NCBI RefSeq assembly: GCF_029542205.1
Contig: NZ_CP113783.1
Location: 186,001 to 250,000 of the forward strand
Reading direction: 5' to 3'
DNA from: Pseudoxanthomonas sp. SE1
GTDB taxonomy: Bacteria > Pseudomonadota > Gammaproteobacteria > Xanthomonadales > Xanthomonadaceae
DNA: 64,000 nt
Shown here: positions 1 through 64,000 of the stretch, one piece after another
Numbering within the stretch: the stretch's first letter is position 1
How the letters are laid out: each line of letters starts with the position of its first letter
The notes under the pieces: model-generated
Database searches by the model: none
What the model was told of the DNA's origin: nothing
What the model saw: the letters and a program-made list of their open reading frames with translations, nothing else
Translations under genes and position numbers: made by a program

Positions 1-255
1 GCCGTGGACGAACTGGACCAGTTCGTCATCCACCAGGTCAGCCGCCCGCACACCCAGGCGTTCGTGAAGTCCTTCGGCATCGACCCGAAGAAGGTCATGA
101 CCATCTTCACCGAGCACGGCAACATCGGCCCGGCTAGCGTGCCGATCGTGCTGAGCAAGCTGAAGGAACTGGGCAAGCTGAAGAAGGGCGACCGCATCGC
201 CCTGCTCGGCATCGGCTCGGGCCTGAACTGCACGATGGCCGAGGTGGAGTGGTAA
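1..255 (+). CDS. oleA: OleA, thiolase-superfamily 2-alkyl-3-ketoalkanoate synthase (C-terminal end, 5' truncated)
   Basis: This is the last 84 codons of a 3-oxoacyl-ACP synthase III-like protein; the start lies before the window. OleA joins two fatty acyl-CoAs head to head in a non-decarboxylating Claisen condensation, the first step of long-chain olefin synthesis. Two parts of the Cys-His-Asn triad are visible: the His in FVIHQVS and the Asn in EHGNIGPAS. The chain ends in a typical thiolase-fold strand (ALLGIGSGLNCTMAEVEW). The call rests on this fold plus the neighbours: oleB, oleC and oleD follow on the same strand. On the fragment alone FabH could not be excluded. A hairpin lies about 50 bp after the stop. 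Confidence 0.9.
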   Translation, partial: AVDELDQFVIHQVSRPHTQAFVKSFGIDPKKVMTIFTEHGNIGPASVPIVLSKLKELGKLKKGDRIALLGIGSGLNCTMAEVEW

Positions 256-305
256 GACGGTCGCTGGCGTAACCGTCCTCCCAGATCCATGCCCTTGATC
301 ATCAG

Positions 306-333
306 GGCCGGCAGTGCTCGCTGCCGGCCTTTG
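306..333 (+). terminator. Rho-independent-type terminator after oleA
   Basis: A perfect 9-bp stem (306-314 with 321-329) has a 6-base loop and is followed by TTT. It sits between oleA and the next gene, so oleA can end here and the downstream genes need their own promoter. Confidence 0.65.
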
Positions 334-421
334 TCGTCTCTGGGCTGGCACTGTCGGGATATCCATTGCGTGCACTTTCGGAAGGACGATCCGGACAGAC
401 GACCTACTCTTGGGCGACAAG

Positions 422-474
422 ATTCGCGAATTCCAGCCGAATAATTCGCGAATCCGGCGTTTTAATTCTAGAAT
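422..474 (+). promoter_or_regulatory. Three phased ATTC-NN-GAAT palindromes (probable operator)
   Basis: Perfect 10-bp palindromes lie at 422-431 (ATTCGCGAAT), 444-453 (ATTCGCGAAT) and 465-474 (ATTCTAGAAT). Start-to-start spacing is 22 and 21 bp, about two helix turns, which puts all three on one DNA face. The last one ends 6 bp before the start codon of the regulator at 481. The stretch is clearly more AT-rich than its surroundings. The likely ligand is the winged-helix domain of the downstream protein (inference). Confidence 0.7.
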
Positions 475-480
475 CCCGGC

Positions 481-1536
481 ATGGCCAGACCTGACCGTTC
501 TCCTGAAATCGACATCGCTTTGTTGAAGGCGGTAGGCGAGCATCCTCGTGACCTCGTGGCCATGGTGGCGGGCCAGTTGGGACTCAGCCCTTCTCGGATC
601 AGCATGCAGGTGCGGGCCTTGGTGGCAGGCGGCTATCTGGTCAAGCAGGGCAGCACTCGTCCGACGTACGCGCTCGGGGAGAACCGGCGGTTCGCGCGTG
701 ACTATGCACGTGCAGGGTTGGCAGAGGATCGGGTCTGGTATGCGGATCTGCTGCCGCTGCTGATCCATCTGCCTCGCAACGTCCTGGACATTGCGCACCA
801 CGGCATCACCGAAATGGTCAACAACGCGGTGGATCATTCCGAAGCAACTGATGTGTCCGTGTGGATGGAATGTAGCGGCGGCTGCCTGCGGTTCTCCGTG
901 GTGGACAACGGCATCGGTATCTTCCGGAAAATCACGCGCGCGCTCGATCTCCCGGACGAACGGCTTGCTTTGCTGGAGCTTTCGAAAGGAAAGCTGACTA
1001 CCGATCCGCAACGGCATAGCGGTGAAGGAATTTTCTTCACATCACGCATGTTTGATGTTTATCGGATCGAATCTGGCAGCCTGATCTTCGATCACGACGC
1101 CAAGTACGCTCTCGACCTGCTGGACGATGCACAGGAAATAACAGGGACACAGGTTGTGATGCAGATCGCCACGGATTCGGCGCGGACGGTGGAGTCCGTG
1201 TTCGACCAGTATTCCAGTGGTCCTGACGACTATGCATTCGCGCGCACCGTGGTGCCGGTGCGACTGGCCAAGGTGGGCGACGAGAACCTGGTGTCGCGCT
1301 CTCAAGCCAAGCGATTGCTGCAGCGCGTGGAGAATTTCCGCCATGTGGTGCTGGACTTCGCCGAAGTCGCGGGTATAGGCCAGGCATTCGCCGATGAGAT
1401 CTTCCGTGTGTTCGCCAATGCGCATCCCGATGTGGAATTGCTCCATGTGCACGCGACGCCTGAAGTACAACAGATGATCCGCCGCGCAGAGGTACTGCGC
1501 GACGAACAGGGCGGCCAGCTGCCGCTATTGAAATGA
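481..1536 (+). CDS. Fused winged-helix / HATPase / STAS-like (DUF4325) regulator
   Basis: A 351-residue protein with three parts. Residues 1-70 look like a winged helix-turn-helix (GQLGLSPSRISMQVRALVAGGYLV). Residues 95-235 form a GHKL-type ATP-binding domain: N-box EMVNNAVDHS (111-120), G1 box DNGIGIF (142-148) and a glycine-rich HSGEGIFF (179-186). Residues 265-340 match a STAS-like DUF4325 domain. There is no histidine-kinase dimerisation helix and no membrane segment, so it is probably a cytoplasmic DNA-binding switch rather than a sensor kinase. It lies between oleA and oleB, its stop overlaps the oleB ATG, and three palindromes sit just before its start, so autoregulation and control of oleB are plausible. 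The signal and target are unknown. Confidence 0.8.
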   Translation: MARPDRSPEIDIALLKAVGEHPRDLVAMVAGQLGLSPSRISMQVRALVAGGYLVKQGSTRPTYALGENRRFARDYARAGLAEDRVWYADLLPLLIHLPRNVLDIAHHGITEMVNNAVDHSEATDVSVWMECSGGCLRFSVVDNGIGIFRKITRALDLPDERLALLELSKGKLTTDPQRHSGEGIFFTSRMFDVYRIESGSLIFDHDAKYALDLLDDAQEITGTQVVMQIATDSARTVESVFDQYSSGPDDYAFARTVVPVRLAKVGDENLVSRSQAKRLLQRVENFRHVVLDFAEVAGIGQAFADEIFRVFANAHPDVELLHVHATPEVQQMIRRAEVLRDEQGGQLPLLK

Positions 1537-2435
1537 AAGGAACCCACGTGCAACTTCCCGGCTACCCCTCCCATCCGAAGCGCTTCGAAGTCCGTCCTGG
1601 CCTGTCGATGAACTACCTCGACGAAGGTCCCCGCGATGGCGAGGTGGTGGTGATGCTGCACGGCAATCCGTCGTGGAGCTACTACTGGCGCACGCTGGTG
1701 GCCGGTCTCGCCGACCGTTACCGCTGCATCGTGCCCGACCACATCGGCATGGGCCTGTCGGACAAGCCTGACGACAGCCGCTACGAATACACCCTGCAGT
1801 CGCGCGTGGACGACGTCGCTGCGCTGCTGGAGCACCTGGGCATCACCGGGCCGGTGACGCTGGCCGTGCACGACTGGGGCGGCATGATCGGCTTCGGCTG
1901 GGCGCTCTCGCACGCCGCACAGGTCAAGCGCCTGGTGGTGACCAATACGGCCGCGTTCCCGATGCCCGCGGCGAAGAAGATGCCGTGGCGGATCGCGCTT
2001 GGCCGCGACTGGACCATCGGCGAGTGGATCGTCCGTGGCTTCAACGCGTTCTCTGCGGGGGCGTCCTGGATCGGCGTGGAGCGCCGCATGCCCCCCGATG
2101 TGCGCCGCGCCTACGTGTCGCCGTACGACACCTGGGCGAACCGCATCTCCACCATCCGCTTCATGCAGGACATCCCGCTGGGCCCGCAGGACAAGGCGTG
2201 GCCGCTGCTCGAAGCCGCCGGCAAGGCGCTGCCGTCGATCGCCGACCGGCCCGCGTTCCTGGGCTGGGGTCTGAAGGATTTCGTGTTCGACCAGCACTTC
2301 CTCGACGGCTTCCGCGCCGCGCTGCCGAACGCGGAGGTGCATGCGTACGAGGACGCCGGCCATTACGTGCTGGAAGACAAGCACGAGATCCTGGTGCCAC
2401 TGATCCGCGACTTCCTGGATCGTCATCCGCTGTAG
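1533..2435 (+). CDS. oleB: OleB, beta-lactone decarboxylase (haloalkane dehalogenase-like alpha/beta hydrolase)
   Basis: OleB decarboxylates the cis-beta-lactone made by OleC to give the final olefin. Counted from the ATG, it shows the oxyanion-hole motif HGNPSW (43-48), nucleophile Asp114 in AVHDWGG, a cap domain, and catalytic His277 in EDAGHYVLE. An Asp nucleophile followed by Trp is the haloalkane-dehalogenase signature that OleB shares. The ATG overlaps the regulator stop (ATGA), which implies translational coupling. An in-frame GTG at 1548 has a better ribosome site (AAAGGAA, spacing about 6) and could be the true start. The stop TAG is the TAG of a GTAG-headed repeat. Confidence 0.92.
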   Translation: MKGTHVQLPGYPSHPKRFEVRPGLSMNYLDEGPRDGEVVVMLHGNPSWSYYWRTLVAGLADRYRCIVPDHIGMGLSDKPDDSRYEYTLQSRVDDVAALLEHLGITGPVTLAVHDWGGMIGFGWALSHAAQVKRLVVTNTAAFPMPAAKKMPWRIALGRDWTIGEWIVRGFNAFSAGASWIGVERRMPPDVRRAYVSPYDTWANRISTIRFMQDIPLGPQDKAWPLLEAAGKALPSIADRPAFLGWGLKDFVFDQHFLDGFRAALPNAEVHAYEDAGHYVLEDKHEILVPLIRDFLDRHPL

Positions 2436-2485
2436 GAGGGGCTTTAGCCCCGAGGCTTTCCGGTCGGGCCTGAAGGCCCTCCTAC
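2432..2485. repeat. REP-like inverted pair, family A (GTAGGAGGGGCTTTAGCCCC)
   Basis: The left half at 2432-2453 and right half at 2464-2485 are inverted copies, each with its own short hairpin. The leading GTAG contains the oleB stop codon. Other copies are at 5604-5670, 25654-25715 and 55038-55063. The GTAG head resembles the SMAG-type REPs described in Stenotrophomonas. Confidence 0.8.
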
Positions 2486-2492
2486 AGGCGGC

Positions 2493-2873
2493 TTAAAGCT
2501 CCGGCAGCGGATTCTTGTCGGTGTCCACCACACCCAACCAGTCCGCGTCCACCAGCAGCGGCAGGCCATGCGCCACACGCGCCTTGTCGCACTGCGCGCT
2601 GCGTTCGCCGAATTCCAGCGAGGCCGGCACCAGCGCGCAGACCGACGGCCGCCGGTCGTGGATGGTGCAGCGGCTGTAGCGGCCGATGTCGGCATCCAGC
2701 GCCACGCAGCGCGGGTCCTTCTGCGAGGTGCCGCGCATCACGCGCTCGTGGACGCGCAAGGGCTCGGTCAGTGCAATCGGCACCACGCCGCCCTGGTCGG
2801 GGTCCGCCTCACTCCAGTGGAAGCTGACGCGGAAGTGGGCGCAGCAGGCGCCGCAGGTCAGGCAGGGGTGCAT
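2493..2873 (-). CDS. YkgJ-family cysteine-cluster (zinc/iron-chelating) protein
   Basis: A 126-residue cytoplasmic protein with the YkgJ pattern of spaced cysteines: HPCLTCGACCAHFRV at the N-terminus, then single Cys in DPRCVALD, YSRCTIH, PSVCALV and SAQCDKA. The family is predicted to bind zinc or an iron-sulfur cluster; its function is not established. I chose the ATG at 2873 because homologues begin near MHPCLTCGACC; an upstream in-frame ATG at 2912 would add 13 residues. It lies on the opposite strand between oleB and oleC, and the oleC leader overlaps its 5' side, so it splits the ole genes into separate transcription units. Confidence 0.8.
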   Translation of the reverse strand: MHPCLTCGACCAHFRVSFHWSEADPDQGGVVPIALTEPLRVHERVMRGTSQKDPRCVALDADIGRYSRCTIHDRRPSVCALVPASLEFGERSAQCDKARVAHGLPLLVDADWLGVVDTDKNPLPEL

Positions 2874-2965
2874 TGGCTTGGGCTGGCGGCGGAGCGCGGG
2901 CGGGACGCGCATTCTGCCAACGCCGCGGGCTGACGCAAGTACCGCCCAGCGGCGACAATGCAGGG

Positions 2966-4609
2966 ATGACCGATCCGTGCAACATCGCCGCCAGCCTGCC
3001 CCGGCTGGCCCGCGAGCAACCCGACCGCGTGGCCATGCGCTGCCCCGATGGTGCCGGCCGCTACACCCGCGAGCTCACCTACGCGCAGCTCGACGCCCGC
3101 AGCGACGCCATCGCCGCCGGCCTGGGCGCCTACGGCATCGGCCGCGGCAGCCGCACCGTGGTGATGGTGCGGCCCACGCCGGAGTTCTTCCTGCTGATGT
3201 TCGCGCTGTTCAAGGCCGGTGCGGTACCGGTGCTGGTGGACCCCGGTATCGACCGGCGCGCGCTGAAGCAGTGCCTGGACGAAGCCGAGCCGGAGGCCTT
3301 CATCGGCATTCCCCTGGCCCAGTTCGCGCGCTGCGTGCTGCGCTGGGCGAGGTCGGCGAAGAAGATCGTCACCGTCGGCACGCGCTGGGCCTGGGGCGGC
3401 ACCACGCTGGCGAAGATCGAGGCGCGCGGCGCGAGTGCCGGCCCGCAGCTTGCGTACACGGCGCCCGACGATATCGCCGGCATCCTGTTCACCAGCGGCT
3501 CCACCGGCGTGCCGAAGGGTGTGGTCTACCGTCACCGCCACTTCGTCGCCCAGATCGAACTGCTGCGCAACGCCTTCGGCATGCAGCCCGGTGGCGTGGA
3601 CCTGCCGACATTCCCGCCGTTCGCGCTGTTCGATCCCGCGCTCGGCCTCACCTCGGTGATCCCCGACATGGATCCCACGCGCCCGGCCAGCGCCGATCCG
3701 AACAAGCTGCACGCGGCCATCGCGCGCTTCGGCGTCACCCAATTGTTCGGCTCGCCCGCCTTGATGAAGGTGTTGGCCGATCATGGCGAACTGTTGCCCA
3801 CCGTGCAGCGCGTGACCTCCGCCGGCGCGCCGGTACCGCCGGACACGGTGGCGAAGATCCGCACGCTGCTGCCAGAGGGCGCGCAGTTCTGGACGCCGTA
3901 CGGCGCCACCGAATGCCTGCCCGTCGCCGTCATCGAAGGGCGCGAACTGGAATCCACGCGGGCGGCCACCGAGGCCGGCGCCGGTACCTGTGTGGGTCGT
4001 GCGGTGCCGCCGAACGAGGTGCGCATCATCCGCATCGTCGACGCCCCGATCGCCGACTGGAGCGGCGTGGAGGAGGTGGCCGATGGCGACGTCGGCGAAA
4101 TCACCGTCGCCGGCCCCACCGCCACCGACACCTATTTCCGCCGCGATGCCGCCACCCGCATCGCCAAGATCCGCGAAACGCTGCCCGACGGCGGTGAGCG
4201 CATCGTGCACCGCATGGGCGATGTGGGCTGGTTCGATGGCGAGGGCCGCCTGTGGTTCTGCGGCCGCAAGACGCAGCGCGTGGAAACCGCCGACGGCCCG
4301 CTCTATACCGAGCAGGTCGAACCCGTGTTCAACACCCATCCGCAGATCCGTCGTACCGCGCTGGTCGGGGTCGGCGAGCCCGGACGCCAATCGCCCGTGC
4401 TCTGCTACGAACGGCGGCCCGATGCCAGTGCCGACCGCACGCAGCTGGAGGCCGAGTTGCGCGCCATCGGCGTACGTCATCCGCATACCGCGCGCATCGC
4501 GGCCTTCCTGCCGCATCCGGGCTTTCCCGTCGACATCCGCCACAACGCCAAGATCGGCCGTGAGACGCTGGCCGCATGGGCACGCACGCAGCAAGGACAC
4601 CACGCATGA
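2966..4609 (+). CDS. oleC: OleC, beta-lactone synthetase (ANL superfamily)
   Basis: OleC uses ATP to close 2-alkyl-3-hydroxyalkanoate to a beta-lactone, the third step of olefin synthesis. The 547-residue chain carries the adenylate-forming motifs: P-loop [12 protein letters not shown] (174-185), PYGATE (311-316), the hinge region [20 protein letters not shown], and a C-terminal Lys at about 529 in [13 protein letters not shown]. The length fits OleC. I chose the ATG at 2966; an open frame runs upstream to 2873 but that part is low-complexity and antisense to the YkgJ gene start. The stop overlaps the oleD start (ATGA), so oleC-oleD are translationally coupled. Confidence 0.93.
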
Positions 4610-5607
4610 AGATCCTCGTCACCGGCGGTGGTGGGTTCCTGGGCCAAGCGCTGTGCCGCGGCCTGGTCGAACGTGGGCACGAGGTCATCAGCCTCAACCG
4701 CGGCTACTATCCCGTGCTGCGCGAACTCGGCGTCGGCCAGGTGCAGGGCGACCTCGCCGATGCCCACGCTGTCATGCACGCCGCCGATGGCGTAGGTGCG
4801 ATCTTCCACAACGCCGCGAAGGCCGGGGCTTGGGGCAGCTACAAGAGTTACCACGATGCCAACGTGGTCGGCACGCAGAACGTGCTCGATGCCTGCCGCG
4901 CGCACGGCATCGCACGCCTGGTCTACACCTCCACGCCCAGCGTGACGCATCGCGCCACCCACCCGGTCGAAGGCGGCACCGCCGACAGCGTGCCGTACGG
5001 GGAGGGCTTCAAGGCGCCCTACGCGACTACCAAGACGATCGCCGAGAAGGCCGTGCTCGCCGCCAACGATACGTCGCTGGCGACGGTGGCGCTGCGCCCG
5101 CGCCTGATCTGGGGTCCCGGTGATCACCAGATCCTGCCGCGGCTGGTGTCGCGTGCACGTGCCGGCCGCCTCCGCATCGTCGGCAGCGGCGAGAACCACG
5201 TCGATACCACCTACATCGACAACGCCGCACAGGCGCACTTCGATGCCTTCGATCATCTCGCGCCTGGCGCCGCCTGCGCGGGCAGGGCCTACTTCATTTC
5301 CAACGGCGAGCCGTGGCCGATGCGCAAGCTGCTCAATGCGCTGCTGGAGTCGGCCGGCGCGCCGCGCGTGGACAAGCATCTCTCGTTCAAGGCCGCCTAC
5401 CGCATCGGCGCCGCGTGCGAAACACTGTGGACAGTGCTGCCGCTGAAGGGCGAACCGCCGATGACGCGCTTCCTCGCCGAACAACTCAGCACCGCGCACT
5501 GGTACGACATGGCGCCTGCGCGTCGCGACTTCGGTTATGTGCCGCGCGTGTCGATGGAGGAAGGCTTCGAACGCCTGCGTGCCTGGCTGCGCGATCACCC
5601 TGTGTAG
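4606..5607 (+). CDS. oleD: OleD, 2-alkyl-3-oxoalkanoate reductase
   Basis: A 333-residue extended short-chain dehydrogenase. OleD reduces the beta-keto acid from OleA with NADPH to the beta-hydroxy acid used by OleC. The Rossmann motif GGGGFLG is at 7-13 and the catalytic pair Tyr139/Lys143 in [12 protein letters not shown]. The start overlaps the oleC stop; an upstream in-frame ATG at 4576 lies inside oleC and is unlikely. The TAG stop is the TAG of a GTAG-headed repeat, as for oleB. OleB, OleC and OleD are known to form a large multienzyme assembly in Xanthomonas. Confidence 0.93.
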
Positions 5608-5670
5608 GTGGGGCTTCAGCCCCGACCGCGCGCGCCGACGGTCTTGTCGGGGCTGTAGCCCCTCCTGCAC
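5604..5670. repeat. REP-like inverted pair, family A
   Basis: GTAGGTGGGGCTTCAGCCCC on the left and its inverted partner (TCGGGGCTGTAGCCCCTCC) on the right. The left head overlaps the oleD stop codon at 5605-5607. The paired hairpins may also limit read-through. Confidence 0.8.
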
Positions 5671-5818
5671 CAGCAGCGTTGCCTTCACGCCTGAATCACG
5701 ACACTGAAGCGTATCCATATCGCGCCGAGCGACACTCACGCGACGATGACTCCCCGCGTTCCAGCATGACGCACGCCACTACCGGCTGCATCGCTGGCCA
5801 CAGCCCAAAGGAGTTTCC

Positions 5819-5977
5819 ATGCTGCGCTACGCCATCATCTTCTTCGTCATCGCCCTCATCGCCGCCGTGCTGGGTTTCAGCGGCATCGCGGGTGCCGCCA
5901 CCAACATCGCGTGGGTGCTGTTCGTCGTCTTCGTGATCCTGGCGATCATCTCGCTGCTGCGCGGCAAGCGCGTCTGA
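5819..5977 (+). CDS. Small DUF1328-family membrane protein
   Basis: A 52-residue protein, [20 protein letters not shown]..., ending in LLRGKRV. Two hydrophobic helices (about 4-22 and 29-47) surround a GIAGAA turn, which is the DUF1328 pattern (small inner-membrane proteins, E. coli YtjA type). A strong ribosome site AAAGGAG lies 5-11 bases before the ATG. Members of the family are often stress-induced, but the function is unknown. It stands alone between oleD and ubiJ. Confidence 0.88.
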
Positions 5978-6093
5978 CGCGTCACCATCTCTCTCCGCCG
6001 GGACGGCAGGATGCCGTCGAGCCCGCCCCGAGCCCGCACGATGCAGGCAGACGGGCGGGCGGGGCGTACAGGCTTTGCCGCTAGAATGGCGGC

Positions 6094-6735
6094 ATGGACC
6101 TGTCTCCGTTCGATGCCTTGAAACCCCTTGCCGGTCGTGCGCTGGAAACCGCGCTCAACCACGCGATCGCGCTGGATCCCGACACCTCGGCCGCGCTGCG
6201 TCTGCTCGAAGGCCGCCGCATCCAGCTGGTCGTCGATGCACCGCCTCTGGCGATGGACATCATGGTCGGGGGCGGCCGGCTCCAGGTGGGACCGGCAAGT
6301 GAAGTGCTCGAAGCCGATCTCGCCGTGCGCAGCACGCTTGGCGGCCTGCTGGGACAACTGCCGTTCTTCCGTCGCGACCACGCCACGCCGGTCGGCAAGG
6401 TCAAGGTGTCCGGCGACGCCGACCTCGCCCGTCGCCTGCAGATGCTGGTCACGCGCTTCGATCCCGACTGGTCGCTGCCCTTCACCCGGGTGTTCGGCGA
6501 CGTCATCGGCGTGCAGGTGGCGAATGCCGTTCGAGCCGGCCTGCAACAAGCCCGCGTTGCGGCAGGCAATCTGGCCGAAAGCGCCGCCGAGTACGTCACC
6601 GAGGAATCGCGCGACGTCGTCGGCCGCGAGGAACTCAATGCCTTCCATGACGATGTCGACGCGATCCGTGACGATGTCGAGCGCATCGCAGTGCGCATCG
6701 GCCGCCTCGCTGCGCGCGTGGAGCATCGCGCATGA
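6094..6735 (+). CDS. ubiJ: UbiJ, ubiquinone biosynthesis accessory factor (SCP2 domain)
   Basis: A 213-residue protein. Residues 1-110 form an SCP2-like lipid-binding fold ([24 protein letters not shown]) and about 140-205 form an acidic, helical, probably coiled tail. In E. coli UbiJ binds ubiquinone intermediates and scaffolds the soluble Ubi complex. It overlaps ubiB by ATGA, the usual ubiJ-ubiB pairing; ubiE, which commonly precedes them, is not here. A TAGAAT hexamer at 6082-6087 lies only 6 bp before the ATG, so the message could be leaderless. Confidence 0.88.
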
Positions 6736-8384
6736 AGTCGGTGCTGCGGGCCAGCCGCATCGGCCGGGTGCTGCTCCGCTATCGCCTTGACGACCTGCTG
6801 GATGGCACACCGGTCGAGCGTTGGTTGAAGCTGGCTCGCCCCTTCGTCCCGCGCGCGTCGGCCGAGATCGCCGCGCAGCCGCGTGGCGTCCGGTTGCGGC
6901 TGGCGTTGCAGGAACTGGGCCCGATCTTCGTCAAGTTCGGCCAGATCCTGTCTACCCGCCGCGACCTGATTCCACCCGACATCGCCGAGGAACTGACCCT
7001 GCTGCAGGACCGTGTCGCGCCGTTCGATGGCGACGTCGCGCGTGCGCTGGTGGAGCAGGAGCTGGGTCGTCCGATCATCGAGGCCTTCGAACATTTCGAC
7101 ACCACGCCGCTGGCCTCCGCGTCCATCGCGCAGGTGCACGCGGCCGCGCTGCCCGGCGGGCGCGAAGTGGTGGTGAAAGTGCTGCGCCCCGACATCCGCA
7201 AGCAGATCGCCGGCGACATCGCGCTGCTGGAGAGTGTCGCCGCCATTGTCGACCGCGCGCACCCCAACGCCGACAAGATCCGCCCGCGCGAGATCGTCGC
7301 CGAGATAGAGAACACGCTGGCGGCCGAACTCGACCTGCAGCGCGAGGCCGGCAACGCCAGCCTGCTGCGGCGCAACTGGGCCGATTCGCCCGACCTGTAC
7401 GTACCCGAAGTGATCTGGTCGCATACCGCCGAACGCGCGATGACGATGGAGCGCGTGCGCGGCATCCCGTCCGACGACATCGTCGCGCTGGACGCCGCGG
7501 GCATCGACCGCAAGGCGCTCGCCGCCAAGGGCGTGCGCGTGTTCTACCAGCAGGTGTTCCGCGACAACTTCTTCCATGCCGATGCGCACGCCGGCAACAT
7601 CTGGGTCGACCCGGAACGGAAGACCGATCCGCGCTTCATCGCGCTGGATTTCGGCATCATGGGCCAGCTCTCGCGCGACGACCAGTACTGGCTCGCCGAG
7701 AATTTCATGGCGATCTTCAACCGCGACTACCGCCGCATCGCCGAACTGCACGTGCAGGCCGGCTGGATGCCGTCGCATATCCGCATCGACGAACTGGAAG
7801 CCGCTGCGCGCGCGGTGTGCGAGCCCTATTTCACCCGGCCACTCAGCGAGATCTCGCTGGCCGAGGTGCTGGCCAAGCTGTTCCGCACCGCGCAGCGCTA
7901 CGAGCTGACGCTGCAGCCACAGCTGATCCTGTTGCAGAAGACGCTGCTGAACATCGAGGGCGTGGGCCGCCAGCTGGACCCGCAGATCGACATCTGGGCC
8001 GTGGCCAAGCCGGTGCTGGAGCGCATCCTGCTGGAGCGCTACAGCCCGCAGCGCGCTGCGCAGGAGTTCCGCAAGCGCCTGCCCGAGATCATGACGCACG
8101 CGCCAGACATGCCCCGCCTCGTGCATGCCTGGCTCAGCCAGCAGGTCGAAGGCCGGCACGAGCTGGCGATGCGCTCGAAGGACCTCGCCGACCTCGCGCA
8201 GACGATGAAGGGCATGCAGCGCCGCGTCGTCGCCGCCATCCTCGGCGTGGGCTTGTTGATCGTGGCCGCCGTACTCTACGCGCTGGAAGCCGGCGGGCCG
8301 CGCCTGTTCGATGTGCCTGCCGCTGCATGGATCGCGGGCATCGGAGGCCTGTGGGCTTTGCTGGCGGCGTGGCCGCGGCGGTGA
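6732..8384 (+). CDS. ubiB: UbiB, atypical kinase/ATPase for ubiquinone synthesis
   Basis: A 550-residue member of the ABC1/ADCK/UbiB family. The family-specific KxGQ motif is at Lys68-Gln71 ([12 protein letters not shown]). The kinase-like core follows, with [28 protein letters not shown] and [10 protein letters not shown]. Two hydrophobic helices at about 500-545 anchor it in the inner membrane. UbiB ATPase activity is thought to extract ubiquinone intermediates from the membrane for the Ubi complex. The start overlaps ubiJ. The 3' end runs into a repeat-like convergent boundary with the next gene. Confidence 0.94.
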
Positions 8385-8386
8385 GG

Positions 8387-8480
8387 CAGGAGCGACGGGA
8401 GAGGAGCGAGGCGTGAGCGAAAGCCCGATATCCAGGGCCCACTCGCTTCTCACTTCTCTGCGCCCACTCCTCGCTTCCGC
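8387..8480. repeat. Degenerate family C repeat (GAGCGAGGCGTGAGCGA type) at a convergent junction
   Basis: GAGGAGCGAGGCGTGAGCGA on one side and ACTCGCTTCTCAC plus CACTCCTCGCTTC on the other form an imperfect inverted arrangement between ubiB and the convergent gene at 8450. It resembles the better copies at 23219-23270 and 44505-44578, and it runs into the 3' end of the minus-strand gene. Confidence 0.45.
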
Positions 8481-8851
8481 CCGACCACCAGCCACCAGCC
8501 CAGCCACACCTGCACGGGCAGCGTCAGCAGGCAGGCCAGCGTGAACCAGCGAGGAAAGTCCTCCCAGGCCGCTGCCGTCACGTACAGGTCCACGGCCAGG
8601 TAGAGCACGAAGACCCCCCAGGCATGCGCCGTTTTCGCCACGGTCGCGACCGCCACCGCGAGTGCGCTGCCGGCGATACCGGCCAACACCACCCACGACA
8701 GGTCGTAGCCCAGTCGTGCATCGCCGCCGGGTGGCAATGCCAGGATCGCGGCCAGTCCACCGCCTGCCAGGTTCACGAGCGGGATCGTCGCGATGGCGAG
8801 CAGCACGGCCAGCGCACTGCGCAATGGATGCTTCAGGTAACCCGGCGTCAT
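8450..8851 (-). CDS. Small multi-pass membrane protein of unknown function
   Basis: A protein of about 133 residues with four hydrophobic segments: SALAVLLAIATIPLVNLA, LSWVVLAGIAGSALAVAVA, WGVFVLYLAVDLYVTAAAW and FTLACLLTLPVQVWLGWWL. The C-terminus is short and basic (VGRKRGVGAEK), and its last codons fall in repeat-like DNA. I recognise no family. The start at 8851 (MTPGYLKHPLR) is a best guess; the frame stays open to 8923. Convergent with ubiB and divergent from the DJ-1/PfpI gene. Confidence 0.65.
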   Translation of the reverse strand: MTPGYLKHPLRSALAVLLAIATIPLVNLAGGGLAAILALPPGGDARLGYDLSWVVLAGIAGSALAVAVATVAKTAHAWGVFVLYLAVDLYVTAAAWEDFPRWFTLACLLTLPVQVWLGWWLVVGRKRGVGAEK

Positions 8852-8988
8852 CCGGCTTGCCCGCTCATGAACGATGGGATCATTGAAACACGCGGGTGTG
8901 CCGCATTGACGCATGCACAACATTTCCTTCGCATGCCGTGTGCGCTCCGCACGTTACCGTGGACCTTCATTCGCACGGGAGTCTTCCT

Positions 8989-9555
8989 ATGAGCCATCTG
9001 ACCGGAAAGCGCGTCGCCATCCTCGCTACCCACGGCTTCGAACAGTCCGAACTGACCGAACCACTGCGTGCGTTGCGTGAACACAAGGCCGACGTCGACA
9101 TCGTCTCGCTCGACGGCGGCCGCATCCAGGGATTCAAGCACTTCGACAAGGGCGACCAGGTCGAAGTCGACCATGTGCTGTCCGAAGTTTCGGCCAAGGA
9201 CTACGACGCGCTGGTCATTCCCGGCGGCCTGTTCAATCCCGACACGCTCCGCGTCGACGACCAGGCGCTGACCTTCACCCGTGGCTTCTTCGAGGCCGGC
9301 AAACCGGTCGGTGCGATCTGCCACGGCCCCTGGGTGCTGGCCAATGCCGACGTGCTTCGCGGGCGCACCGTCACCTCGGTACCCAACATCCGCAAGGACC
9401 TGGAGAATGCGGGCGCCAACTGGAAAGACGACGAAGTGATCGTCGACAAGGGCCTCGTCACCAGTCGCACGCCGAAAGACCTGCCAGCGTTCTGCGCGAA
9501 GCTGGTGGAAGAGATTGCCGAGGGCAAGCATGGTGGGCAGCGGCGCTCGGCGTAA
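8989..9555 (+). CDS. DJ-1/PfpI-family protein (protease/deglycase-like)
   Basis: A 188-residue single-domain protein. The nucleophile elbow AICHGPWVL has Cys111-His112, and the conserved acidic residue is Glu18 in THGFEQSEL, as in PfpI, YhbO and YraA. Family members act as glyoxalases/deglycases or general stress proteins; the substrate cannot be told from sequence. I chose the ATG at 8989 because the fold begins at KRVAILATHG; the open frame upstream is not protein-like. A hairpin lies 30 bp after the stop. Confidence 0.88.
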   Translation: MSHLTGKRVAILATHGFEQSELTEPLRALREHKADVDIVSLDGGRIQGFKHFDKGDQVEVDHVLSEVSAKDYDALVIPGGLFNPDTLRVDDQALTFTRGFFEAGKPVGAICHGPWVLANADVLRGRTVTSVPNIRKDLENAGANWKDDEVIVDKGLVTSRTPKDLPAFCAKLVEEIAEGKHGGQRRSA

Positions 9556-9584
9556 GCCGGAGAGGAGACCGCAAGCCGGAGATC

Positions 9585-9609
9585 GCGTCGCCGCTCAGTG
9601 CGGCGACGC
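9585..9609. terminator. Perfect 10-bp hairpin at a convergent junction
   Basis: GCGTCGCCGC (9585-9594) pairs perfectly with 9600-9609 around a 5-base loop that holds the stop codon of the minus-strand gene. There is no T-tract, so termination is plausible but not certain. It could serve both converging genes. Confidence 0.45.
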
Positions 9610-10008
9610 CGGGTTTTCCGTTGCATCGCCGCTGGGCGCGCATTGCGGTAGCGGCAAGGGGCCATACACCTTGAAGGTGCCGGCAAAGCCGCCTTGTTCG
9701 ACCACGTAGACCGCACGTGCATCGGTATCGACATGGAGGAACTGTTGGTAGCCGTCCGCAACCATGCCCGTGTCAGAGAGCGGTGTTCCCAGCGTGTGAA
9801 GCAACCCCGTGGGCGGCGACGCCATCACCGGCCATGCTTGCTGCACGCCATATGGGCCGACGAAAGGCCTGAGGCGACGGGCAACGCAGGCGTCCACCGG
9901 ATCCGCGGCAGTCACGTGCGTGCCCGTGTCGACGATGAGGGTCACGGGTGGCGGAGCCTGGCCAGGCGCGGTAGTGGCCAGCATCACGATCAGGGCAATG
10001 GAAGCCAT
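9595..10008 (-). CDS. Small exported protein of unknown function
   Basis: A 137-residue protein with a short probable signal sequence (MASIALIVMLATTAPGQA), then a soluble domain with two cysteines far apart (DACVARR and LPQCAPSG) that could form a disulfide. A strong ribosome site (AAAAAGGAGCGCC before ATG) supports the start. I recognise no family. The gene is convergent with the DJ-1/PfpI gene and divergent from the exported nuclease-like gene at 10145. Confidence 0.65.
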   Translation of the reverse strand: MASIALIVMLATTAPGQAPPPVTLIVDTGTHVTAADPVDACVARRLRPFVGPYGVQQAWPVMASPPTGLLHTLGTPLSDTGMVADGYQQFLHVDTDARAVYVVEQGGFAGTFKVYGPLPLPQCAPSGDATENPASPH

Positions 10009-10144
10009 GGCGCTCCTTTTTCGATTCCGATGGACGCATCTTGCATGACTCCATGTCGTGGATGAATACCGGCCCGTTCCGTATTGCCTCGCTGTTCAAG
10101 TGCCGCCTGCGCGACAATGGTGGCCCGCCACCGTGGAGTCGCCC

Positions 10145-10978
10145 ATGAGCCGTTGGAGTCTGGTACTGGCAAGCCTGCTGGGCCTCGCGTCGATGCAGGC
10201 ACACGCCACCGATCCGCTTTCCATCATGAGCTTCAACATCCGCCTGCCGGCAGAAAGCGATGGCGCGGACTACTGGGAGACGCGCAAGCCGTTGGCGGTA
10301 CGCATGCTGCGCGAGGAGGCGCCGGACGTGATCGGCATGCAGGAACTGGTGAAGTCGCAGGCCGAATATCTCGCGCGCGAACTGCCGCAGTACGCCTGGT
10401 TCGGGCGTGGGCGCGAGGCCGATGGCGGCGGCGAACACATGGGCGTGTTCTACCGCAGGGATCGCTTGAAGGTGGTCGAATCCGGCGACTTCTGGCTTTC
10501 CGACACGCCCGACGTGCCCGGCAGCATCAGCTGGAACCACCCTCATCCCCGGATGGTGTCCTGGGCGCTGTTCGAACGCCGCAGCGACCGCAAGCGCTTC
10601 TATCTGTTCAACACGCATCTGCCGTACCGCGAACAGGACGAGGCCGCGCGCCTGAAAGGCGCGAATGCCATCGCGCAGCGCTTGGCCGCGCTGCCGGCCG
10701 GTGTGCCGGTGGTGCTGACCGGCGACTTCAACACCACGCCCGACAGTGAAGTGCATGCCGTGCTGGCGAAGACGCTTCAGGATGCGTGGACCACCGCGTC
10801 GCGGGTGGAAGGCAGCGACGCGACGTTCCATGGGTTCACGGGCAACGCCGACAAGCGCATCGACTGGATCTTCGTGAAGGGACTGCTGGTGGATGCGGTG
10901 ACCTCGGTAAACACCCGCTGGGGCGGCCGCTACCCGTCCGATCATTTCCCACTGGTGGTGACGCTGCGGTTGCCGTAG
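10145..10978 (+). CDS. Exported endonuclease/exonuclease/phosphatase-family protein
   Basis: A 277-residue protein. It has a signal peptide (MSRWSLVLASLLGLASMQAHA), then the EEP fold: MSFNIR, DVIGMQE (metal-binding Glu), NTHLPYREQDEAARL, LTGDFNTTPDS, DWIFVK and a terminal SDHFPLVVTL with the catalytic His. This points to a periplasmic or secreted metal-dependent phosphodiesterase or phosphatase; nucleic acid, sphingolipid or sugar-phosphate substrates are all possible. The start at 10145 precedes the signal peptide directly. Confidence 0.85.
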   Translation: MSRWSLVLASLLGLASMQAHATDPLSIMSFNIRLPAESDGADYWETRKPLAVRMLREEAPDVIGMQELVKSQAEYLARELPQYAWFGRGREADGGGEHMGVFYRRDRLKVVESGDFWLSDTPDVPGSISWNHPHPRMVSWALFERRSDRKRFYLFNTHLPYREQDEAARLKGANAIAQRLAALPAGVPVVLTGDFNTTPDSEVHAVLAKTLQDAWTTASRVEGSDATFHGFTGNADKRIDWIFVKGLLVDAVTSVNTRWGGRYPSDHFPLVVTLRLP

Positions 10979-11074
10979 GCGGAAGACCGCTCTCCAACGG
11001 TCGTTCGCAACACGTGGAACATCGCGTGCGAGGCGCGGAATGTCATCGTCGGCCCTCCGCGGTCCGTGTGCGAG

Positions 11075-11350
11075 GCTCAACGTGAGAGAGATGGGACGCC
11101 GAATCCCGTCGATCGCTTTCCGAATGCCATCCCATCGCACGCCGCATGCCATCGATGGCTTTCCGAGCCCCGCGTGCAGAGCTCAATGTGAGACAGATGG
11201 GTTTCCGGAAGCCATCGATGGGTGTCCGAGAGCCATCGATGGCTCTCGAAGTGCCATCCCATCGCATTTCGAGCGCCGACGTTGGCTTTCGGAGCGTCGC
11301 CGGCAAGGCTCAATGTGAGAGAGGCGGGGCTCCGAGCCCCATCGATGGCC
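11075..11350. repeat. Degenerate interspersed repeat array, no gene
   Basis: The 486-bp gap from 10979 to 11464 has no convincing gene. Inside it, a unit beginning GCTCAATGTGAGA recurs at 11075, 11181 and 11308. The palindrome GCCATCGATGGC occurs exactly at 11148-11159 and 11232-11243, with near copies at 11211 and 11338. GCCATCCCATCGCA occurs at 11126 and 11253. Variants of GGCTTTCCGA link these blocks about every 20 bp. The result is a mosaic of short palindromes able to form many hairpins. The origin is unknown. Confidence 0.7.
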
Positions 11351-11421
11351 CGCGGAGACTCGCGCGCGGCGCTTGATGGGACGCAGGTCGGGCTCCGGGG
11401 CATGGCGTGAACCTGGAAACA

Positions 11422-11447
11422 GGAACGGCCCCTTGCGGGGCCGTTCC
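11422..11447 (-). terminator. Hairpin downstream of the M16 protease gene
   Basis: GGAACGGCCCC (11422-11432) pairs with 11437-11447 over a TTGC loop: a perfect 11-bp stem 18 bp past the minus-strand stop. Only a short T-rich stretch follows on that strand. Confidence 0.6.
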
Positions 11448-11464
11448 GTGTCGCATCGTGCGGA

Positions 11465-14245
<2,781 letters not shown>

Positions 14246-14327
14246 CCTCAATCCTCCTTCAAGGCCGCGTGCGTCCATCGCGTGCGGCGAACCCCGAGTT
14301 TCGCAGATTTGGAAGGTACGCAGCTTC

Positions 14328-15056
14328 ATGGATTACGGTGAGACGAAGGCGAATGACGGCGCAGTGCCCGTGCTGTATGCCGATGCGCAGATCGCGGTGG
14401 TCAACAAGCCCGCAGGTGTGATGGCGCACGACAGCAAGCTGGCCGGTGGGGAAACGGATTTCGTCGCCGACCGGCTGCGCGCGCAGTTCGGCAAGCCGAT
14501 CTTCCTGATCCATCGGCTGGACCGCGCCACCAGCGGTTGCCTGCTGGTGGCGTTCGATCGCGAGAGCGCTTCGACGCTGGGCAAGGTGCTGATGTCGCGT
14601 GAAGTGGAAAAGGATTACCTCGCGGTGTGCCGCGGCTGGCCGGAACCGGATTTCATCGTCGATCATCCGCTCGACGGCGGTCCGGGCAAGCCGGAAAAGA
14701 AGCCGTCGGTGACGCGCTTCGTGCGACTGGCGACGGGCGAACTGCCGTTGCCGTCGGGCGGCTTCGAGACCTCGCGCTATGCGCTGCTGCGCTGCCAGCC
14801 GCAGACCGGGCGCTTCCGCCAGATCCGCCGCCACCTGAAGCATGCATTCCATCACCTGATCGGCGACACCAGCCACGGCGATGGTCGGCACAACCGCAAT
14901 TTCCGTATGCAGGGCGTGCACCGCATGTTGCTGCACGCGGTGCGGCTGTCGTTCCCGCATCCGGCAACGGGCGAACGCATCGAAGCGGTGGCACCGCTGG
15001 ACGACGAGTTCCGCAAGGCGTATGCGCTGTTCGGATGGGAAGAGGATCTGCGCTGA
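14328..15056 (+). CDS. truC: RluA-family pseudouridine synthase (TruC-like)
   Basis: A 242-residue single-domain enzyme. The catalytic loop HRLDRATSG (62-70) holds the essential Asp65; VVNKPAGVMAH and LRCQPQTGRFRQIRRHLKH are typical RluA-family motifs. There is no S4 domain, which together with the size and the HxxxPxxG/DxxHGDGxHN region suggests TruC, which modifies tRNA position 65. RluA-type rRNA enzymes are an alternative. GGAAGG lies 11 bases before the ATG. A 35-bp perfect inverted repeat begins 5 bp after the stop. Confidence 0.8.
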   Translation: MDYGETKANDGAVPVLYADAQIAVVNKPAGVMAHDSKLAGGETDFVADRLRAQFGKPIFLIHRLDRATSGCLLVAFDRESASTLGKVLMSREVEKDYLAVCRGWPEPDFIVDHPLDGGPGKPEKKPSVTRFVRLATGELPLPSGGFETSRYALLRCQPQTGRFRQIRRHLKHAFHHLIGDTSHGDGRHNRNFRMQGVHRMLLHAVRLSFPHPATGERIEAVAPLDDEFRKAYALFGWEEDLR

Positions 15057-15060
15057 GCGG

Positions 15061-15216
15061 TGCTCTCTGTAGGAGCGACGTAAGTCGCGACCGCAGAAGC
15101 GAAATGCCGGGATGGTCAGACCAAGAGCGGTCGTATCGGCGAGGCTCCTTGCCCCTGAAACACCAGCGGGCTTTCATGGTGTGCGGTCGCGACTTACGTC
15201 GCTCCTACAGAGAGCA
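15061..15216. repeat. REP-like inverted pair, family B, with 35-bp perfect arms
   Basis: The arms at 15061-15095 and 15182-15216 are exact reverse complements. The core is GTAGGAGCGACGTAAGTCGC, flanked by CTCTCT outside and CCGCA inside; an 86-bp spacer separates them. Related pairs are at 15749-15813, 40405-40495 and 52355-52498. It lies between two converging genes. Confidence 0.85.
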
Positions 15217-15219
15217 GCG

Positions 15220-15612
15220 TCACGCCACCCGCATCGCCGCCAGCACCATCAGCGCCACGGCGCACAGCATGCCGAGCAGCCACACCAGGCTGCGTAGCGA
15301 TTGCTTGTCTGCCAAATAGAACACGCCATGCAGTACGCGTGCAGCAACGAACCCCAGTGCGAGCGGTGTCACCGCTTCTTCCGGCACGCCGGCCAGCTGC
15401 GCCATCAGCACGCCCGCGACGAAGGCGGGGAACGCCTCGAAGCCGTTGAGGTGCGCGGCGTTGGCGCGCTGCACCTTGTAGTTGCCTTCCTGTTTGGCGA
15501 TCCAGGCGCGCGGGTTGCGGTTGTTGTAGCGCTCGCCGGACCGCTTGGCGATGAAGACCCACAGGTACGGCAGCAGCGCGGTGATCAGGATGCACCAGTA
15601 GGCGATGGACAT
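15220..15612 (-). CDS. MAPEG-family membrane protein
   Basis: A 130-residue protein with four helices: residues 3-23, then after a loop RNPRAWIAKQEGNYKVQRANAAHLNG (the MAPEG signature with Asn/Glu/Arg) three more. MAPEG proteins include microsomal glutathione transferases; bacterial members are mostly uncharacterised. The start at 15612 has a ribosome site (GGAGGGAAACGCTC before ATG). A longer open frame to 15792 runs through a repeat and is rejected. The stop lies 4 bp from a REP arm. Confidence 0.85.
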   Translation of the reverse strand: MSIAYWCILITALLPYLWVFIAKRSGERYNNRNPRAWIAKQEGNYKVQRANAAHLNGFEAFPAFVAGVLMAQLAGVPEEAVTPLALGFVAARVLHGVFYLADKQSLRSLVWLLGMLCAVALMVLAAMRVA

Positions 15613-15748
15613 GAGCGTTTCCCTCCTAGGATGGCGCAGGGTAGTGGGTGGCGAGGGCGGTCGTCCATGCTTGCGTCTCTTCTTCCGCCTGTGCCGGAGG
15701 TGGGATGAGAGGGGTCGCAACGGAATGCGTGCCGGAGGCGAGCTTGTT

Positions 15749-15813
15749 GTGGGAGCGACGTAAGTCGCGATGGGCCACCGGTAACGCTTCATCGCGACTT
15801 ACGTCGCTCCCAC
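15749..15813. repeat. REP-like inverted pair, family B
   Basis: GTGGGAGCGACGTAAGTCGC at the left (15749-15772) and its perfect 24-bp inverted copy at 15790-15813. The head is GTGG instead of GTAG. It lies between the MAPEG gene and the M28 peptidase terminator. Confidence 0.85.
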
Positions 15814-15851
15814 GGCTAGGGGTCGATGGTGGGTCGCGCGGCTGGAAAGAA

Positions 15852-15877
15852 AAAACGGCGCCTCTCGGCGCCGTTTT
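15852..15877 (-). terminator. Terminator of the M28 peptidase gene
   Basis: AAAACGGCGCC (15852-15862) pairs perfectly with 15867-15877 over a 4-base loop, with an AT-rich outer stem. It is 24 bp beyond the minus-strand stop and has the form of an intrinsic terminator. Confidence 0.8.
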
Positions 15878-15900
15878 CATGTCGCATCGGAACAGGCGGC

Positions 15901-17604
15901 TTATTTCTTCGCCGGTTCCGCCTTCATCATCGTGTCGCGCGCGGCCTTGAACGGGTTGCCGTCGTACCAGTTCGGCCACGTGCCTTCCACGGCCAGGTCC
16001 TTGCCCACGCCGTAAAGCGCCTGCAGGTCCTGCACCACGCCGTCCAGCTTCCAGCCTGCGTGCACTTCGTCGCTGGCCTGGTGGTAGCGCTTGGCGTATT
16101 CCTCGCTGGCCGCCTTGCCGGCGTCCACGCCGCCTTCCAGCAGGTCGTTGCCGCCCTTGGCGTACAGGGCCGGCACGCCGGCCTTGGCGAAGTTGAAGTG
16201 GTCGCTGCGGAAGTAGTAGCCGCCGGCCGGGTTGCCTTCCTCGGCGAGTACGCGGCCCTGCTGGTCGGCGTAGACCTTCAGCATGTCTTCGAGCTGCGAG
16301 TTGCCCTTGCCGGTGACGACGAAGTCGCGCGACTTGCCGCCCACGCTCATCGCGTCGAGGTTGATCACGCCGGCGATCTTGTCGAGCGGGAAGGTCGGGT
16401 GGGCGACGTAGTACTTGGAACCGAGCAGGCCGGACTCCTCCAGCGTCACCGCCACGAACACGACCGAGCGCGCCGGCTTCGGATCCTGGTGGGCGAACGC
16501 CTCGGCGATCTCCAGGATGCCGGCCACGCCGGTCGCGTTGTCGACGGCACCGTTGTAGATGTTGTCGCCCTCTTCGCCTTCATGCTTGCCCAGGTGGTCC
16601 CAGTGCGCCATGTACAGCACGGCTTCGTCGGGCTTGCTGCTGCCCGGCAGTACGCCGATGACGTTGCGCGAGGTCTTCTCGGTGATGGTGCTGGTCAAGG
16701 AAGCGGAGGCCTTGGCCTTCAGCGGGACGGGCTTGAAGCCGCGCTTGCCGGCGCTTGCGTAGGCGGCGTCGAGGTCGAGGCCGGCGTCGGCGAACAACTG
16801 CTTCGCAGCCTCGGCGCTCAACCAGCCCTGCATCGGGATGCGCTTTTCCGGATCGTCCTTGGCGGGCAGGTCGTACTGCGGGCCGGCCCAGGAGTTCTTC
16901 ACCACGTCCCAGCCGTAGCTGGCACCCGGGGTGTCGTGCACGATCAGGGCGGCGGCGGCGCCCTTGCGCGCGGCTTCCTCGAACTTGTACGTCCAGCGGC
17001 CGTAGTAGGTCATGCGGTTGCCGCCGAACAGCGTCTCGTCCTTGGCGTGGAAGCCCGGGTCGTTGACGAACATCACGACGGTCTTGCCGGTCCAGTCCTG
17101 GCCGGCGTAGTCGTTCCACTTCTGCTCCGGCGCATCCACGCCATAGCCGACGAACACCAGCTCGCTGGCGTCCAGCTTGACCTGGGTCTCGCCGGTGCGG
17201 GTGCCGATGACGTAATCGGTGCCGAACTTCAGGTCGCGGGTGCCGGCGGAGGTGGTCAGCGAGAGCGTGGTCGCGGCCTCGTCGACGGTGGTCTCCACCA
17301 TCGGCACGTCCTGGAAGTAGCTGCCGTTGTTGCCGGGCTGCAGGCCGATGCGCTTCATCTGCGCTTCGAGGTAGGCGGTGGTCTTCTCTTCGCCGACCGA
17401 GCCGGGCGCGCGGCCTTCGAACTCGTCCGACGCCAGCGCGTTCACCATGTCGGCGAAGTCGCCCTCGGTGATGTCGGCGGTAAACGTATGCGCCGCGGCG
17501 GGCGGCGTGGCGGCTTCGGGCGCGGGGGCCGGAGCCTCGGCTTCGCGCTTGCATGCCGTCAGTGCGGCGGAAGCGGCAAGCAGCAGCATCAACTTGCGGG
17601 ACAT
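15901..17604 (-). CDS. M28-family zinc peptidase, lipoprotein, with PA-type insertion
   Basis: A 567-residue protein. The lipobox LTAC ends at Cys18 and is followed by an Ala/Pro/Glu-rich linker, so it is probably anchored to the outer membrane. A protease-associated-like domain (about 150-300, around VFVGYGVDAPEQKWNDYAG) precedes the M28 domain with zinc-site elements in order: MAHWDHLG, GAVDNATG, TLEESGLLGS, INLDAMS and FRSDHFNF. It probably acts as an aminopeptidase on peptides in the periplasm. It has its own terminator. The next minus-strand gene starts 83 bp upstream of nothing shared, so it is likely monocistronic. Confidence 0.9.
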   Translation of the reverse strand: MSRKLMLLLAASAALTACKREAEAPAPAPEAATPPAAAHTFTADITEGDFADMVNALASDEFEGRAPGSVGEEKTTAYLEAQMKRIGLQPGNNGSYFQDVPMVETTVDEAATTLSLTTSAGTRDLKFGTDYVIGTRTGETQVKLDASELVFVGYGVDAPEQKWNDYAGQDWTGKTVVMFVNDPGFHAKDETLFGGNRMTYYGRWTYKFEEAARKGAAAALIVHDTPGASYGWDVVKNSWAGPQYDLPAKDDPEKRIPMQGWLSAEAAKQLFADAGLDLDAAYASAGKRGFKPVPLKAKASASLTSTITEKTSRNVIGVLPGSSKPDEAVLYMAHWDHLGKHEGEEGDNIYNGAVDNATGVAGILEIAEAFAHQDPKPARSVVFVAVTLEESGLLGSKYYVAHPTFPLDKIAGVINLDAMSVGGKSRDFVVTGKGNSQLEDMLKVYADQQGRVLAEEGNPAGGYYFRSDHFNFAKAGVPALYAKGGNDLLEGGVDAGKAASEEYAKRYHQASDEVHAGWKLDGVVQDLQALYGVGKDLAVEGTWPNWYDGNPFKAARDTMMKAEPAKK

Positions 17605-17686
17605 CGGGATTCCTCAACGAAAGGAATCCCGATTCTAGCGGGAATGGCCGGGCGGGACCTGTGCCGTGTCCCGCCTTTCGCCGGGC

Positions 17687-18352
17687 TCACTCCGTGGGTG
17701 CGGTGTCGGTGCTGTACGGCTTGGCGGTGGCGCCGGTGACGGGGCCGATCTTGGCACTGGTGTGCACGTACAGCACCACCTCGCGCTCGAACACCAGCGG
17801 ACCTTCGACCACCGCGTTCGGCCCGATGATGATGCGCGGGTCGCGCTTGGGCTTCAACGAGAAGTTGACGCCGCGCGGCTTCTCCACCTTGAGGCCGCCC
17901 TTGACGTGCGAACCGACGCCGACCGTGATGTCGCCGGTGACGGTCTCGATGTTGCCCGCCAGCTGCGTGGCGACCAGTCCGATGGCGCCGTTGACGGTGG
18001 ACACATTGCCGCCCACGGTGGTGCCGCGGTCGGTGAAGATGCTGCCGTTGACGGTCTCGATGTCGTTGCGAACCTGCACGTCCTTGCCGACCCGGATGGA
18101 GCCGTTGACGGTCTCGAGCGAGTCCACGCGTGCTTTTTCACCCGCGTTGATGCTGCCGTTCACCGTGCTGGCGTCCTCGGCGATGGCGCCGTCGGCGATG
18201 CGGATGCTGCCGTTGACGGTTTCGAGGTCGGCATAGGTCTGGCCGGCCTCGGCGGTGACGCTGCCGTTCACCTTGGAAATCTCCTGCTGGGCCAGCGCGG
18301 GCGTGGCAGCCAGGGCCAGGGTCAGCAGCAGGACGGTGCGGGTACGGGTCAT
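17687..18352 (-). CDS. Exported beta-solenoid-like repeat protein (TVNGSI repeats)
   Basis: A 221-residue protein with a clear signal peptide (MTRTRTVLLLTLALAATPALAQ). Residues about 25-155 are seven repeats of 18-20 residues, each starting with TVNGSI or a close variant (KVNGSV, TVNGAI, TVTGDI). This periodicity predicts a right-handed beta-helix, like bactofilins or DUF4097-type proteins. The C-terminal 60 residues (RDPRIIIGPNAVVEGPLVFEREVVLYV) look like further solenoid-like strands. The function is unknown; a cell-envelope structural role is possible. Its start faces gpmI. Confidence 0.75.
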   Translation of the reverse strand: MTRTRTVLLLTLALAATPALAQQEISKVNGSVTAEAGQTYADLETVNGSIRIADGAIAEDASTVNGSINAGEKARVDSLETVNGSIRVGKDVQVRNDIETVNGSIFTDRGTTVGGNVSTVNGAIGLVATQLAGNIETVTGDITVGVGSHVKGGLKVEKPRGVNFSLKPKRDPRIIIGPNAVVEGPLVFEREVVLYVHTSAKIGPVTGATAKPYSTDTAPTE

Positions 18353-18427
18353 GGGGTCATCCTTCGGGTGGTGTTGATGACTGTGATGCGCACGGGCAGG
18401 GAAAGGTTTAGCCCGGCCGTCATCGGG

Positions 18428-18456
18428 GGTGCCATGGCACCATGCTTCGCTACAAT
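18428..18456 (+). promoter_or_regulatory. Candidate gpmI promoter with a 14-bp palindrome
   Basis: TACAAT at 18451-18456 is a good -10 hexamer. Where a -35 would lie is the perfect palindrome GGTGCCATGGCACC (18428-18441) rather than a -35 consensus, suggesting a regulator site. The gpmI start is 35 bp further on. Confidence 0.45.
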
Positions 18457-18491
18457 CGTCACCTGCCTGAAGTCACTGGAAACCCCCCGCC

Positions 18492-20069
18492 GTGTCCGCA
18501 TCTCCCGTGCCCGTAGACAATATGGTCGTGAAGCGTCCCAAGCCCGTCGTGCTGCTGATCCTGGATGGCTGGGGGCACCGTGAAGATCCCGCCGACAACG
18601 CGCTGGCGCAAGCCACGCTGCCGAACTGGCACCGCCTGCTCGCCAGCGCGCCGCATACGCTGATCCACACCGAGGGCCGTCATGTGGGTCTGCCGGATGG
18701 GCAGATGGGCAATTCGGAAGTGGGCCACATGAACCTGGGCGCGGGCCGCATCGTCTACCAGGACCTGACCCGCATCGATGCCGCCATCGAGGACGGCAGC
18801 TTCTTCGCCAATGCCGAACTCGTCGCTGCCTGCGAGGCGGCCAAGGCCGACGGCAAGACCCTGCACGTGTTCGGTCTGCTGTCGCCGGGCGGTGTGCACA
18901 GCCATGAGCTGCACATCTTCGCGATGCTGGACCTGGCCAAGCGCCAGGGCGTGCCGCGTGTCGCGGTGCATGCCTTCCTGGATGGCCGCGACACGCCGCC
19001 GAAGTCGGCCGAACCCAGCCTGCGTGCGCTGCAGGACCTGTGCGCGACGCTCGGCAACGCGCACATCGCCTCGGTCAGTGGCCGCTACTACGCGATGGAC
19101 CGCGACAAGCGCTGGGACCGCGTGCGCCTGGCGTGGGACGCGATGGTGGAAGCCAGCAGCGATCACCATGCCGCCAGCGGCGTGGGGGCGCTGGAAGCCG
19201 CATACGCGCGCGGCGAGAACGATGAGTTCGTGCTGCCGACCGTGATCGACGGTGCACGGCCGATGGCGGACGGCGATGCCGTGGTCTTCATGAACTTCCG
19301 CGCCGACCGTGCGCGCCAGCTGACCGCGGCGTTCGTGTCGCCGGCGTTCGACGGCTTCGATGCACGCAAGCCGGCGCTGGCCCGCTTCGTCTGCCTGACC
19401 GAATACGACGCCAGACTCCCCGCGCCGGTGGCGTTCGCGCCGGACGACCTGCGGCACACCTTCGGCGAACTGCTGGCCGATGCCGGATTGACGCAGCTGC
19501 GCATCGCCGAGACGGAGAAGTACGCGCACGTCACGTTCTTCTTCAGCGGCGGACGCGAGGACGTGTTCGCCGGCGAGGAGCGCATCCTGATCCCCAGCCC
19601 GAAGGTCGCCACCTACGACCTGCAGCCCGAAATGAGCTGCCCCGAGCTGACCGCGAAGCTGGTGGAGGCGATCGGCTCCGGCCGCTTCGACGCCATCATC
19701 TGCAACATCGCCAATCCCGACATGGTCGGCCACAGCGGTGATCTGCAGGCCGCCATCCTCGCTGCACAGGCGGTCGACGTGGCCATCGGCGCGGTGGATG
19801 CCGCGGTGCGCGCGGCCGGTGGCGCCCTCATCATCACCGCCGATCACGGCAACCTGGAAATGATGCGAGATCCGGCCACCGGGCAGCCGCACACCGCGCA
19901 CACGGTCGGCCCGGTGCCGCTGGTCCTCGTGTTGCCCGGCAGCGCCGGCGAACACGCGGCCACGCTGCGCAGTGGCGGCGCATTGCGCGATGTGGCACCG
20001 ACGCTGCTCGACCTGCTGGGCCTGCCCCAGCCGGCCGACATGACCGGCCGCAGCCTGATCGACGCCTGA
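18492..20069 (+). CDS. gpmI: 2,3-bisphosphoglycerate-independent phosphoglycerate mutase
   Basis: A 525-residue glycolytic enzyme of the alkaline-phosphatase superfamily interconverting 3- and 2-phosphoglycerate with two Mn ions. Visible are LDGWGHR (24-30), the catalytic Ser75 in GNSEVGHMNLGAGR, FLDGRDTPP, SGRYYAMDRD, MNFRADRAR, EKYAHVTFF and ITADHGNLE. Length matches the family. The start is GTG 18492, with a weak GGAAAC upstream; ATG 18522 in frame is the alternative. Its stop overlaps the next ATG by one base (TGATG), which couples it to the EnvC-like gene. Confidence 0.95.
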   Translation: MSASPVPVDNMVVKRPKPVVLLILDGWGHREDPADNALAQATLPNWHRLLASAPHTLIHTEGRHVGLPDGQMGNSEVGHMNLGAGRIVYQDLTRIDAAIEDGSFFANAELVAACEAAKADGKTLHVFGLLSPGGVHSHELHIFAMLDLAKRQGVPRVAVHAFLDGRDTPPKSAEPSLRALQDLCATLGNAHIASVSGRYYAMDRDKRWDRVRLAWDAMVEASSDHHAASGVGALEAAYARGENDEFVLPTVIDGARPMADGDAVVFMNFRADRARQLTAAFVSPAFDGFDARKPALARFVCLTEYDARLPAPVAFAPDDLRHTFGELLADAGLTQLRIAETEKYAHVTFFFSGGREDVFAGEERILIPSPKVATYDLQPEMSCPELTAKLVEAIGSGRFDAIICNIANPDMVGHSGDLQAAILAAQAVDVAIGAVDAAVRAAGGALIITADHGNLEMMRDPATGQPHTAHTVGPVPLVLVLPGSAGEHAATLRSGGALRDVAPTLLDLLGLPQPADMTGRSLIDA

Positions 20070-21325
20070 TGCCGAACCGCTGGCGCGCTGCGTTCACCGC
20101 GATCCTGCTCGCCGGCCTGGCCGCCGCGGCGGTAGCGACGGCGCAGAATCCACGCGAAACCGAGCGCAAGCTGGAGCGCGTGCGCAGCGAGCTGAGGTCG
20201 ATCGCGCAGGAGCGACGCAAGCTGGAAGGCGAGCGCGGCACGGCATCGCGCCAACTGCGCGATGCGGATGAGCAGGTGGGCCGCACGACGCGGTCGCTTT
20301 CCGAGACCGAAGCGGCACTGCGCCGCGAGGCCGCCGCGCTGCAGGAGCTGCAACTCAAGCGCGACGCCATGCAGGCGCAACAGGCGTCGCAGCGACGACA
20401 GCTGACGGCGCTGGTGCGTGCCGCCTACCAGCAGGGCGACGATGCCCCGTTGAAGGTGCTGCTGTCGCAGGAACGCGTGGCCGATGCGAACCGTTTGCTG
20501 GCCTACCACCGCTACGTGCAGCGCGACCAGACGCGACGCATCGCGACATTGAACGCCGAGCTGGAAGCGCTGGACCAGGTGGAGCGCGACATCGTGGCCC
20601 GTCGCACCGAACTGGATACCGCGCGGGCAAGGCAGCGCGACCAGGTCGCGCAACTGGAGAAGGCCCGCAGGACCCGCGCGAGCCTGGTCGCGGACCTGGA
20701 CGAGCGATACCAGGATCGTGCGGCGAAGGAGAAGGCGCTGGGCCAGGATGCGCGTTCGCTGCAACGCCTGCTGGACAACCTGCGCGCCGCCGCTGCGCGT
20801 GCGGAGGCGGAACGTCGTGCCGCCGCGCGCCACGAGGCGGCGGCCGCAGCGGCACAGAAACGCGAAAGTGCCGGCGGCGCATCGCGCGGCACGCGGACCA
20901 CCCCTGCACCCCGCCCGGCGGTGGCATCCGCACCTCCGCTGAAAGTGGGCGGTCTGGGCTGGCCGGTGTCGGGCAGCCTGTTGGCGCACTACGGCGGGCG
21001 CCTGCCCGACGGCCGCGCCAGTACCGGCGTGCTGATCGGCGCGCCCTCTGGCACGCCGGTCACGGCGGTGGCGGACGGCACGGTGGTGTTTTCCGAATGG
21101 ATGACGGGGTACGGCCTGATCCTGATCCTCGATCACGGCAACGGCTACATGAGCCTGTACGCGCACAACGACAGCCTGCTGAAGGACAGTGGCGATCGGG
21201 TCAAGCGCGGTGATGCGGTCGCGCGCGTCGGCACGTCGGGTGGACAGGGCCAGGCCGCGCTGTACTTCGAACTGCGCCGCAACGGCCAGCCGGTCGACCC
21301 GGCATCGTGGCTGCAGCGGCGATGA
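20069..21325 (+). CDS. envC: EnvC-like murein hydrolase activator (degenerate M23/LytM)
   Basis: A 418-residue protein: signal peptide (about 1-25), a long coiled coil rich in Arg, Glu and Gln (about 27-270), and a LytM/M23 domain (about 295-415). The first zinc-ligand motif is missing: the HxGxD position reads STGVLIGAPSG. The later YMSLYAHNDSLL and YFELRRNGQPVDP are kept. Loss of the metal site is typical of EnvC, which activates amidases AmiA/AmiB at the division septum instead of cutting peptidoglycan itself. It sits between gpmI and a CtpA-type protease. Confidence 0.88.
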   Translation: MPNRWRAAFTAILLAGLAAAAVATAQNPRETERKLERVRSELRSIAQERRKLEGERGTASRQLRDADEQVGRTTRSLSETEAALRREAAALQELQLKRDAMQAQQASQRRQLTALVRAAYQQGDDAPLKVLLSQERVADANRLLAYHRYVQRDQTRRIATLNAELEALDQVERDIVARRTELDTARARQRDQVAQLEKARRTRASLVADLDERYQDRAAKEKALGQDARSLQRLLDNLRAAAARAEAERRAAARHEAAAAAAQKRESAGGASRGTRTTPAPRPAVASAPPLKVGGLGWPVSGSLLAHYGGRLPDGRASTGVLIGAPSGTPVTAVADGTVVFSEWMTGYGLILILDHGNGYMSLYAHNDSLLKDSGDRVKRGDAVARVGTSGGQGQAALYFELRRNGQPVDPASWLQRR

Positions 21326-21440
21326 ACAGGGCGCCGGGCCCTAACCCGGCTTGAACAAACAGGCCAGGTGGCTTCGCGCATAATCCGGTGAACTTCGCGT
21401 CCGTGCGCGAAGTCCCCCTTGCCCCATCTGGAGCGTCTGC

Positions 21441-22790
21441 ATGCCGCTGCGTCTTTCCCTGGCCACCCTGACCGTCGCCCTGTCCGCCTGCATGCCGGCG
21501 TGGGCGCAACAGCAGGCGCCACTGCCGGAAACGCCGCCTGTGGTCGCGCCCAGCGACGATCCCGACGCCGCGGAAAACGCACCGTCGAAGGTGCCGCTGG
21601 ACGAGATCCGCCGCTACGTGGCGGTGTTCAATGCGGTCAAGGAAGCGTATGTCGAACCGGTCGAAGACCGCGAACTGATGCAGTCCGCGATCCGTGGCCT
21701 GTTGCTGGACCTGGATCCGCACAGCACGTACTTCGACAAGGAAGATTCCGACGCCTTTGACGAACAGGCCACCGGCGCCTACGAAGGCATCGGCGTGGAA
21801 CTGCAGCAGCAACCCGACCGGACGCTCCTGGTGGTGTCGCCGATCGACGACACGCCCGCCGCGAAGGCAGGCATCAGGTCCGGCGACGTCATCACCGCCA
21901 TCGACGGCAAGCCGATCAGCGCCGAAGACGGCATGGAGCCGCTGCGTGGCGCGCCGGGCAGCCGGATCGTGCTGACGATCCTGCGCGATGGCACGCCCAA
22001 GCCATTCGACGTGACCCTGGTGCGGGACACCATCCGCATCACCAGCGTGCGCAGCCGCGTGCTGGAGCCGGGCTACGGCTACGTTCGCATCAGCGCCTTC
22101 CAGACCGATACCGCCGCCGATTTCCAGAAGCAGGTGGACAAGCTGCAGGAGAACGGAAAGCTGCGGGGACTCGTGCTGGATCTGCGCAGCAATCCGGGTG
22201 GACTGCTGCTGGCCGCGGTGCAGGTGGCCGACGACCTCCTCGACAAGGGCAACATCGTCAGCACCCGCGGGCGCATGTCGATCAGCGATTCCAAGTTCGA
22301 TGCCACCCCCGGCGACCGCCTGAACGGCGCGCCGGTGGTGGTGCTGGTGGATGCAGGTTCGGCCAGCGCGTCGGAAGTGCTGGCCGGCGCGCTGCGCGAC
22401 AACCAGCGCGCGCGCGTGGTCGGCAGCCGCACCTTCGGCAAGGGCTCGGTGCAGACCGTGTTGCCGCTCGACAATGGCGATTCGGTCAAGCTGACCACCG
22501 CGCGCTACTACACACCCAGCGGCAAATCGATCCAGGCCAGCGGCATCGTGCCCGACGTGGTGGTCAGGCCAGAGCAGGATGCCAAGGCGGGCGCCCCCAT
22601 CGGGCCTGATGGCCAGCCCTACATCACCGAGGCCACGCTGCCCGGGCACCTGCGCGGCGACGAAGAAGGTGCGGCCGGCTACACGCCCGGTGACGTGCTC
22701 GACGGTGATGCGCCGATCACGGCGGCGCTGGTCGAACTGAAGAAGGTGGTCGCGACAGCGCGGGCGCCGTTGAACCCACAGCGGCGTTGA
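21441..22790 (+). CDS. S41-family carboxy-terminal processing protease (CtpA-like)
   Basis: A 449-residue exported protease with signal peptide to about residue 23 (VALSACMPAWAQ; the Cys may be coincidental). The PDZ domain spans about 110-195 (GIGVELQQQ...AGIRSGDVITAIDG). The S41 Ser-Lys dyad is Ser311 in GSASASEVLAG and Lys334 in FGKGSVQTV. It cleaves periplasmic proteins at C-terminal tails, and relatives process peptidoglycan hydrolases. The envC-ctpA neighbourhood recurs in many proteobacteria, fitting a shared role in cell-wall remodelling. Confidence 0.92.
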   Translation: MPLRLSLATLTVALSACMPAWAQQQAPLPETPPVVAPSDDPDAAENAPSKVPLDEIRRYVAVFNAVKEAYVEPVEDRELMQSAIRGLLLDLDPHSTYFDKEDSDAFDEQATGAYEGIGVELQQQPDRTLLVVSPIDDTPAAKAGIRSGDVITAIDGKPISAEDGMEPLRGAPGSRIVLTILRDGTPKPFDVTLVRDTIRITSVRSRVLEPGYGYVRISAFQTDTAADFQKQVDKLQENGKLRGLVLDLRSNPGGLLLAAVQVADDLLDKGNIVSTRGRMSISDSKFDATPGDRLNGAPVVVLVDAGSASASEVLAGALRDNQRARVVGSRTFGKGSVQTVLPLDNGDSVKLTTARYYTPSGKSIQASGIVPDVVVRPEQDAKAGAPIGPDGQPYITEATLPGHLRGDEEGAAGYTPGDVLDGDAPITAALVELKKVVATARAPLNPQRR

Positions 22791-22873
22791 GCGTTGGCAG
22801 GTGCGGGGAGCAGCGTCGGGCGCGACCGGCCGGATAGCGGCTGACGTCGCTGCCGCAAGCGCGATCGGTTCGC

Positions 22874-23194
22874 CTAGCGCGGCTTCGCCGGCATCGGGAA
22901 GGGCGTCACCACCTTTTCGCCGGTGGCCGCATCGCGGATGGCCGACTGGCCTTTCCGCTCCACCTCTTCCACCCGGATGATGCTCTGCATCGGCAGGTGC
23001 AGGACCTTGGTGTTGCCGAACTCGTCGCGCAGTCGCTCTTCGGTGGGATCGACTACCAGTCCCTCGTGCACGTCGAAGACCAGGTCGGCGACTTCAGTGA
23101 AGCCCCACAGTCCACTGGCCGCCACCTTGTGTGCGTACAGCTCGTAGACCTTGGTGTGGTTGTGGAAGGTGATCTTGTAGAGCGTCTTCTTCAT
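22874..23194 (-). CDS. DUF1820-family protein
   Basis: A 106-residue soluble protein: LYKITFHNHTKVYELYAHKV, GLWGFTEVADLVFD and VVDPTEERLRDEFGNTKVLHLPMQSIIRVEEVE are the DUF1820 hallmarks. The family is restricted to gammaproteobacteria and its function is unknown. A TATAAT hexamer on the minus strand (23206-23201) lies only 6 bp before the ATG, which predicts a leaderless or near-leaderless message. Confidence 0.88.
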   Translation of the reverse strand: MKKTLYKITFHNHTKVYELYAHKVAASGLWGFTEVADLVFDVHEGLVVDPTEERLRDEFGNTKVLHLPMQSIIRVEEVERKGQSAIRDAATGEKVVTPFPMPAKPR

Positions 23195-23200
23195 GCGCCG

Positions 23201-23206
23201 ATTATA
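23201..23206 (-). promoter_or_regulatory. Perfect -10 hexamer next to the DUF1820 start codon
   Basis: TATAAT read on the minus strand, 6 bp before ATG. No -35 consensus is visible upstream. Transcription would start at or within a base or two of the start codon. Confidence 0.5.
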
Positions 23207-23218
23207 GGAGTGCGTGGA

Positions 23219-23270
23219 GAGGCGTGAGGAGTGAGTAGAAGCCGCGGCCGTCGCTCACTCCTCACGCCTC
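23219..23270. repeat. Family C inverted repeat, 17-bp perfect arms
   Basis: GAGGCGTGAGGAGTGAG (23219-23235) is perfectly inverted at 23254-23270, with an 18-bp spacer. It lies between the DUF1820 gene and the rhomboid gene stop. Confidence 0.75.
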
Positions 23271-23287
23271 CCCGCTCACTCCTGCCT

Positions 23288-23980
23288 TCAATATCCTTGC
23301 CGCTTGCGCATCCGCCGTGCGATCGCGGCGCGCACGAACAGCGCGAACACCACGCCGAACAGGAAGCCGGCGATGTGCGCCGACCACGCCACGGTGCCGA
23401 ACGCGGGGCCCGTGTAGGCGAAGACCACCTGCAGCAGTGCCCAGATGCCGATCAGGAGCGAGGCCGGTGCCTTCACGAATTCGAGGAACAGGCCCAGCGG
23501 CAGCACCACGCCAAGCTTTGCGGTAGGGAACAGGGCCAGGTAGGCGCCGATGACGGCGGAGATGGCGCCGCTGGCGCCGATGATGACGCGGTCGGGTGTC
23601 CCGATGCTGAGCACGGCGGCGACGTTCGCCACCGCGCCGCCTACCAGGAACAGCAACAGGAAACGCCAAGGCCCCATCGCCCGCTCCGCGGGCAGGCCGA
23701 AGATCAGCAGGAACACCAGGTTGCCCAGCAGGTGGGCCCAGTCCGCATGCAGGAACAAGGCGGTGAACAGGCGCAGCACCGTGCCGCGTTGCAATGACGC
23801 CAGCCATACCTCGGGCGCCACCATGCCGCCGGTCAGCGCCCCCCATTGGGTCAGCAGGTGGCTCTGGGCCGCGTTCCCCAGGGTCAACGCCCAGCAAAAG
23901 GCGGCGGACAGCAACACCAGCAGGGTCGGCGTGGCCCAGCGGACGGGCGGTTTCCGGCGTGACGGGAGGGAAACGAACAT
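23288..23980 (-). CDS. Rhomboid-family intramembrane serine protease
   Basis: A 230-residue six-helix membrane protein. The family signatures are present: HADWAHLLGN (78-87), the nucleophile Ser137 in GASGAIS and the catalytic His202 in SAHIAGFLFG. It cleaves transmembrane segments inside the inner membrane; the substrate is unknown. I chose ATG 23980; an in-frame start at 24049 overlaps the promoter region of the divergent porin gene. Relative to GlpG it lacks the N-terminal cytoplasmic domain. Confidence 0.9.
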   Translation of the reverse strand: MFVSLPSRRKPPVRWATPTLLVLLSAAFCWALTLGNAAQSHLLTQWGALTGGMVAPEVWLASLQRGTVLRLFTALFLHADWAHLLGNLVFLLIFGLPAERAMGPWRFLLLFLVGGAVANVAAVLSIGTPDRVIIGASGAISAVIGAYLALFPTAKLGVVLPLGLFLEFVKAPASLLIGIWALLQVVFAYTGPAFGTVAWSAHIAGFLFGVVFALFVRAAIARRMRKRQGY

Positions 23981-24063
23981 GCGCCGGCACTGTACCCGCT
24001 CGCTGCCTGACTGCCCATGGTGCGATGCGGCGAAACTGAATAGGGGCAATGACTTACGGCGGA

Positions 24064-24108
24064 TTGTTAGAGTTTAGTTAGCGGGTATACTGCATACGGC
24101 GTCGTATG
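24064..24108 (+). promoter_or_regulatory. Promoter of the FadL-type gene, with adjacent inverted repeat
   Basis: TTGTTA (24064-24069) and TATACT (24086-24091) with a 16-bp spacer match sigma-70 well in an AT-rich patch. Immediately downstream, CATACG-GCGT-CGTATG (24093-24108) is an inverted repeat over the likely transcription start and could be a repressor site or a 5' hairpin. Confidence 0.65.
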
Positions 24109-24205
24109 TCGGGAGGGGCTTCCGGCAGGCCGAACGGGTGGACCACAACACCCGCGGCCATGGACGACGCAGGCGCTTTTACCCACGTCTCCGGAGAAAC
24201 CATTC

Positions 24206-25588
24206 ATGGAATTTGCAAAGAACATCACCCGCGTGTCCGCGCTGGCGCTCGGCATCGCAGGCGTGCTCGCCTATGGCGATGTGCACGCCGCCGCCTTCCA
24301 GCTGAAGGAAAACAGCGTCAAGGCCCAGGGCCGTGCGATGGCCGGTGCGGCCTCCGCCAAGGGCGACGCCTCGGTCGTGGTCAACAACCCGGCCGTCATG
24401 TCCACCTTCACCGAGCGCACCCTGCAGGCCGACGTCACCGCGATCGACCTGTCCTACGAGTTCAGCGGCAGCGGCACTGCCGCCACCGGCACCCCGTTCC
24501 AGCAGCCGCTGACCGGCGGCAACGGCGGCGACGCCGGTGACGTGGCCGCCGTGCCGGCCGCCTCGTTCGTCCTGCCGCTGAGCGGCGACTTCGAATACGT
24601 CACGCTGGGCATGATGATCAGCGCGCCGTTCGGCCTGAAGACCGACTACGACGCGGGTTGGGTGGGTCGCTACCACGCGCTGGAATCGGACGTGAAGATC
24701 ATCGACCTGACGCTGGCGGCCTCGCTGGAGCTGGGTGAGCGCTTCTCCGTCGGTGCCGGCCTGGTCTATGAGCACGCCGACGTCACGCTGTCCAATGCGG
24801 TCGACTTCGGCACCGTCATCTGCGGCCAGAACCCGACCGCCTGCCTCACGCCGGGCTCGCCCTATGGTCCGCAGCGCAACGACGGCATCGCCCACATCAA
24901 CGGGACCGACAACGGCTTCGGCTGGATCGTTGGCGTGAACTGGCGCCCGACCGACAAGCTGTCGCTGGGTTATTCGCACCGTTCCGAGATCGACCACGAG
25001 CTGGAAGGCGAAGGCGACTTCACCGTGCCGCCGGCCGTGCGCACCGCGTTCGACGCCAACCCGCTGACCCGTCCGCTGTTCCTGGACGGCGGCGCGCTGG
25101 CCAAGCTGACCACGCCAGCCGTGGACACCTTCAGTGCGACCTACTACGCCACCGACCGCTTCACCGTCATGGCCGAAGCCAGCCGCACCGACTGGACCTC
25201 GCTGCAGGAAATCCGCATCGAGTTCGACAACCCCGGCCAGCCGGATTCGGCCGAGGAGTACAACTGGGGCGACAACTGGTTCTACTCGATCGGCGGCGAA
25301 TACAAGTTCAGCGATGCGTTCACCTTCCGCGCCGGCGTGGCGCGCGACGACTCCCCGGTGAGCCGTCCGTACCGTACCCCGCGCCTGCCCGACCAGGACC
25401 GCATGTGGTATTCGCTGGGCCTGACCTGGGCGCTGTCGGAGCACCTGGAACTCAACGCCAGCTACGTGAAGATCGACATCGTCGACACGCCCGAAATCGA
25501 CCTGACCACCAGCACCCGCGCGCGCCTGGTCGGCGAGTTCGACGGCGGCGCCGACCTGTACGGCGTGTCGATGCAATACAAGTTCTGA
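24206..25588 (+). CDS. FadL/TodX-family outer-membrane transporter (OMPP1)
   Basis: A 460-residue beta-barrel. The signal peptide ends near VHA-AAFQL. The mature N-terminus AAFQLKENSVKAQGRAMAG and NNPAVMSTF are the FadL family signature, and the chain ends in QYKF with a terminal Phe for BAM recognition. It would take up long-chain fatty acids or other hydrophobic compounds. A promoter and inverted repeat lie about 100-140 bp upstream and an intrinsic terminator follows, so it is monocistronic. Confidence 0.93.
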   Translation: MEFAKNITRVSALALGIAGVLAYGDVHAAAFQLKENSVKAQGRAMAGAASAKGDASVVVNNPAVMSTFTERTLQADVTAIDLSYEFSGSGTAATGTPFQQPLTGGNGGDAGDVAAVPAASFVLPLSGDFEYVTLGMMISAPFGLKTDYDAGWVGRYHALESDVKIIDLTLAASLELGERFSVGAGLVYEHADVTLSNAVDFGTVICGQNPTACLTPGSPYGPQRNDGIAHINGTDNGFGWIVGVNWRPTDKLSLGYSHRSEIDHELEGEGDFTVPPAVRTAFDANPLTRPLFLDGGALAKLTTPAVDTFSATYYATDRFTVMAEASRTDWTSLQEIRIEFDNPGQPDSAEEYNWGDNWFYSIGGEYKFSDAFTFRAGVARDDSPVSRPYRTPRLPDQDRMWYSLGLTWALSEHLELNASYVKIDIVDTPEIDLTTSTRARLVGEFDGGADLYGVSMQYKF

Positions 25589-25611
25589 TCGCCCCGCGCA
25601 TCGGAACCACG

Positions 25612-25638
25612 AAAAACCCCGCCTCGGCGGGGTTTTTT
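25612..25638 (+). terminator. Strong intrinsic terminator of the FadL-type gene
   Basis: AAAAACCCCGCC (25612-25623) pairs with GGCGGGGTTTTT (25626-25637), ending in six T. Located 24 bp after the stop. Confidence 0.92.
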
Positions 25639-25653
25639 GTTGTCGGCGCTCTT

Positions 25654-25715
25654 GCAGGAGGGCTTCAGCCCCGAGGCTTCTGCGCGAACGGCATCGGGGC
25701 TGAAGCCCCTCCTGC
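25654..25715. repeat. REP-like inverted pair, family A
   Basis: GCAGGAGGGCTTCAGCCCCG on the left and its inverted partner ending CCCCTCCTGC on the right. It lies between converging genes and ends 10 bp before the SMP-30 gene stop. Confidence 0.8.
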
Positions 25716-25724
25716 CCTGTTCGG

Positions 25725-26678
25725 TCAATACGGCAGGCCGGCGACCGGCAGTTCGATCGACCACAGGCTGGCGGCGCCGGTCAGGAACAGGGTACGCCGG
25801 TCATTGCCGCCGAACGCGGCATTGGTGATGTTGGCGTCCACGTGGATCGTGGCCAGCACGTCACCCGCAGGGGAAAACACGCGTACGCGCTGCTGGCCGT
25901 GTTCGGTGACGTAGATGTTGCCCAGGCAATCCAGCGTCAGGCCGTCACCGCCTGTGATGCGCGCCAGGTCGCGGCTTGCGCCGGGCACGCCTTCGCGCAA
26001 CGGATAGGTGCGCAATACATCGCCATCGCCGGTTCCACCCGCCACGTACAACGTGTCGCCATCCGGCGACAGGGCGATCCCATTGGGATTGCGCAGGCTG
26101 TCGTCGACCACCGTAGTCACGCCTTCATGGTGGCGATACACGCGGGTGAGGGGCTGGCCGCCGGGCGCGGCCTTGCGCTGGTAGTCGGGATCGGTGAAGT
26201 AGAGGCTGCCGTCGGTGCCCATCACCAGGTCGTTGGGGGAATTGAACGGCAGGCCGTCGAACGTCGACACCAGGGGCATGCGCGTGCCGTCTTCCAGTCT
26301 CACGCGCGCGATCTGCTTGCGGTCGTGGGTGGCGGCGAGCAGATGGCCGTCCAGGTCCAGCGTCAGCCCGTTGCTGCCACTGTCTTCCACCACGGTCTCC
26401 CAGCGATCCGGCGGGGTGAAGCGGCGAATGCGCGACGGAAACGTCCCGCTGTGCACGAAGTCCGACAGGTACAGCGCACCATCGCGCCACACCGGGCCTT
26501 CGTAGAGGCGATCTTCGCTGTCGTCCACGCGCGCAGCAGACACTCGTGTGGCCGTGAGGTCGCCGGTGGGCGCACGCCCGGAATCGGCCGGGCAGACGGA
26601 GGCATGGGCCGATGCGTGGGCCAGCGGAGCAGCGAAGCTGGCAAGCAGGGCAAGGGCAAGGCGGCGGCAACGCGGCAT
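25725..26678 (-). CDS. Exported SMP-30/gluconolactonase-like beta-propeller protein
   Basis: A 317-residue protein with signal peptide (MPRCRRLALALLASFAAPLAHA). The SMP-30 propeller shows EGPVWRDGALYLSD, GSNGLTLDLDGHLLAATHD, NSPNDLVMGTDGSLYFTDPDY and NPNGIALSPDGDTLYVA, with a metal-site Glu and Asn/Asp residues in the usual places. Such proteins are Ca- or Zn-dependent lactonases. The substrate is unknown. It starts 14 bp past the stop of the upstream diguanylate cyclase, so the two are probably co-transcribed. Confidence 0.87.
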   Translation of the reverse strand: MPRCRRLALALLASFAAPLAHASAHASVCPADSGRAPTGDLTATRVSAARVDDSEDRLYEGPVWRDGALYLSDFVHSGTFPSRIRRFTPPDRWETVVEDSGSNGLTLDLDGHLLAATHDRKQIARVRLEDGTRMPLVSTFDGLPFNSPNDLVMGTDGSLYFTDPDYQRKAAPGGQPLTRVYRHHEGVTTVVDDSLRNPNGIALSPDGDTLYVAGGTGDGDVLRTYPLREGVPGASRDLARITGGDGLTLDCLGNIYVTEHGQQRVRVFSPAGDVLATIHVDANITNAAFGGNDRRTLFLTGAASLWSIELPVAGLPY

Positions 26679-26691
26679 GGCGGTCCTCGGG

Positions 26692-27852
26692 TCAGGCGGG
26701 CAGCCAGCGTACCTCGATCCGGTTGCGGCCTTTGTGCTTGGCTGCGTAGAGCGCCTCGTCCGCGAGCCGCATCAGGGTGTCGTAGGGCGCGTTGCGGTCG
26801 GCGGCGAAGGAAACACCCAGGCTGACGGTGACGTGGATTCCCGCACCGGACGGAGCGAACTCCAGCCCCATCACCTGCTGCCGGATGCGTTCCGCCAGGG
26901 CCTGCGCGGTCTCGGCCTGCGTGTCGCGCAGGACCAGCATGAACTCCTCTCCGCCCAGGCGTGCGAACAGGTCGTCGCCGCGGATGCAGCCGCGCACCAC
27001 GTCGGAGAACCGTTGCAGCACCAGGTCGCCGGCTTCATGGCCATGGTCGTCGTTGACGGCCTTGAAGTGGTCCAGGTCCAGCGCGATCACGGCCAGGCCG
27101 TGTTCGGCGCCCTGCCGTCCGCCGCGGGCCTGCAGTTCGTTGTCCAGGCCGCGACGGTTGAGTGCGCCGGTGAGCGGATCGAACAGCGCGCTGCGCCGCA
27201 GTGGCTCCGCGGCGCGGAAGCTGGCCAGCATCAGCATGCAGAAATTGAGCAGGAACCAGATCGACAGGTCCAGGTTCACCCACATCGGGTTGGGGCCATA
27301 GCGGCCGCTCAGGGCCGCCAGCAGGTCGCCACCGTACAGCCACAGCAGCACCAGGCAGCCCACGATCATCAGGCGTGCCGGAACGTGGTCCGGTGCACTG
27401 CGCAGCGCCAACAGGTGGCGCAGCATCACCAGCAGCACGATCACTTCGGTCGCGCTCATAGCCGCGCCCTGCGCATCCACGCCGCCGCCCAGGACCACGC
27501 CGACCAGCGAGAAAGCGAGGCACAGCGGCAACAGCGCGCGTTCCCACAACGCCAGCGCGCGCTGCTGCACGAACTGGATGATCGACCACGCCAGCCCCAC
27601 CAGGCCGGCGCATGCCAACAGGCCCCCTGCGCCGGCAATGCCGGCGGCAAGCGATTCATCGCCTGCCCGCACCAGTGTCTGTGCCGTGCCGTCCAGCATC
27701 GCCGCGCCCAGCGAGTACAGGAAATGCGCGACGCCCCACGTTGCAATGCCACGGACGCCCCGCGATACCTTGCCCACGTAGAAGAACAGCGCCAGCAACA
27801 CGGCGGCGAGCGCGCAGTCGCTGAGCAGCAGGTTGTAGAAATCGGTCGTCAT
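26692..27852 (-). CDS. Membrane diguanylate cyclase (GGDEF)
   Basis: A 386-residue protein. About six to eight hydrophobic helices occupy residues 5-205; the GGDEF domain spans about 220-383. The active-site motif is GGEEF at 300-304, so it should be catalytically competent. The product-inhibition I-site RxxD is intact (RGDD, 291-294). The sensory part resembles no named domain that I can place. It would make c-di-GMP from GTP. I chose ATG 27852; the upstream open frame is not membrane-protein-like. Probably co-transcribed with the SMP-30 gene. Confidence 0.9.
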   Translation of the reverse strand: MTTDFYNLLLSDCALAAVLLALFFYVGKVSRGVRGIATWGVAHFLYSLGAAMLDGTAQTLVRAGDESLAAGIAGAGGLLACAGLVGLAWSIIQFVQQRALALWERALLPLCLAFSLVGVVLGGGVDAQGAAMSATEVIVLLVMLRHLLALRSAPDHVPARLMIVGCLVLLWLYGGDLLAALSGRYGPNPMWVNLDLSIWFLLNFCMLMLASFRAAEPLRRSALFDPLTGALNRRGLDNELQARGGRQGAEHGLAVIALDLDHFKAVNDDHGHEAGDLVLQRFSDVVRGCIRGDDLFARLGGEEFMLVLRDTQAETAQALAERIRQQVMGLEFAPSGAGIHVTVSLGVSFAADRNAPYDTLMRLADEALYAAKHKGRNRIEVRWLPA

Positions 27853-28040
27853 GCGTCGTCGTCGCCCTGCTGGCGCTGGAGCTCCCTGTCGATGCCAGAA
27901 CGCAGAATAAGGCGCAATCCGGCATGGGAGCGATACGGGGGCCGCGCAACCGCCGAGGCAGTTCAGCGACGGCAACCGCGGAGCCCGCAGGATCGCCGCG
28001 TGCAGCGGGCGTCGTCAGTGCCGTGGGTCATGCCCAACGA

Positions 28041-28062
28041 AAAGCCCCGCCGGAGCGGGGCT
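28041..28062 (-). terminator. Terminator of putA
   Basis: AGCCCCGC (28043-28050) pairs perfectly with 28055-28062 over a 4-base loop; on the minus strand it is followed by TTTTCG. It is 46 bp past the putA stop. Confidence 0.75.
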
Positions 28063-28107
28063 GTGCGTGCGACGCCGAGGGCTGCCGATGCGCGGCAGCA
28101 CCCGGAT

Positions 28108-31100
28108 TCAGTCGCCGAGTGTCAGCAGCGAGGCGTTGCCACCGGCGGCCGTCGTGTTGACGGTGACCGTCTTTTCGGTGGCGAAACGCGGAAGGTAATG
28201 CGGGCCGCCAGCCTTGGGTCCGGTGCCGGACAGCCCCTGGCCGCCGAATGGCTGCACGCCGACGACCGCACCGATCTGGTTGCGGTTGACGTAGACGTTG
28301 CCCACCTTCACCCGTGCGGCGATGCGGTCGATGGTCTCGTCGATGCGGGAATGCACGCCCAGCGTCAGGCCGTAACCGGTGGCGTTGATCGCGTCGATGA
28401 CCTTGTCCAGGTCATCGGCCTTCCAGCGTACGACGTGCAGCGCCGGTCCGAAGATTTCCTTGTGCAACTGGTCGAGCGACTTCAGTTCCCACGCACGCGG
28501 CGCGAAGAACGTGCCGTGCGCGGTGTCCTCGCCTGCGTTGGCCTGCTTGATGAGGCGCGCCTCGTTCGCCATGCGGGTCGCGTGATCGTCGAGGATCTTC
28601 AGCGCATCGGCATCGATCACCGGACCGACGTCGGTCGACAGCAGGCCCGGGTCGCCGATCTTCAGTTCGTCCATCGCGCCGGCCAGCATCGTCATCACCT
28701 TGTCGGCGATGTCGTCCTGCACGAACAGCACACGCGCCGCCGAGCAGCGCTGGCCCGCCGAGGTGAACGCGGAACCCATCGCGTCCTTCACCAGCTGCTC
28801 CGGCAGCGCGGACGAGTCGGCGATGAAGGCGTTCTGGCCGCCGGTCTCGGCGATCAGCGTCGCGATCGGGCCGCTCTCGCGGCCGGCGAGCGCGCGGTTG
28901 ATCGCGCGCGCGGTCTCGGTGGAGCCGGTGAAGGCCACGCCGGCCACGCGGGGATCCTTCGTCAGCGCCGCGCCGACAGTGGCGCCGTCGCCGGGCAGGA
29001 ACTGCAGCACGGCTTCGGGAATGCCGGCTTCGTGCAGCAGTTTCACCGCGGCGTGGCCGATCAGGTTGGTCTGTTCGGCCGGCTTGGCGATCACGCTGTT
29101 GCCGGCGGCCAGCGCGGCGCTGACCTGGCCCAGGAAGATCGCCAGCGGGAAATTCCACGGGCTGATGCAGACGAACACGCCACGGCCCTGCAGCTGCAGC
29201 TGGTTGGATTCGCCGGTCGGGCCGGGCAGCTGTTCGGGCGCGCCGAACTGCGCGCGCGCCTGCGCGGCGTAGTAGCGCAGGAAGTCGACCGCTTCGCGCA
29301 CTTCGGCCACGCTGTCGGGGATGGTCTTGCCCGCTTCCTTCACGCACAGCGCGATGTAGTCGGGCAGGCGCTGTTCCAGCAGGTTCGCGGCGTGCTCGAG
29401 GATGGCGGCGCGGCTGGCGGCCGGCGTGCGGTCCCAGGCCGGCTGCGCGGCCACCGCATTCGCCAGCGCCTTCTCGACGGTGCCGCTGTCGGCCGGTTGC
29501 CATTCGCCCACTGTCTGGCGGCGGTCGGCCGGGTTGGTCACCGGCAACGCAGCGCTGGACACGACGGCGCCCGGCACCAGCGGCGCGGCGCGCCACGGCT
29601 TGACCGCCGCGTTGATGCGCTCGGCCAGCGCGCGCAGGTCGTTGTCGTTGGCGAGGTTGGCGCCCATGGAGTTGTTCCTGTCAGAAGAGGCGATGGGAGC
29701 CGGCTGGCTCCGGAAAAGATCGACCGGCAGCGGGATGCGCGGGTGCGGGATGGATTCGAACTCGGACACCGTCTGCACCGGGTCGCGCACCAAATCCTCG
29801 ATGGCGACGTTCTCGTCGGTGATGCGGTTGACGAAGCTGCTGTTGGCGCCGTTCTCGAGCAGGCGGCGGACCAGATAGGGCAGCAGGTCCTCGTGTGAAC
29901 CGACCGGCGCGTAGACGCGGCACGGGATGTCCAGTCGATGCTTCGGCACCACCTCGGCATACAGGTCGTCGCCCATGCCGTGCAGCTTCTGGTGCTCGTA
30001 TGGACGGCCGTTGGCGATGAAGCGGATCGCCGCGATGGTCTGCGCATTGTGGGTGGCGAACATCGGATACAGCGCGTCGCCGTGGTCGAGCATGCGTCGC
30101 GCATTGGCAAGGTACGAGACGTCGGTGTTCGGCTTGCGCGTGAACACCGGGTAGCCCGGGTGGCCGTCGATCTGCGCGCGCTTGATTTCGGCGTCCCAGT
30201 ACGCACCCTTCACCAGGCGCACCGGCATGCGGCGGCCGACGCGGCGGGCCAGGTCTGCCAGGAAGTTGATCACGTACGGCGTGCGCTTCTGATAAGCCTG
30301 CACGGCCAGGCCGTAGCCTTCCCAGCCGTCGAGCGAGGCGTCGGAGAAGGTCGCCTCGATCAGGTCGAGCGACAGCTCCAGCCGGTCGGCTTCTTCGGCG
30401 TCGATGGTGAAGCCGATGCCGTAGGACTTGGCCAGCTGGGCCAGCTCCAGGATGGCCGGCGCCAGCTCGCGCATCACGCGGGCGCGCTTGGCGTGCTCAT
30501 AGCGCGGGTGCAGCGCGGACAGCTTGATCGAGATGCTCGGTGCCGCCAGCACGTCGGCGAAGGGACCGGTGCGGCCAATGGCATGGATCGCCTGCCGGTA
30601 GGCCTCCAGGTAGCGGGCGGCGTCCTTCGTGGTCAGCGCGCCTTCGCCCAGCATGTCGAAGGAATAGCGGTAGTCGGCGTTCTCGCCCTTGCGGCTGCGG
30701 GCCAGCGCCTCGTCGATGGTGCGGCCCATGACGAACTGGTGGCCCATGATCCGCATGGCCTGGCGCACGGCCAGGCGGATGACGGGCTCGCCCACGCGAC
30801 CGACCAGGCGCTTGAAGGCGCCCGGCACGTCGGCCCGGGTCAGGTCGTTCAGGTTGACCAGCTTGCCGGTCAGCATCAGGCCCCAGGTGGAGGCATTGAC
30901 CAGCACGGAGTCGCTCTGGCCCAGGTGCCTTTCCCAGTCCGCATCGCCCAGCTTGTCGCGGATCAGCTTGTCGGCGGTCTCCTGGTCGGGGATGCGCAGC
31001 AGCGCCTCGGCCACGCACATCAGCAGCACGCCCTCCTCGCTGCCGAGGTCGTACTGGCGCATGAAGGCTTCGATGGCGCCCTGGTCCTGGGCGCGGGCGC

Positions 31101-31323
31101 GGACCCGCTTGACCAGGTCCATGGCCAGCTTCTGGGCCTGGATCTGCTCGTTGGCCGGCAGGCGCGCGTGCTCCAGCAGTTCGCGGACATGTCCGGTCTC
31201 GTCGCGCAGCCAGGCGGCCGTGATGGCGGCGCGCAGCGGCGATGGCGGTGCCGGGAGTTCGGGGGCGACGATGCTGCCGGCCGGCGGAGCGGCGGGCGAC
31301 GGAGCGGGTGAAGGAGTCGACAT
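28108..31323 (-). CDS. putA: PutA, bifunctional proline dehydrogenase / P5C dehydrogenase
   Basis: A 1071-residue enzyme oxidising proline to glutamate in two steps, passing electrons to ubiquinone. An arm/helical region (about 30-180) leads into the FAD-dependent proline dehydrogenase barrel (about 190-490, with IKLSALHPRYE and VRLVKGAYWD). The aldehyde dehydrogenase half follows (about 540-1050), with ISPWNFPLAIF, FTGSTETA and catalytic Cys860 in SAGQRCSAARV. There is no N-terminal ribbon-helix-helix domain, so unlike E. coli PutA (about 1320 residues) it should not repress its own gene. The start is MSTPSP at 31323. Confidence 0.95.
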   Translation of the reverse strand: MSTPSPAPSPAAPPAGSIVAPELPAPPSPLRAAITAAWLRDETGHVRELLEHARLPANEQIQAQKLAMDLVKRVRARAQDQGAIEAFMRQYDLGSEEGVLLMCVAEALLRIPDQETADKLIRDKLGDADWERHLGQSDSVLVNASTWGLMLTGKLVNLNDLTRADVPGAFKRLVGRVGEPVIRLAVRQAMRIMGHQFVMGRTIDEALARSRKGENADYRYSFDMLGEGALTTKDAARYLEAYRQAIHAIGRTGPFADVLAAPSISIKLSALHPRYEHAKRARVMRELAPAILELAQLAKSYGIGFTIDAEEADRLELSLDLIEATFSDASLDGWEGYGLAVQAYQKRTPYVINFLADLARRVGRRMPVRLVKGAYWDAEIKRAQIDGHPGYPVFTRKPNTDVSYLANARRMLDHGDALYPMFATHNAQTIAAIRFIANGRPYEHQKLHGMGDDLYAEVVPKHRLDIPCRVYAPVGSHEDLLPYLVRRLLENGANSSFVNRITDENVAIEDLVRDPVQTVSEFESIPHPRIPLPVDLFRSQPAPIASSDRNNSMGANLANDNDLRALAERINAAVKPWRAAPLVPGAVVSSAALPVTNPADRRQTVGEWQPADSGTVEKALANAVAAQPAWDRTPAASRAAILEHAANLLEQRLPDYIALCVKEAGKTIPDSVAEVREAVDFLRYYAAQARAQFGAPEQLPGPTGESNQLQLQGRGVFVCISPWNFPLAIFLGQVSAALAAGNSVIAKPAEQTNLIGHAAVKLLHEAGIPEAVLQFLPGDGATVGAALTKDPRVAGVAFTGSTETARAINRALAGRESGPIATLIAETGGQNAFIADSSALPEQLVKDAMGSAFTSAGQRCSAARVLFVQDDIADKVMTMLAGAMDELKIGDPGLLSTDVGPVIDADALKILDDHATRMANEARLIKQANAGEDTAHGTFFAPRAWELKSLDQLHKEIFGPALHVVRWKADDLDKVIDAINATGYGLTLGVHSRIDETIDRIAARVKVGNVYVNRNQIGAVVGVQPFGGQGLSGTGPKAGGPHYLPRFATEKTVTVNTTAAGGNASLLTLGD

Positions 31324-31517
31324 GACGGCAGGGCAGTCCAAAGGCAGTCCACTAGTTTAGGGCCGTGCGGGCAGGCCGGGTATGCCTGCCGCGCCGGATC
31401 AGAGGGTGTCGGTGGAGCGCGTCGGCGGAGCGGTGACGGCGGTCGCGGAATCGCCCCGCGAAGACGCGGTGCGGCCTGAGCGGGTGTCCCGCGCGCCTTG
31501 TGCAGGATCAATGAAAC

Positions 31518-31546
31518 TTGCCGCAAAGTGTGCCGGGAGCTACCAT
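31518..31546 (+). promoter_or_regulatory. Candidate promoter for the cytochrome oxidase locus
   Basis: TTGCCG (31518-31523), 17-bp spacer, TACCAT (31541-31546), each a 4 of 6 match to sigma-70 boxes. It lies 39 bp before the DUF2244 gene. The remaining gap 31324-31517 shows nothing else that I can name. Confidence 0.35.
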
Positions 31547-31585
31547 TTAACGGTTTTCCGCAGCCCGGATCGTGTGGCGGGCGAC

Positions 31586-32062
31586 ATGATCGAAATGGTG
31601 CCGTCATCGTGGGACGGACACGGCGCGCGGCTCAGGCTGCGGCCGCCGCGGGCGCTGACGCGCCGCCAGTTCGTGATGTTGTTCGTGGTGCTGTCGGGCG
31701 CGATGTGGATCGTCGCCATGCTGGGCTGGTGGGGAGGCAATGCCTTCGCGCCAGCCTTTGCATTCCTCCATTCGGCCATCGTGGCCACGGCGCTGCGCGC
31801 GTTGTGGCGCAGTGGCGACCGGAGGGAAGACATCAGCATCGGCCCCGACGCGGTGGAGGTCACCACCTCCGTGTCTGGGGCGGTGTTCCGGGCGCATCCC
31901 TATTGGGTGCGCCTGTGCATCGAGCGGGATGGCGAAAGGATTTCGCTGGCCTCCAGCGGCAGGCAGGTCCAGGTTGGCAACTTCCTGGGACCGGCCGAAC
32001 GCCGGGAGCTGGCGGACAGATTGCAGGATTTACTGGCGGCCGCGAGTGGCCGCAACCGATGA
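31586..32062 (+). CDS. DUF2244-family membrane protein of the oxidase locus
   Basis: A 158-residue protein with two adjacent hydrophobic helices (FVMLFVVLSGAMWIVAMLGWW and AFAPAFAFLHSAIVATALRALW) followed by a small soluble beta-rich domain (ISIGPDAVEVTTSV...YWVRLCIERDGERISL). This is the DUF2244 layout, and such genes commonly sit next to cytochrome oxidase genes. The function is unknown, perhaps oxidase assembly. The start is uncertain: ATG 31586 was chosen for homology, while ATG 31511 is also in frame. Confidence 0.78.
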   Translation: MIEMVPSSWDGHGARLRLRPPRALTRRQFVMLFVVLSGAMWIVAMLGWWGGNAFAPAFAFLHSAIVATALRALWRSGDRREDISIGPDAVEVTTSVSGAVFRAHPYWVRLCIERDGERISLASSGRQVQVGNFLGPAERRELADRLQDLLAAASGRNR

Positions 32063-32080
32063 CGCATTGGGGTCTAGGCA

Positions 32081-33025
32081 ATGACGCAAGTGAATGGGAT
32101 GTGGAAGCGGTTGGTGACGGCGTGCACGCTGCTGGCGATGCCGGCGCTGGCTTGGGCGCAGTCGGCGGACCCGAAGCCGTGGCAGCTCAACATGGGCAAG
32201 GGCGTGACTGCGTCCTCCCAGCATGCCTATGACGCGCACATGATCGCGCTGTGGGTCTGCATCGTGATCGGCGTCATCGTGTTCGGTGCGATGGGCTACG
32301 CGATGTTCAAGTTCCGCCACTCCAAGGGCGCGGTGCCGGCGCAGTTCAGCCACAACACCACGGCCGAGATCATCTGGACCGTCATCCCGGTGCTGATCCT
32401 GGTGGTCATGGCCTGGCCGGCGACCGCCAAGCTGATCGCCATGTACGACACCCGCGACTCCGAGATGACCGTCAAGGTCACCGGCTACCAGTGGATGTGG
32501 AAGTACGAATACCTGGGCGAGGGCGTGGAGTTCACCAGCCGCCTGGACCGCGAATCCGACCGCCTGCGCCAGAACAAGGCGACGACGCAGGAAGAGATCA
32601 AGGCGCACCCGCACTACCTGCTGGACGTCGACAACCAGCTGGTGCTGCCCACCAACACCAAGATCCGCTTCGTGATCACCGCCGACGACGTCATCCACGC
32701 GTGGTGGGTCCCGGCGCTGGGCTGGAAGCAGGACGCCATCCCGGGCATCGTCAACGAGGCCTGGACCGACATCAAGGAACCGGGCATCTACCGCGGCCAG
32801 TGCGCCGAGCTGTGCGGCAAGGACCACGGCTTCATGCCGATCGTCGTGAAGGCGGTGCCGAAGGCCGAGTACGAGCAGTGGCTGGCCTCGAAGAAGCCCG
32901 CCCCGGCCGCCGCACCCGCTCCGGCCGCGCCGGTGGAAGAGGCCGCGCCGGCCGACGCCACGACGGCCCCGGCCGTTGAAGCCGCCCCCACCGCCGAGAC
33001 CCCCGCGCCGTCGGCGCAGGGTTGA
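32081..33025 (+). CDS. ctaC: Cytochrome c oxidase subunit II (CuA)
   Basis: A 314-residue protein: signal peptide (to about residue 27), two transmembrane helices (about 52-76 and 95-118), and the periplasmic cupredoxin domain. The CuA ligands are His206, Cys241, Cys245, His249 and Met252 in IHAWWVP and GQCAELCGKDHGFMP. The aromatic patch YQWMWKYEY (136-144) guides electron entry. The last 50 residues are an Ala/Pro/Glu-rich tail with no cytochrome c domain, so this is a caa3-free aa3 type. It heads ctaC-ctaD. Confidence 0.96.
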   Translation: MTQVNGMWKRLVTACTLLAMPALAWAQSADPKPWQLNMGKGVTASSQHAYDAHMIALWVCIVIGVIVFGAMGYAMFKFRHSKGAVPAQFSHNTTAEIIWTVIPVLILVVMAWPATAKLIAMYDTRDSEMTVKVTGYQWMWKYEYLGEGVEFTSRLDRESDRLRQNKATTQEEIKAHPHYLLDVDNQLVLPTNTKIRFVITADDVIHAWWVPALGWKQDAIPGIVNEAWTDIKEPGIYRGQCAELCGKDHGFMPIVVKAVPKAEYEQWLASKKPAPAAAPAPAAPVEEAAPADATTAPAVEAAPTAETPAPSAQG

Positions 33026-33060
33026 TCGACCGCCCGCATCAGCTGCAAGAGATTACGCAC

Positions 33061-34674
33061 ATGGCCAACACCGCCGTCGATCATCATGACGATCACCACG
33101 GTCACCAGCAGAGCTTCATCGAGCGGTGGTTCTTCTCCACGAACCACAAGGACATCGGTACGCTCTACCTGATCTTCAGCTTCATCATGTTCATCATCGG
33201 CGCGGGCATGTCGGTGGTGATCCGTGCCGAGCTGATGGTGCCGGGCCTGCAGCTGGTCAGCCCCGAGTTCTTCAACCAGATGACCACGGTGCATGCGCTG
33301 GTCATGATCTTCGGTGGCGTGATGCCGGCCTTCGTCGGCCTGGCCAACTGGATGATCCCGCTGCAGGTGGGCGCACCGGACATGGCGCTGCCGCGCATGA
33401 ACAACTGGTCCTTCTGGATCATGCCGTTCGCCTTCACCCTGCTGCTCAGCTCGTTGTTCCTGCCGGGCGGCGCGCCGGCCGGTGGCTGGACGCTGTACCC
33501 GCCGCTGTCGCTGCAGGGCGGCGCGAACGTGGCACTGACCATCTTCGCCATCCACATGATGGGCATCAGCTCCATCATGGGCGCGATCAACATCATCGCC
33601 ACCGTGCTCAACATGCGCGCACCGGGCATCGACCTGCTGAAGATGCCGATCTTCTGCTGGACCTGGCTGATCACCGCGTTCCTGCTGATCGCGGTGATGC
33701 CGGTGCTGGCGGGCGCGGTGACCATGCTGCTGACCGACAAGTTCTTCGGCACCAGCTTCTTCAACGCGGCCGGCGGCGGCGACCCGGTGATGTACCAGCA
33801 CATCTTCTGGTTCTTCGGACACCCCGAGGTCTACATCATGATCCTGCCGGCGTTCGGCGTGGTGTCGGAAATCATCCCGACCTTCAGCCGCAAGCCGCTG
33901 TTCGGTTACCAGGCCATGGTGTACGCGACCGCCTCGATCGCGTTCCTGTCGTTCATCGTGTGGGCGCACCACATGTTCACGGTGGGCATGCCGCTGGGCG
34001 GCGAGATCTACTTCATGTTCGCCACCATGCTGATCGCCATCCCGACCGGCGTGAAGGTGTTCAACTGGGTCAGCACGATGTGGCGGGGCTCGCTGAGCTT
34101 CGAAACCCCGATGCTGTGGGCGGTGGGCTTCGTCATCCTGTTCACCATCGGCGGCTTCTCCGGCCTGATGCTGGCCATCGTGCCGGCGGACTTCCAGTAC
34201 CACGACACCTACTTCGTGGTGGCGCACTTCCACTACGTGCTGGTGACCGGCGCGCTGTTCTCCATCATCGCGGCGACCTACTACTGGTGGCCGAAGTGGA
34301 CCGGCCGCATGTACAGCGAGTTCTGGGGCAAGTTCCATTTCTGGTGGACGATCGTGTTCGTCAACCTGCTGTTCTTCCCGCAGCACTTCCTGGGCCTGGC
34401 CGGCATGCCGCGCCGCATCCCGGACTACAACCCGGTGTTCGCGGACTGGAACCTCATCAGTTCGATCGGCGCGTTCGGCATGTTCCTGACGCCGTTCATG
34501 ATGGCCGCGATCCTGTGGGCCTCACTGCGCAACGGCAAGAAGGCCGAAGCGCGCGCCTGGGAAAACGCCAGGGGCCTGGAATGGACCGTGCCGTCGCCGG
34601 CGCCGCACCACACGTTCACCACGCCGCCGGTCATCAAGGACGGCGACCTGGCGCACGGTGACGTGACGCACTGA
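33061..34674 (+). CDS. ctaD: Cytochrome c oxidase subunit I (heme a/a3-CuB)
   Basis: A 537-residue, 12-helix proton-pumping subunit. Ligands seen: His78 (heme a), His254 with the cross-linked Tyr258 and pumping Glu256 in FFGHPEVY, His303/His304 (CuB) and His389/His391 in VAHFHYV. NTTVHALVM-like and DMALPRMNN regions carry the D-channel entry. The N-terminus has an unusual His/Asp-rich stretch (DHHDDHHGHQ, 7-16) of possible metal-binding character. I chose ATG 33061; an upstream in-frame codon at 33022 would add 13 residues with no better ribosome site. Confidence 0.97.
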   Translation: MANTAVDHHDDHHGHQQSFIERWFFSTNHKDIGTLYLIFSFIMFIIGAGMSVVIRAELMVPGLQLVSPEFFNQMTTVHALVMIFGGVMPAFVGLANWMIPLQVGAPDMALPRMNNWSFWIMPFAFTLLLSSLFLPGGAPAGGWTLYPPLSLQGGANVALTIFAIHMMGISSIMGAINIIATVLNMRAPGIDLLKMPIFCWTWLITAFLLIAVMPVLAGAVTMLLTDKFFGTSFFNAAGGGDPVMYQHIFWFFGHPEVYIMILPAFGVVSEIIPTFSRKPLFGYQAMVYATASIAFLSFIVWAHHMFTVGMPLGGEIYFMFATMLIAIPTGVKVFNWVSTMWRGSLSFETPMLWAVGFVILFTIGGFSGLMLAIVPADFQYHDTYFVVAHFHYVLVTGALFSIIAATYYWWPKWTGRMYSEFWGKFHFWWTIVFVNLLFFPQHFLGLAGMPRRIPDYNPVFADWNLISSIGAFGMFLTPFMMAAILWASLRNGKKAEARAWENARGLEWTVPSPAPHHTFTTPPVIKDGDLAHGDVTH

Positions 34675-34693
34675 AACGGCTGAGCATCGCACC

Positions 34694-34828
34694 ATGAACG
34701 CCCCCGTGCTGACCCCCGAGGAACTCGCGCGCCGCCGCAAGGCGGTGCTGCGGACGGCGTGGGTGATCGGCGGCATCGCGCTCGCGATCTTCGTGGCCTT
34801 CATCGGCCGCGCGGTGCTGAGCGCATGA
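34694..34828 (+). CDS. 44-residue single-helix protein, cytochrome oxidase small assembly type
   Basis: The sequence begins [20 protein letters not shown] and continues with one hydrophobic helix (about 22-38, [17 protein letters not shown]). It is too short for most gene callers but has a start 19 bp after ctaD and a stop overlapping the ctaG ATG (ATGA). Short one-helix proteins at exactly this spot are annotated in other proteobacteria as cytochrome oxidase small assembly proteins. Role inferred from position only. Confidence 0.75.
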
Positions 34829-35403
34829 GCGCGGCCAAGTCCAACTCGGCCGGGCTGTTCAAGCTGGTGGGCGTGGCGGTGGCGGTATTCGTGCTGACGT
34901 TCTCGCTGGTGCCGCTGTACCGCATCGCCTGCGAGAAGGTGTTCGGCATCCGCCTGGAGCAAGGGCCCGGCCAGGCGGCTGCGGTCGCGGCAGCCAAGGT
35001 TGCGCGCACGGTGACCGTGCAGTTCGATGGTGGTGTCAATTCCAAGTTGCCGTGGGCGTTCCAGCCGGAACAGCTGACCATGGAAGTGGTGCCCGGCGAG
35101 CTGTACGAGGCGAAGTATTTCGCCCGCAACGACAGCGAGCGGGCCGTCGTCGGCAGCGCGGTGCCGTCCGTCGCGCCGGCGCGAGCCTCGGGCTATTTCA
35201 CCAAGACCGAGTGCTTCTGCTTCACGGCCCAGACCCTGCAGGCCGGCGAAAGCCGCGACATGCCGGTCCGCTTCATCGTGGACCCGGACCTGCCGGCGGA
35301 AGTGAAGACCATCACCCTGTCGTATACCTTCTTCAAGAACGATGCACTGACCGCGCAGATCGGCACGGGCAATGCATCGCCCTCGCCGCTCGCGGCACCC
35401 TGA
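34825..35403 (+). CDS. ctaG: CtaG/Cox11, copper chaperone for CuB assembly
   Basis: A 192-residue protein with one N-terminal helix (about 11-31) and a periplasmic immunoglobulin-like domain. The copper-binding CFCF motif is in [12 protein letters not shown], and [17 protein letters not shown] is conserved in Cox11. It delivers copper to the CuB site of CtaD. The start overlaps the stop of the 44-residue gene and the order ctaD-small-ctaG-ctaE is typical. Confidence 0.94.
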
Positions 35404-35430
35404 TCACGCTTAGCAACCGGAAGCCACGCC

Positions 35431-36309
35431 ATGGGACAAACCCATTCGCCAGACGCCAACATCTACTTCGTGCCGCACAGCTCCAAGTGGCCGTTCGTGG
35501 GTTCCATCGCCATGTTCGTCACCATGGTGGGCGTGGCCAGCTGGCTCAATGACGCGGCCTGGGGCATGTGGGTCTTCTATGCCGGCCTGGTGATGCTGAG
35601 CGCGACGCTGTTCATGTGGTTCGGCGACGTGATCCGCGAATCGGTGAGCGGCCATTACAACCGCCAGGTGGACGTGTCGTTCCGCATGGGCATGGTGTGG
35701 TTCATCTTCTCGGAAGTGATGTTCTTCGCAGCCTTCTTCGGCGCGCTGTTCTATGCCCGCACGCTCGCGTTGCCGTGGCTGGGGGGCGAAGGCGATGGCG
35801 TGATGACCAACAGCCTGCTGTGGGAAGGTTTCTCGGCGGCATGGCCGAGCGCCGGTCCGGGCCAGGTGGGCGGTCAGTTCCAGACCATCCCGGCATGGGG
35901 CCTGCCGCTGATCAACACGCTGATCCTGCTGACCTCGGGCGTCACCATCACCATCGCGCACCATGCGCTGAAGGCCGGCGACCGCAAGCAGCTGCTGATC
36001 TGGCTGGGTGCCACGGTGCTGCTCGGCTGCACGTTCCTGTACTACCAGGCCGAAGAGTACATCCACGCCTACAAGGAGCTGAACCTGACGCTGGGTTCCG
36101 GCATCTACGGTTCCACGTTCTTCATGCTGACCGGCTTCCACGGCCTGCACGTGACGCTGGGCACGTTGATGCTGGCGATCATCTGGTTCCGCTGCGCCAA
36201 GGGCCACTTCACCAAGGACGACCACTTCGGTTTCGAAGCCGTGGCGTGGTACTGGCATTTCGTCGACGTGGTGTGGCTGGGCCTGTTCCTGTTCGTCTAC
36301 GTGCTGTAA
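35431..36309 (+). CDS. ctaE: Cytochrome c oxidase subunit III
   Basis: A 292-residue, seven-helix subunit. Typical motifs: HSSKWPFVGS near the start, GMVWFIFSEVMFFAAFFGA, QYxxxA-like YYQAEEYIHA, LTGFHGLHVTLGT and AVAWYWHFVDVVWLGLFLFVYVL at the end. It stabilises subunit I and proton uptake. An intrinsic terminator follows at 36334, closing the ctaCDGE unit. Confidence 0.96.
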   Translation: MGQTHSPDANIYFVPHSSKWPFVGSIAMFVTMVGVASWLNDAAWGMWVFYAGLVMLSATLFMWFGDVIRESVSGHYNRQVDVSFRMGMVWFIFSEVMFFAAFFGALFYARTLALPWLGGEGDGVMTNSLLWEGFSAAWPSAGPGQVGGQFQTIPAWGLPLINTLILLTSGVTITIAHHALKAGDRKQLLIWLGATVLLGCTFLYYQAEEYIHAYKELNLTLGSGIYGSTFFMLTGFHGLHVTLGTLMLAIIWFRCAKGHFTKDDHFGFEAVAWYWHFVDVVWLGLFLFVYVL

Positions 36310-36333
36310 AGCGCGGGCGACACCGTAGCGAAG

Positions 36334-36359
36334 AAAGGGCCGGCAATGCCGGCCCTTTT
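36334..36359 (+). terminator. Intrinsic terminator after ctaE
   Basis: AAAGGGCCGGC (36334-36344) pairs with 36348-36358 over an AAT loop and ends in TTTT. It could serve both ctaE and the converging small gene. Confidence 0.85.
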
Positions 36360-36405
36360 CTTTTGCCCGGTTGGCGCGGCGGGCCGCGCGCGGGACAATG
36401 CCCGC

Positions 36406-36627
36406 TCAGCCCGGATTGATGCCATGCGGCTGGATCCAGCCCATCTTGATGGCCAGCACCACCAGCAGGATCAGGCCCACGGACAGCGCGATGCGGCGTG
36501 TCAGCGCGTTGACGGTGCGCTTGCTCCCGCCCTTGTCCACCAGCATGTAGTACAGGCCTGCGCCGAGGTTCCACACGATGAGGATGAGGAAGGCGATGAT
36601 CAGCAGGGTTTTCAGCGAATCGTTCAT
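36406..36627 (-). CDS. DUF2909-family twin-transmembrane protein
   Basis: A 73-residue protein with two helices (about 6-30 and 46-62) joined by a basic loop (DKGGSKRTVNALTRRIAL); it ends QPHGINPG. This matches the DUF2909 twin-helix proteins that are regularly found beside SURF1 and ctaE. It lies on the opposite strand within the oxidase locus. Probably an oxidase accessory protein; function unproven. Confidence 0.85.
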   Translation of the reverse strand: MNDSLKTLLIIAFLILIVWNLGAGLYYMLVDKGGSKRTVNALTRRIALSVGLILLVVLAIKMGWIQPHGINPG

Positions 36628-36714
36628 GGCGTCCTCGACGGGGCCGGCAGTGAGGCGCGCATTATCGCCCCGGTGGCGTGAGCCGATGGTGGGTGCGACA
36701 TTCGGACGCATGCC

Positions 36715-37440
36715 GTGAGCCGGCGCATGCCGCTGCCGGTCGGTTGGACGCTGGCCGTGCTGGCCATGTCCTTGTTCGGCAGCCTGGGCGCCTGGCAGTG
36801 GGGGCGGGCGGAACAGAAGGAAGCCCTGCTGGCCGAGACAGCGCGCGTGCTGGCCGAACGACAGGCCCAGTCGCTGGCGGTGGCAGCCGATGCCGCGCGG
36901 GCGCAGGCGTACGACTGGGTGGCGGGCGAGGGTGAATTCCTGCCTGCCCGCGCGATCCTGCTGGACAACCAGACGCGCGAGCGGCAGCCCGGTGTCCGTG
37001 TCTATCGGGTGTTTCAGCCCATCGAGGGCGGTGTGCCACTGCTGGTGGAGCTTGGCTGGCAGGCCGTGCCCGGTGACCGCACCATGCCGGCGGTGCCGCC
37101 GTTGCCGGGTCGCCAACACATGGCGGGGCTGCTGGTACCGCCGCCCTCGGAAGGTATTGCCAGCGCCGCCGCTGCCGCGCAACCGGATGGCAGCCTGCTG
37201 GTGATCGCGCTGCAGCCGGATGCGCTGGCCAAGGCGCTTGCGCTGCCTGCGTTGTCGCCGCGCGTCCTGAAGTTGGACCCCGACCTGCCGCTCGGTTACG
37301 CGCGCGACCTGGACGTCCTGCCCAACACGCTGCCGCCGGAGCGTCACATCGGCTATGCCGTGCAATGGTTCGGACTGGCAGGCGCGGTGTTCGTCACCGC
37401 GCTGATCCTGACCTGGCGCAGCCGTCGGAAGAGCAGATAG
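36715..37440 (+). CDS. SURF1-family cytochrome oxidase assembly protein
   Basis: A 241-residue protein with helices at both ends (about 9-25 and 216-233) and a periplasmic middle domain. SURF1 features are LGAWQWGRAEQK, GEFLPARAILLDNQTRERQPGVRVY, LLVELGWQAVP and GYAVQWFGLAGAVFVTALI. SURF1 helps insert heme a into subunit I. The start is GTG 36715 (ATG 36727 is the alternative). Confidence 0.92.
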   Translation: MSRRMPLPVGWTLAVLAMSLFGSLGAWQWGRAEQKEALLAETARVLAERQAQSLAVAADAARAQAYDWVAGEGEFLPARAILLDNQTRERQPGVRVYRVFQPIEGGVPLLVELGWQAVPGDRTMPAVPPLPGRQHMAGLLVPPPSEGIASAAAAAQPDGSLLVIALQPDALAKALALPALSPRVLKLDPDLPLGYARDLDVLPNTLPPERHIGYAVQWFGLAGAVFVTALILTWRSRRKSR

Positions 37441-37490
37441 GCGTCCTCTGGACACGCCTTGCAGGAACGCGCTGGATACCCGATCCGGTC

Positions 37491-37585
37491 GTGGTGCGCC
37501 TGTCGAACCACGTTCTTTGCGATGGATCGACCCGTCACAACGGCCCCCCTCGGCGTGAAAAGCGTGGTGCGACAGGCTCACCACG
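37491..37585. repeat. Inverted repeat pair, family D (GTGGTG...TGTCG...CCAC)
   Basis: GTGGTGCGCCTGTCGAACCAC-type sequence at 37491-37511 is inverted at about 37564-37584 with two mismatches in 21. Each arm is itself partly palindromic. It fills much of the 257-bp gap between SURF1 and the Sco-like gene; I see no gene there. Confidence 0.7.
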
Positions 37586-37697
37586 AACGGCATTCAAGAG
37601 GCTTTGAACGCCATGCAAGGGGCTTTGGTCGCTGGGCGGCATAGAGCCCAGCGTTGCCATAGGGGCAATGATCGCCCGGGCGTGAGAAAATGCGGCC

Positions 37698-38270
37698 ATG
37701 GACCCAAAACCATTCGATCCCGCCCAGCGGCGTCGCGGGCGGTGGATGCTCGTCGCCCTGTTCGCCCTGTTCTTCGGTACCGTGTTCGGTGCCGGCATCC
37801 TGCGGTTCTCCGGCTGGCAGCCGGCGGCGCACAAGAACCATGGCCTGATGTTGCAGCCGCCTGCGGATGCGCGAGGCATCGTGCCGATGCTCGCCGATGG
37901 CAGCGCCTACGACTGGCGGCCGGGCGAACGCCGCTGGCGCATCGTCGCCGCGCCGGCACCGGGGTGCGCGGAGGTCTGCCTGAAACTGGCGCAGGACCTG
38001 GACAAGGTATGGCAATTGTTCGGCCACAACGCTGACGAAGTCGACATCCTGTGGATCGGCGACTATCCGGACGGAGCGCCGCGGCATGGTGCGCTGCGCC
38101 TGGTTCGCGCGGATGGCCCGTTGCGTGGCCTGCTGCCGCAGGTGGACGATCCGGCCGGCACGCCTGTGTACGTGATCGACCCGCACGGTTTCGTGATCCT
38201 GCGCTACGCCCCGGGCTTCGACCCGGCCGGCCTGCGCACGGATGTCTCGAAACTGATCAAGCTCATCTGA
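37698..38270 (+). CDS. Sco-like membrane-anchored thioredoxin-fold protein
   Basis: A 190-residue protein with an N-terminal basic stretch, one helix (about 16-36) and a periplasmic domain. A CxxxC pair (Cys90-AEV-Cys94) is placed like the copper-binding CxxxC of Sco/SenC proteins, and VYVIDPHGFVILRYAPGFDPAGLRTD (about 157-182) resembles the Sco C-terminal end with a His at 163. It sits between SURF1 and ctaA. A role in CuA assembly or thiol redox is inferred; the fold is clear but the sequence is divergent, and the Pro after the second Cys of classic Sco is absent. Confidence 0.65.
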   Translation: MDPKPFDPAQRRRGRWMLVALFALFFGTVFGAGILRFSGWQPAAHKNHGLMLQPPADARGIVPMLADGSAYDWRPGERRWRIVAAPAPGCAEVCLKLAQDLDKVWQLFGHNADEVDILWIGDYPDGAPRHGALRLVRADGPLRGLLPQVDDPAGTPVYVIDPHGFVILRYAPGFDPAGLRTDVSKLIKLI

Positions 38271-38289
38271 GCGCTCGCCCGAACTGCAG

Positions 38290-39441
38290 ATGATGATGAA
38301 CGCTGTCGCACGTCCCGTGATCTACCGACATTTCCATAGAATCGCCTGGCTGGCGGTGGCCCTGACGCTGTGCGTCGTGGTGTTCGGCGCCTTCGTGCGC
38401 CTGTCCGATGCCGGCCTGAGCTGCCCCGACTGGCCCACCTGCTATGGCCGCGCCGCGTGGCCGGGCGCGGTCAACGAAGCCGCTTCGCACGCGGCCAGCG
38501 ACATCCGGCCATTCGAGACGCACAAGGCGTGGCGTGAGCAGGTGCACCGCCACATCGCCGCCTCGCTGGGCGTGCTGGTACTGGTGCTCGCACTGCTCGC
38601 CGCGCGCCGCCGCCGCTGGGGCATCGCGCAGATCCTGGTTGCCGCCGGGCTGGTCGGCGCGGCGATCCCGCTGTACATGCACGGCGAACACGGCGCGGCT
38701 TCGGCGCTGGCGATTCTCGGTGAAGCGATCCTGCTGTTCGCCGCGCTGCGCTGGTCCAACATCGATCTGGCGCGCGCGGGTGCGCTGACGCTGGCGGTGA
38801 TCATCTTCCAGGCGCTGCTGGGCATGTGGACGGTCACCTGGCTGCTCAAGCCCATCGTGGTGATGGGCCATCTGATCGGCGGCCTGACCACGTTCTCGCT
38901 GCTGGCGTGGATGGCGTGGCGTGCGACCGACCGGCCGATCACGCTCGCCGATGCGATCGTGCTGCGCCGCTGGCTGATCGGTGGCCTGGTGCTGCTCGGC
39001 ATCCAGATCGCACTCGGTGGCTGGGTCAGCGCCAACTACGCGGCACTGGCGTGCGGACTGGATTTCCCGAAGTGCGTCGGCCAGTGGTGGCCACCCGCGG
39101 ATTTCCGCGAAGGCTTCGTGCTGTGGCGCGGTATCGGTGTGGACTATGAAGGCGGCGTGCTGGATGGCGCCTCACGCATCGCGATCCAGATGACCCACCG
39201 CATCATGGCGGTGGTCGTCGCGCTCTACGTGCTGGCCCTCGCGTGGCGCCTGTTCCGTACCCCGGGCATGCGCAGCTGGGCGCTGACGCTGCTGGTGCTG
39301 ATCGCCGCGCAGGTCACGCTGGGCATCCTCAACGTGAAGCTCAACCTGCCGCTGCCGGTAGCCGTGGCGCACAACGGTGGCGCGGTGCTGCTGCTGTTCA
39401 CCCTGGTCTCGCTGACCGCGCGCCTGCGCAGGCCCGACTGA
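38290..39441 (+). CDS. ctaA: Heme A synthase (CtaA/Cox15)
   Basis: A 383-residue, eight-helix enzyme oxidising the C8 methyl of heme O. Signatures are [18 protein letters not shown] near the N-terminus, [12 protein letters not shown] with a heme-ligand His, GHLIGGLTT and [13 protein letters not shown] with further His ligands, and [19 protein letters not shown]. The N-terminus MMMN allows a start at 38290, 38293 or 38296. It is followed one base later by ctaB. Confidence 0.94.
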
Positions 39442-39442
39442 C

Positions 39443-40381
39443 ATGGCCTCGACGTTCCGCCAGTACTGGGCGTTGACCAAGCCGCGCGTCGTGGCGCTGA
39501 TCGTGTTCACTGCGATCGTCGGCATGTTCCTCGCCATCGACGGCCTGCCCGATGGCGCACAGCTGTTGCGCGGCGCATTGGGCTTCCTCGGCATCTGGCT
39601 GGCCGCTTCCAGCGCGGCTGCCATCAACCAGCTGCTGGACGCGCGCATCGACGCGAAGATGGCGCGCACCTCCTGGCGTCCGCTGGTGCAGGGACAGGTG
39701 AAACCGTGGCAGGCGCTGGTGTTCGCGCTGGTGCTGGCGGCGCTGTCGATGACGGTGCTGGTGGTATGGGTCAACACGATCACCGCAATCCTGACCTTCG
39801 CCTCGCTGATCGGCTACGCGGTGATCTATACCGTGTTCCTGAAGCGCGCCACGCCGCAGAACATCGTCATCGGCGGTATCGCCGGCGCGGCGCCGCCGCT
39901 GCTGGGCTGGGCCACGATGACCGGCATGACAGGCGAGTGGGACTGGCCGCACGCGTTGCTGCTGGTGCTCATCATCTTCGTGTGGACGCCGCCGCACTTC
40001 TGGGCGCTGGCGATCTTCCGTCGCGAAGACTATGCGCGCGCGCTGGTGCCGATGCTGCCGGTGACGCACGGCGTGACCTACACGCGCTGGCAGATCCTGT
40101 TCTACACCGTGCTGCTGGTCGAAGTGACGGTGTTGCCGGTGGTGTTCGGCATGAGCGGCTTCTTCTACCTGGGCGGCGCGCTGGTGCTGGGCGCGGTGTT
40201 CCTCTGGTACGCATGGCGCCTGCTGGATCCGCCGGACGAGTTCTTCGCCATGCGCGTGTTCAACTACTCCATCGTCTACCTGATGGCGCTGTTCGCGTTC
40301 CTGCTGGTGGACCACTGGGTGATGCCGCTGCTGCAGCCGGCGGCAGCGACGGCCGGTATCGAGTTCGTGCCGGCGGGATAG
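39443..40381 (+). CDS. ctaB: Protoheme IX farnesyltransferase (heme O synthase)
   Basis: A 312-residue UbiA-family prenyltransferase with about nine helices. The prenyl-diphosphate/Mg motif is [20 protein letters not shown], the second Asp-rich loop is [12 protein letters not shown], and [20 protein letters not shown] is characteristic. It converts heme B to heme O for CtaA. It begins one base after ctaA, so the two are co-transcribed. Confidence 0.95.
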
Positions 40382-40404
40382 CTCAGGGCGATCGATCTGC
40401 CTGT

Positions 40405-40495
40405 GTGGGACCGACGCAAGTCGCGATGCCGAAGGCTGGGTACTCAAGACATCTGGGACCTTATCGAAAGCGATCGCGACTTGCGTCGCTCCCAC
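40405..40495. repeat. REP-like inverted pair, family B
   Basis: GTGGGACCGACGCAAGTCGC at left (40405-40427) and its inverted copy (40473-40495) with one mismatch. This pair has GCAAG in place of GTAAG in the core, changed in both arms, so pairing is preserved. It lies between two converging genes. Confidence 0.82.
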
Positions 40496-40505
40496 AGAGA
40501 GGGGA

Positions 40506-41015
40506 TCAGTCGCCAGTCGTACTCCCTGTCTGCTCTGGCGCTGCCAGCCGCTCCACCACCACCGGCTCCAGCGACTTCAATCCCGCCTCCCGGCCCAGTT
40601 CCAGCGCGTCCTCATGCGGGACGCCTGCGGCGGCCGCGCGCAGCGCGAGCAGCGCACCGACACGGTTGCCCGAGGCGCAGTGCAGCAGCACGTCGCCGTC
40701 CTGCGCATCCAGCAAGGCATGCAGGGCCGCGGCATTCGCTGGCGTGACATCGTCCTTGCCGGCGATCGGCAGCGTGATGTAGTCCATGCCGAGGCGGCGC
40801 ACTTCGGCGGCCTGATCGTATCCGCGTTCTTCCTGCGGGCCACGCAGGTCGATGACCGCGCGGACACCCTGCGCCTGCAGGCGCGCCAGATCCTCCGGCG
40901 ATGGCTGGCCGCCGGTATGCAGGCCGGGACGGGGCTGGGTGAATTCCGCCGCCAGCGTGGAGAGCGAGGTGCCGCACAGCAGTGTGGCGAACAGGCAAAA
41001 CGCGAAACGTGTCAT
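40506..41015 (-). CDS. Exported phosphatase-like protein (DUF442/TIGR01244-like)
   Basis: A 169-residue protein with signal peptide (MTRFAFCLFATLLCGTSLSTLAA). The domain has the HCxSGxR loop LLHCASGNRVGALLAL, which matches the phosphatase-like (beta-lactamase-hydrolase-like) family; TGGQPSPEDLARLQAQGVRAVIDLR is the typical start. The active Cys and Arg are present, so it could be a phosphatase or a sulfur transferase in the periplasm. The stop is 10 bp from a REP arm. The start lies 10 bp past the dnaG stop, suggesting co-transcription. Confidence 0.82.
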   Translation of the reverse strand: MTRFAFCLFATLLCGTSLSTLAAEFTQPRPGLHTGGQPSPEDLARLQAQGVRAVIDLRGPQEERGYDQAAEVRRLGMDYITLPIAGKDDVTPANAAALHALLDAQDGDVLLHCASGNRVGALLALRAAAAGVPHEDALELGREAGLKSLEPVVVERLAAPEQTGSTTGD

Positions 41016-41025
41016 CACGGACTCC

Positions 41026-42753
41026 TCAATGGCGGCCGATGCGGGCCTGCAGCAGGGTGCGCAGTTCGTATTTGTCGGCTTCGTCCAGGCCCATGCTGCG
41101 TTGCTTGGCCTGGAGTTCGTCCAGGCGCTGCTGCAGCATCTGCTTCTCCAGTTGCACGGCGGCATCGAGGACTTCGAGGCGCCAGTTCTCTTCGTCGCCG
41201 GGCAGGTCCTGCATCGCCAGCTTCTGCAGCGCGACGACTTCCTCGCGCTCGGCGAAATGCTCCAGCAGCACCCCGGTGGTGATATCGGGGCGCGCGTGCA
41301 CCAGCGCGATCACCTCCAGCAACAGATCCATGCCCGCCAGCCGCAACGCCGAGAATCCGTGCGTGGATTCGAGCGACAACGCCAGCGCCGGCTTGTGCAG
41401 GAGGCGCACGATGATGCTGCGCACAAGGCTCGGTTTCTGGCCGGCGTGTGAAGGCGCAGGACGGCGTGCGGGCGGTGGCGCGGAGGGTGTTGTACTGCCG
41501 GCGCCCACGCCGGTGATTTCGGTGAGGCGCTGTCGCATCAGGTCGCCGAATGCACCATCCGGGATCTGCGCGAGCAGCGGGCGTGCCCGCTCGGCCAGGC
41601 GTGCCTTGCCGTCGAGCGTGGACAGTTTGATGTCCTTGGCCAGTTCGTCGAAGAAGAATTGCGACAGCGGCGTCGCCTGCTGCAGGCGTGCATCGAAGCC
41701 GGCCGCACCTTCCTGCCGCACGATGGTGTCGGGGTCTTCGCCGTCGGGCAGGAACAGGAAGAAGGCCTGCCGTCCGTCCTTCATGCGCGGCAGCACCGAT
41801 TCCAGCGCACGCCATGCGGCGCGCTGGCCTGCGGCGTCGCCGTCGAAGCAGAAATACACGTCGGGCGCGTTGCGGAACAGCAGCTCGGCGTGCTCCGGCG
41901 TGGTGGCTGTGCCCAGCGTGGCGACGGCTTCCTTCACGCCGAACTGGAACAGCGAGACCACGTCCATGTAGCCTTCGACCACGACAAGCCGCGCGATCTT
42001 CTGGTTGGCCTGCTTCACCTGCCACAGGCCATACAGCTCGCGGCCCTTGTGGAACAGCGCGGTTTCGGGCGAGTTGAGGTACTTCGGGCCATCATCCTTC
42101 TGCAGCACGCGGCCGCCGAAGGCGATCACGCGGCCACGCCGGTCGTGGATGGGGAACATCACCCGGTCGCGGAACTTGTCGTAGACGTGGCCGCGATCAT
42201 TCTTCGAGAACAGGCCGGCGCGGTCGAGCAGCTTCATCCGGCGCTCGTCGGTGCCCAGCGCATCCTTCAGCGCCGAATAGCCGTCCGGCGCATAGCCGAT
42301 CATGAACTGCGTGCGGATCGCCGCATCCACGCCGCGGCCGTCGAGATAGGCCTTGGCCTTGTCGCTGGTATCCAGGTTGCGCTGGAAGAAGCGCGCCGCG
42401 GCTTCCAGCGCATTGAACAGGTCGCGGGTATCGTTGTTCTCGTTGCGCTGCTGCGTTTCGCGCGGCACTTCCATGCCGGTGCGGCGCGCCAGCTCCTCCA
42501 CCGCATCGAGGAACTCGAGGCGGTCGTAGTTCATCAGGAACGACAGCGCGGTGCCGTGCGCGCCGCAGCCGAAGCAGTGGTAGAACTGCTTGGTGGGCGA
42601 CACCGTGAAGGACGGCGAGCGCTCGTCGTGGAACGGGCAGCAGGCCGAGTATTCCTTGCCCTGCCGTTTCAGCGGCACGCGCCCCCCGACCACCTCGACG
42701 ATATCCGTCCGGGCGAGCAGTTCGTCGATGAAAGCGTCGGGGATGCGGGCCAT
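41026..42753 (-). CDS. dnaG: DNA primase
   Basis: A 575-residue replicative primase. The N-terminal zinc-binding domain has Cys39, His42, Cys60 and Cys63 (CCPFHDERSPSF, YHCFGCGAHG). The RNA-polymerase core includes GYAPDGYSALKDAL and DRVMFPIHDRRGRVIAFGGR; the TOPRIM part has VVEGYMDVVSLFQ and FCFDGDAAGQRAAW. The C-terminal helicase-binding region ends in KYELRTLLQARIGRH. The start MARIPD at 42753 was chosen by homology; the frame stays open far upstream across dld, which is a GC-bias artefact. Confidence 0.96.
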   Translation of the reverse strand: MARIPDAFIDELLARTDIVEVVGGRVPLKRQGKEYSACCPFHDERSPSFTVSPTKQFYHCFGCGAHGTALSFLMNYDRLEFLDAVEELARRTGMEVPRETQQRNENNDTRDLFNALEAAARFFQRNLDTSDKAKAYLDGRGVDAAIRTQFMIGYAPDGYSALKDALGTDERRMKLLDRAGLFSKNDRGHVYDKFRDRVMFPIHDRRGRVIAFGGRVLQKDDGPKYLNSPETALFHKGRELYGLWQVKQANQKIARLVVVEGYMDVVSLFQFGVKEAVATLGTATTPEHAELLFRNAPDVYFCFDGDAAGQRAAWRALESVLPRMKDGRQAFFLFLPDGEDPDTIVRQEGAAGFDARLQQATPLSQFFFDELAKDIKLSTLDGKARLAERARPLLAQIPDGAFGDLMRQRLTEITGVGAGSTTPSAPPPARRPAPSHAGQKPSLVRSIIVRLLHKPALALSLESTHGFSALRLAGMDLLLEVIALVHARPDITTGVLLEHFAEREEVVALQKLAMQDLPGDEENWRLEVLDAAVQLEKQMLQQRLDELQAKQRSMGLDEADKYELRTLLQARIGRH

Positions 42754-42807
42754 GGATCGCATAGGATGCCACGGCGGGCCGTGTGGCCGCCGCGTTACCA
42801 TGCGGGC

Positions 42808-44529
42808 ATGCCTGCTGACGCCCCTTCCGATGACGCCCTGCTGGCGCAGTTGCGCGAGGCCGTCGGCCGTGGCCATGTCCTGACGGGCGCCCGTGCCACA
42901 CGGCGGTACAGGAAGGGCTACCGCTTCGGCGACGGCCCGGTGCTCGCCGTGGCGCGCCCGGGCACGTTGCTGGAGTTGTGGTGGGTGTTGCAGGCCACGG
43001 TGGCGGCCGGCCGGATCGTGCTGCTGCAGGCGGCCAATACCGGCCTGACCGGGGGTTCCACCCCGGACGGGGATGACTACGATCGCGGCATCGTGCTGGT
43101 CAGCACGATGCGCCTCGCCGGCGTGCAGTTGCTCGATGACGGTCGCCAGGTGGTGTGCTTGCCCGGCGCGACGCTGGATGTGCTGGAGAAGGTGCTTGCG
43201 CCGCTGGGTCGCGAGCCGCATTCGGTGATCGGCTCTTCCTGCATCGGGGCATCCGTCCTCGGCGGGGTCTGCAACAATTCCGGTGGCGCGCTGGTGCGAC
43301 GGGGACCCGCATACACCGAGCTGGCGTTGTATGCACAGCTGGGCGACGACCGGGTGTTGCGACTGGTCAACCACCTGGGCATCGCACTGGGCGACACGCC
43401 GGAAGAGATCCTGACGCGGCTCCAGGCCGGGGACTATGCGCCGGATGCCATCACCCACGATCCGGCGCGCGCGGCGTCCGACCCGCACTATGCGGCGCAC
43501 GTCCGGCAGGTCGATGCGCCCACGCCCGCGCGCTACAACGCCGACCCCTCGCGCCTGCACGAGGCGTCCGGCTGTGCGGGACGGCTGGCCGTGTTCGCCG
43601 TGCGCCTGGACACCTTCGAGAGAGAGGCCGCGTCGGTTTTCTACATCGGCAGCAACGATCCGGACGATCTCACCGGCGTGCGCCGCCACCTGCTGACGGC
43701 GTCCGAGCGCCTGCCGATCGCGGGCGAGTACCTGCATCGCGACGCTTTCGACATCGGTGACCGCTACGGCAAGGACACCTTCCTGCTGATCGACCGCTTC
43801 GGCACCGACAGGGTACCCGCGGCGTTCGCGCTGAAGAGTCGCGTGGATGGCTGGTGCGAGCGGTTCGGCCTGCGCGGTCTGGCGGACCGCGTGCTGCAGT
43901 CTGTCACCGCATGGCTGCCGGACCACCTGCCGCCCCGGTTGCGCACCTACCGCGACCGCTACGAACACCATCTGCTGCTGAAGGTCTCGCGGCGTGACGC
44001 GGACGCCACGCATGCGTTCCTCGCCGACTTCTTCGCGCAGCGCGATGGTGCGTTCTTCGCCTGCGATGCCGATGAGGGGCGCAAGGCGTTCCTGCTGCGC
44101 TTCGCCGTTGCCGGCGCGGCGGTGCGCTACCGCGCCGTGCATGCAGGACAGGTGGAGGACATCGTCGCGCTGGACGTCGCCCTGCGGCGCGACGACCGCG
44201 CGTGGGTGGAAGCTCTGCCGGCGGACGTCGCCGGCACGATGATCGCGCGGCTCTACTACGGGCACTTCTTCTGCCATGTCTTCCACCAGGACTACATCGT
44301 GAAGAAGGGCGTGGACCCCCTGGCCGTCGAACACCGGCTGTGGTCGCTGCTCGATGCGCGCGGTGCCGAGTATCCGGCCGAGCACAACGTCGGCCATCTC
44401 TACCGCGCCAAGCCGGCGCTGACCGACTTCTATCGCCGCCTGGACCCCACCAATACCTTCAATCCGGGTATCGGGATGACCAGCAAGCAGGCGGGCTGGA
44501 AGGAGCGAGCGGAGCGGCGTGAGGTGTGA
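42808..44529 (+). CDS. dld: Quinone-dependent D-lactate dehydrogenase
   Basis: A 573-residue peripheral membrane flavoprotein, the same length as E. coli Dld (about 571). The FAD-binding part has LLQAANTGLTGGSTPDG and SVIGSSCIGASVLGGVCNNSGGALVRRGPAYTE. C-terminal signatures are FFCHVFHQDYIVKKG, EYPAEHNVGHLYRA and LDPTNTFNPGIGMTSK. It oxidises D-lactate to pyruvate and reduces quinone. It lies divergently 54 bp from dnaG, inside what is otherwise a minus-strand locus. Its last codons (KERAERREV) fall in a family C repeat. Confidence 0.92.
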   Translation: MPADAPSDDALLAQLREAVGRGHVLTGARATRRYRKGYRFGDGPVLAVARPGTLLELWWVLQATVAAGRIVLLQAANTGLTGGSTPDGDDYDRGIVLVSTMRLAGVQLLDDGRQVVCLPGATLDVLEKVLAPLGREPHSVIGSSCIGASVLGGVCNNSGGALVRRGPAYTELALYAQLGDDRVLRLVNHLGIALGDTPEEILTRLQAGDYAPDAITHDPARAASDPHYAAHVRQVDAPTPARYNADPSRLHEASGCAGRLAVFAVRLDTFEREAASVFYIGSNDPDDLTGVRRHLLTASERLPIAGEYLHRDAFDIGDRYGKDTFLLIDRFGTDRVPAAFALKSRVDGWCERFGLRGLADRVLQSVTAWLPDHLPPRLRTYRDRYEHHLLLKVSRRDADATHAFLADFFAQRDGAFFACDADEGRKAFLLRFAVAGAAVRYRAVHAGQVEDIVALDVALRRDDRAWVEALPADVAGTMIARLYYGHFFCHVFHQDYIVKKGVDPLAVEHRLWSLLDARGAEYPAEHNVGHLYRAKPALTDFYRRLDPTNTFNPGIGMTSKQAGWKERAERREV

Positions 44530-44578
44530 GCGAAGAGCCACTTGTCCTCACTCCTCATTCGGCTCCACTCGCTTCTCG
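44505..44578. repeat. Family C inverted repeat at the dld/brkB junction
   Basis: GGAGCGAGCGGAGCGGCGTG with the following GAGGTGTGAG at the left is inverted imperfectly at the right (CTCACTCCTCATTCGGCTCC...). It covers the final codons of both converging genes, so it encodes their C-terminal tails. Confidence 0.65.
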
Positions 44579-45441
44579 CCCACAGTCCTGCGCTCATCGA
44601 TCACCGCCGTGATCAGCGCGCCGGCGAAGAACACCACGCTGGCGTAGTAGATCCAGACCAGCAGCAGGACCAGCGCACCCATCGAGCCGTACGCGCTGCC
44701 GGGCGCGGCTTCGGCGAGGTACAGGCCGATCAGGTAGCGGCCGGTCGCGAACAGCAGCGAGGTGATCGCGCCGCCGAGGAACGCCTGCCGCCACGCGACG
44801 CGACGGTCCGGCAGGTAGTGGTAGAAGAAGGCGAACGCCAGCGCGTACAGCAGCAGGGTCGTCGTGTAGCCAAGCGCGGGCAGCAGTGAGGGCAGGCGCG
44901 CGAAGACCACCTGCAATGCGGTGGTGGCGACCATCGACACGACCAGCAGGAAGCCGATCGCCAACACGACGCCGAGCGAGAACACCCGCTTCTTCACCCA
45001 TGCGAGCGGACCATCCAGCCGCTGGGCATCGGTGCGGAAGATCAGGTTCAGCGCGCCCTGCAGCTGCGCGAACACCACCGTGGCGCCGACAAACAGGAGC
45101 GAGGTGCTCCACCAGCCCGCCAGCGATCCGACGTCCGGCCGTTCGCTGGCATTGCGGATCACCGTCTCGGCGACCGTGGCGGCGCTGGGGCCCGCCAGCT
45201 GGTGGATCTGATCGAGCAGCGACTGCTGCGCCGGCGGGTAGAGCGAGGCGGTCAGCCACAGCAGCAGGACCAGCAGCGGCGCCAGCGACAGCAGCGCGTA
45301 GAACGACAGCGACGCGGCCTGCGTCATCAGGTCGGTCTCGATGAAGCGCCGCACCAGCGCGATGGGCAGGCTGCGACGGACGCGCCCGCCGGCATCGCGC
45401 GCCCGTGCGCGGAGCGCGCTGAAGGAGGTTCGATGTTCCAT
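44548..45441 (-). CDS. YihY/BrkB-family inner-membrane protein
   Basis: A 297-residue protein with about six helices. It has the family features: FIETDLMTQAASLSFYALLSLAPLLVLLL at the start, a soluble segment with QLAGPSAATVAETVIRNA, VGATVVFAQLQGALNLIF, and YGSMGALVLLLVWIYYASVVFFAGALITAV. The family was once mis-named ribonuclease BN; its function is unknown. The tail VGEKRVEPNEE lies in a repeat. It is 58 bp from the GNAT gene on the same strand. Confidence 0.9.
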   Translation of the reverse strand: MEHRTSFSALRARARDAGGRVRRSLPIALVRRFIETDLMTQAASLSFYALLSLAPLLVLLLWLTASLYPPAQQSLLDQIHQLAGPSAATVAETVIRNASERPDVGSLAGWWSTSLLFVGATVVFAQLQGALNLIFRTDAQRLDGPLAWVKKRVFSLGVVLAIGFLLVVSMVATTALQVVFARLPSLLPALGYTTTLLLYALAFAFFYHYLPDRRVAWRQAFLGGAITSLLFATGRYLIGLYLAEAAPGSAYGSMGALVLLLVWIYYASVVFFAGALITAVIDERRTVGEKRVEPNEE

Positions 45442-45499
45442 GCGCCGAGCGTGGCGCGGGGCATGTCAGCAGGTCGTTATGGTGGCGTGCCCGCGATGT

Positions 45500-45994
45500 T
45501 CACGCATCGCCGCGCGCGAGCGCCTGCAGCGCGTCGCCGCTGACGCGCTGCACGGTCCATTCGTCCAGGCCTACCGCGCCGAGGCTTCGGTAGAGGCGGA
45601 TCGCGGGTTCGTTCCAGTCCAGCACCGACCATTCGAAGCGGCCGCAGCCACGCGCCACGGCCAGTTGCGCGAGATGCACCATCAGCCGCCTTCCAATACC
45701 GAGTCCGCGGGAGTGCGGCACCACGAAGAGGTCTTCGAGGTACAGGCCGGGCTGGCCCAGGAAGGTCGAGAAGGAGTGGAAGAACAGGGCGAAGCCGGCA
45801 GGCGTGCCATCGGCCTCGGCGATCACGACTTCGGCGGCGGGGCGCTCACCGAAGAGGTGCGTTTCGAGCAAGGCTGGCGTGGCGACGGCTTCGTGCGCGA
45901 GCTTTTCGTACTCGGCCAGGCCGCGGATGAAGGCGAGGATCTGCGGGATGTCGGCGCGGGTGGCCGGGCGCAGGGTGATGGCTGGGGTATCCAT
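45500..45994 (-). CDS. GNAT-family N-acetyltransferase
   Basis: A 164-residue single-domain acetyltransferase. The acetyl-CoA loop is HSRGLGIGRRLMVHLA; LYLEDLFVVP and CGRFEWSVLDWNEPAIRLYRSLGA match diamine/spermidine-type GNATs (SAT1-like). Substrate is therefore possibly a polyamine, but not certain. It lies between brkB and yqeY on the minus strand. Confidence 0.88.
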   Translation of the reverse strand: MDTPAITLRPATRADIPQILAFIRGLAEYEKLAHEAVATPALLETHLFGERPAAEVVIAEADGTPAGFALFFHSFSTFLGQPGLYLEDLFVVPHSRGLGIGRRLMVHLAQLAVARGCGRFEWSVLDWNEPAIRLYRSLGAVGLDEWTVQRVSGDALQALARGDA

Positions 45995-46053
45995 GGCGCG
46001 AGGATGCCACGGATGGGGCGTGACGCCAGGATGCCTGGCGCCACGCGGCGGGT

Positions 46054-46500
46054 TCAGCCCGCGAGCTTCTTCTTGATCAGCGCGGAGACCTGGCCCATGT
46101 CGGCCTGGCCAGCGAGGCGTGGCTTCAGCACGCCCATCAGCTTGCCCATGTCGGCCGGGCCGGTGGCGCCGGTTTCGGTGATGGCGGCCTCGATGGCGGC
46201 CAGGATCTCGGCCTCGCCCAGCTTCGCCGGCAGGTAGGCTTCGATCACCACGATCTCGGCGCGCTCGATGGCGGCCAGGTCCTCGCGGCTGGCGGCTTCG
46301 AACTGGTTCACCGAATCCTTGCGCTGCTTGACCATCTTTTCCAGCACGGCCAGCACGGCGGCGTCATCCAGTTCGATGCGCTCGTCCACTTCGCGCTGCT
46401 TGATGGCGGCATTGATCAGGCGGATGACCGCCAGGCGGTCCTTCTCGCCCGCCTTCATGGCGGCCTTCATGTCGTCGGTAAGCTGCTGTTTCAGGGACAT
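46054..46500 (-). CDS. yqeY: YqeY/GatB-like domain protein
   Basis: A 148-residue helical protein: MSLKQQLTDDMKAAMKAGEKDRLAVIRLINAAIKQ, and GPADMGKLMGVLKPRLAGQADMGQVSALIKKKL at the end, the standard YqeY form. The family resembles the tail domain of GatB amidotransferase and may bind tRNA; its role is unproven. It follows rpsU, its common partner. A CGGAG ribosome site precedes the ATG. Confidence 0.92.
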   Translation of the reverse strand: MSLKQQLTDDMKAAMKAGEKDRLAVIRLINAAIKQREVDERIELDDAAVLAVLEKMVKQRKDSVNQFEAASREDLAAIERAEIVVIEAYLPAKLGEAEILAAIEAAITETGATGPADMGKLMGVLKPRLAGQADMGQVSALIKKKLAG

Positions 46501-46559
46501 GGTGTGCTCCGGGGGAACAGGTAGGGGCGTGGCACGGGGCCGTGAGGCGCCAAAAACAC

Positions 46560-46591
46560 AAAAAGCCGGCGACGCTCGCGCGTGCCGGCTT
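46560..46591 (-). terminator. Hairpin with T-tract after rpsU
   Basis: AAGCCGGC (46563-46570) pairs with 46584-46591, with an inner ACG/CGT stem. On the minus strand it is followed by a run of T. It lies between rpsU and yqeY, so part of the transcripts probably end here, which is usual after rpsU. Confidence 0.7.
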
Positions 46592-46609
46592 CGTGCGAAG
46601 CGACGCGGC

Positions 46610-46825
46610 TCAGTACAGGCGCTGGCGCTTGGTGACGTCGCGCGAGCTGCGGCGCAGCTGGCGCTTCACCGCAGCGGCGGCCTTGCGCTTGCGCTCCTGG
46701 GTCGGCTTCTCGTAGAACTCGCGCTTGCGGGTTTCGGCCAGGACGCCGGCCTTCTCGCAGGTGCGCTTGAAGCGACGCAGCGCAAACTCAAACGGCTCGT
46801 TTTCGCGGACTTTGACGCTGGGCAT
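46610..46825 (-). CDS. rpsU: 30S ribosomal protein S21
   Basis: A 71-residue basic protein: [20 protein letters not shown], then [19 protein letters not shown] and a terminal [15 protein letters not shown]...RLY, standard S21. S21 helps mRNA base-pair with 16S rRNA during initiation. I chose ATG 46825; an in-frame start at 46858 lies in the promoter leader. It is followed by a terminator and yqeY. Confidence 0.96.
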
Positions 46826-46874
46826 ACGTAATCTCGGTGAAGTAAACGGCCCGGGCACGCCGGGTGAGCCGCGT

Positions 46875-46902
46875 ATTATAGCGGCTGACTCCGGCGCTGC
46901 AA
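46875..46902 (-). promoter_or_regulatory. rpsU promoter
   Basis: On the minus strand, a perfect TATAAT lies at 46880-46875 with a weak -35 (TTGCAG, 46902-46897) at 16-bp spacing. About 50 bp before the rpsU ATG and facing away from tsaD. Confidence 0.65.
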
Positions 46903-46947
46903 CCCACCCGGCTTGTCCCTGCCCTCCAGGAGCCCCAGATCCCCGTC

Positions 46948-47985
46948 ATGAAAGTCCTCGGCATCGAAACCAGCTGCGACGAAACCGGCGTGGCCGTCTA
47001 CGACACCGGTCTGTCCGGCGCCGCCGGCCTGCGCGCCCATGCGGTCTACAGCCAGATCGCCCTGCATGCCGAGTACGGCGGGGTGGTGCCCGAGCTGGCC
47101 AGCCGCGACCACGTCCGCAAGCTGCTGCCGCTGATCCGCCAGACCCTGGCCGAAGCCGGCCTGACCACGGCGGACCTCGATGGCGTGGCCTATACCGCCG
47201 GGCCCGGGCTGGTCGGTGCGCTGCTGGTCGGGGCCGGCGTGGCCCGGTCGCTGGCCTGGGCACTGGAACTCCCCGCCGTCGGCGTCCACCACATGGAAGG
47301 CCATCTGCTGGCCCCGCTGATGGAGGACGATCCGCCGGAGGCGCCGTTCGTCGCCCTGCTGGTCTCGGGCGGGCATACCCAGCTGGTGGCCGTGGACGCC
47401 ATCGGCCGTTACCGGCTGCTGGGTGAAACGCTGGACGATGCGGCCGGCGAAGCCTTCGACAAGACCGCCAAGATGATGGGGCTGCCGTATCCCGGCGGTC
47501 CGCAACTGGCCGCCCTGGCGGAAAAAGGCACCCCGGGCCGCTTCAGGTTCGCGCGTCCGATGACCGACCGGCCGGGACTGGACTTCAGCTTCTCCGGCCT
47601 GAAGACGCAGGTCCTGTTGGCCTGGCGCGACAGCGACCAGTCGGAACAGACCCGGGCCGACATCGCGCGCGGGTTCGAGGATGCGGTGGTCGACACGCTT
47701 GCCATCAAGTGCGAACGCGCACTGGACGAAGCCGGCAGCGATGTCATCGTCATCGCCGGCGGCGTGGGCGCCAACAAGCGGCTGCGCGCCAAGCTGCAGG
47801 CGATGGCCGCGAGGCGCGGCGGCCGTGCCTGCTTCCCGCGGCCGTCGCTGTGCACCGACAACGGCGCGATGATCGCCTTCGCCGGTGCGCTGCGCCTTGA
47901 AGCGGGCCAGCACGAGACCGCAGAGGTGAAGGTCACGCCACGCTGGGACATGGCGGCGCTGCCGCCCGTGAGCCGGAGTCTGTGA
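46948..47985 (+). CDS. tsaD: TsaD, tRNA t6A synthesis threonylcarbamoyltransferase subunit
   Basis: A 345-residue protein of the ASKHA fold. The start [19 protein letters not shown] is diagnostic; the metal ligands are His115 and His119 in HHMEGH, and further motifs are [28 protein letters not shown] and [12 protein letters not shown]. It transfers threonylcarbamoyl to A37 of ANN-decoding tRNAs. Divergent from rpsU, an order conserved in many gammaproteobacteria. Confidence 0.96.
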
Positions 47986-48062
47986 TTCGTGATTGGTAAA
48001 AGCCGGGACTCCACGTAGCCTGTGTCCCACCGATCACCCATCACCCATCACGGCTTTCATCC

Positions 48063-48422
48063 ATGGACACCGTTTTCATCGAAGACCTGCGCATCGAGAC
48101 CGTCATCGGCATCTACGACTGGGAGCGCGAAATCCGCCAGACCGTGGCGCTGGACGTGGAGATGGCATTCGACAACCGCGTGCCCGCCGCCCGCGATGAC
48201 ATCGCACTGACGCTGGACTACAAGGCGGTGTCGAAGCGGCTGATCTCCTTCGTGGAGGAGGCAAGCTTCGGCCTGGTCGAGACCCTCGCGGAGCAGTGCG
48301 CGGCGATCATCCGCGACGAGTTCGGCGTGGCCTGGGTGCGGTTGAAGCTGAGCAAGCCCGGCGCGGTCACGGGTGCGCGCAACGTCGGTGTGCTGATCGA
48401 ACGCGGCACGCGCCCGGTCTGA
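48063..48422 (+). CDS. folB: Dihydroneopterin aldolase
   Basis: A 119-residue tunnelling-fold enzyme of folate synthesis, cleaving dihydroneopterin to 6-hydroxymethyl-dihydropterin. The start MDTVFIEDLRIETVIGIYDWE is typical, with the catalytic Tyr in DYKAV, Glu in SFGLVETLAE and Lys in LKLSKPGAV. It lies 4 bp before folK. Confidence 0.94.
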   Translation: MDTVFIEDLRIETVIGIYDWEREIRQTVALDVEMAFDNRVPAARDDIALTLDYKAVSKRLISFVEEASFGLVETLAEQCAAIIRDEFGVAWVRLKLSKPGAVTGARNVGVLIERGTRPV

Positions 48423-48426
48423 CGCC

Positions 48427-48924
48427 GTGGGAACCGCCTACCTGAGCCTGGGCAGCAACGTCGAGCCCGAACGCCACCTCCATGCTGCCATTGCGGCGCT
48501 GCGCGAACGCTTCGGGGACATCCGCCTGTCGCCGATCTACCGCACACGCTCGGTCGGCTTCGATGGCACCGACTTCCTCAACGCCGCCGCCGTGATCGAC
48601 AGCGATCTGGATCCGCTCGCATTGAACGACTGGTTGCATGCGCTCGAAGACGCGCACGGTCGCGACCGCAGCGGTCCGCGCTTCTCCGACCGCACGCTCG
48701 ACATCGATATCGTGTTCTACGACGACCTGGTGATGCAGGGGCCGGGCAACCTGCGCCTGCCGCGCGACGAACTGAAGCATGCCTTCGTGCTGCTGCCGCT
48801 GGTCGACATCGCGCCCGACATGGTCGATCCGCGCAGTGGGCGCACGCTCGCGGCGCTGTGGCGCGAACACCCGGAACACGAGGTGCCCCCGCAGGCCGTA
48901 CCACTGGACAACGCAACCCCGTAG
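48427..48924 (+). CDS. folK: HPPK, 6-hydroxymethyl-dihydropterin pyrophosphokinase
   Basis: A 165-residue kinase acting directly after FolB. YLSLGSNVEPERHLHAAIAAL and RFSDRTLDIDIVFYDDLVM (Mg-binding Asp residues) are diagnostic, with LPRDELKHAFVLLPLVDIAPD near the end. The start is GTG 48427, 4 bp from folB. The stop TAG is the TAG of a GTAG-headed repeat. Confidence 0.94.
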   Translation: MGTAYLSLGSNVEPERHLHAAIAALRERFGDIRLSPIYRTRSVGFDGTDFLNAAAVIDSDLDPLALNDWLHALEDAHGRDRSGPRFSDRTLDIDIVFYDDLVMQGPGNLRLPRDELKHAFVLLPLVDIAPDMVDPRSGRTLAALWREHPEHEVPPQAVPLDNATP

Positions 48925-48990
48925 GGCCGGGCTTGCTCGGCTCCTCGATCCTGGGGCTCGATGGGCGCAGCGGAGCAAGCTCCGCGCTAC
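48921..48990. repeat. GTAG...CTAC inverted repeat, family E (GGAGCTTGCTCC core)
   Basis: GTAGGGCCGGGCTTGCTCGG at the left and GGAGCAAGCTCCGCGCTAC at the right form an imperfect inverted pair. The left GTAG contains the folK stop codon. It lies between folK and the converging reductase. Confidence 0.6.
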
Positions 48991-49016
48991 GGTGGCGGCC
49001 GGTGAGGGTTCCGGGC

Positions 49017-49757
49017 TCAGCCGATCGAGCGTCCGCCGTCCACGTGGATCACCTGTCCGGTGACGTAGCCGGCGGCGTCGCCCAGCAGCCACGCCACCGT
49101 GCCGGCGATATCGTCCGGATTCCCGACGCGACCCAGCGGCGTCAGCGCCAGCAAGCGCGCCTGCACGTCGGGATCGATCCCGGCATCCGGCCACAGGATC
49201 GCGCCGGGCGACACCGCATTCACCCGCACATCCGGTGCCAGCGACACCGCCAGTCCGCGCGACACCGCCAGCAGCGCCGCCTTGGATGCGGCATACACCG
49301 CCAGGTCCGCGCGTGGCTTCTCGGCATAGACGTCGGCGATGTTGATGATCGCGCCGCGTGCGGCACGCAGGTGCGGCGCCGCCGCTTGCGACAGGAAGAA
49401 CGGCGCGCGCGCGTTCACCGCGAACAAGTCTTCCCATTGCGCCGGCGTGGCGGTGCCGGCCGGCGTGGGATAGAACGCCGATGCGTTGTTGACCAGCGCG
49501 TCCATGCGGCCGAAGTGGCCCACGGTCTTCGCCACCAGCTCCGGCAGGCGGTCGAACACGGCCAGGTCCGCCTGCAGCATCAGGGTGCTGCCGCTGCGCG
49601 TCGTTTCCAACTCTGCGACCAGCGAGCGCATGTCGTCGATCGAGCCGCGGTAGTGCAGGGCGAGGTCACAGCCTTCGGCATGCAGCCGTCGCGCAATCGC
49701 CGCGCCCACGCGACGGGCGGCACCGGTGACCAGGACGACGCGGCGCGATGTGGGCAT
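49017..49757 (-). CDS. Pteridine reductase / FolM-like short-chain dehydrogenase
   Basis: A 246-residue SDR. The cofactor motif TGAARRVG (11-18) has Arg where most SDRs have Gly, a pteridine-reductase mark that favours NADPH. The usual catalytic Ser is replaced by Asp142 in INIADVYAEKP, with Tyr155/Lys159 in YAASK, again as in PTR1 and FolM. It probably reduces dihydropterins or dihydrofolate, which agrees with folB-folK converging on it. I chose ATG 49757; ATG 49769 is also possible. Confidence 0.87.
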   Translation of the reverse strand: MPTSRRVVLVTGAARRVGAAIARRLHAEGCDLALHYRGSIDDMRSLVAELETTRSGSTLMLQADLAVFDRLPELVAKTVGHFGRMDALVNNASAFYPTPAGTATPAQWEDLFAVNARAPFFLSQAAAPHLRAARGAIINIADVYAEKPRADLAVYAASKAALLAVSRGLAVSLAPDVRVNAVSPGAILWPDAGIDPDVQARLLALTPLGRVGNPDDIAGTVAWLLGDAAGYVTGQVIHVDGGRSIG

Positions 49758-49858
49758 GACGGATTCCATGGCGGGAGCCGGCATTGTCCCTGCTTTGCAC
49801 CGCAATGGCGCAATCAGGCGGCCAGGAATGTGAGTCGAATCCATCCCGCCGCGGAAGC

Positions 49859-49884
49859 TTGACGACGTGCACGGTTAGCGTGCA
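49859..49884 (+). promoter_or_regulatory. TTGACG box with overlapping inverted repeat before the ATP-grasp gene
   Basis: TTGACG at 49859 is a good -35 but no convincing -10 follows at 17 bp. TGCACG-GTTAG-CGTGCA (49868-49884) is a 6-bp inverted repeat in the same place. Either could control the genes at 49942; weak evidence. Confidence 0.35.
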
Positions 49885-49941
49885 TGTTGCGATGCATCAC
49901 CCTTCGCCGGATGCGCCGGCCAGGGACAACGGAAAGGGCGA

Positions 49942-51399
49942 ATGGACTGGGCGAAGTACCGCACCACGACCTTTGACGAACTCATCCAGGCCGATGGACG
50001 GCCGCGTCCGGCCGCACGCCGGTTGGTGGAGTACCTGGCGGGTCTCTCCGGTCGCGAACTGGCCGAACGCCAGCTCGCCGCCGACGTGGTGGCGCGCGTG
50101 CAGGGCATCACCTTCACCGTGTATTCCGATGGCCGCAACGTCGACCGCACGCTGCCGTTCGACCTGATCCCGCGCATCATCCCGCTCAGCGAGTGGCAAC
50201 GCACCGAGGCCGGGCTGAAACAGCGCATGCGCGCGCTGAACCTGTTCATCGGCGACATCTACGGCAAGCAGCAGATCGTCAAGGACAAGGTGTTCCCGGC
50301 GATGCTGCTGAAGGACTCGGTGAACTTCCGCGAGCAGTGCGTCGGTGTCACGCCGCCACTTGGCGTATGGGCGCACATCTGCGGTTCGGACCTGGTGCGC
50401 GACGGCGATGGCACGCTGTACGCGCTGGAAGACAACCTGCGCATCCCGTCCGGCGTCAGCTACATGCTGGAAAACCGCATGGTGGCCAAGCGGGTGTTCC
50501 CGGAGCTGTTCGGGACCAGCTCGATCCTGCCGGTGGACGAGTATCCGTCGCAGCTGTACGACACCCTGGCGGCCTTGTCGCCACGCCCCGGCAACACCCC
50601 CGTCATCGCGCTGCTGACACCGGGCGTGTTCAACAGTGCGTACTTCGAGCATGCCTACCTCGCGCAGGCCATGGGCATCGAACTGGTCGAAGGCAGCGAC
50701 CTGTTCGTCGCCGACGATGACTGCACCTACATGCGGACCGTATACGGTCCGCAACGCGTGGACGTGATCTATCGCCGGGTCGATGACCTGTTCATCGATC
50801 CGGACGTATTCCATCCCGAATCCGTGCTCGGCGTGCCTGGACTGATCCGCAGCTGGCGCGCGGGCAAGGTGGCGCTGGCGAACGCGCCCGGTGCCGGCGT
50901 GGCCGACGACAAGGTGGTCTTCGCCTACGTGCCGAAGATGATCAAGTACTACCTGGACGAGGACCCCATCCTGCCCAACGTGCCCAGCTACCTGTGCCAC
51001 AACGCGAAGGAGCGCAAGTACGTGCTGGAGAACATCGAGAAGCTGGTGGTGAAGCCGGCGAACGAATCCGGCGGTTACGGCATGCTGATCGGCCCGCGCT
51101 CGACCAAGCGCCAGCGCGAGAAGTTCAAGGCGCTGATCGAGGCGAATCCGCGCAACTACATGGCGCAGCCCACGCTGGCGCTGTCCACCGCGCCCATCGT
51201 CACCAAGCAGGGGCCTTCGCCCCGCCACATCGACCTGCGGCCGTTCGTCCTGTCGCGCGAGGACACTTACGTCACCACGGGAGGGCTGACGCGCGTGGCG
51301 ATGGTGAAGGGCTCGCTGGTGGTCAATTCATCGCAGGGTGGCGGCGCGAAGGACACCTGGGTGGTCGATCTGTCCGACCACGACGAGGAGGCCGCCTGA
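49942..51399 (+). CDS. Circularly permuted ATP-grasp protein (Anbu-associated)
   Basis: A 485-residue protein of the DUF404/DUF407-type ATP-grasp family. Features are YGKQQIVKDKVFPAMLL, DLVRDGDGTLYALEDNLRIPSGVSYMLENR, TPGVFNSAYFEHAYLA, VDVIYRRVDDLF and LVVKPANESGGYGMLIGP. It would form an amide or peptide-like bond with ATP; the substrate is unknown. Its stop overlaps the alpha-E gene (TGATG). This pair is the known neighbourhood of the Anbu proteasome-like protein, here on the opposite strand 170 bp past the pair. Confidence 0.88.
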   Translation: MDWAKYRTTTFDELIQADGRPRPAARRLVEYLAGLSGRELAERQLAADVVARVQGITFTVYSDGRNVDRTLPFDLIPRIIPLSEWQRTEAGLKQRMRALNLFIGDIYGKQQIVKDKVFPAMLLKDSVNFREQCVGVTPPLGVWAHICGSDLVRDGDGTLYALEDNLRIPSGVSYMLENRMVAKRVFPELFGTSSILPVDEYPSQLYDTLAALSPRPGNTPVIALLTPGVFNSAYFEHAYLAQAMGIELVEGSDLFVADDDCTYMRTVYGPQRVDVIYRRVDDLFIDPDVFHPESVLGVPGLIRSWRAGKVALANAPGAGVADDKVVFAYVPKMIKYYLDEDPILPNVPSYLCHNAKERKYVLENIEKLVVKPANESGGYGMLIGPRSTKRQREKFKALIEANPRNYMAQPTLALSTAPIVTKQGPSPRHIDLRPFVLSREDTYVTTGGLTRVAMVKGSLVVNSSQGGGAKDTWVVDLSDHDEEAA

Positions 51400-52340
51400 T
51401 GCTGTCGCGCGTCGCCGACAACCTGTTCTGGTTCAGCCGCTACGTGCGGCGCGCCGAGAACACCGCGCGCCTGGTGGGCGTGGGCAGCCAGTTGCAACTG
51501 GACATGCCGCGCTCTGTCCGCTTCACATGGCGGCCGATGATCGATACCGTCGGCGCCGGGCCGTATTTCGAGGAATGCCATCCCGGCGCCGGCCATGATG
51601 CCGCCGACGTGGACGTGATCCATTTCCTGCTGCTGGACGAACGCAATCCGTCGTCGCTGCGCACCTCGGTGGATTCGGCGCGCGAGATCCTGCGCAGCAT
51701 CCGCGACAGCCTGCCGCAGGATGTGTGGGAAGCCATCAACGACCTGCACCTGTACATCGGCGCACACGGCGAGCGCAGCCTGAGCCGGCGCTACCGCATC
51801 GAGTTCCTCAATCGCATCATCGATGGCTGCCTGAAGGTGTCGGGCCTGCTCAGCGCGAATGTCAGCCGCGACATCGGCTACCAATTCCTGCGCCTCGGCA
51901 CGGCGCTGGAACAGGCCGACATGACCACGCGCATCATCGATGCCGGCGCGTCGGGGCTGGTGACGCCGCGCAACGAGGATGACCGTGAGGCCTTCCAGAA
52001 CATGCAGTGGATGAGCGTGCTGCGCTCGCTGGCCGGCTACCAGATGTTCCGTCGCCACGTGCGCCAGCGCGTCACCGCCGAACTGGCACTGCGCTTCCTG
52101 CTGCAGAACAACGAGTTTCCGCGCAGCGTGCAGTTCTGCCTGACGCGCGCTCAGAGCGTGCTGCCCACCATGCCGCCACGCCCCGGCGTGGACCGTCATC
52201 TCAACCGCCTGATCGGCATGACCCGCAATGCCGATCCGGTTTCGCTCGCGGCACGCAATCCTGCGCCCTTCATGGACCAGATCCAGGTGCATCTGAGTTC
52301 CCTGCATGCGGCCATCGCGGAAGGCTATTTCCATGGGTGA
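51399..52340 (+). CDS. Alpha-E domain protein (Anbu-associated)
   Basis: A 313-residue all-helical protein. MLSRVADNLFWFSRYVRRAENTARL is the diagnostic start, with SLRTSVDSAREILRSIRDSLP and EFPRSVQFCLTRAQSVLP later. Alpha-E proteins always accompany the permuted ATP-grasp; the biochemical role is unknown. It begins inside the stop of the ATP-grasp gene. A family B repeat follows. Confidence 0.88.
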   Translation: MLSRVADNLFWFSRYVRRAENTARLVGVGSQLQLDMPRSVRFTWRPMIDTVGAGPYFEECHPGAGHDAADVDVIHFLLLDERNPSSLRTSVDSAREILRSIRDSLPQDVWEAINDLHLYIGAHGERSLSRRYRIEFLNRIIDGCLKVSGLLSANVSRDIGYQFLRLGTALEQADMTTRIIDAGASGLVTPRNEDDREAFQNMQWMSVLRSLAGYQMFRRHVRQRVTAELALRFLLQNNEFPRSVQFCLTRAQSVLPTMPPRPGVDRHLNRLIGMTRNADPVSLAARNPAPFMDQIQVHLSSLHAAIAEGYFHG

Positions 52341-52354
52341 GGACGCGGCATTCT

Positions 52355-52498
52355 GTAGGAGCGACGTAAGTCGCGACCGCACGCCCAATCGTCCCGGCAC
52401 CGCGACCAAGCGAGAGCGCCGGACGACCGGCTGCTGCGCATGATCCAAACGTTGGCGAAAGCATCGGCCGTGCGGTCGCGACTTACGTCGCTCCTACA
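52355..52498. repeat. REP-like inverted pair, family B, with 30-bp perfect arms
   Basis: The arms at 52355-52384 and 52469-52498 are exact inverted copies with the core GTAGGAGCGACGTAAGTCGC. The 84-bp spacer has nothing else that I recognise. Between converging genes of the Anbu locus. Confidence 0.85.
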
Positions 52499-52510
52499 AT
52501 CGCGGGGACG

Positions 52511-53341
52511 TTACTGCTGCCCCTGTGCGTCGCCGGGATCCTGCCGCGACGGTGCGCGCCGCGGCGGCATCGCTGGCAGCGGGCCCGTGGGCGCTTCGCG
52601 CTCCTGCTGCGGTTCCCAGGGAAACCGCGGCAGGCTGTGCACGGCCGCCTCCAGCTTGCGCGACCACGTGTCGTGGATCTCGGCGTACAGCGGCGTGTCC
52701 GCTTCCAGCCGCACCTTCTGGCTGATCTTCAGATCGCCTGCGCGCAGCAGCGCCATGTCCACCGGCATGCCGACCGACAGGTTGGAGCGGATGGTGGAAT
52801 CCAGCGACACCAGTGCGCAGCGTGCGGCATCTTCCAGCGAGGTCTCGGGCCGGATGATGCGGTCGAGGATGGGCTTGCCGTACTTCGATTCGCCGATCTG
52901 GAGGTACGGCGTTTCCGGTGACGTGGCGATGCAGTTGCCCAGCGGATAGACCATGTACAGGCCGGGCCGTTCGCCCGCGATCTGGCCACCCAGGATCAAC
53001 GTGGATTGCACGTTGACGCCGCTCTGCTGGGCATCGTCGATCACCCGCGCCTGGCTGGTGACCAGGGTTTCGCCGACATATTCGGCCACTTCGTACAGGT
53101 GCGAGAACGTGCGCAGGCTGCGCGGCGCATGCGGATCGTCCACGTCGCGCTGCAGCTTGGACAACGTGAGCTGGGTGGTGGCCAGGTTGCCGGCCGACAT
53201 GATGACGAATACGCGGTCGCCCGGCCATTCGAACACGTGCAGCTTGCGGTACACGCGCACATCGTCGAACGAAGCGCTGGTGCGGGTATCCGCGGCGAAG
53301 ACCAGGCCTTCGTTGACTTCGATGCCGACGCAATAGGTCAT
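52511..53341 (-). CDS. Anbu-type proteasome-like protein (ancestral beta subunit)
   Basis: A 276-residue Ntn-hydrolase. The start MTYCVGIEVNEGLVFAADTR exposes Thr2 once Met is removed; Asp18 in AADTRTS and Lys33 in YRKLHVF complete the Thr/Asp/Lys set of proteasome beta subunits (1, 17, 32 in mature numbering). Unlike HslV, Anbu members have a longer C-terminal part, seen here with a Pro/Arg-rich tail. The start at 53341 is fixed by the need for an N-terminal Thr; the frame opens further to 53368. No ATPase gene is nearby. Confidence 0.9.
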   Translation of the reverse strand: MTYCVGIEVNEGLVFAADTRTSASFDDVRVYRKLHVFEWPGDRVFVIMSAGNLATTQLTLSKLQRDVDDPHAPRSLRTFSHLYEVAEYVGETLVTSQARVIDDAQQSGVNVQSTLILGGQIAGERPGLYMVYPLGNCIATSPETPYLQIGESKYGKPILDRIIRPETSLEDAARCALVSLDSTIRSNLSVGMPVDMALLRAGDLKISQKVRLEADTPLYAEIHDTWSRKLEAAVHSLPRFPWEPQQEREAPTGPLPAMPPRRAPSRQDPGDAQGQQ

Positions 53342-53460
53342 GGCGTGTCCGTTGCTGCTGTGCACCACGATTCTATGCGTGGCCCCGGGGGTTGGCTAGG
53401 GCTGCGGTGCCAATGTGAATCGGCCCGTACAATGACGTGGTTTCCCGCTCCAGGTGCGTC

Positions 53461-54645
53461 ATGCAGGCTGATCTACCCGTTCCCGACGATGCGGCACAGG
53501 CCCATAGCGAGCGCCTGGCTGCGCTGATCCGCGCCGAAATCGCCGCAGAGGGCGGCAGCATGCCGTTCTCACGGTTCATGGAGCGCAGCCTCTACGCGCC
53601 CGGACTGGGCTACTACAGCGCGGGCAGCACCAAGTTCGGCGAGGCCGGTGATTTCACGACGGCGCCGGAGTTGGGGCCGCTGTTCGCCAGTTGCGTGGCG
53701 CAGGCGGTGGCGCCGGTGTTGCAGCAACTGGGTCCGGAGGCCGGATTCGTGGAGATCGGCGGCGGCAGCGGCGCCTTCGCCGAGATCATGCTCAAGCGGT
53801 TGCTGGAGCTGGATGCGCTGCCTGCGCGCTACGCGATCCTCGAACCCAGCGCCGATCTGCGCGAGCGCCAGCGCGAGCGACTGGAGCAACGCCTGATTCC
53901 GCCGGTCTTCGACCTGCTCGAATGGCTCGACGGTCCGCCGTCCGAAACCTGGGATGGCGTGTTGTTCGCCAACGAAGTGATCGACGCCCTGCCGACGCCG
54001 CGCTTCACGCTGCGCGATGGCGAAGTGTTCGAGGAAGCCGTCGCGCTGGATGGCGCAGGGCGTTTCATGCGCACCGATCGCCCGGCCGATGCATTGCTCG
54101 CCGCGGCCGTACGGCACGTCGAGCGCTATCTCGAACAACCGTTTCCCGATGGCTACCGTTCGGAATTGCTGCCGCAGCTGCCGTACTGGATCCAGGCGGT
54201 GATGGGGGGACTGGATCGCGGCGCGATGCTGTTCGCCGATTACGGCTACACGCGCCGCGAGTTCTACCAGCCCGACCGCGACGACGGCACCCTGCGTGCG
54301 TATTACCGGCACCGCGTGCACAACGATGCCTACCTGTGGCCGGGCCTTCAGGACATCACCGCCTCGGTGGATTTCACCGCGTTGGCGGAAGCCGGTACGC
54401 AGGCAGGCTTCGACATGGCGGGTTACACCACGCAGGCCAATTTCCTGCTCGGCAACGGTCTGCAGGAGCGATTGAACGAAGCCGAAGCGCGCGCGGACGA
54501 GACCACGTTGTTGCGCCTGCGCAACGAAGCCAAGCGGTTGACCCTGCCCAGCGAGATGGGGGAACGGTTCCAGGTGATGGGTTTTTCGCGCGACGTGGAG
54601 TTCGGCGTGGCGTTCCTGTTCAACGATCTGAGCTGGCGCCTGTGA
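53461..54645 (+). CDS. MidA/NDUFAF7-family SAM-dependent methyltransferase
   Basis: A 394-residue protein of the DUF185 family. SMPFSRFMERSLYAPGLGYY, FGEAGDFTTAPELGPLF and the SAM-binding loop FVEIGGGSGAFAEIML are characteristic, as are NEVIDALP and LFADYGYTRREFYQP. The mitochondrial relative methylates a complex I arginine; the bacterial substrate is not established. I chose ATG 53461; the frame opens at 53437 with no gain. It overlaps the VanZ gene. Confidence 0.9.
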   Translation: MQADLPVPDDAAQAHSERLAALIRAEIAAEGGSMPFSRFMERSLYAPGLGYYSAGSTKFGEAGDFTTAPELGPLFASCVAQAVAPVLQQLGPEAGFVEIGGGSGAFAEIMLKRLLELDALPARYAILEPSADLRERQRERLEQRLIPPVFDLLEWLDGPPSETWDGVLFANEVIDALPTPRFTLRDGEVFEEAVALDGAGRFMRTDRPADALLAAAVRHVERYLEQPFPDGYRSELLPQLPYWIQAVMGGLDRGAMLFADYGYTRREFYQPDRDDGTLRAYYRHRVHNDAYLWPGLQDITASVDFTALAEAGTQAGFDMAGYTTQANFLLGNGLQERLNEAEARADETTLLRLRNEAKRLTLPSEMGERFQVMGFSRDVEFGVAFLFNDLSWRL

Positions 54646-55034
54646 GCGGGATATTCGTGTTCAAGCCATTTCGCCGTCCGCGGCTGTGGCTGGCGCTGTG
54701 GTTGGTGGCGGTCACGACGGTGGTCGTGCTGTCGCTGGTGAATCTCAGTGGATTGCCGCCGGTGCCGGAAGGCGGCGACAAGGTGGAGCACTTCCTGGCG
54801 TACGCACTGCTTTCCGCGTCGTCCGTGCAACTGTTCGCCAAACGCCGCGCGTGCCTGCTCATCGCCCTGCTGCTGGTCGCGCTGGGGATCGGCCTGGAGT
54901 TCGCGCAAGGAATGCTGACCAGCACGCGCATGGCCGACCCGCGTGATGCGGTGGCGAACACGCTGGGCGTGCTGGCGGGCCTAGCGACGATGATCACGCC
55001 GCTGCGCGACCTGCTGCTCCGCCTGCGCGGATGA
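54642..55034 (+). CDS. VanZ-family membrane protein
   Basis: A 130-residue protein starting at GTG 54642 inside the stop of the methyltransferase gene. Helices at about 12-30, 48-62, 68-86 and 100-118; the VanZ motif is GGDKVEHFLAYALLSA with LEFAQGMLTSTRMADPRDAVANTLGVLAG. VanZ members are linked to teicoplanin resistance in some firmicutes, but in proteobacteria the role is unknown. Confidence 0.87.
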   Translation: MSGIFVFKPFRRPRLWLALWLVAVTTVVVLSLVNLSGLPPVPEGGDKVEHFLAYALLSASSVQLFAKRRACLLIALLLVALGIGLEFAQGMLTSTRMADPRDAVANTLGVLAGLATMITPLRDLLLRLRG

Positions 55035-55037
55035 TGG

Positions 55038-55063
55038 CAGGAGGGGCTGAAGCCCCTCCTGCA
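55038..55063. repeat. Family A palindrome, single compact copy
   Basis: GCAGGAGGGGCT and its perfect inverse (55052-55063) with a 2-base loop. It lies between the converging VanZ and GH20 genes and may act as a transcription block. Confidence 0.75.
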
Positions 55064-55075
55064 GGGTCATGAAGG

Positions 55076-57412
55076 TTAACGGGGCTGCAGCGTGATCCGG
55101 TCCAGGACCCACATCTGTGGGCGCGTGTCGCCGGTGAAACGCACGCACAGGTCCTGCTTGCCGGACGTGCCGGACGGCAACGGTGCTTCTAGATCGAGGA
55201 AACCATCGGCGTTCGGTGCAGCAGGCAATGCCACCGTCGCCAGCGTATGGCCCTTGCAGCCGCCGCCCAGGATCTCAAGTTCGCCCAGTGGCGACTTCGC
55301 CGGTTCGAACGTGCGGTGCGGCTCGTCGTGCGCCAGCTGGAAGTAGTACGGGATGCGGCCCGCGCGCACCTTGATCGACGCGATGCCGTCCAGGTTGGCC
55401 TGGTTCCACTGCCAGCACGGATAGAAGATCGTCGCGTTGAAGATCGCCCGCTCGCCGTCCGCCGGGCCGTCGTCTTCCAGCCGCAGCAGCAGGCGTCCGG
55501 CGTCCGGACAGACGGCCATCGCCTCGTCGGTGCGCGTCATCAGTGACGCCGGCGTGATCTCGAACGTGGAAGGCGATGCCAGCGCGCGACCGTCGGCGAA
55601 TGCGGCGGCGCGCACGGTGGCCGGCAGTTTCAGCTCCAGCGGCGCGGCGAATGTCGCCGACGCCTGCGTCGGTTCGCTGCCATCGGTGGTGTAGTGCACG
55701 GGGTAGTCGAGCGGGTTGGACAGCGTGACCTTCGCAGTGCCGGCCTTGCGGTCTTCGTCGATGGCGATCAGCGGCTCGAACGGCGTCTTCGCATAGCCCA
55801 GTCCGATGGCGTCGTACCGCTTCAACTGCGTGGGCAGGCGGGCGGTGAAGCTGGCGAAGTCCTTCTTCGCGGCCGGGGTCCAACCGGTTTCCGCCACGGC
55901 GGCCAGCCGTGGGAAGGCGTTGTGCTGCAGGCGGGCGAAGGTACGCGTGTGTTCGGTCCACAGGTTGGCCTGGATGCCGAGGATGTGGTGGCGCTGGCTT
56001 GCTTCCAGTGCCGGCGGCACCGGGTCGAAGCCGTAGACATCCTGCAGCGTGATCAGTGCGGGGCGACCCGGGGGTTCGTTCGGCGAGGCGGTCTGCAGAT
56101 AGTCGAGGTAGGTCTTGTTGGACGGCGACATCACCACGTCGTGGCCCTGGCGTGCGGCCTGCAGGCCGCCTTCGATGCCGCGCCACGACATCACCGTGGC
56201 TTCGGGCGGCAGCTTGGCCTCCAGGATCTCGTCCCAGCCGATCAGGCGCTTGCCGTGCGAGGCGAGGTACTTCTCCAGGCGTTCGACCAGATACCCCTGC
56301 AGGTCCATTTCGGTCTTCGCGCCGACCTGGCGCATGCGGGCCTGTTCGCGCGCGGAAGCTTCCCACTGGTCCTTCACCGCTTCGTCGCCGCCGATGTGCA
56401 CGTAGGTGCCGGGGAACAGCGTGACCACTTCGCCCAGTACGTTCTCAAGGAAGGTGATGGTGCCTTCTTCGACATTGACCAGGTTCGGGAACACGCCCCA
56501 TTCGTTCGACGGCACCAGCGGCGAGTCGATCGAGCCCAGCTCCGGATAGGCCGCAATGGCGGCGGTCGCGTGGCCAGGCACGTTGATTTCCGGCACCACG
56601 GTGATGTGGCGCTCGGCGGCATACTTCACCACGTCGCGGATCTGGTCCTGCGTGTAGAAGCCGCAGTACGGGCGTGGCTCGCCCGTCTTCGGGTCCTTGC
56701 CGCCATCACCGGCGGGGATGCGGCAGCCACCGATTCCGGTGAGCTTGGGATACTGCTTGATCTCGATGCGCCAGCCCTGGTCGTCGGTCAGGTGCCAGTG
56801 CAGGGTATTGAGCTTGTGCAGGGCCATCGCGTCGATGATCTTCTTGACGTCATCGACCTGCTGGAAATGGCGTGCCGGGTCCAGCATGAAGCCGCGCCAG
56901 CCGAAGCGGGGCGCGTCCTCGATATGCAGCGCCGGCAGCGTAACGCCGCCCTTGTCGCCCTGGGTGGCGAGCTGCCACAGCGTGACCGCACCGTAGAACA
57001 GGCCACGCTCGTCGTGCGCCTTCACGGTGATGCCGTCGGGCGTGACGTCGAGCGAGTAGGCTTCCGGGTTCTGCTTATCCGTGCTGGCCGACTCCAGCAC
57101 GAAGCGGATCACGCCCTTGCCCTCGTCCTGCGTGGTGGCCAGTGCGGGCCCACCTGCCGACTGCAGATAGGCCGCGAATTGCCGTGCGACGCGCGTTGCG
57201 GCTTCGCCGCTGGCGGCCAGGCGCGTGTCCGCAGTGATGGCAAAGGCACCTTCGCCCGTCTGCAGTGCGGCAGGCGCGGGGATCAGTGACGGAGTGATGG
57301 GCGCAGACGTGGTCGCGTCGGTGTCGTCACCCGCCTTCGGCGAGCAGCCGGTCAGGGCGAGCAGGGCGAAGGCCAGTCCGGCCAGGGCGCGATGGGCGAT
57401 GGGTCGTTTCAT
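55076..57412 (-). CDS. GH20 beta-N-acetylhexosaminidase lipoprotein
   Basis: A 778-residue protein. The lipobox LTGC ends at Cys23, so it is an envelope lipoprotein. The GH20b domain (about 40-160) precedes the catalytic barrel (about 165-520) with the Asp343-Glu344 pair in HIGGDEAVKDQWE and LHWHLTDDQGWRIEIK. A chitobiase-like C-terminal extension (HYTTDGSEPTQAS, about 575-650) and a final carbohydrate-binding-like domain follow. It removes terminal GlcNAc/GalNAc from glycans or chitooligosaccharides. The start at 57412 follows GAGGAC. Confidence 0.93.
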   Translation of the reverse strand: MKRPIAHRALAGLAFALLALTGCSPKAGDDTDATTSAPITPSLIPAPAALQTGEGAFAITADTRLAASGEAATRVARQFAAYLQSAGGPALATTQDEGKGVIRFVLESASTDKQNPEAYSLDVTPDGITVKAHDERGLFYGAVTLWQLATQGDKGGVTLPALHIEDAPRFGWRGFMLDPARHFQQVDDVKKIIDAMALHKLNTLHWHLTDDQGWRIEIKQYPKLTGIGGCRIPAGDGGKDPKTGEPRPYCGFYTQDQIRDVVKYAAERHITVVPEINVPGHATAAIAAYPELGSIDSPLVPSNEWGVFPNLVNVEEGTITFLENVLGEVVTLFPGTYVHIGGDEAVKDQWEASAREQARMRQVGAKTEMDLQGYLVERLEKYLASHGKRLIGWDEILEAKLPPEATVMSWRGIEGGLQAARQGHDVVMSPSNKTYLDYLQTASPNEPPGRPALITLQDVYGFDPVPPALEASQRHHILGIQANLWTEHTRTFARLQHNAFPRLAAVAETGWTPAAKKDFASFTARLPTQLKRYDAIGLGYAKTPFEPLIAIDEDRKAGTAKVTLSNPLDYPVHYTTDGSEPTQASATFAAPLELKLPATVRAAAFADGRALASPSTFEITPASLMTRTDEAMAVCPDAGRLLLRLEDDGPADGERAIFNATIFYPCWQWNQANLDGIASIKVRAGRIPYYFQLAHDEPHRTFEPAKSPLGELEILGGGCKGHTLATVALPAAPNADGFLDLEAPLPSGTSGKQDLCVRFTGDTRPQMWVLDRITLQPR

Positions 57413-57446
57413 CGGTGTCCTCGGTAGCGATGGGCACAGCATGCCG

Positions 57447-57479
57447 AAAAAAAAGCGGGCCCGGACAAGTCCAGGCCCG
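57447..57479 (-). terminator. Strong terminator of the first TonB receptor gene
   Basis: On the minus strand a stem of 11 pairs, with one G-U wobble and a 2-base loop, is followed by eight T (57454-57447). It lies 38 bp past the stop and separates the receptor from the GH20 gene. Confidence 0.9.
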
Positions 57480-57516
57480 TGAGGGAACTGCAATCCGCCG
57501 GAGCGGTGGAGAGAAC

Positions 57517-60297
57517 TCAGAACTGGAAGCGCAGCGACGCCATGTAGCGACGACCCGTGCGGTAGGCGCCGCGGGTCAGGCGTTCGTCCGTGGCATAGCT
57601 GTGGTAGACCTCGTCCAGCAGGTTCATGCCTTCGAGGCTGACCGTCATGTAGTCGTTGATCTTGAAGCCGACCGACGCATCCAGCGACGCATAATCGCGG
57701 GTCCACAGGTCGTCACCGCGGTCCACTTGGGTGAAGTACTTGGAGCGCCAGGAGTAGGTGATGCGCGCATTCCAGCGGTCGTTCTCGAAGAACGGGCTGA
57801 TGTTGACCTGGTTCTCCGAGTTGTACGGCAATGGACGACCTGTATCCGATTCTGCGTCGGCGTAGGTGTAGTTGGCGATCACGCCCAGGCCGTTGTCGAA
57901 GTTCTGCTGATACGCCAGCGCGACGCCCTTGACCTTGGCCGAGCCGGCGTTGAAGGGACGGGCCACCTGGTAGGTGGTGTCGGCCTGCTGCGCCTGGTTG
58001 AAATGCACTTCCGGGCGCGTCGACACCAGGATGTAGCTGCCGATGTCCTTGTAGAACACCGAGCCGGAAAGGATCGCGTTCTCGGCGAAATACCACTCGG
58101 CCGCGGCATCCAGGTTGGTGGATTCATACGGGTCAAGGTCCGGATTGCCGCCGCCGCCGGTCAGCGTCTGGTCGCCCAGCCATAGGTAGGTCGACATGTC
58201 GCCGTAGTTCGGACGCGAGATGACCTTGGCCGCCGACGCGCGCAGAACCAGTTCGTCGGTAGCTTCGAACACCAGGTTCACGTTGGGCAGGAAGTCGTTG
58301 TACTTCTTCCTGGTGCTCGCCCAGGCGTAGGACGTGGCCGGGCACGGGCTGACGTTGACGGTGCATGCCCAGCTGCCACTGTCCGACTCGGTCTGCACGT
58401 AGCGCACGCCGACATTGCCGCGCAGTCGCTCCCAGCTGAAGTCGGCCTGCACGTAGGCGGCCTTGATGTCCTCTTCGATGGTCCAGGTATTCGCGGCGAA
58501 GGAGGGGTCGTTGAACGTGCTCGGCGTCGGCATGGTCTGCCACGGCGCCAGCCAGTCGCCGCTGAGGATGTAGTCGGCCAGTGCCCAACCGTCGATGGTG
58601 AAGCGGTTGTTGAGGTCGCCCACGCCGTTGAAGCCGCTCAGGTAGTTGCTCGGAAGCGGGCGAGGATCGAACTGCGCGGCCGAGGCATCGCCGTAACCCG
58701 CCACCGCGGCCAGCGATACGCCACCCATCACCTGCGAGGTTTCATGGCTGCGCTGCTTGTAGCCGAAGCGCAACAGGTAGAACGGCGAATCCAGCTTGAT
58801 GCCGAAGTCGACCTGCCCGTACGTTTCCTCGTCCTTCGTCGGCTTGAAGACGATGTTGCCGCCCCAGCCCGGGTTCCACGTCGCGGCACTGTTCGGGTCG
58901 CTGCCCCAGCCGCCATCCATGCGGAATGCGCTCGGGTCCAGGAAGGGATTGGTGCCATGGAACACCACGCTGCCCGGATTGCCCGGCGCGCCGCTGATGT
59001 CGTAGGTGTAGTCCGACCAGTTGAGGAACTCGCCGAACACCTGCTGGCCGGTTCCGCCCGTGGCCTCGCTGGTGCCGAGTTCGGTGGAGACGAACCAGCG
59101 CTCGGCGTTCCACTTGGCCTTCAGATCGTAGGAGTCGGTTTCGACCGTCGCCTTGCGGTTGATCAGGTCGTAGACCACCAGCGCGTTGTCGAACGTGCCG
59201 CGGGTGATGACGCCGTCTTCGATGGTGACGTCGGTGAGGTTCATCAGGCCGTTCCATGCATTGCCCATGAAGGCGAACATGGAATGGCTCATGTTGTCGT
59301 AGCCGGCTTTGACCTTCAGCGCGTTGAACTCGATGTCCAGCTCTTCGACCGGCTTGAACTGCAGCGCCAGCGAGTAGGTGTCGCGTTTGCGCTCCTGCTC
59401 GAAGTAGTGCGCGCTCAGCGAGTTCGGGCCACGGGCGGTGAGGTTGTTCTGCAGCGCGTCTTCGCATGCGTCCACGCAGACCTGCGGTTTCGGAGCGCCG
59501 ACGGACCAGTCCATCGGACGGTTGTTGACCGAACCGCCGCCGCCCTGGCCATCGCGGTAGTCGAGTGCGCTGACGGAACCGTAGGACTCAACGCCGTCGC
59601 GGCGGATGTTCTCGGTGGAGGTCTGCGCAGAGACAAGCACGCCGAAGGTGCTGGCATCGTTCTTCCAACTGTACATCAGCGATGCCTGCGGGTCGTTCTC
59701 CTTCACCCGGTCGTTCCACAGGTAGCTGACCTGGCCGGACACGCTGTTGGCTTCCAGGTCCAGTGGCTTGCGCGTGGTGACGATCACCGTGCCGCCGATC
59801 GAACCCTCGTCGATGTGCGCTTCGGGCGACTTGTAGACCTCGACCTTGCCGACGATCTGCGGCGCCAGCAGCGAATAGTTGAACGTGCGGCCTGGCTGGT
59901 CGGCGATGAACCAGTCTGCCGACGCGACCGTCTGGCCATTGAGCAGCGTGCGGTTCAGGGCGGGATCCGTACCCAGGATGCTGACTTTCTCGCCCTGGCC
60001 GAAGGCCTTGTCGATGGTCACGCCCGGGATGATCGTCATCGCTTCGGCCACGTTGGTGGCCGGGAACTTGCCCACATCTTCCGCGGTGATCACGTCGATG
60101 ATGGCGTCGGCGTTGCGCTTGGTATCCAGTGCCTGCTGAAGGCTGGCGCGGATACCGACCACGGTGACACGGTCCAGCTCGGTGGCTTCGTCACTGCTGG
60201 CTGCAGCAGGTGCTGTGGCCTCCTGCGCCTGCGCATGCATGGCGAAGCCAAGGCACGTCACGATGGCGGCGGATAGAACGGTCTTGCGATGCTTCAT
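57517..60297 (-). CDS. TonB-dependent receptor (oligosaccharide/GlcNAc type)
   Basis: A 926-residue outer-membrane receptor. Signal peptide MKHRKTVLSAAIVTCLGFAMHAQAQ; TonB-box-like ELDRVTVVG at about 45-53; plug domain (about 60-185: VITAEDVGKFPATNVAEAMTIIPG); 22-strand barrel to the terminal Phe in SLRFQF. It belongs to the Xanthomonas-type carbohydrate-scavenging receptors. The neighbours (GH20, glucokinase) suggest GlcNAc-containing substrates. It is a paralogue of the next receptor, sharing the 5' leader. A strong terminator follows it. Confidence 0.93.
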   Translation of the reverse strand: MKHRKTVLSAAIVTCLGFAMHAQAQEATAPAAASSDEATELDRVTVVGIRASLQQALDTKRNADAIIDVITAEDVGKFPATNVAEAMTIIPGVTIDKAFGQGEKVSILGTDPALNRTLLNGQTVASADWFIADQPGRTFNYSLLAPQIVGKVEVYKSPEAHIDEGSIGGTVIVTTRKPLDLEANSVSGQVSYLWNDRVKENDPQASLMYSWKNDASTFGVLVSAQTSTENIRRDGVESYGSVSALDYRDGQGGGGSVNNRPMDWSVGAPKPQVCVDACEDALQNNLTARGPNSLSAHYFEQERKRDTYSLALQFKPVEELDIEFNALKVKAGYDNMSHSMFAFMGNAWNGLMNLTDVTIEDGVITRGTFDNALVVYDLINRKATVETDSYDLKAKWNAERWFVSTELGTSEATGGTGQQVFGEFLNWSDYTYDISGAPGNPGSVVFHGTNPFLDPSAFRMDGGWGSDPNSAATWNPGWGGNIVFKPTKDEETYGQVDFGIKLDSPFYLLRFGYKQRSHETSQVMGGVSLAAVAGYGDASAAQFDPRPLPSNYLSGFNGVGDLNNRFTIDGWALADYILSGDWLAPWQTMPTPSTFNDPSFAANTWTIEEDIKAAYVQADFSWERLRGNVGVRYVQTESDSGSWACTVNVSPCPATSYAWASTRKKYNDFLPNVNLVFEATDELVLRASAAKVISRPNYGDMSTYLWLGDQTLTGGGGNPDLDPYESTNLDAAAEWYFAENAILSGSVFYKDIGSYILVSTRPEVHFNQAQQADTTYQVARPFNAGSAKVKGVALAYQQNFDNGLGVIANYTYADAESDTGRPLPYNSENQVNISPFFENDRWNARITYSWRSKYFTQVDRGDDLWTRDYASLDASVGFKINDYMTVSLEGMNLLDEVYHSYATDERLTRGAYRTGRRYMASLRFQF

Positions 60298-60459
60298 GAT
60301 GTCTCTCCCATCATTGCTCGAAGAATGTGCGGCCCGGTCCCGCGGCCGCTTGCGATGTGCCGGGTGGCGTCCCCACGCCATGCCCGTGATGCGCCTGTCC
60401 CGGCGCTCCCCTGGTTTTCTCCCATGCCGGCGCTTGGCCGTGCGTAAAGCGACAGACCG

Positions 60460-60489
60460 CCGCCGGCAGGCCAGGAGGCCTGCCGGCGG
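60460..60489 (-). terminator. 13-bp perfect hairpin between the two receptor genes
   Basis: CCGCCGGCAGGCC-type arm (60460-60472) pairs perfectly with 60477-60489 over a 4-base loop, 9 bp past the second receptor stop. There is no T-tract, so it may weaken rather than end transcription. Confidence 0.6.
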
Positions 60490-60498
60490 ATGTCCCCA

Positions 60499-63183
60499 TC
60501 AGAACTTGAAGCGGAAATTCAGGTAGTACTGGCGACCGTTCTTGTAGAAGGCATGCGGCAGGTAGCCGGGAACGGCATCGTTCTCGGTGTAGTACTTCAG
60601 CTCCGGATCGTTGAGGTTCAAGCCGTCCAGGCTGATCGTCAGCCAGTCGGTGGCCTTGAATCCCAGCGAGGCGGAGAGCGTGCCGAAATCATCCTGGTAG
60701 AAGTTGTCGGCGCGGCTCACGCCGGCATAGAACGAGCTGCGATAGCTGTAGTTCACGCGGGCGTTGAAGCGATCGTTCTCGTACCAGGCCGACAGGTTCC
60801 AGGTGTTCTCGGAGGTGCCGTTGAGCGGCTTGCCACCGCGGGCTTCGCCATCCACGTAGGTGTAGTTGGCGTTGATGCCGAAGTTGTCGCCGATGGGCTG
60901 TTCGTAAGTCAGTTCGACGCCCTTGACCTTGCCGCTGGAATTGACCGGAACCGAGACCAGGTAGTCGGCGTAGACATCCATGCCGGCGTCGATGCTGGCT
61001 TGCTGGTCCTTGTACTGGATGATCGTGTTGCCGAAATCCACGTAGCCATCCAGATCCATCGAGAACAGGCTGGCCGCCAGAAGCGCGCGTGGTGCGAAGT
61101 ACCACTCCAGCGAAGCGTCGAAGTTCGTCGACACCAGAGGGTCGAGGTTCGGGTTTCCGCCGCTGCCTTCGTGGGTCAGGTCGTTCAGCGAGAGTGCGCC
61201 AGCCAGGGCCGAGAAGTCCGGGCGGGTCATGGTCTTGCTTGCCGACAGGCGTCCCACCAGTGCGTCGGTCAGTTCGAACCGGAAGTTCACGCTGGGCAGC
61301 AGCTCGTTGTAATCGTTGTCCACCCGCACCGGCAGGTAGGCGCCGAAATCCGAGCCACCGATTGCGCCGGGCACGCCCGGGGCGACGGACTGGTTGTACA
61401 GCACGTTGGTCTGCGTGCGCACATAGCGCAGGCCGGCGTTGCCGCTCCAGCGGTCGCCACGGAAGTTCAGCTGCGCATAGGCCGCATCGATGTCTTCGTC
61501 CACGCCATAGACGTTGCTGAAGTTGAAGCGTCCCGGATTGGCGCGATTGGCGAAGCGCGCATTGATTTCCGCCAGCTGCGCCGGCGTGTAGTACCAGATC
61601 CCGGACGGCACGTTGCCGCCGATGCCGAAATCACCCGGGTAGGCGCCACCCGCGCCCGGATAGGCGGTGATGTCCTGCCAGTTGCTGGCCCAGTTCGGGC
61701 CCTGGCCGATGGACATGTCGTTGCTGCGCTCGTGGGTGGCGCGGCGATAACCGAAGTCCAGCGAGGACAGGACGTCGCCATCGAAGAAGAACTGGCCGTC
61801 CACCGAGCCCCAGTCTTCCTTGTCCAGCACGTCGATGCCCTGGTCACCGAAGATCCAGCCGTTCTGCGGCAGATGGTTCGCCGCCGTGTTGGTGCCGCCC
61901 AGCGACCAGTCGATGGGATTGCCGGCGCCATTCATGCTCCAGCTGGCACCGGCATTGCCGGCCAGGCCGGTTTCCAGGACGTCCTGCGTTGGACTGGAGC
62001 CGCTGCCCTTGGTGGTGCCGGCCTGGAACACGAATTTCAGCGCATCGCTGGCATTCCACTCTGCGTCCAGCGCGATGTACTTCGAGGTGGAGACCGCGCC
62101 GGGGCGGGAGATCATGTCGTACACGCCGTAAGGCGTGACCGTGGTGGAGGTGACCGGGTCATAGGTGGCGCTGGTCAGCACGCCGTTCTGCACCGTATAG
62201 CTGCTGGGCGTCTGCGAGTTGACGAACTGGCTGGCCCACATCATGTAGTTGCGGTTGTAGTTGTCCGCTTCCAGACGGGAGTAGAACGCGTTGACGTTGA
62301 GGGTCAGGTTGTCGGTGACCTTCGCTTCGATGTTGGCCACACCGCCCTTGCGCTTGCGTACCTGCTCGAAGAACGCGGCGCCGATCAGATTGGGGTAAAG
62401 CACGCCATCGAGTTCGGGGTTGCTTGAGCTGATGGTGCCATAGCCACCCACCACTTCCTGGCCGTCGCGGCGAAGGCTGCGTTCTTCGTTGAACACTTGA
62501 ATCATGAAGCCGGCTGTACGCTCTTCGTTACGCCAGTTCAGCAGTGCGTCGAACTGCGGCTTGGTGTCGCCCGGCAGATCGGAATGCACCGCGCCGATGG
62601 AGCCCTGGATGGTGAGTGGATCGGCGAACTGCAGCGGGCGGCGGGTGATGATGTTCACCGAGCCGGCGGTGCCGCCTTCGACCAGCTTCGCTTCGGAGGT
62701 CTTGTGCACCACGACGCGGTCCACGATCTCGGACGGATACAGCGAATAGCTCACGCTGCGGCCGACATTGGCCACCTGGCTGAGCACGAACCAGTCGCCG
62801 GTGCCGATGGTGTGGCCGTTGACGAGGGTCTGGGTGAGGCTGGGGTTGGTGCCGCGCAGGCTGACGCGGTCGGCCTCGTCGAAGCCGCCTTCGCTGGCGC
62901 TGGACGATGCAATGTTGACGCCGGGAAGCTGGCGCAAGGTGTCGGCCACGTTCTTGGCCGGCAGCTTGCCTACATCTTCGGCGGTTACGACTTCGACGTG
63001 CGTAGCGGCGTCGCGTTTCGCGTCGAGCGCTTTCTCGATGCTGCCCCGGATGCCGGTGACGATCACCGTATCGAGGTCTGTCGCTTGCGGATCGGCCGGT
63101 TGAGCGTCCTGCGCATGGGCCTGCACGGCCATGCCGAGGCAGGTCGCGACGGCGGCGGAAAGAATGGATCTGCGGTGCTTCAT
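60499..63183 (-). CDS. TonB-dependent receptor, paralogue of the previous one
   Basis: An 894-residue receptor: signal peptide MKHRRSILSAAVATCLGMAVQAHAQ, TonB-box-like LDTVIVTG at about 37-44, plug with VVTAEDVGKLPAKNVADTLRQLPGV, and a barrel ending in NFRFKF. The region before the ATG (AATGATGGGAGAGAC) is the same as in the other receptor, so the two arose by duplication that included the translation start. It lies directly downstream of the glucokinase gene, probably in the same regulon. Confidence 0.93.
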   Translation of the reverse strand: MKHRRSILSAAVATCLGMAVQAHAQDAQPADPQATDLDTVIVTGIRGSIEKALDAKRDAATHVEVVTAEDVGKLPAKNVADTLRQLPGVNIASSSASEGGFDEADRVSLRGTNPSLTQTLVNGHTIGTGDWFVLSQVANVGRSVSYSLYPSEIVDRVVVHKTSEAKLVEGGTAGSVNIITRRPLQFADPLTIQGSIGAVHSDLPGDTKPQFDALLNWRNEERTAGFMIQVFNEERSLRRDGQEVVGGYGTISSSNPELDGVLYPNLIGAAFFEQVRKRKGGVANIEAKVTDNLTLNVNAFYSRLEADNYNRNYMMWASQFVNSQTPSSYTVQNGVLTSATYDPVTSTTVTPYGVYDMISRPGAVSTSKYIALDAEWNASDALKFVFQAGTTKGSGSSPTQDVLETGLAGNAGASWSMNGAGNPIDWSLGGTNTAANHLPQNGWIFGDQGIDVLDKEDWGSVDGQFFFDGDVLSSLDFGYRRATHERSNDMSIGQGPNWASNWQDITAYPGAGGAYPGDFGIGGNVPSGIWYYTPAQLAEINARFANRANPGRFNFSNVYGVDEDIDAAYAQLNFRGDRWSGNAGLRYVRTQTNVLYNQSVAPGVPGAIGGSDFGAYLPVRVDNDYNELLPSVNFRFELTDALVGRLSASKTMTRPDFSALAGALSLNDLTHEGSGGNPNLDPLVSTNFDASLEWYFAPRALLAASLFSMDLDGYVDFGNTIIQYKDQQASIDAGMDVYADYLVSVPVNSSGKVKGVELTYEQPIGDNFGINANYTYVDGEARGGKPLNGTSENTWNLSAWYENDRFNARVNYSYRSSFYAGVSRADNFYQDDFGTLSASLGFKATDWLTISLDGLNLNDPELKYYTENDAVPGYLPHAFYKNGRQYYLNFRFKF

Positions 63184-63320
63184 GACGTCTCTCCCATCAT
63201 TTTCTGAGTTTTCGGCAGCTCGCTCGCGCTGTTCCGCCGTGCTTGGTTGGTTCCGGTTTGCGGGGCGATGCGCCAGCCCTGGCGTCATCGGTAATGCGGC
63301 GCCTGTACCGGCGCTTCCAC

Positions 63321-64000
63321 TCAATTGCCGTCGTCGTGGTCCAGGTACCAGCGGGCCGCACCGATCACGCCCAACTGCCCGTGCTCCACCAGCTTCACGG
63401 GAATGCGTTCCAGCGCCTCGCGCATCGATCCCTTGTTGAGGAACCGCGGCACGAAGCTGCTCTGGATCAGGAAATCGCGGATCTTCGGCAGGATGCCGCC
63501 GGCCAGGTACACGCCGCCCTGCACGCCGTAGAGCAGCGCCATGTCGCCAACCACGCTGCCCAGCAGGCCGCAGAACACGTCCAGGCTCTCGCGCGCCATC
63601 GGGTCGCTGCCGGACAACGCCGCGGCGGTGATGTCGCCGGGGCGCGCATAGGTCGAAGGCGCTGCGCCACGCACCGCGCACAGCGCAGCATGCAGGTTCA
63701 TCAGGCCGGGGCCGGAGAGGGCCTGCTCGACCGGCACGTGCGTGCGGGTCTTCAGCATCTCGGTGAGTAGCGCCATCTCCAGTGCGTTGCCGGCGGTCAG
63801 CGCGGCCTGGCCGGCCTCGGTCGCCAGCACCACGGCGCGCTTGCCGGTCGGAATCCAGACCGCGGCGCCCAGGCCGGTGCCGGGCCCGAGGATCAACGTG
63901 GGCCCGTGCTTCGGCGCGATCGCCGGCCCGGCCAGCTGCAGCACTTCGCTGGCGTCCATCTGTGCCGCCGCGTGCGCCACGGCTTCGAAATCGTTGACCA
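63321..64000 (-). CDS. glk: Glucokinase-family sugar kinase (5' end outside the window)
   Basis: The visible C-terminal 226 residues of a Glk-type (ROK-distinct) glucokinase: VNDFEAVAHA, ILGPGTGLGAAVW (phosphate-binding), GNALEMALL, GDMALLYGVQGGVYLAGGI and FLNKGSMREALERIPV. The conserved GxGTGLG and GGVYLAGGI motifs are intact. It phosphorylates glucose; in xanthomonads a paralogue is found in GlcNAc utilisation loci, which would fit the receptor and GH20 neighbours. Its start and the rest of the operon lie beyond the window. Confidence 0.88.
   Translation of the reverse strand, partial: VNDFEAVAHAAAQMDASEVLQLAGPAIAPKHGPTLILGPGTGLGAAVWIPTGKRAVVLATEAGQAALTAGNALEMALLTEMLKTRTHVPVEQALSGPGLMNLHAALCAVRGAAPSTYARPGDITAAALSGSDPMARESLDVFCGLLGSVVGDMALLYGVQGGVYLAGGILPKIRDFLIQSSFVPRFLNKGSMREALERIPVKLVEHGQLGVIGAARWYLDHDDGN

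Follow-up and report, generated by a model that had tools for sequence, protein, structure and literature searches.

Gene Content of the Locus

The window, by which we mean the whole 64,000-nucleotide stretch of the Pseudoxanthomonas sp. SE1 genome analyzed here, opens on the C-terminal end of a forward-strand reading frame (1..255) which we take to be oleA in view of its oleB, oleC, and oleD neighbors. Downstream of it lies a forward-strand hairpin (304..331) that resembles a terminator with a weak T tail; the RNA fold of 296-342 has a predicted energy of -25.8 kcal/mol (z -4.5), and the terminator scan left this hairpin unreported. A gene for a 351-aa protein occupies 481..1536 on the forward strand, and its stop is overlapped by 4 bp (ATGA) by the start of a forward-strand alpha/beta hydrolase gene (1533..2435; Pfam hydrolase), which matches NCBIfam haloalkane dehalogenase models below their cut-off, and which is presumably oleB, again in view of its neighbors. 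Further along are a CxxCxxCC gene on the reverse strand (2493..2912; PF03692) and, on the forward strand, the open frame of oleC (2873..4609) and oleD (4576..5607). The former matches the olefin beta-lactone synthetase model NF045786 from residue 36 of the frame onward (1025.8 bits against a cut-off of 900), with an in-frame ATG at 2966, and the latter is assigned as a 2-alkyl-3-oxoalkanoate reductase by NF042422 (637.2 bits against a cut-off of 580).

The 351-aa protein begins with a winged helix-turn-helix (wHTH; residues 13-58, 517..654, forward strand), matched by PF09339 (HTH_IclR) over residues 13-56 (E 1.1e-5; 25.6 bits against a cut-off of 22) and, under its cut-off, by MarR_2 over residues 12-58; its helices span residues 7-17, 25-33, and 37-49 in the AlphaFold model. 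The HTH of the relatives L028 and L062 is matched by other HTH models, under cut-off. The C-terminus has no IclR effector domain; in its place there is a GHKL ATPase core (residues 82-230, 724..1170, forward; PF13581 and PF02518 over cut-off, with borders taken from the model), followed by a DUF4325 STAS-like domain (residues 275-329, 1303..1467, forward; PF14213, E 6.8e-14, 51.8 bits against a Pfam gathering cut-off of 23). The GHKL/HATPase_c_2 match scores 31.7 bits against 27.4, and the ATPase motif residues N114, N115, D142, G144, G146, G181, and G183 are invariant among 63 sequences. The AlphaFold model, built on the alignment of these 63 sequences, has a mean pLDDT of 83.9; in a Foldseek search of the PDB with this model, all six chains at E <= 0.001 were SpoIIAB, aligned over the ATPase part (best match 1til, E 1e-5), and by sequence the PDB returned two weak matches only (E 0.03 and 0.053). 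Together, the Pfam domains and the SpoIIAB fold indicate a single polypeptide that combines DNA binding with a SpoIIAB-like ATPase and a STAS-like domain. The family is present across several phyla, judging by record titles. Neither plasmid (PLSDB) nor phage (INPHARED) records contain the protein at E 1e-5, and no family among the PADLOC anti-phage defense models matched it up to E 0.1.

A Triple Box Over a Probable Leaderless Promoter

The first-pass annotation, made from the sequence of the window, had described three perfect palindromes recurring at 22 and 21 bp and ending 6 bp before a start codon, and this description is borne out: ATTC-NN-GAAT boxes lie on the forward strand at 422..431 and 444..453 (ATTCGCGAAT in both) and at 465..474 (ATTCTAGAAT), corresponding to 418-432, 440-454, and 461-475 in the register of the family, and the ATG at 481 begins 6 bp after box 3 ends at 474. 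The centers of the boxes were said to differ, which is true of box 3 only (TA), as boxes 1 and 2 are identical (GC). Three such sites in the 64-kb window compare with 0.25 expected, and none of 100 shuffles of the window contained three. The 4.23-Mb genome has 17, with 422-474 as the sole three-site cluster; a random scatter of these sites would yield some 5e-7 triples within 60 bp. By all three measures a chance origin was rejected, and the triple box is real, far above chance.

Further ATTC-NN-GAAT pairs at 21-22 bp, for which the same annotation had envisaged a genome search, did not emerge: at up to two mismatches the window's genome holds no second pair at either spacing, and hence no regulon of these boxes was found by pair search. 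Once three mismatches were allowed, each spacing gave two additional places, as compared with 0 and 1 matches to a reversed control pattern. One isolated ATTC-NN-GAAT site, at genome position 250501, precedes a transporter-like frame.

Box 3 contains a proposed -10 element (TAGAAT, 469..474, forward strand) 6 nt before the ATG, from which a leaderless mRNA is proposed, and the -35 position falls in box 2, whose match to the -35 word is weak (3/6). These features recur among 29 Lysobacterales-type loci (protein identity >= 56%). TA stands at the first two hexamer places of box 3 in 27/29, of box 1 in 5/29 and of box 2 in 0/29, and the distance from the end of box 3 to the start codon is 6 nt in 26/29; the -35 match at box 2 averages 3.17/6, compared with 2.42 at random places. 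Three loci (L014, L017, and L018) fall outside the 29 owing to a poor box-register fit or a differing title, and the -10 and start-distance counts therefore speak for the 29 only. Given the placement of TA in box 3 and the fixed 6 nt to the ATG, the boxes would constitute an operator over a leaderless promoter, with box 3 probably serving as the -10 element and the ATG as the RNA start. We propose repression by occlusion; activation is possible too, since a sigma-70 consensus scan called no promoter at the window boxes and the -35 match is weak.

Conservation of the Array Among Relatives

To the window we compared relatives amounting, with the window included, to 100 distinct proteins, having dropped fragments (matches starting after residue 40 or ending before residue 190), a duplicate of the window locus (L081) and a locus without a start (L112). 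A motif-blind scan for periods of 15-35 bp was run on 99 of these loci, L048 being dropped for its short upstream region. The best triple repeat had a mean period of 20.5-22.5 bp in 88/99 distinct loci, window included, as opposed to 154/990 stretches drawn at random from these loci and 141/990 shuffles; in 61/99 the mean period was exactly 21.5. Scan scores exceeded the 99th percentile of random stretches in 43/99 loci and their maximum in 30/99. Because the loci are kin, the counts cannot be treated as independent, and a small number of the 88 (e.g., L003 and L067) have their best triple outside the box register. The 11 loci lacking the period are L024, L037, L045, L059, L060, L065, L079, L110, L111, L113, and L114, of which some have, by eye, two boxes or an inverted third box. 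A shared-motif fit that left each spacing free between 19 and 24, and was run without a shuffle control, placed both spacings at 21 or 22 in 80/99. In the TCCTTTAAGAA group (L062 and L068), the third box is seemingly inverted and closer, at 19 bp in the shared-motif fit.

The letters of the boxes differ by lineage. By eye, examples from Lysobacterales read TTAACTAGCAAAT or TTAACTTTACAAT, many distant relatives have AAGGTTGACAATA, and another group has TCCTTTAAGAAA. A TTC-NN-GAA core occurs within about 220 nt upstream in 4/80 loci, and never as an array; a literal palindrome kept in relatives was accordingly rejected. Of the expectation that boxes and spacing would align across relatives, then, the spacing stands, while the letters do not. 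The palindromy itself, which had been taken as a mark of an operator, fares no better: a best dyad of 5/5 pairs is found in 2.7% of 297 boxes as against 2.2% of shuffled boxes, and one of at least four pairs in 35.0% against 28.2%. All three window boxes are perfect palindromes, and the 28 other Lysobacterales-type loci together contain one 5/5 box (the third of L013). As relatives' boxes are scarcely more palindromic than shuffles, the conserved unit is the direct repeat: what is kept is a head-to-tail array, and the perfect palindromes are peculiar to this strain, a local accident.

The array was also sought by its sequence. The distant-type pair occurred once, in one of 369 genomes drawn from the class, 43 nt before a frame start that matches the family HTH (38% identity; the locus ends there). 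Among 14 genomes chosen for having the gene, where the pattern covered spacings of 19-21 only, it occurred in five, once in each, at positions agreeing with the family gene.

Box Sequence and the Winged Helix

If the boxes are read by the protein encoded beside them, then box and HTH might be expected to diverge together. This was assessed in 98 loci (proteins > 300 aa), of which 87 have good box scores and 29 are of Lysobacterales type, using as controls 30 other 17-residue windows of the protein and expressing the association as a partial r that controls for distance in the remainder of the protein. Across the 87 loci, box distance and HTH distance are correlated with a partial r of 0.514, a value reached in 0/1000 permutations and by no control window (best 0.347); for all 98 loci the partial r is 0.383 (best control 0.297), and for the 58 non-Lysobacterales loci it is 0.308 (best control 0.172). 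Among the 29 loci of Lysobacterales type, the HTH value (r 0.313) falls below that of at least one control window out of 30 (0.507); taken singly, box 2 gives 0.360 (best control 0.449), box 3 gives 0.162, and box 1 gives 0.081, a value equaled or exceeded in 163/1000 permutations. From this pattern of values above controls family-wide and below the best control within the order, the sequence comparison indicates a link between box and HTH that is clear across the whole family and not specific within Lysobacterales.

Individual pairings can be seen by eye. Where the recognition helix begins with SRQ, box 2 contains GTCAAT in 5/5 cases; S-[GTSK]-AR is accompanied by AG[CT][AG]AAT in 9/9, and SRAR is paired both with AGCAAGT (L008) and with GTTTAAT (L010 and L082). 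Diverged boxes together with diverged recognition helices provide a natural series for a winged-helix recognition code. A natural deletion is also on record: in L103 (1501-1629; with L098), the gene is lacking about residues 47-272 with oleA and oleB still flanking it, and boxes 1 and 2 seem, by eye and in this one case, degraded.

Relationship to the ole Genes

The ole context of the family was assessed by tblastn, because the crude ORF caller makes antisense errors in GC-rich DNA. Among the 99 loci other than the window, oleB is nearby in 11 and absent from the flanks (1.5-3 kb or less) of 88; the oleA end is nearby in 10, and the tight oleA-gene-oleB arrangement is found in eight. No constant partner genes emerged, as no neighbor family recurred in more than 7/100 loci by crude ORF clustering. 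In other genomes of the same genus the regulator protein was found in 0/36, and a close oleB in 21 of the 22 searched; at the level of the bacterial family, 20/395 genomes have some protein match, of which 15 are nearly full length, our own included. These counts do not support the designation of the gene as an ole-cluster regulator: it is not an ole-specific regulator.

The oleA-oleB gap is variable in content. Of 20 fetched oleB loci (our own included), 13 have a bare gap of 50-61 bp, two have a Fic gene in it, one has other DNA, and three have no oleA in the flank. The Fic genes (PF13784 and PF02661; L125:2412-3581 and L127:2407-3576) belong to two same-genus genomes and are preceded by repeats of their own (AAGGAAA-like and TAAGTAACG-like, by eye), which suggests that this slot has taken up a further single gene that controls itself. 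The other DNA, in L138, fills a 977-bp gap with what is, by eye, apparently an opposite-strand gene. For X. campestris, a gene with PF13784 (Fic_N) is mentioned as part of the ole region in PMC7064751, a paper in which the terms "regulat" and "intergenic" do not occur. With a bare gap, a Fic gene or other DNA between them, oleA and oleB evidently accommodate different single genes. Because unrelated single genes come and go in this gap, a place between ole genes is no evidence of an ole regulator.

Similar Arrays in Viral Contigs

Box pairs at the family spacing also occur in viral contigs. The GGTTGACAAT-GGTTGACAA pair at 21-22 bp was found in 51 viral contigs (42 distinct contexts, nine with a third box, two of the nine being plain tandem repeats), as against 12 contigs and six contexts (two with a third box) for its reversed control. 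Pairs of TAACTTTACAAT were found in 74 viral contigs (28 contexts, 20 with a third box), as against eight contigs and two contexts (none with a third box) for the control, and pairs of TCCTTTAAGAA, counted without a control, in four viral contigs (three contexts, all with a third box). The window's own box was not found as a pair in viral contigs. When the gaps of three-box GGTTGACAA matches were left free between 2 and 20 bp, the spacing (22,22) was the commonest, at 15/49 places in 34 contigs, with some plain tandem repeats among them; (12,22) was seen eight times and (24,24) six times.

The viral stretches (L144-L288, many of the contigs being covered in part) contained no family protein by tblastn at E 1e-5, and a domain search of them returned no GHKL or STAS domain and three weak HTH matches (E 0.0096 to 0.13). 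Array-bearing viral loci without the family gene in the stretch include L161, L164, L170, L174, L188, L190, L193, L195-L268, and L269-L272. The gene context of 48 chosen viral contexts was called heuristically, placing 38 between genes and 10 inside frames. Intergenic TAACTTTACAAT arrays face the next gene in 10/21, no more than chance, and 7/28 TAACTTTACAAT arrays lie inside frames. Intergenic GGTTGACAAT arrays face the next gene in 9/13, with one more lacking a called gene, which speaks for promoters in the GGTTGACAAT class. Of ten proteins from seven array contigs, eight match PHROGs, such as portal, major head protein, helicase, and DNA polymerase. The exact TAACTTTACAAT pattern is present in 0/299 genomes of the family to which the Polynucleobacter locus L020 belongs. 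In L145, L148, and L164, the GGTTGACAAT array directly precedes a short frame with a zinc-ribbon-like pattern (MDCP.C...TRVI), presumably NrdR-like; a TAACTTTACAAT array at L198:10244-10277 lies inside a frame matching the PHROG "porphyrin biosynthesis," which we take to be CobS-like. For GGTTGACAA in combination with phage, the open-access literature gave nothing relevant by title among the matches listed.

Discussion

We consider it likely that the three boxes form the autoregulatory operator of the protein encoded directly downstream. On this model, the winged helix of the protein would bind the three boxes, which are spaced by two turns of the helix and face the same side of the DNA; such placement would allow three bound units to touch and so to bind cooperatively. 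As the candidate -10 is in box 3 and box 2 coincides with the -35 position, a bound array would exclude RNA polymerase from a promoter whose RNA probably starts at or beside the ATG. The SpoIIAB-like ATPase and the STAS-like domain might in turn set the release of the array, via nucleotide binding or phosphorylation. In the window strain oleB is probably co-expressed with the regulator gene, because the two overlap, and the operator may consequently co-control oleB levels. The proposal of the first-pass annotation, a phased operator bound cooperatively, is upheld in part: the spacing persists in 88/99 loci and the box letters track the HTH across the family, and cooperativity is a possibility.

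Alternative explanations must account for the same spacing. A dedicated olefin-synthesis regulator, which would sense a lipid or an ole intermediate and control oleB and perhaps other ole genes, would fit a gene set tightly between oleA and oleB here and in 8/99 other loci, overlapping the latter and set apart from the former by a hairpin; we nevertheless judge it improbable, given that most relatives lack oleB in their flanks, that the gene is missing from the other same-genus genomes, that the gap is bare or occupied by Fic in most fetched oleB loci, and that the genome has no second good box pair. The period of 21-22 bp could, alternatively, reflect tandem sigma-70 promoter elements for which an operator is unneeded. 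Since a TTTACAAT or TTGACAAT box holds both a -35 and a -10 word, repeats at 21-22 bp would put these words 17-18 bp apart, and this geometry suits the TTGACAAT and TTTACAAT classes; the viral GGTTGACAAT arrays, pointing to the next gene in 9/13 intergenic cases, also favor it. Yet boxes 1-2 of the window (TTCGCGAA) and the TCCTTTAAGAA class fit neither word well and keep the spacing nonetheless, and box 2 carries the -10 TA in none of the 29 Lysobacterales-type loci, so that we give this explanation little credence.

It is also conceivable, if very improbable in our estimation, that another host factor binds the boxes, with the encoded protein at work in some other place, perhaps as a kinase or an anti-sigma factor. 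Much of the chain does lie outside the DNA-binding domain, and within Lysobacterales the box changes are not HTH-specific; against this, lineage changes in the boxes follow the HTH family-wide more closely than they follow any of 30 other windows, and a factor with other targets should not drift alongside one gene.

For the viral arrays we suggest, as a doubtful possibility, that phages carry host-family operator arrays as decoys or borrowed switches, such that the family would be a one-gene module meeting phage DNA; tandem promoters could explain part of these arrays. If decoys they are, then replicating phage arrays might titrate the autorepressor and turn the gene on, or sequester the protein for the benefit of the phage, and if the viral arrays are true targets, they would represent a new phage contact with a kinase-like autoregulator. 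More broadly, an unstudied protein family gains a concrete, testable activity, in terms of where it binds and what it controls.

Elements of the proposed system have counterparts elsewhere. In IclR/MarR-type autoregulators the operator overlaps its own promoter, and their N-terminal wHTH (PF09339 and PF12802) is like that of the present protein, which differs in having a GHKL ATPase and a STAS-like domain in place of the IclR effector domain, and in facing three direct boxes at 21-22 bp instead of one dyad. The partner-switching pairs SpoIIAB-SpoIIAA and RsbW-RsbV share the GHKL kinase-like fold and the STAS-like domain, whereas here both reside on one chain with a DNA-binding domain; for DUF4325, the label "STAS-like" comes solely from Pfam. 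Phased direct repeats of a short asymmetric box recognized by one binding protein are also seen in plasmid iterons and phage stoperators, and the array described here differs from them in comprising three boxes at one promoter, and neither an origin nor a genome-wide series of sites is seen in the window's genome. The Fic gene occupies the same oleA-oleB gap in two same-genus genomes, and encodes an unrelated protein behind different upstream repeats (by eye). In the open-access literature searched, DUF4325 is found in papers which, by title, concern other topics, and one of these describes a 112-aa DUF4325 protein in a Francisella prophage (PMC7924643). Within that literature, an array that is known in kind is new for the family uniting a wHTH, a SpoIIAB-like ATPase and a STAS-like domain.
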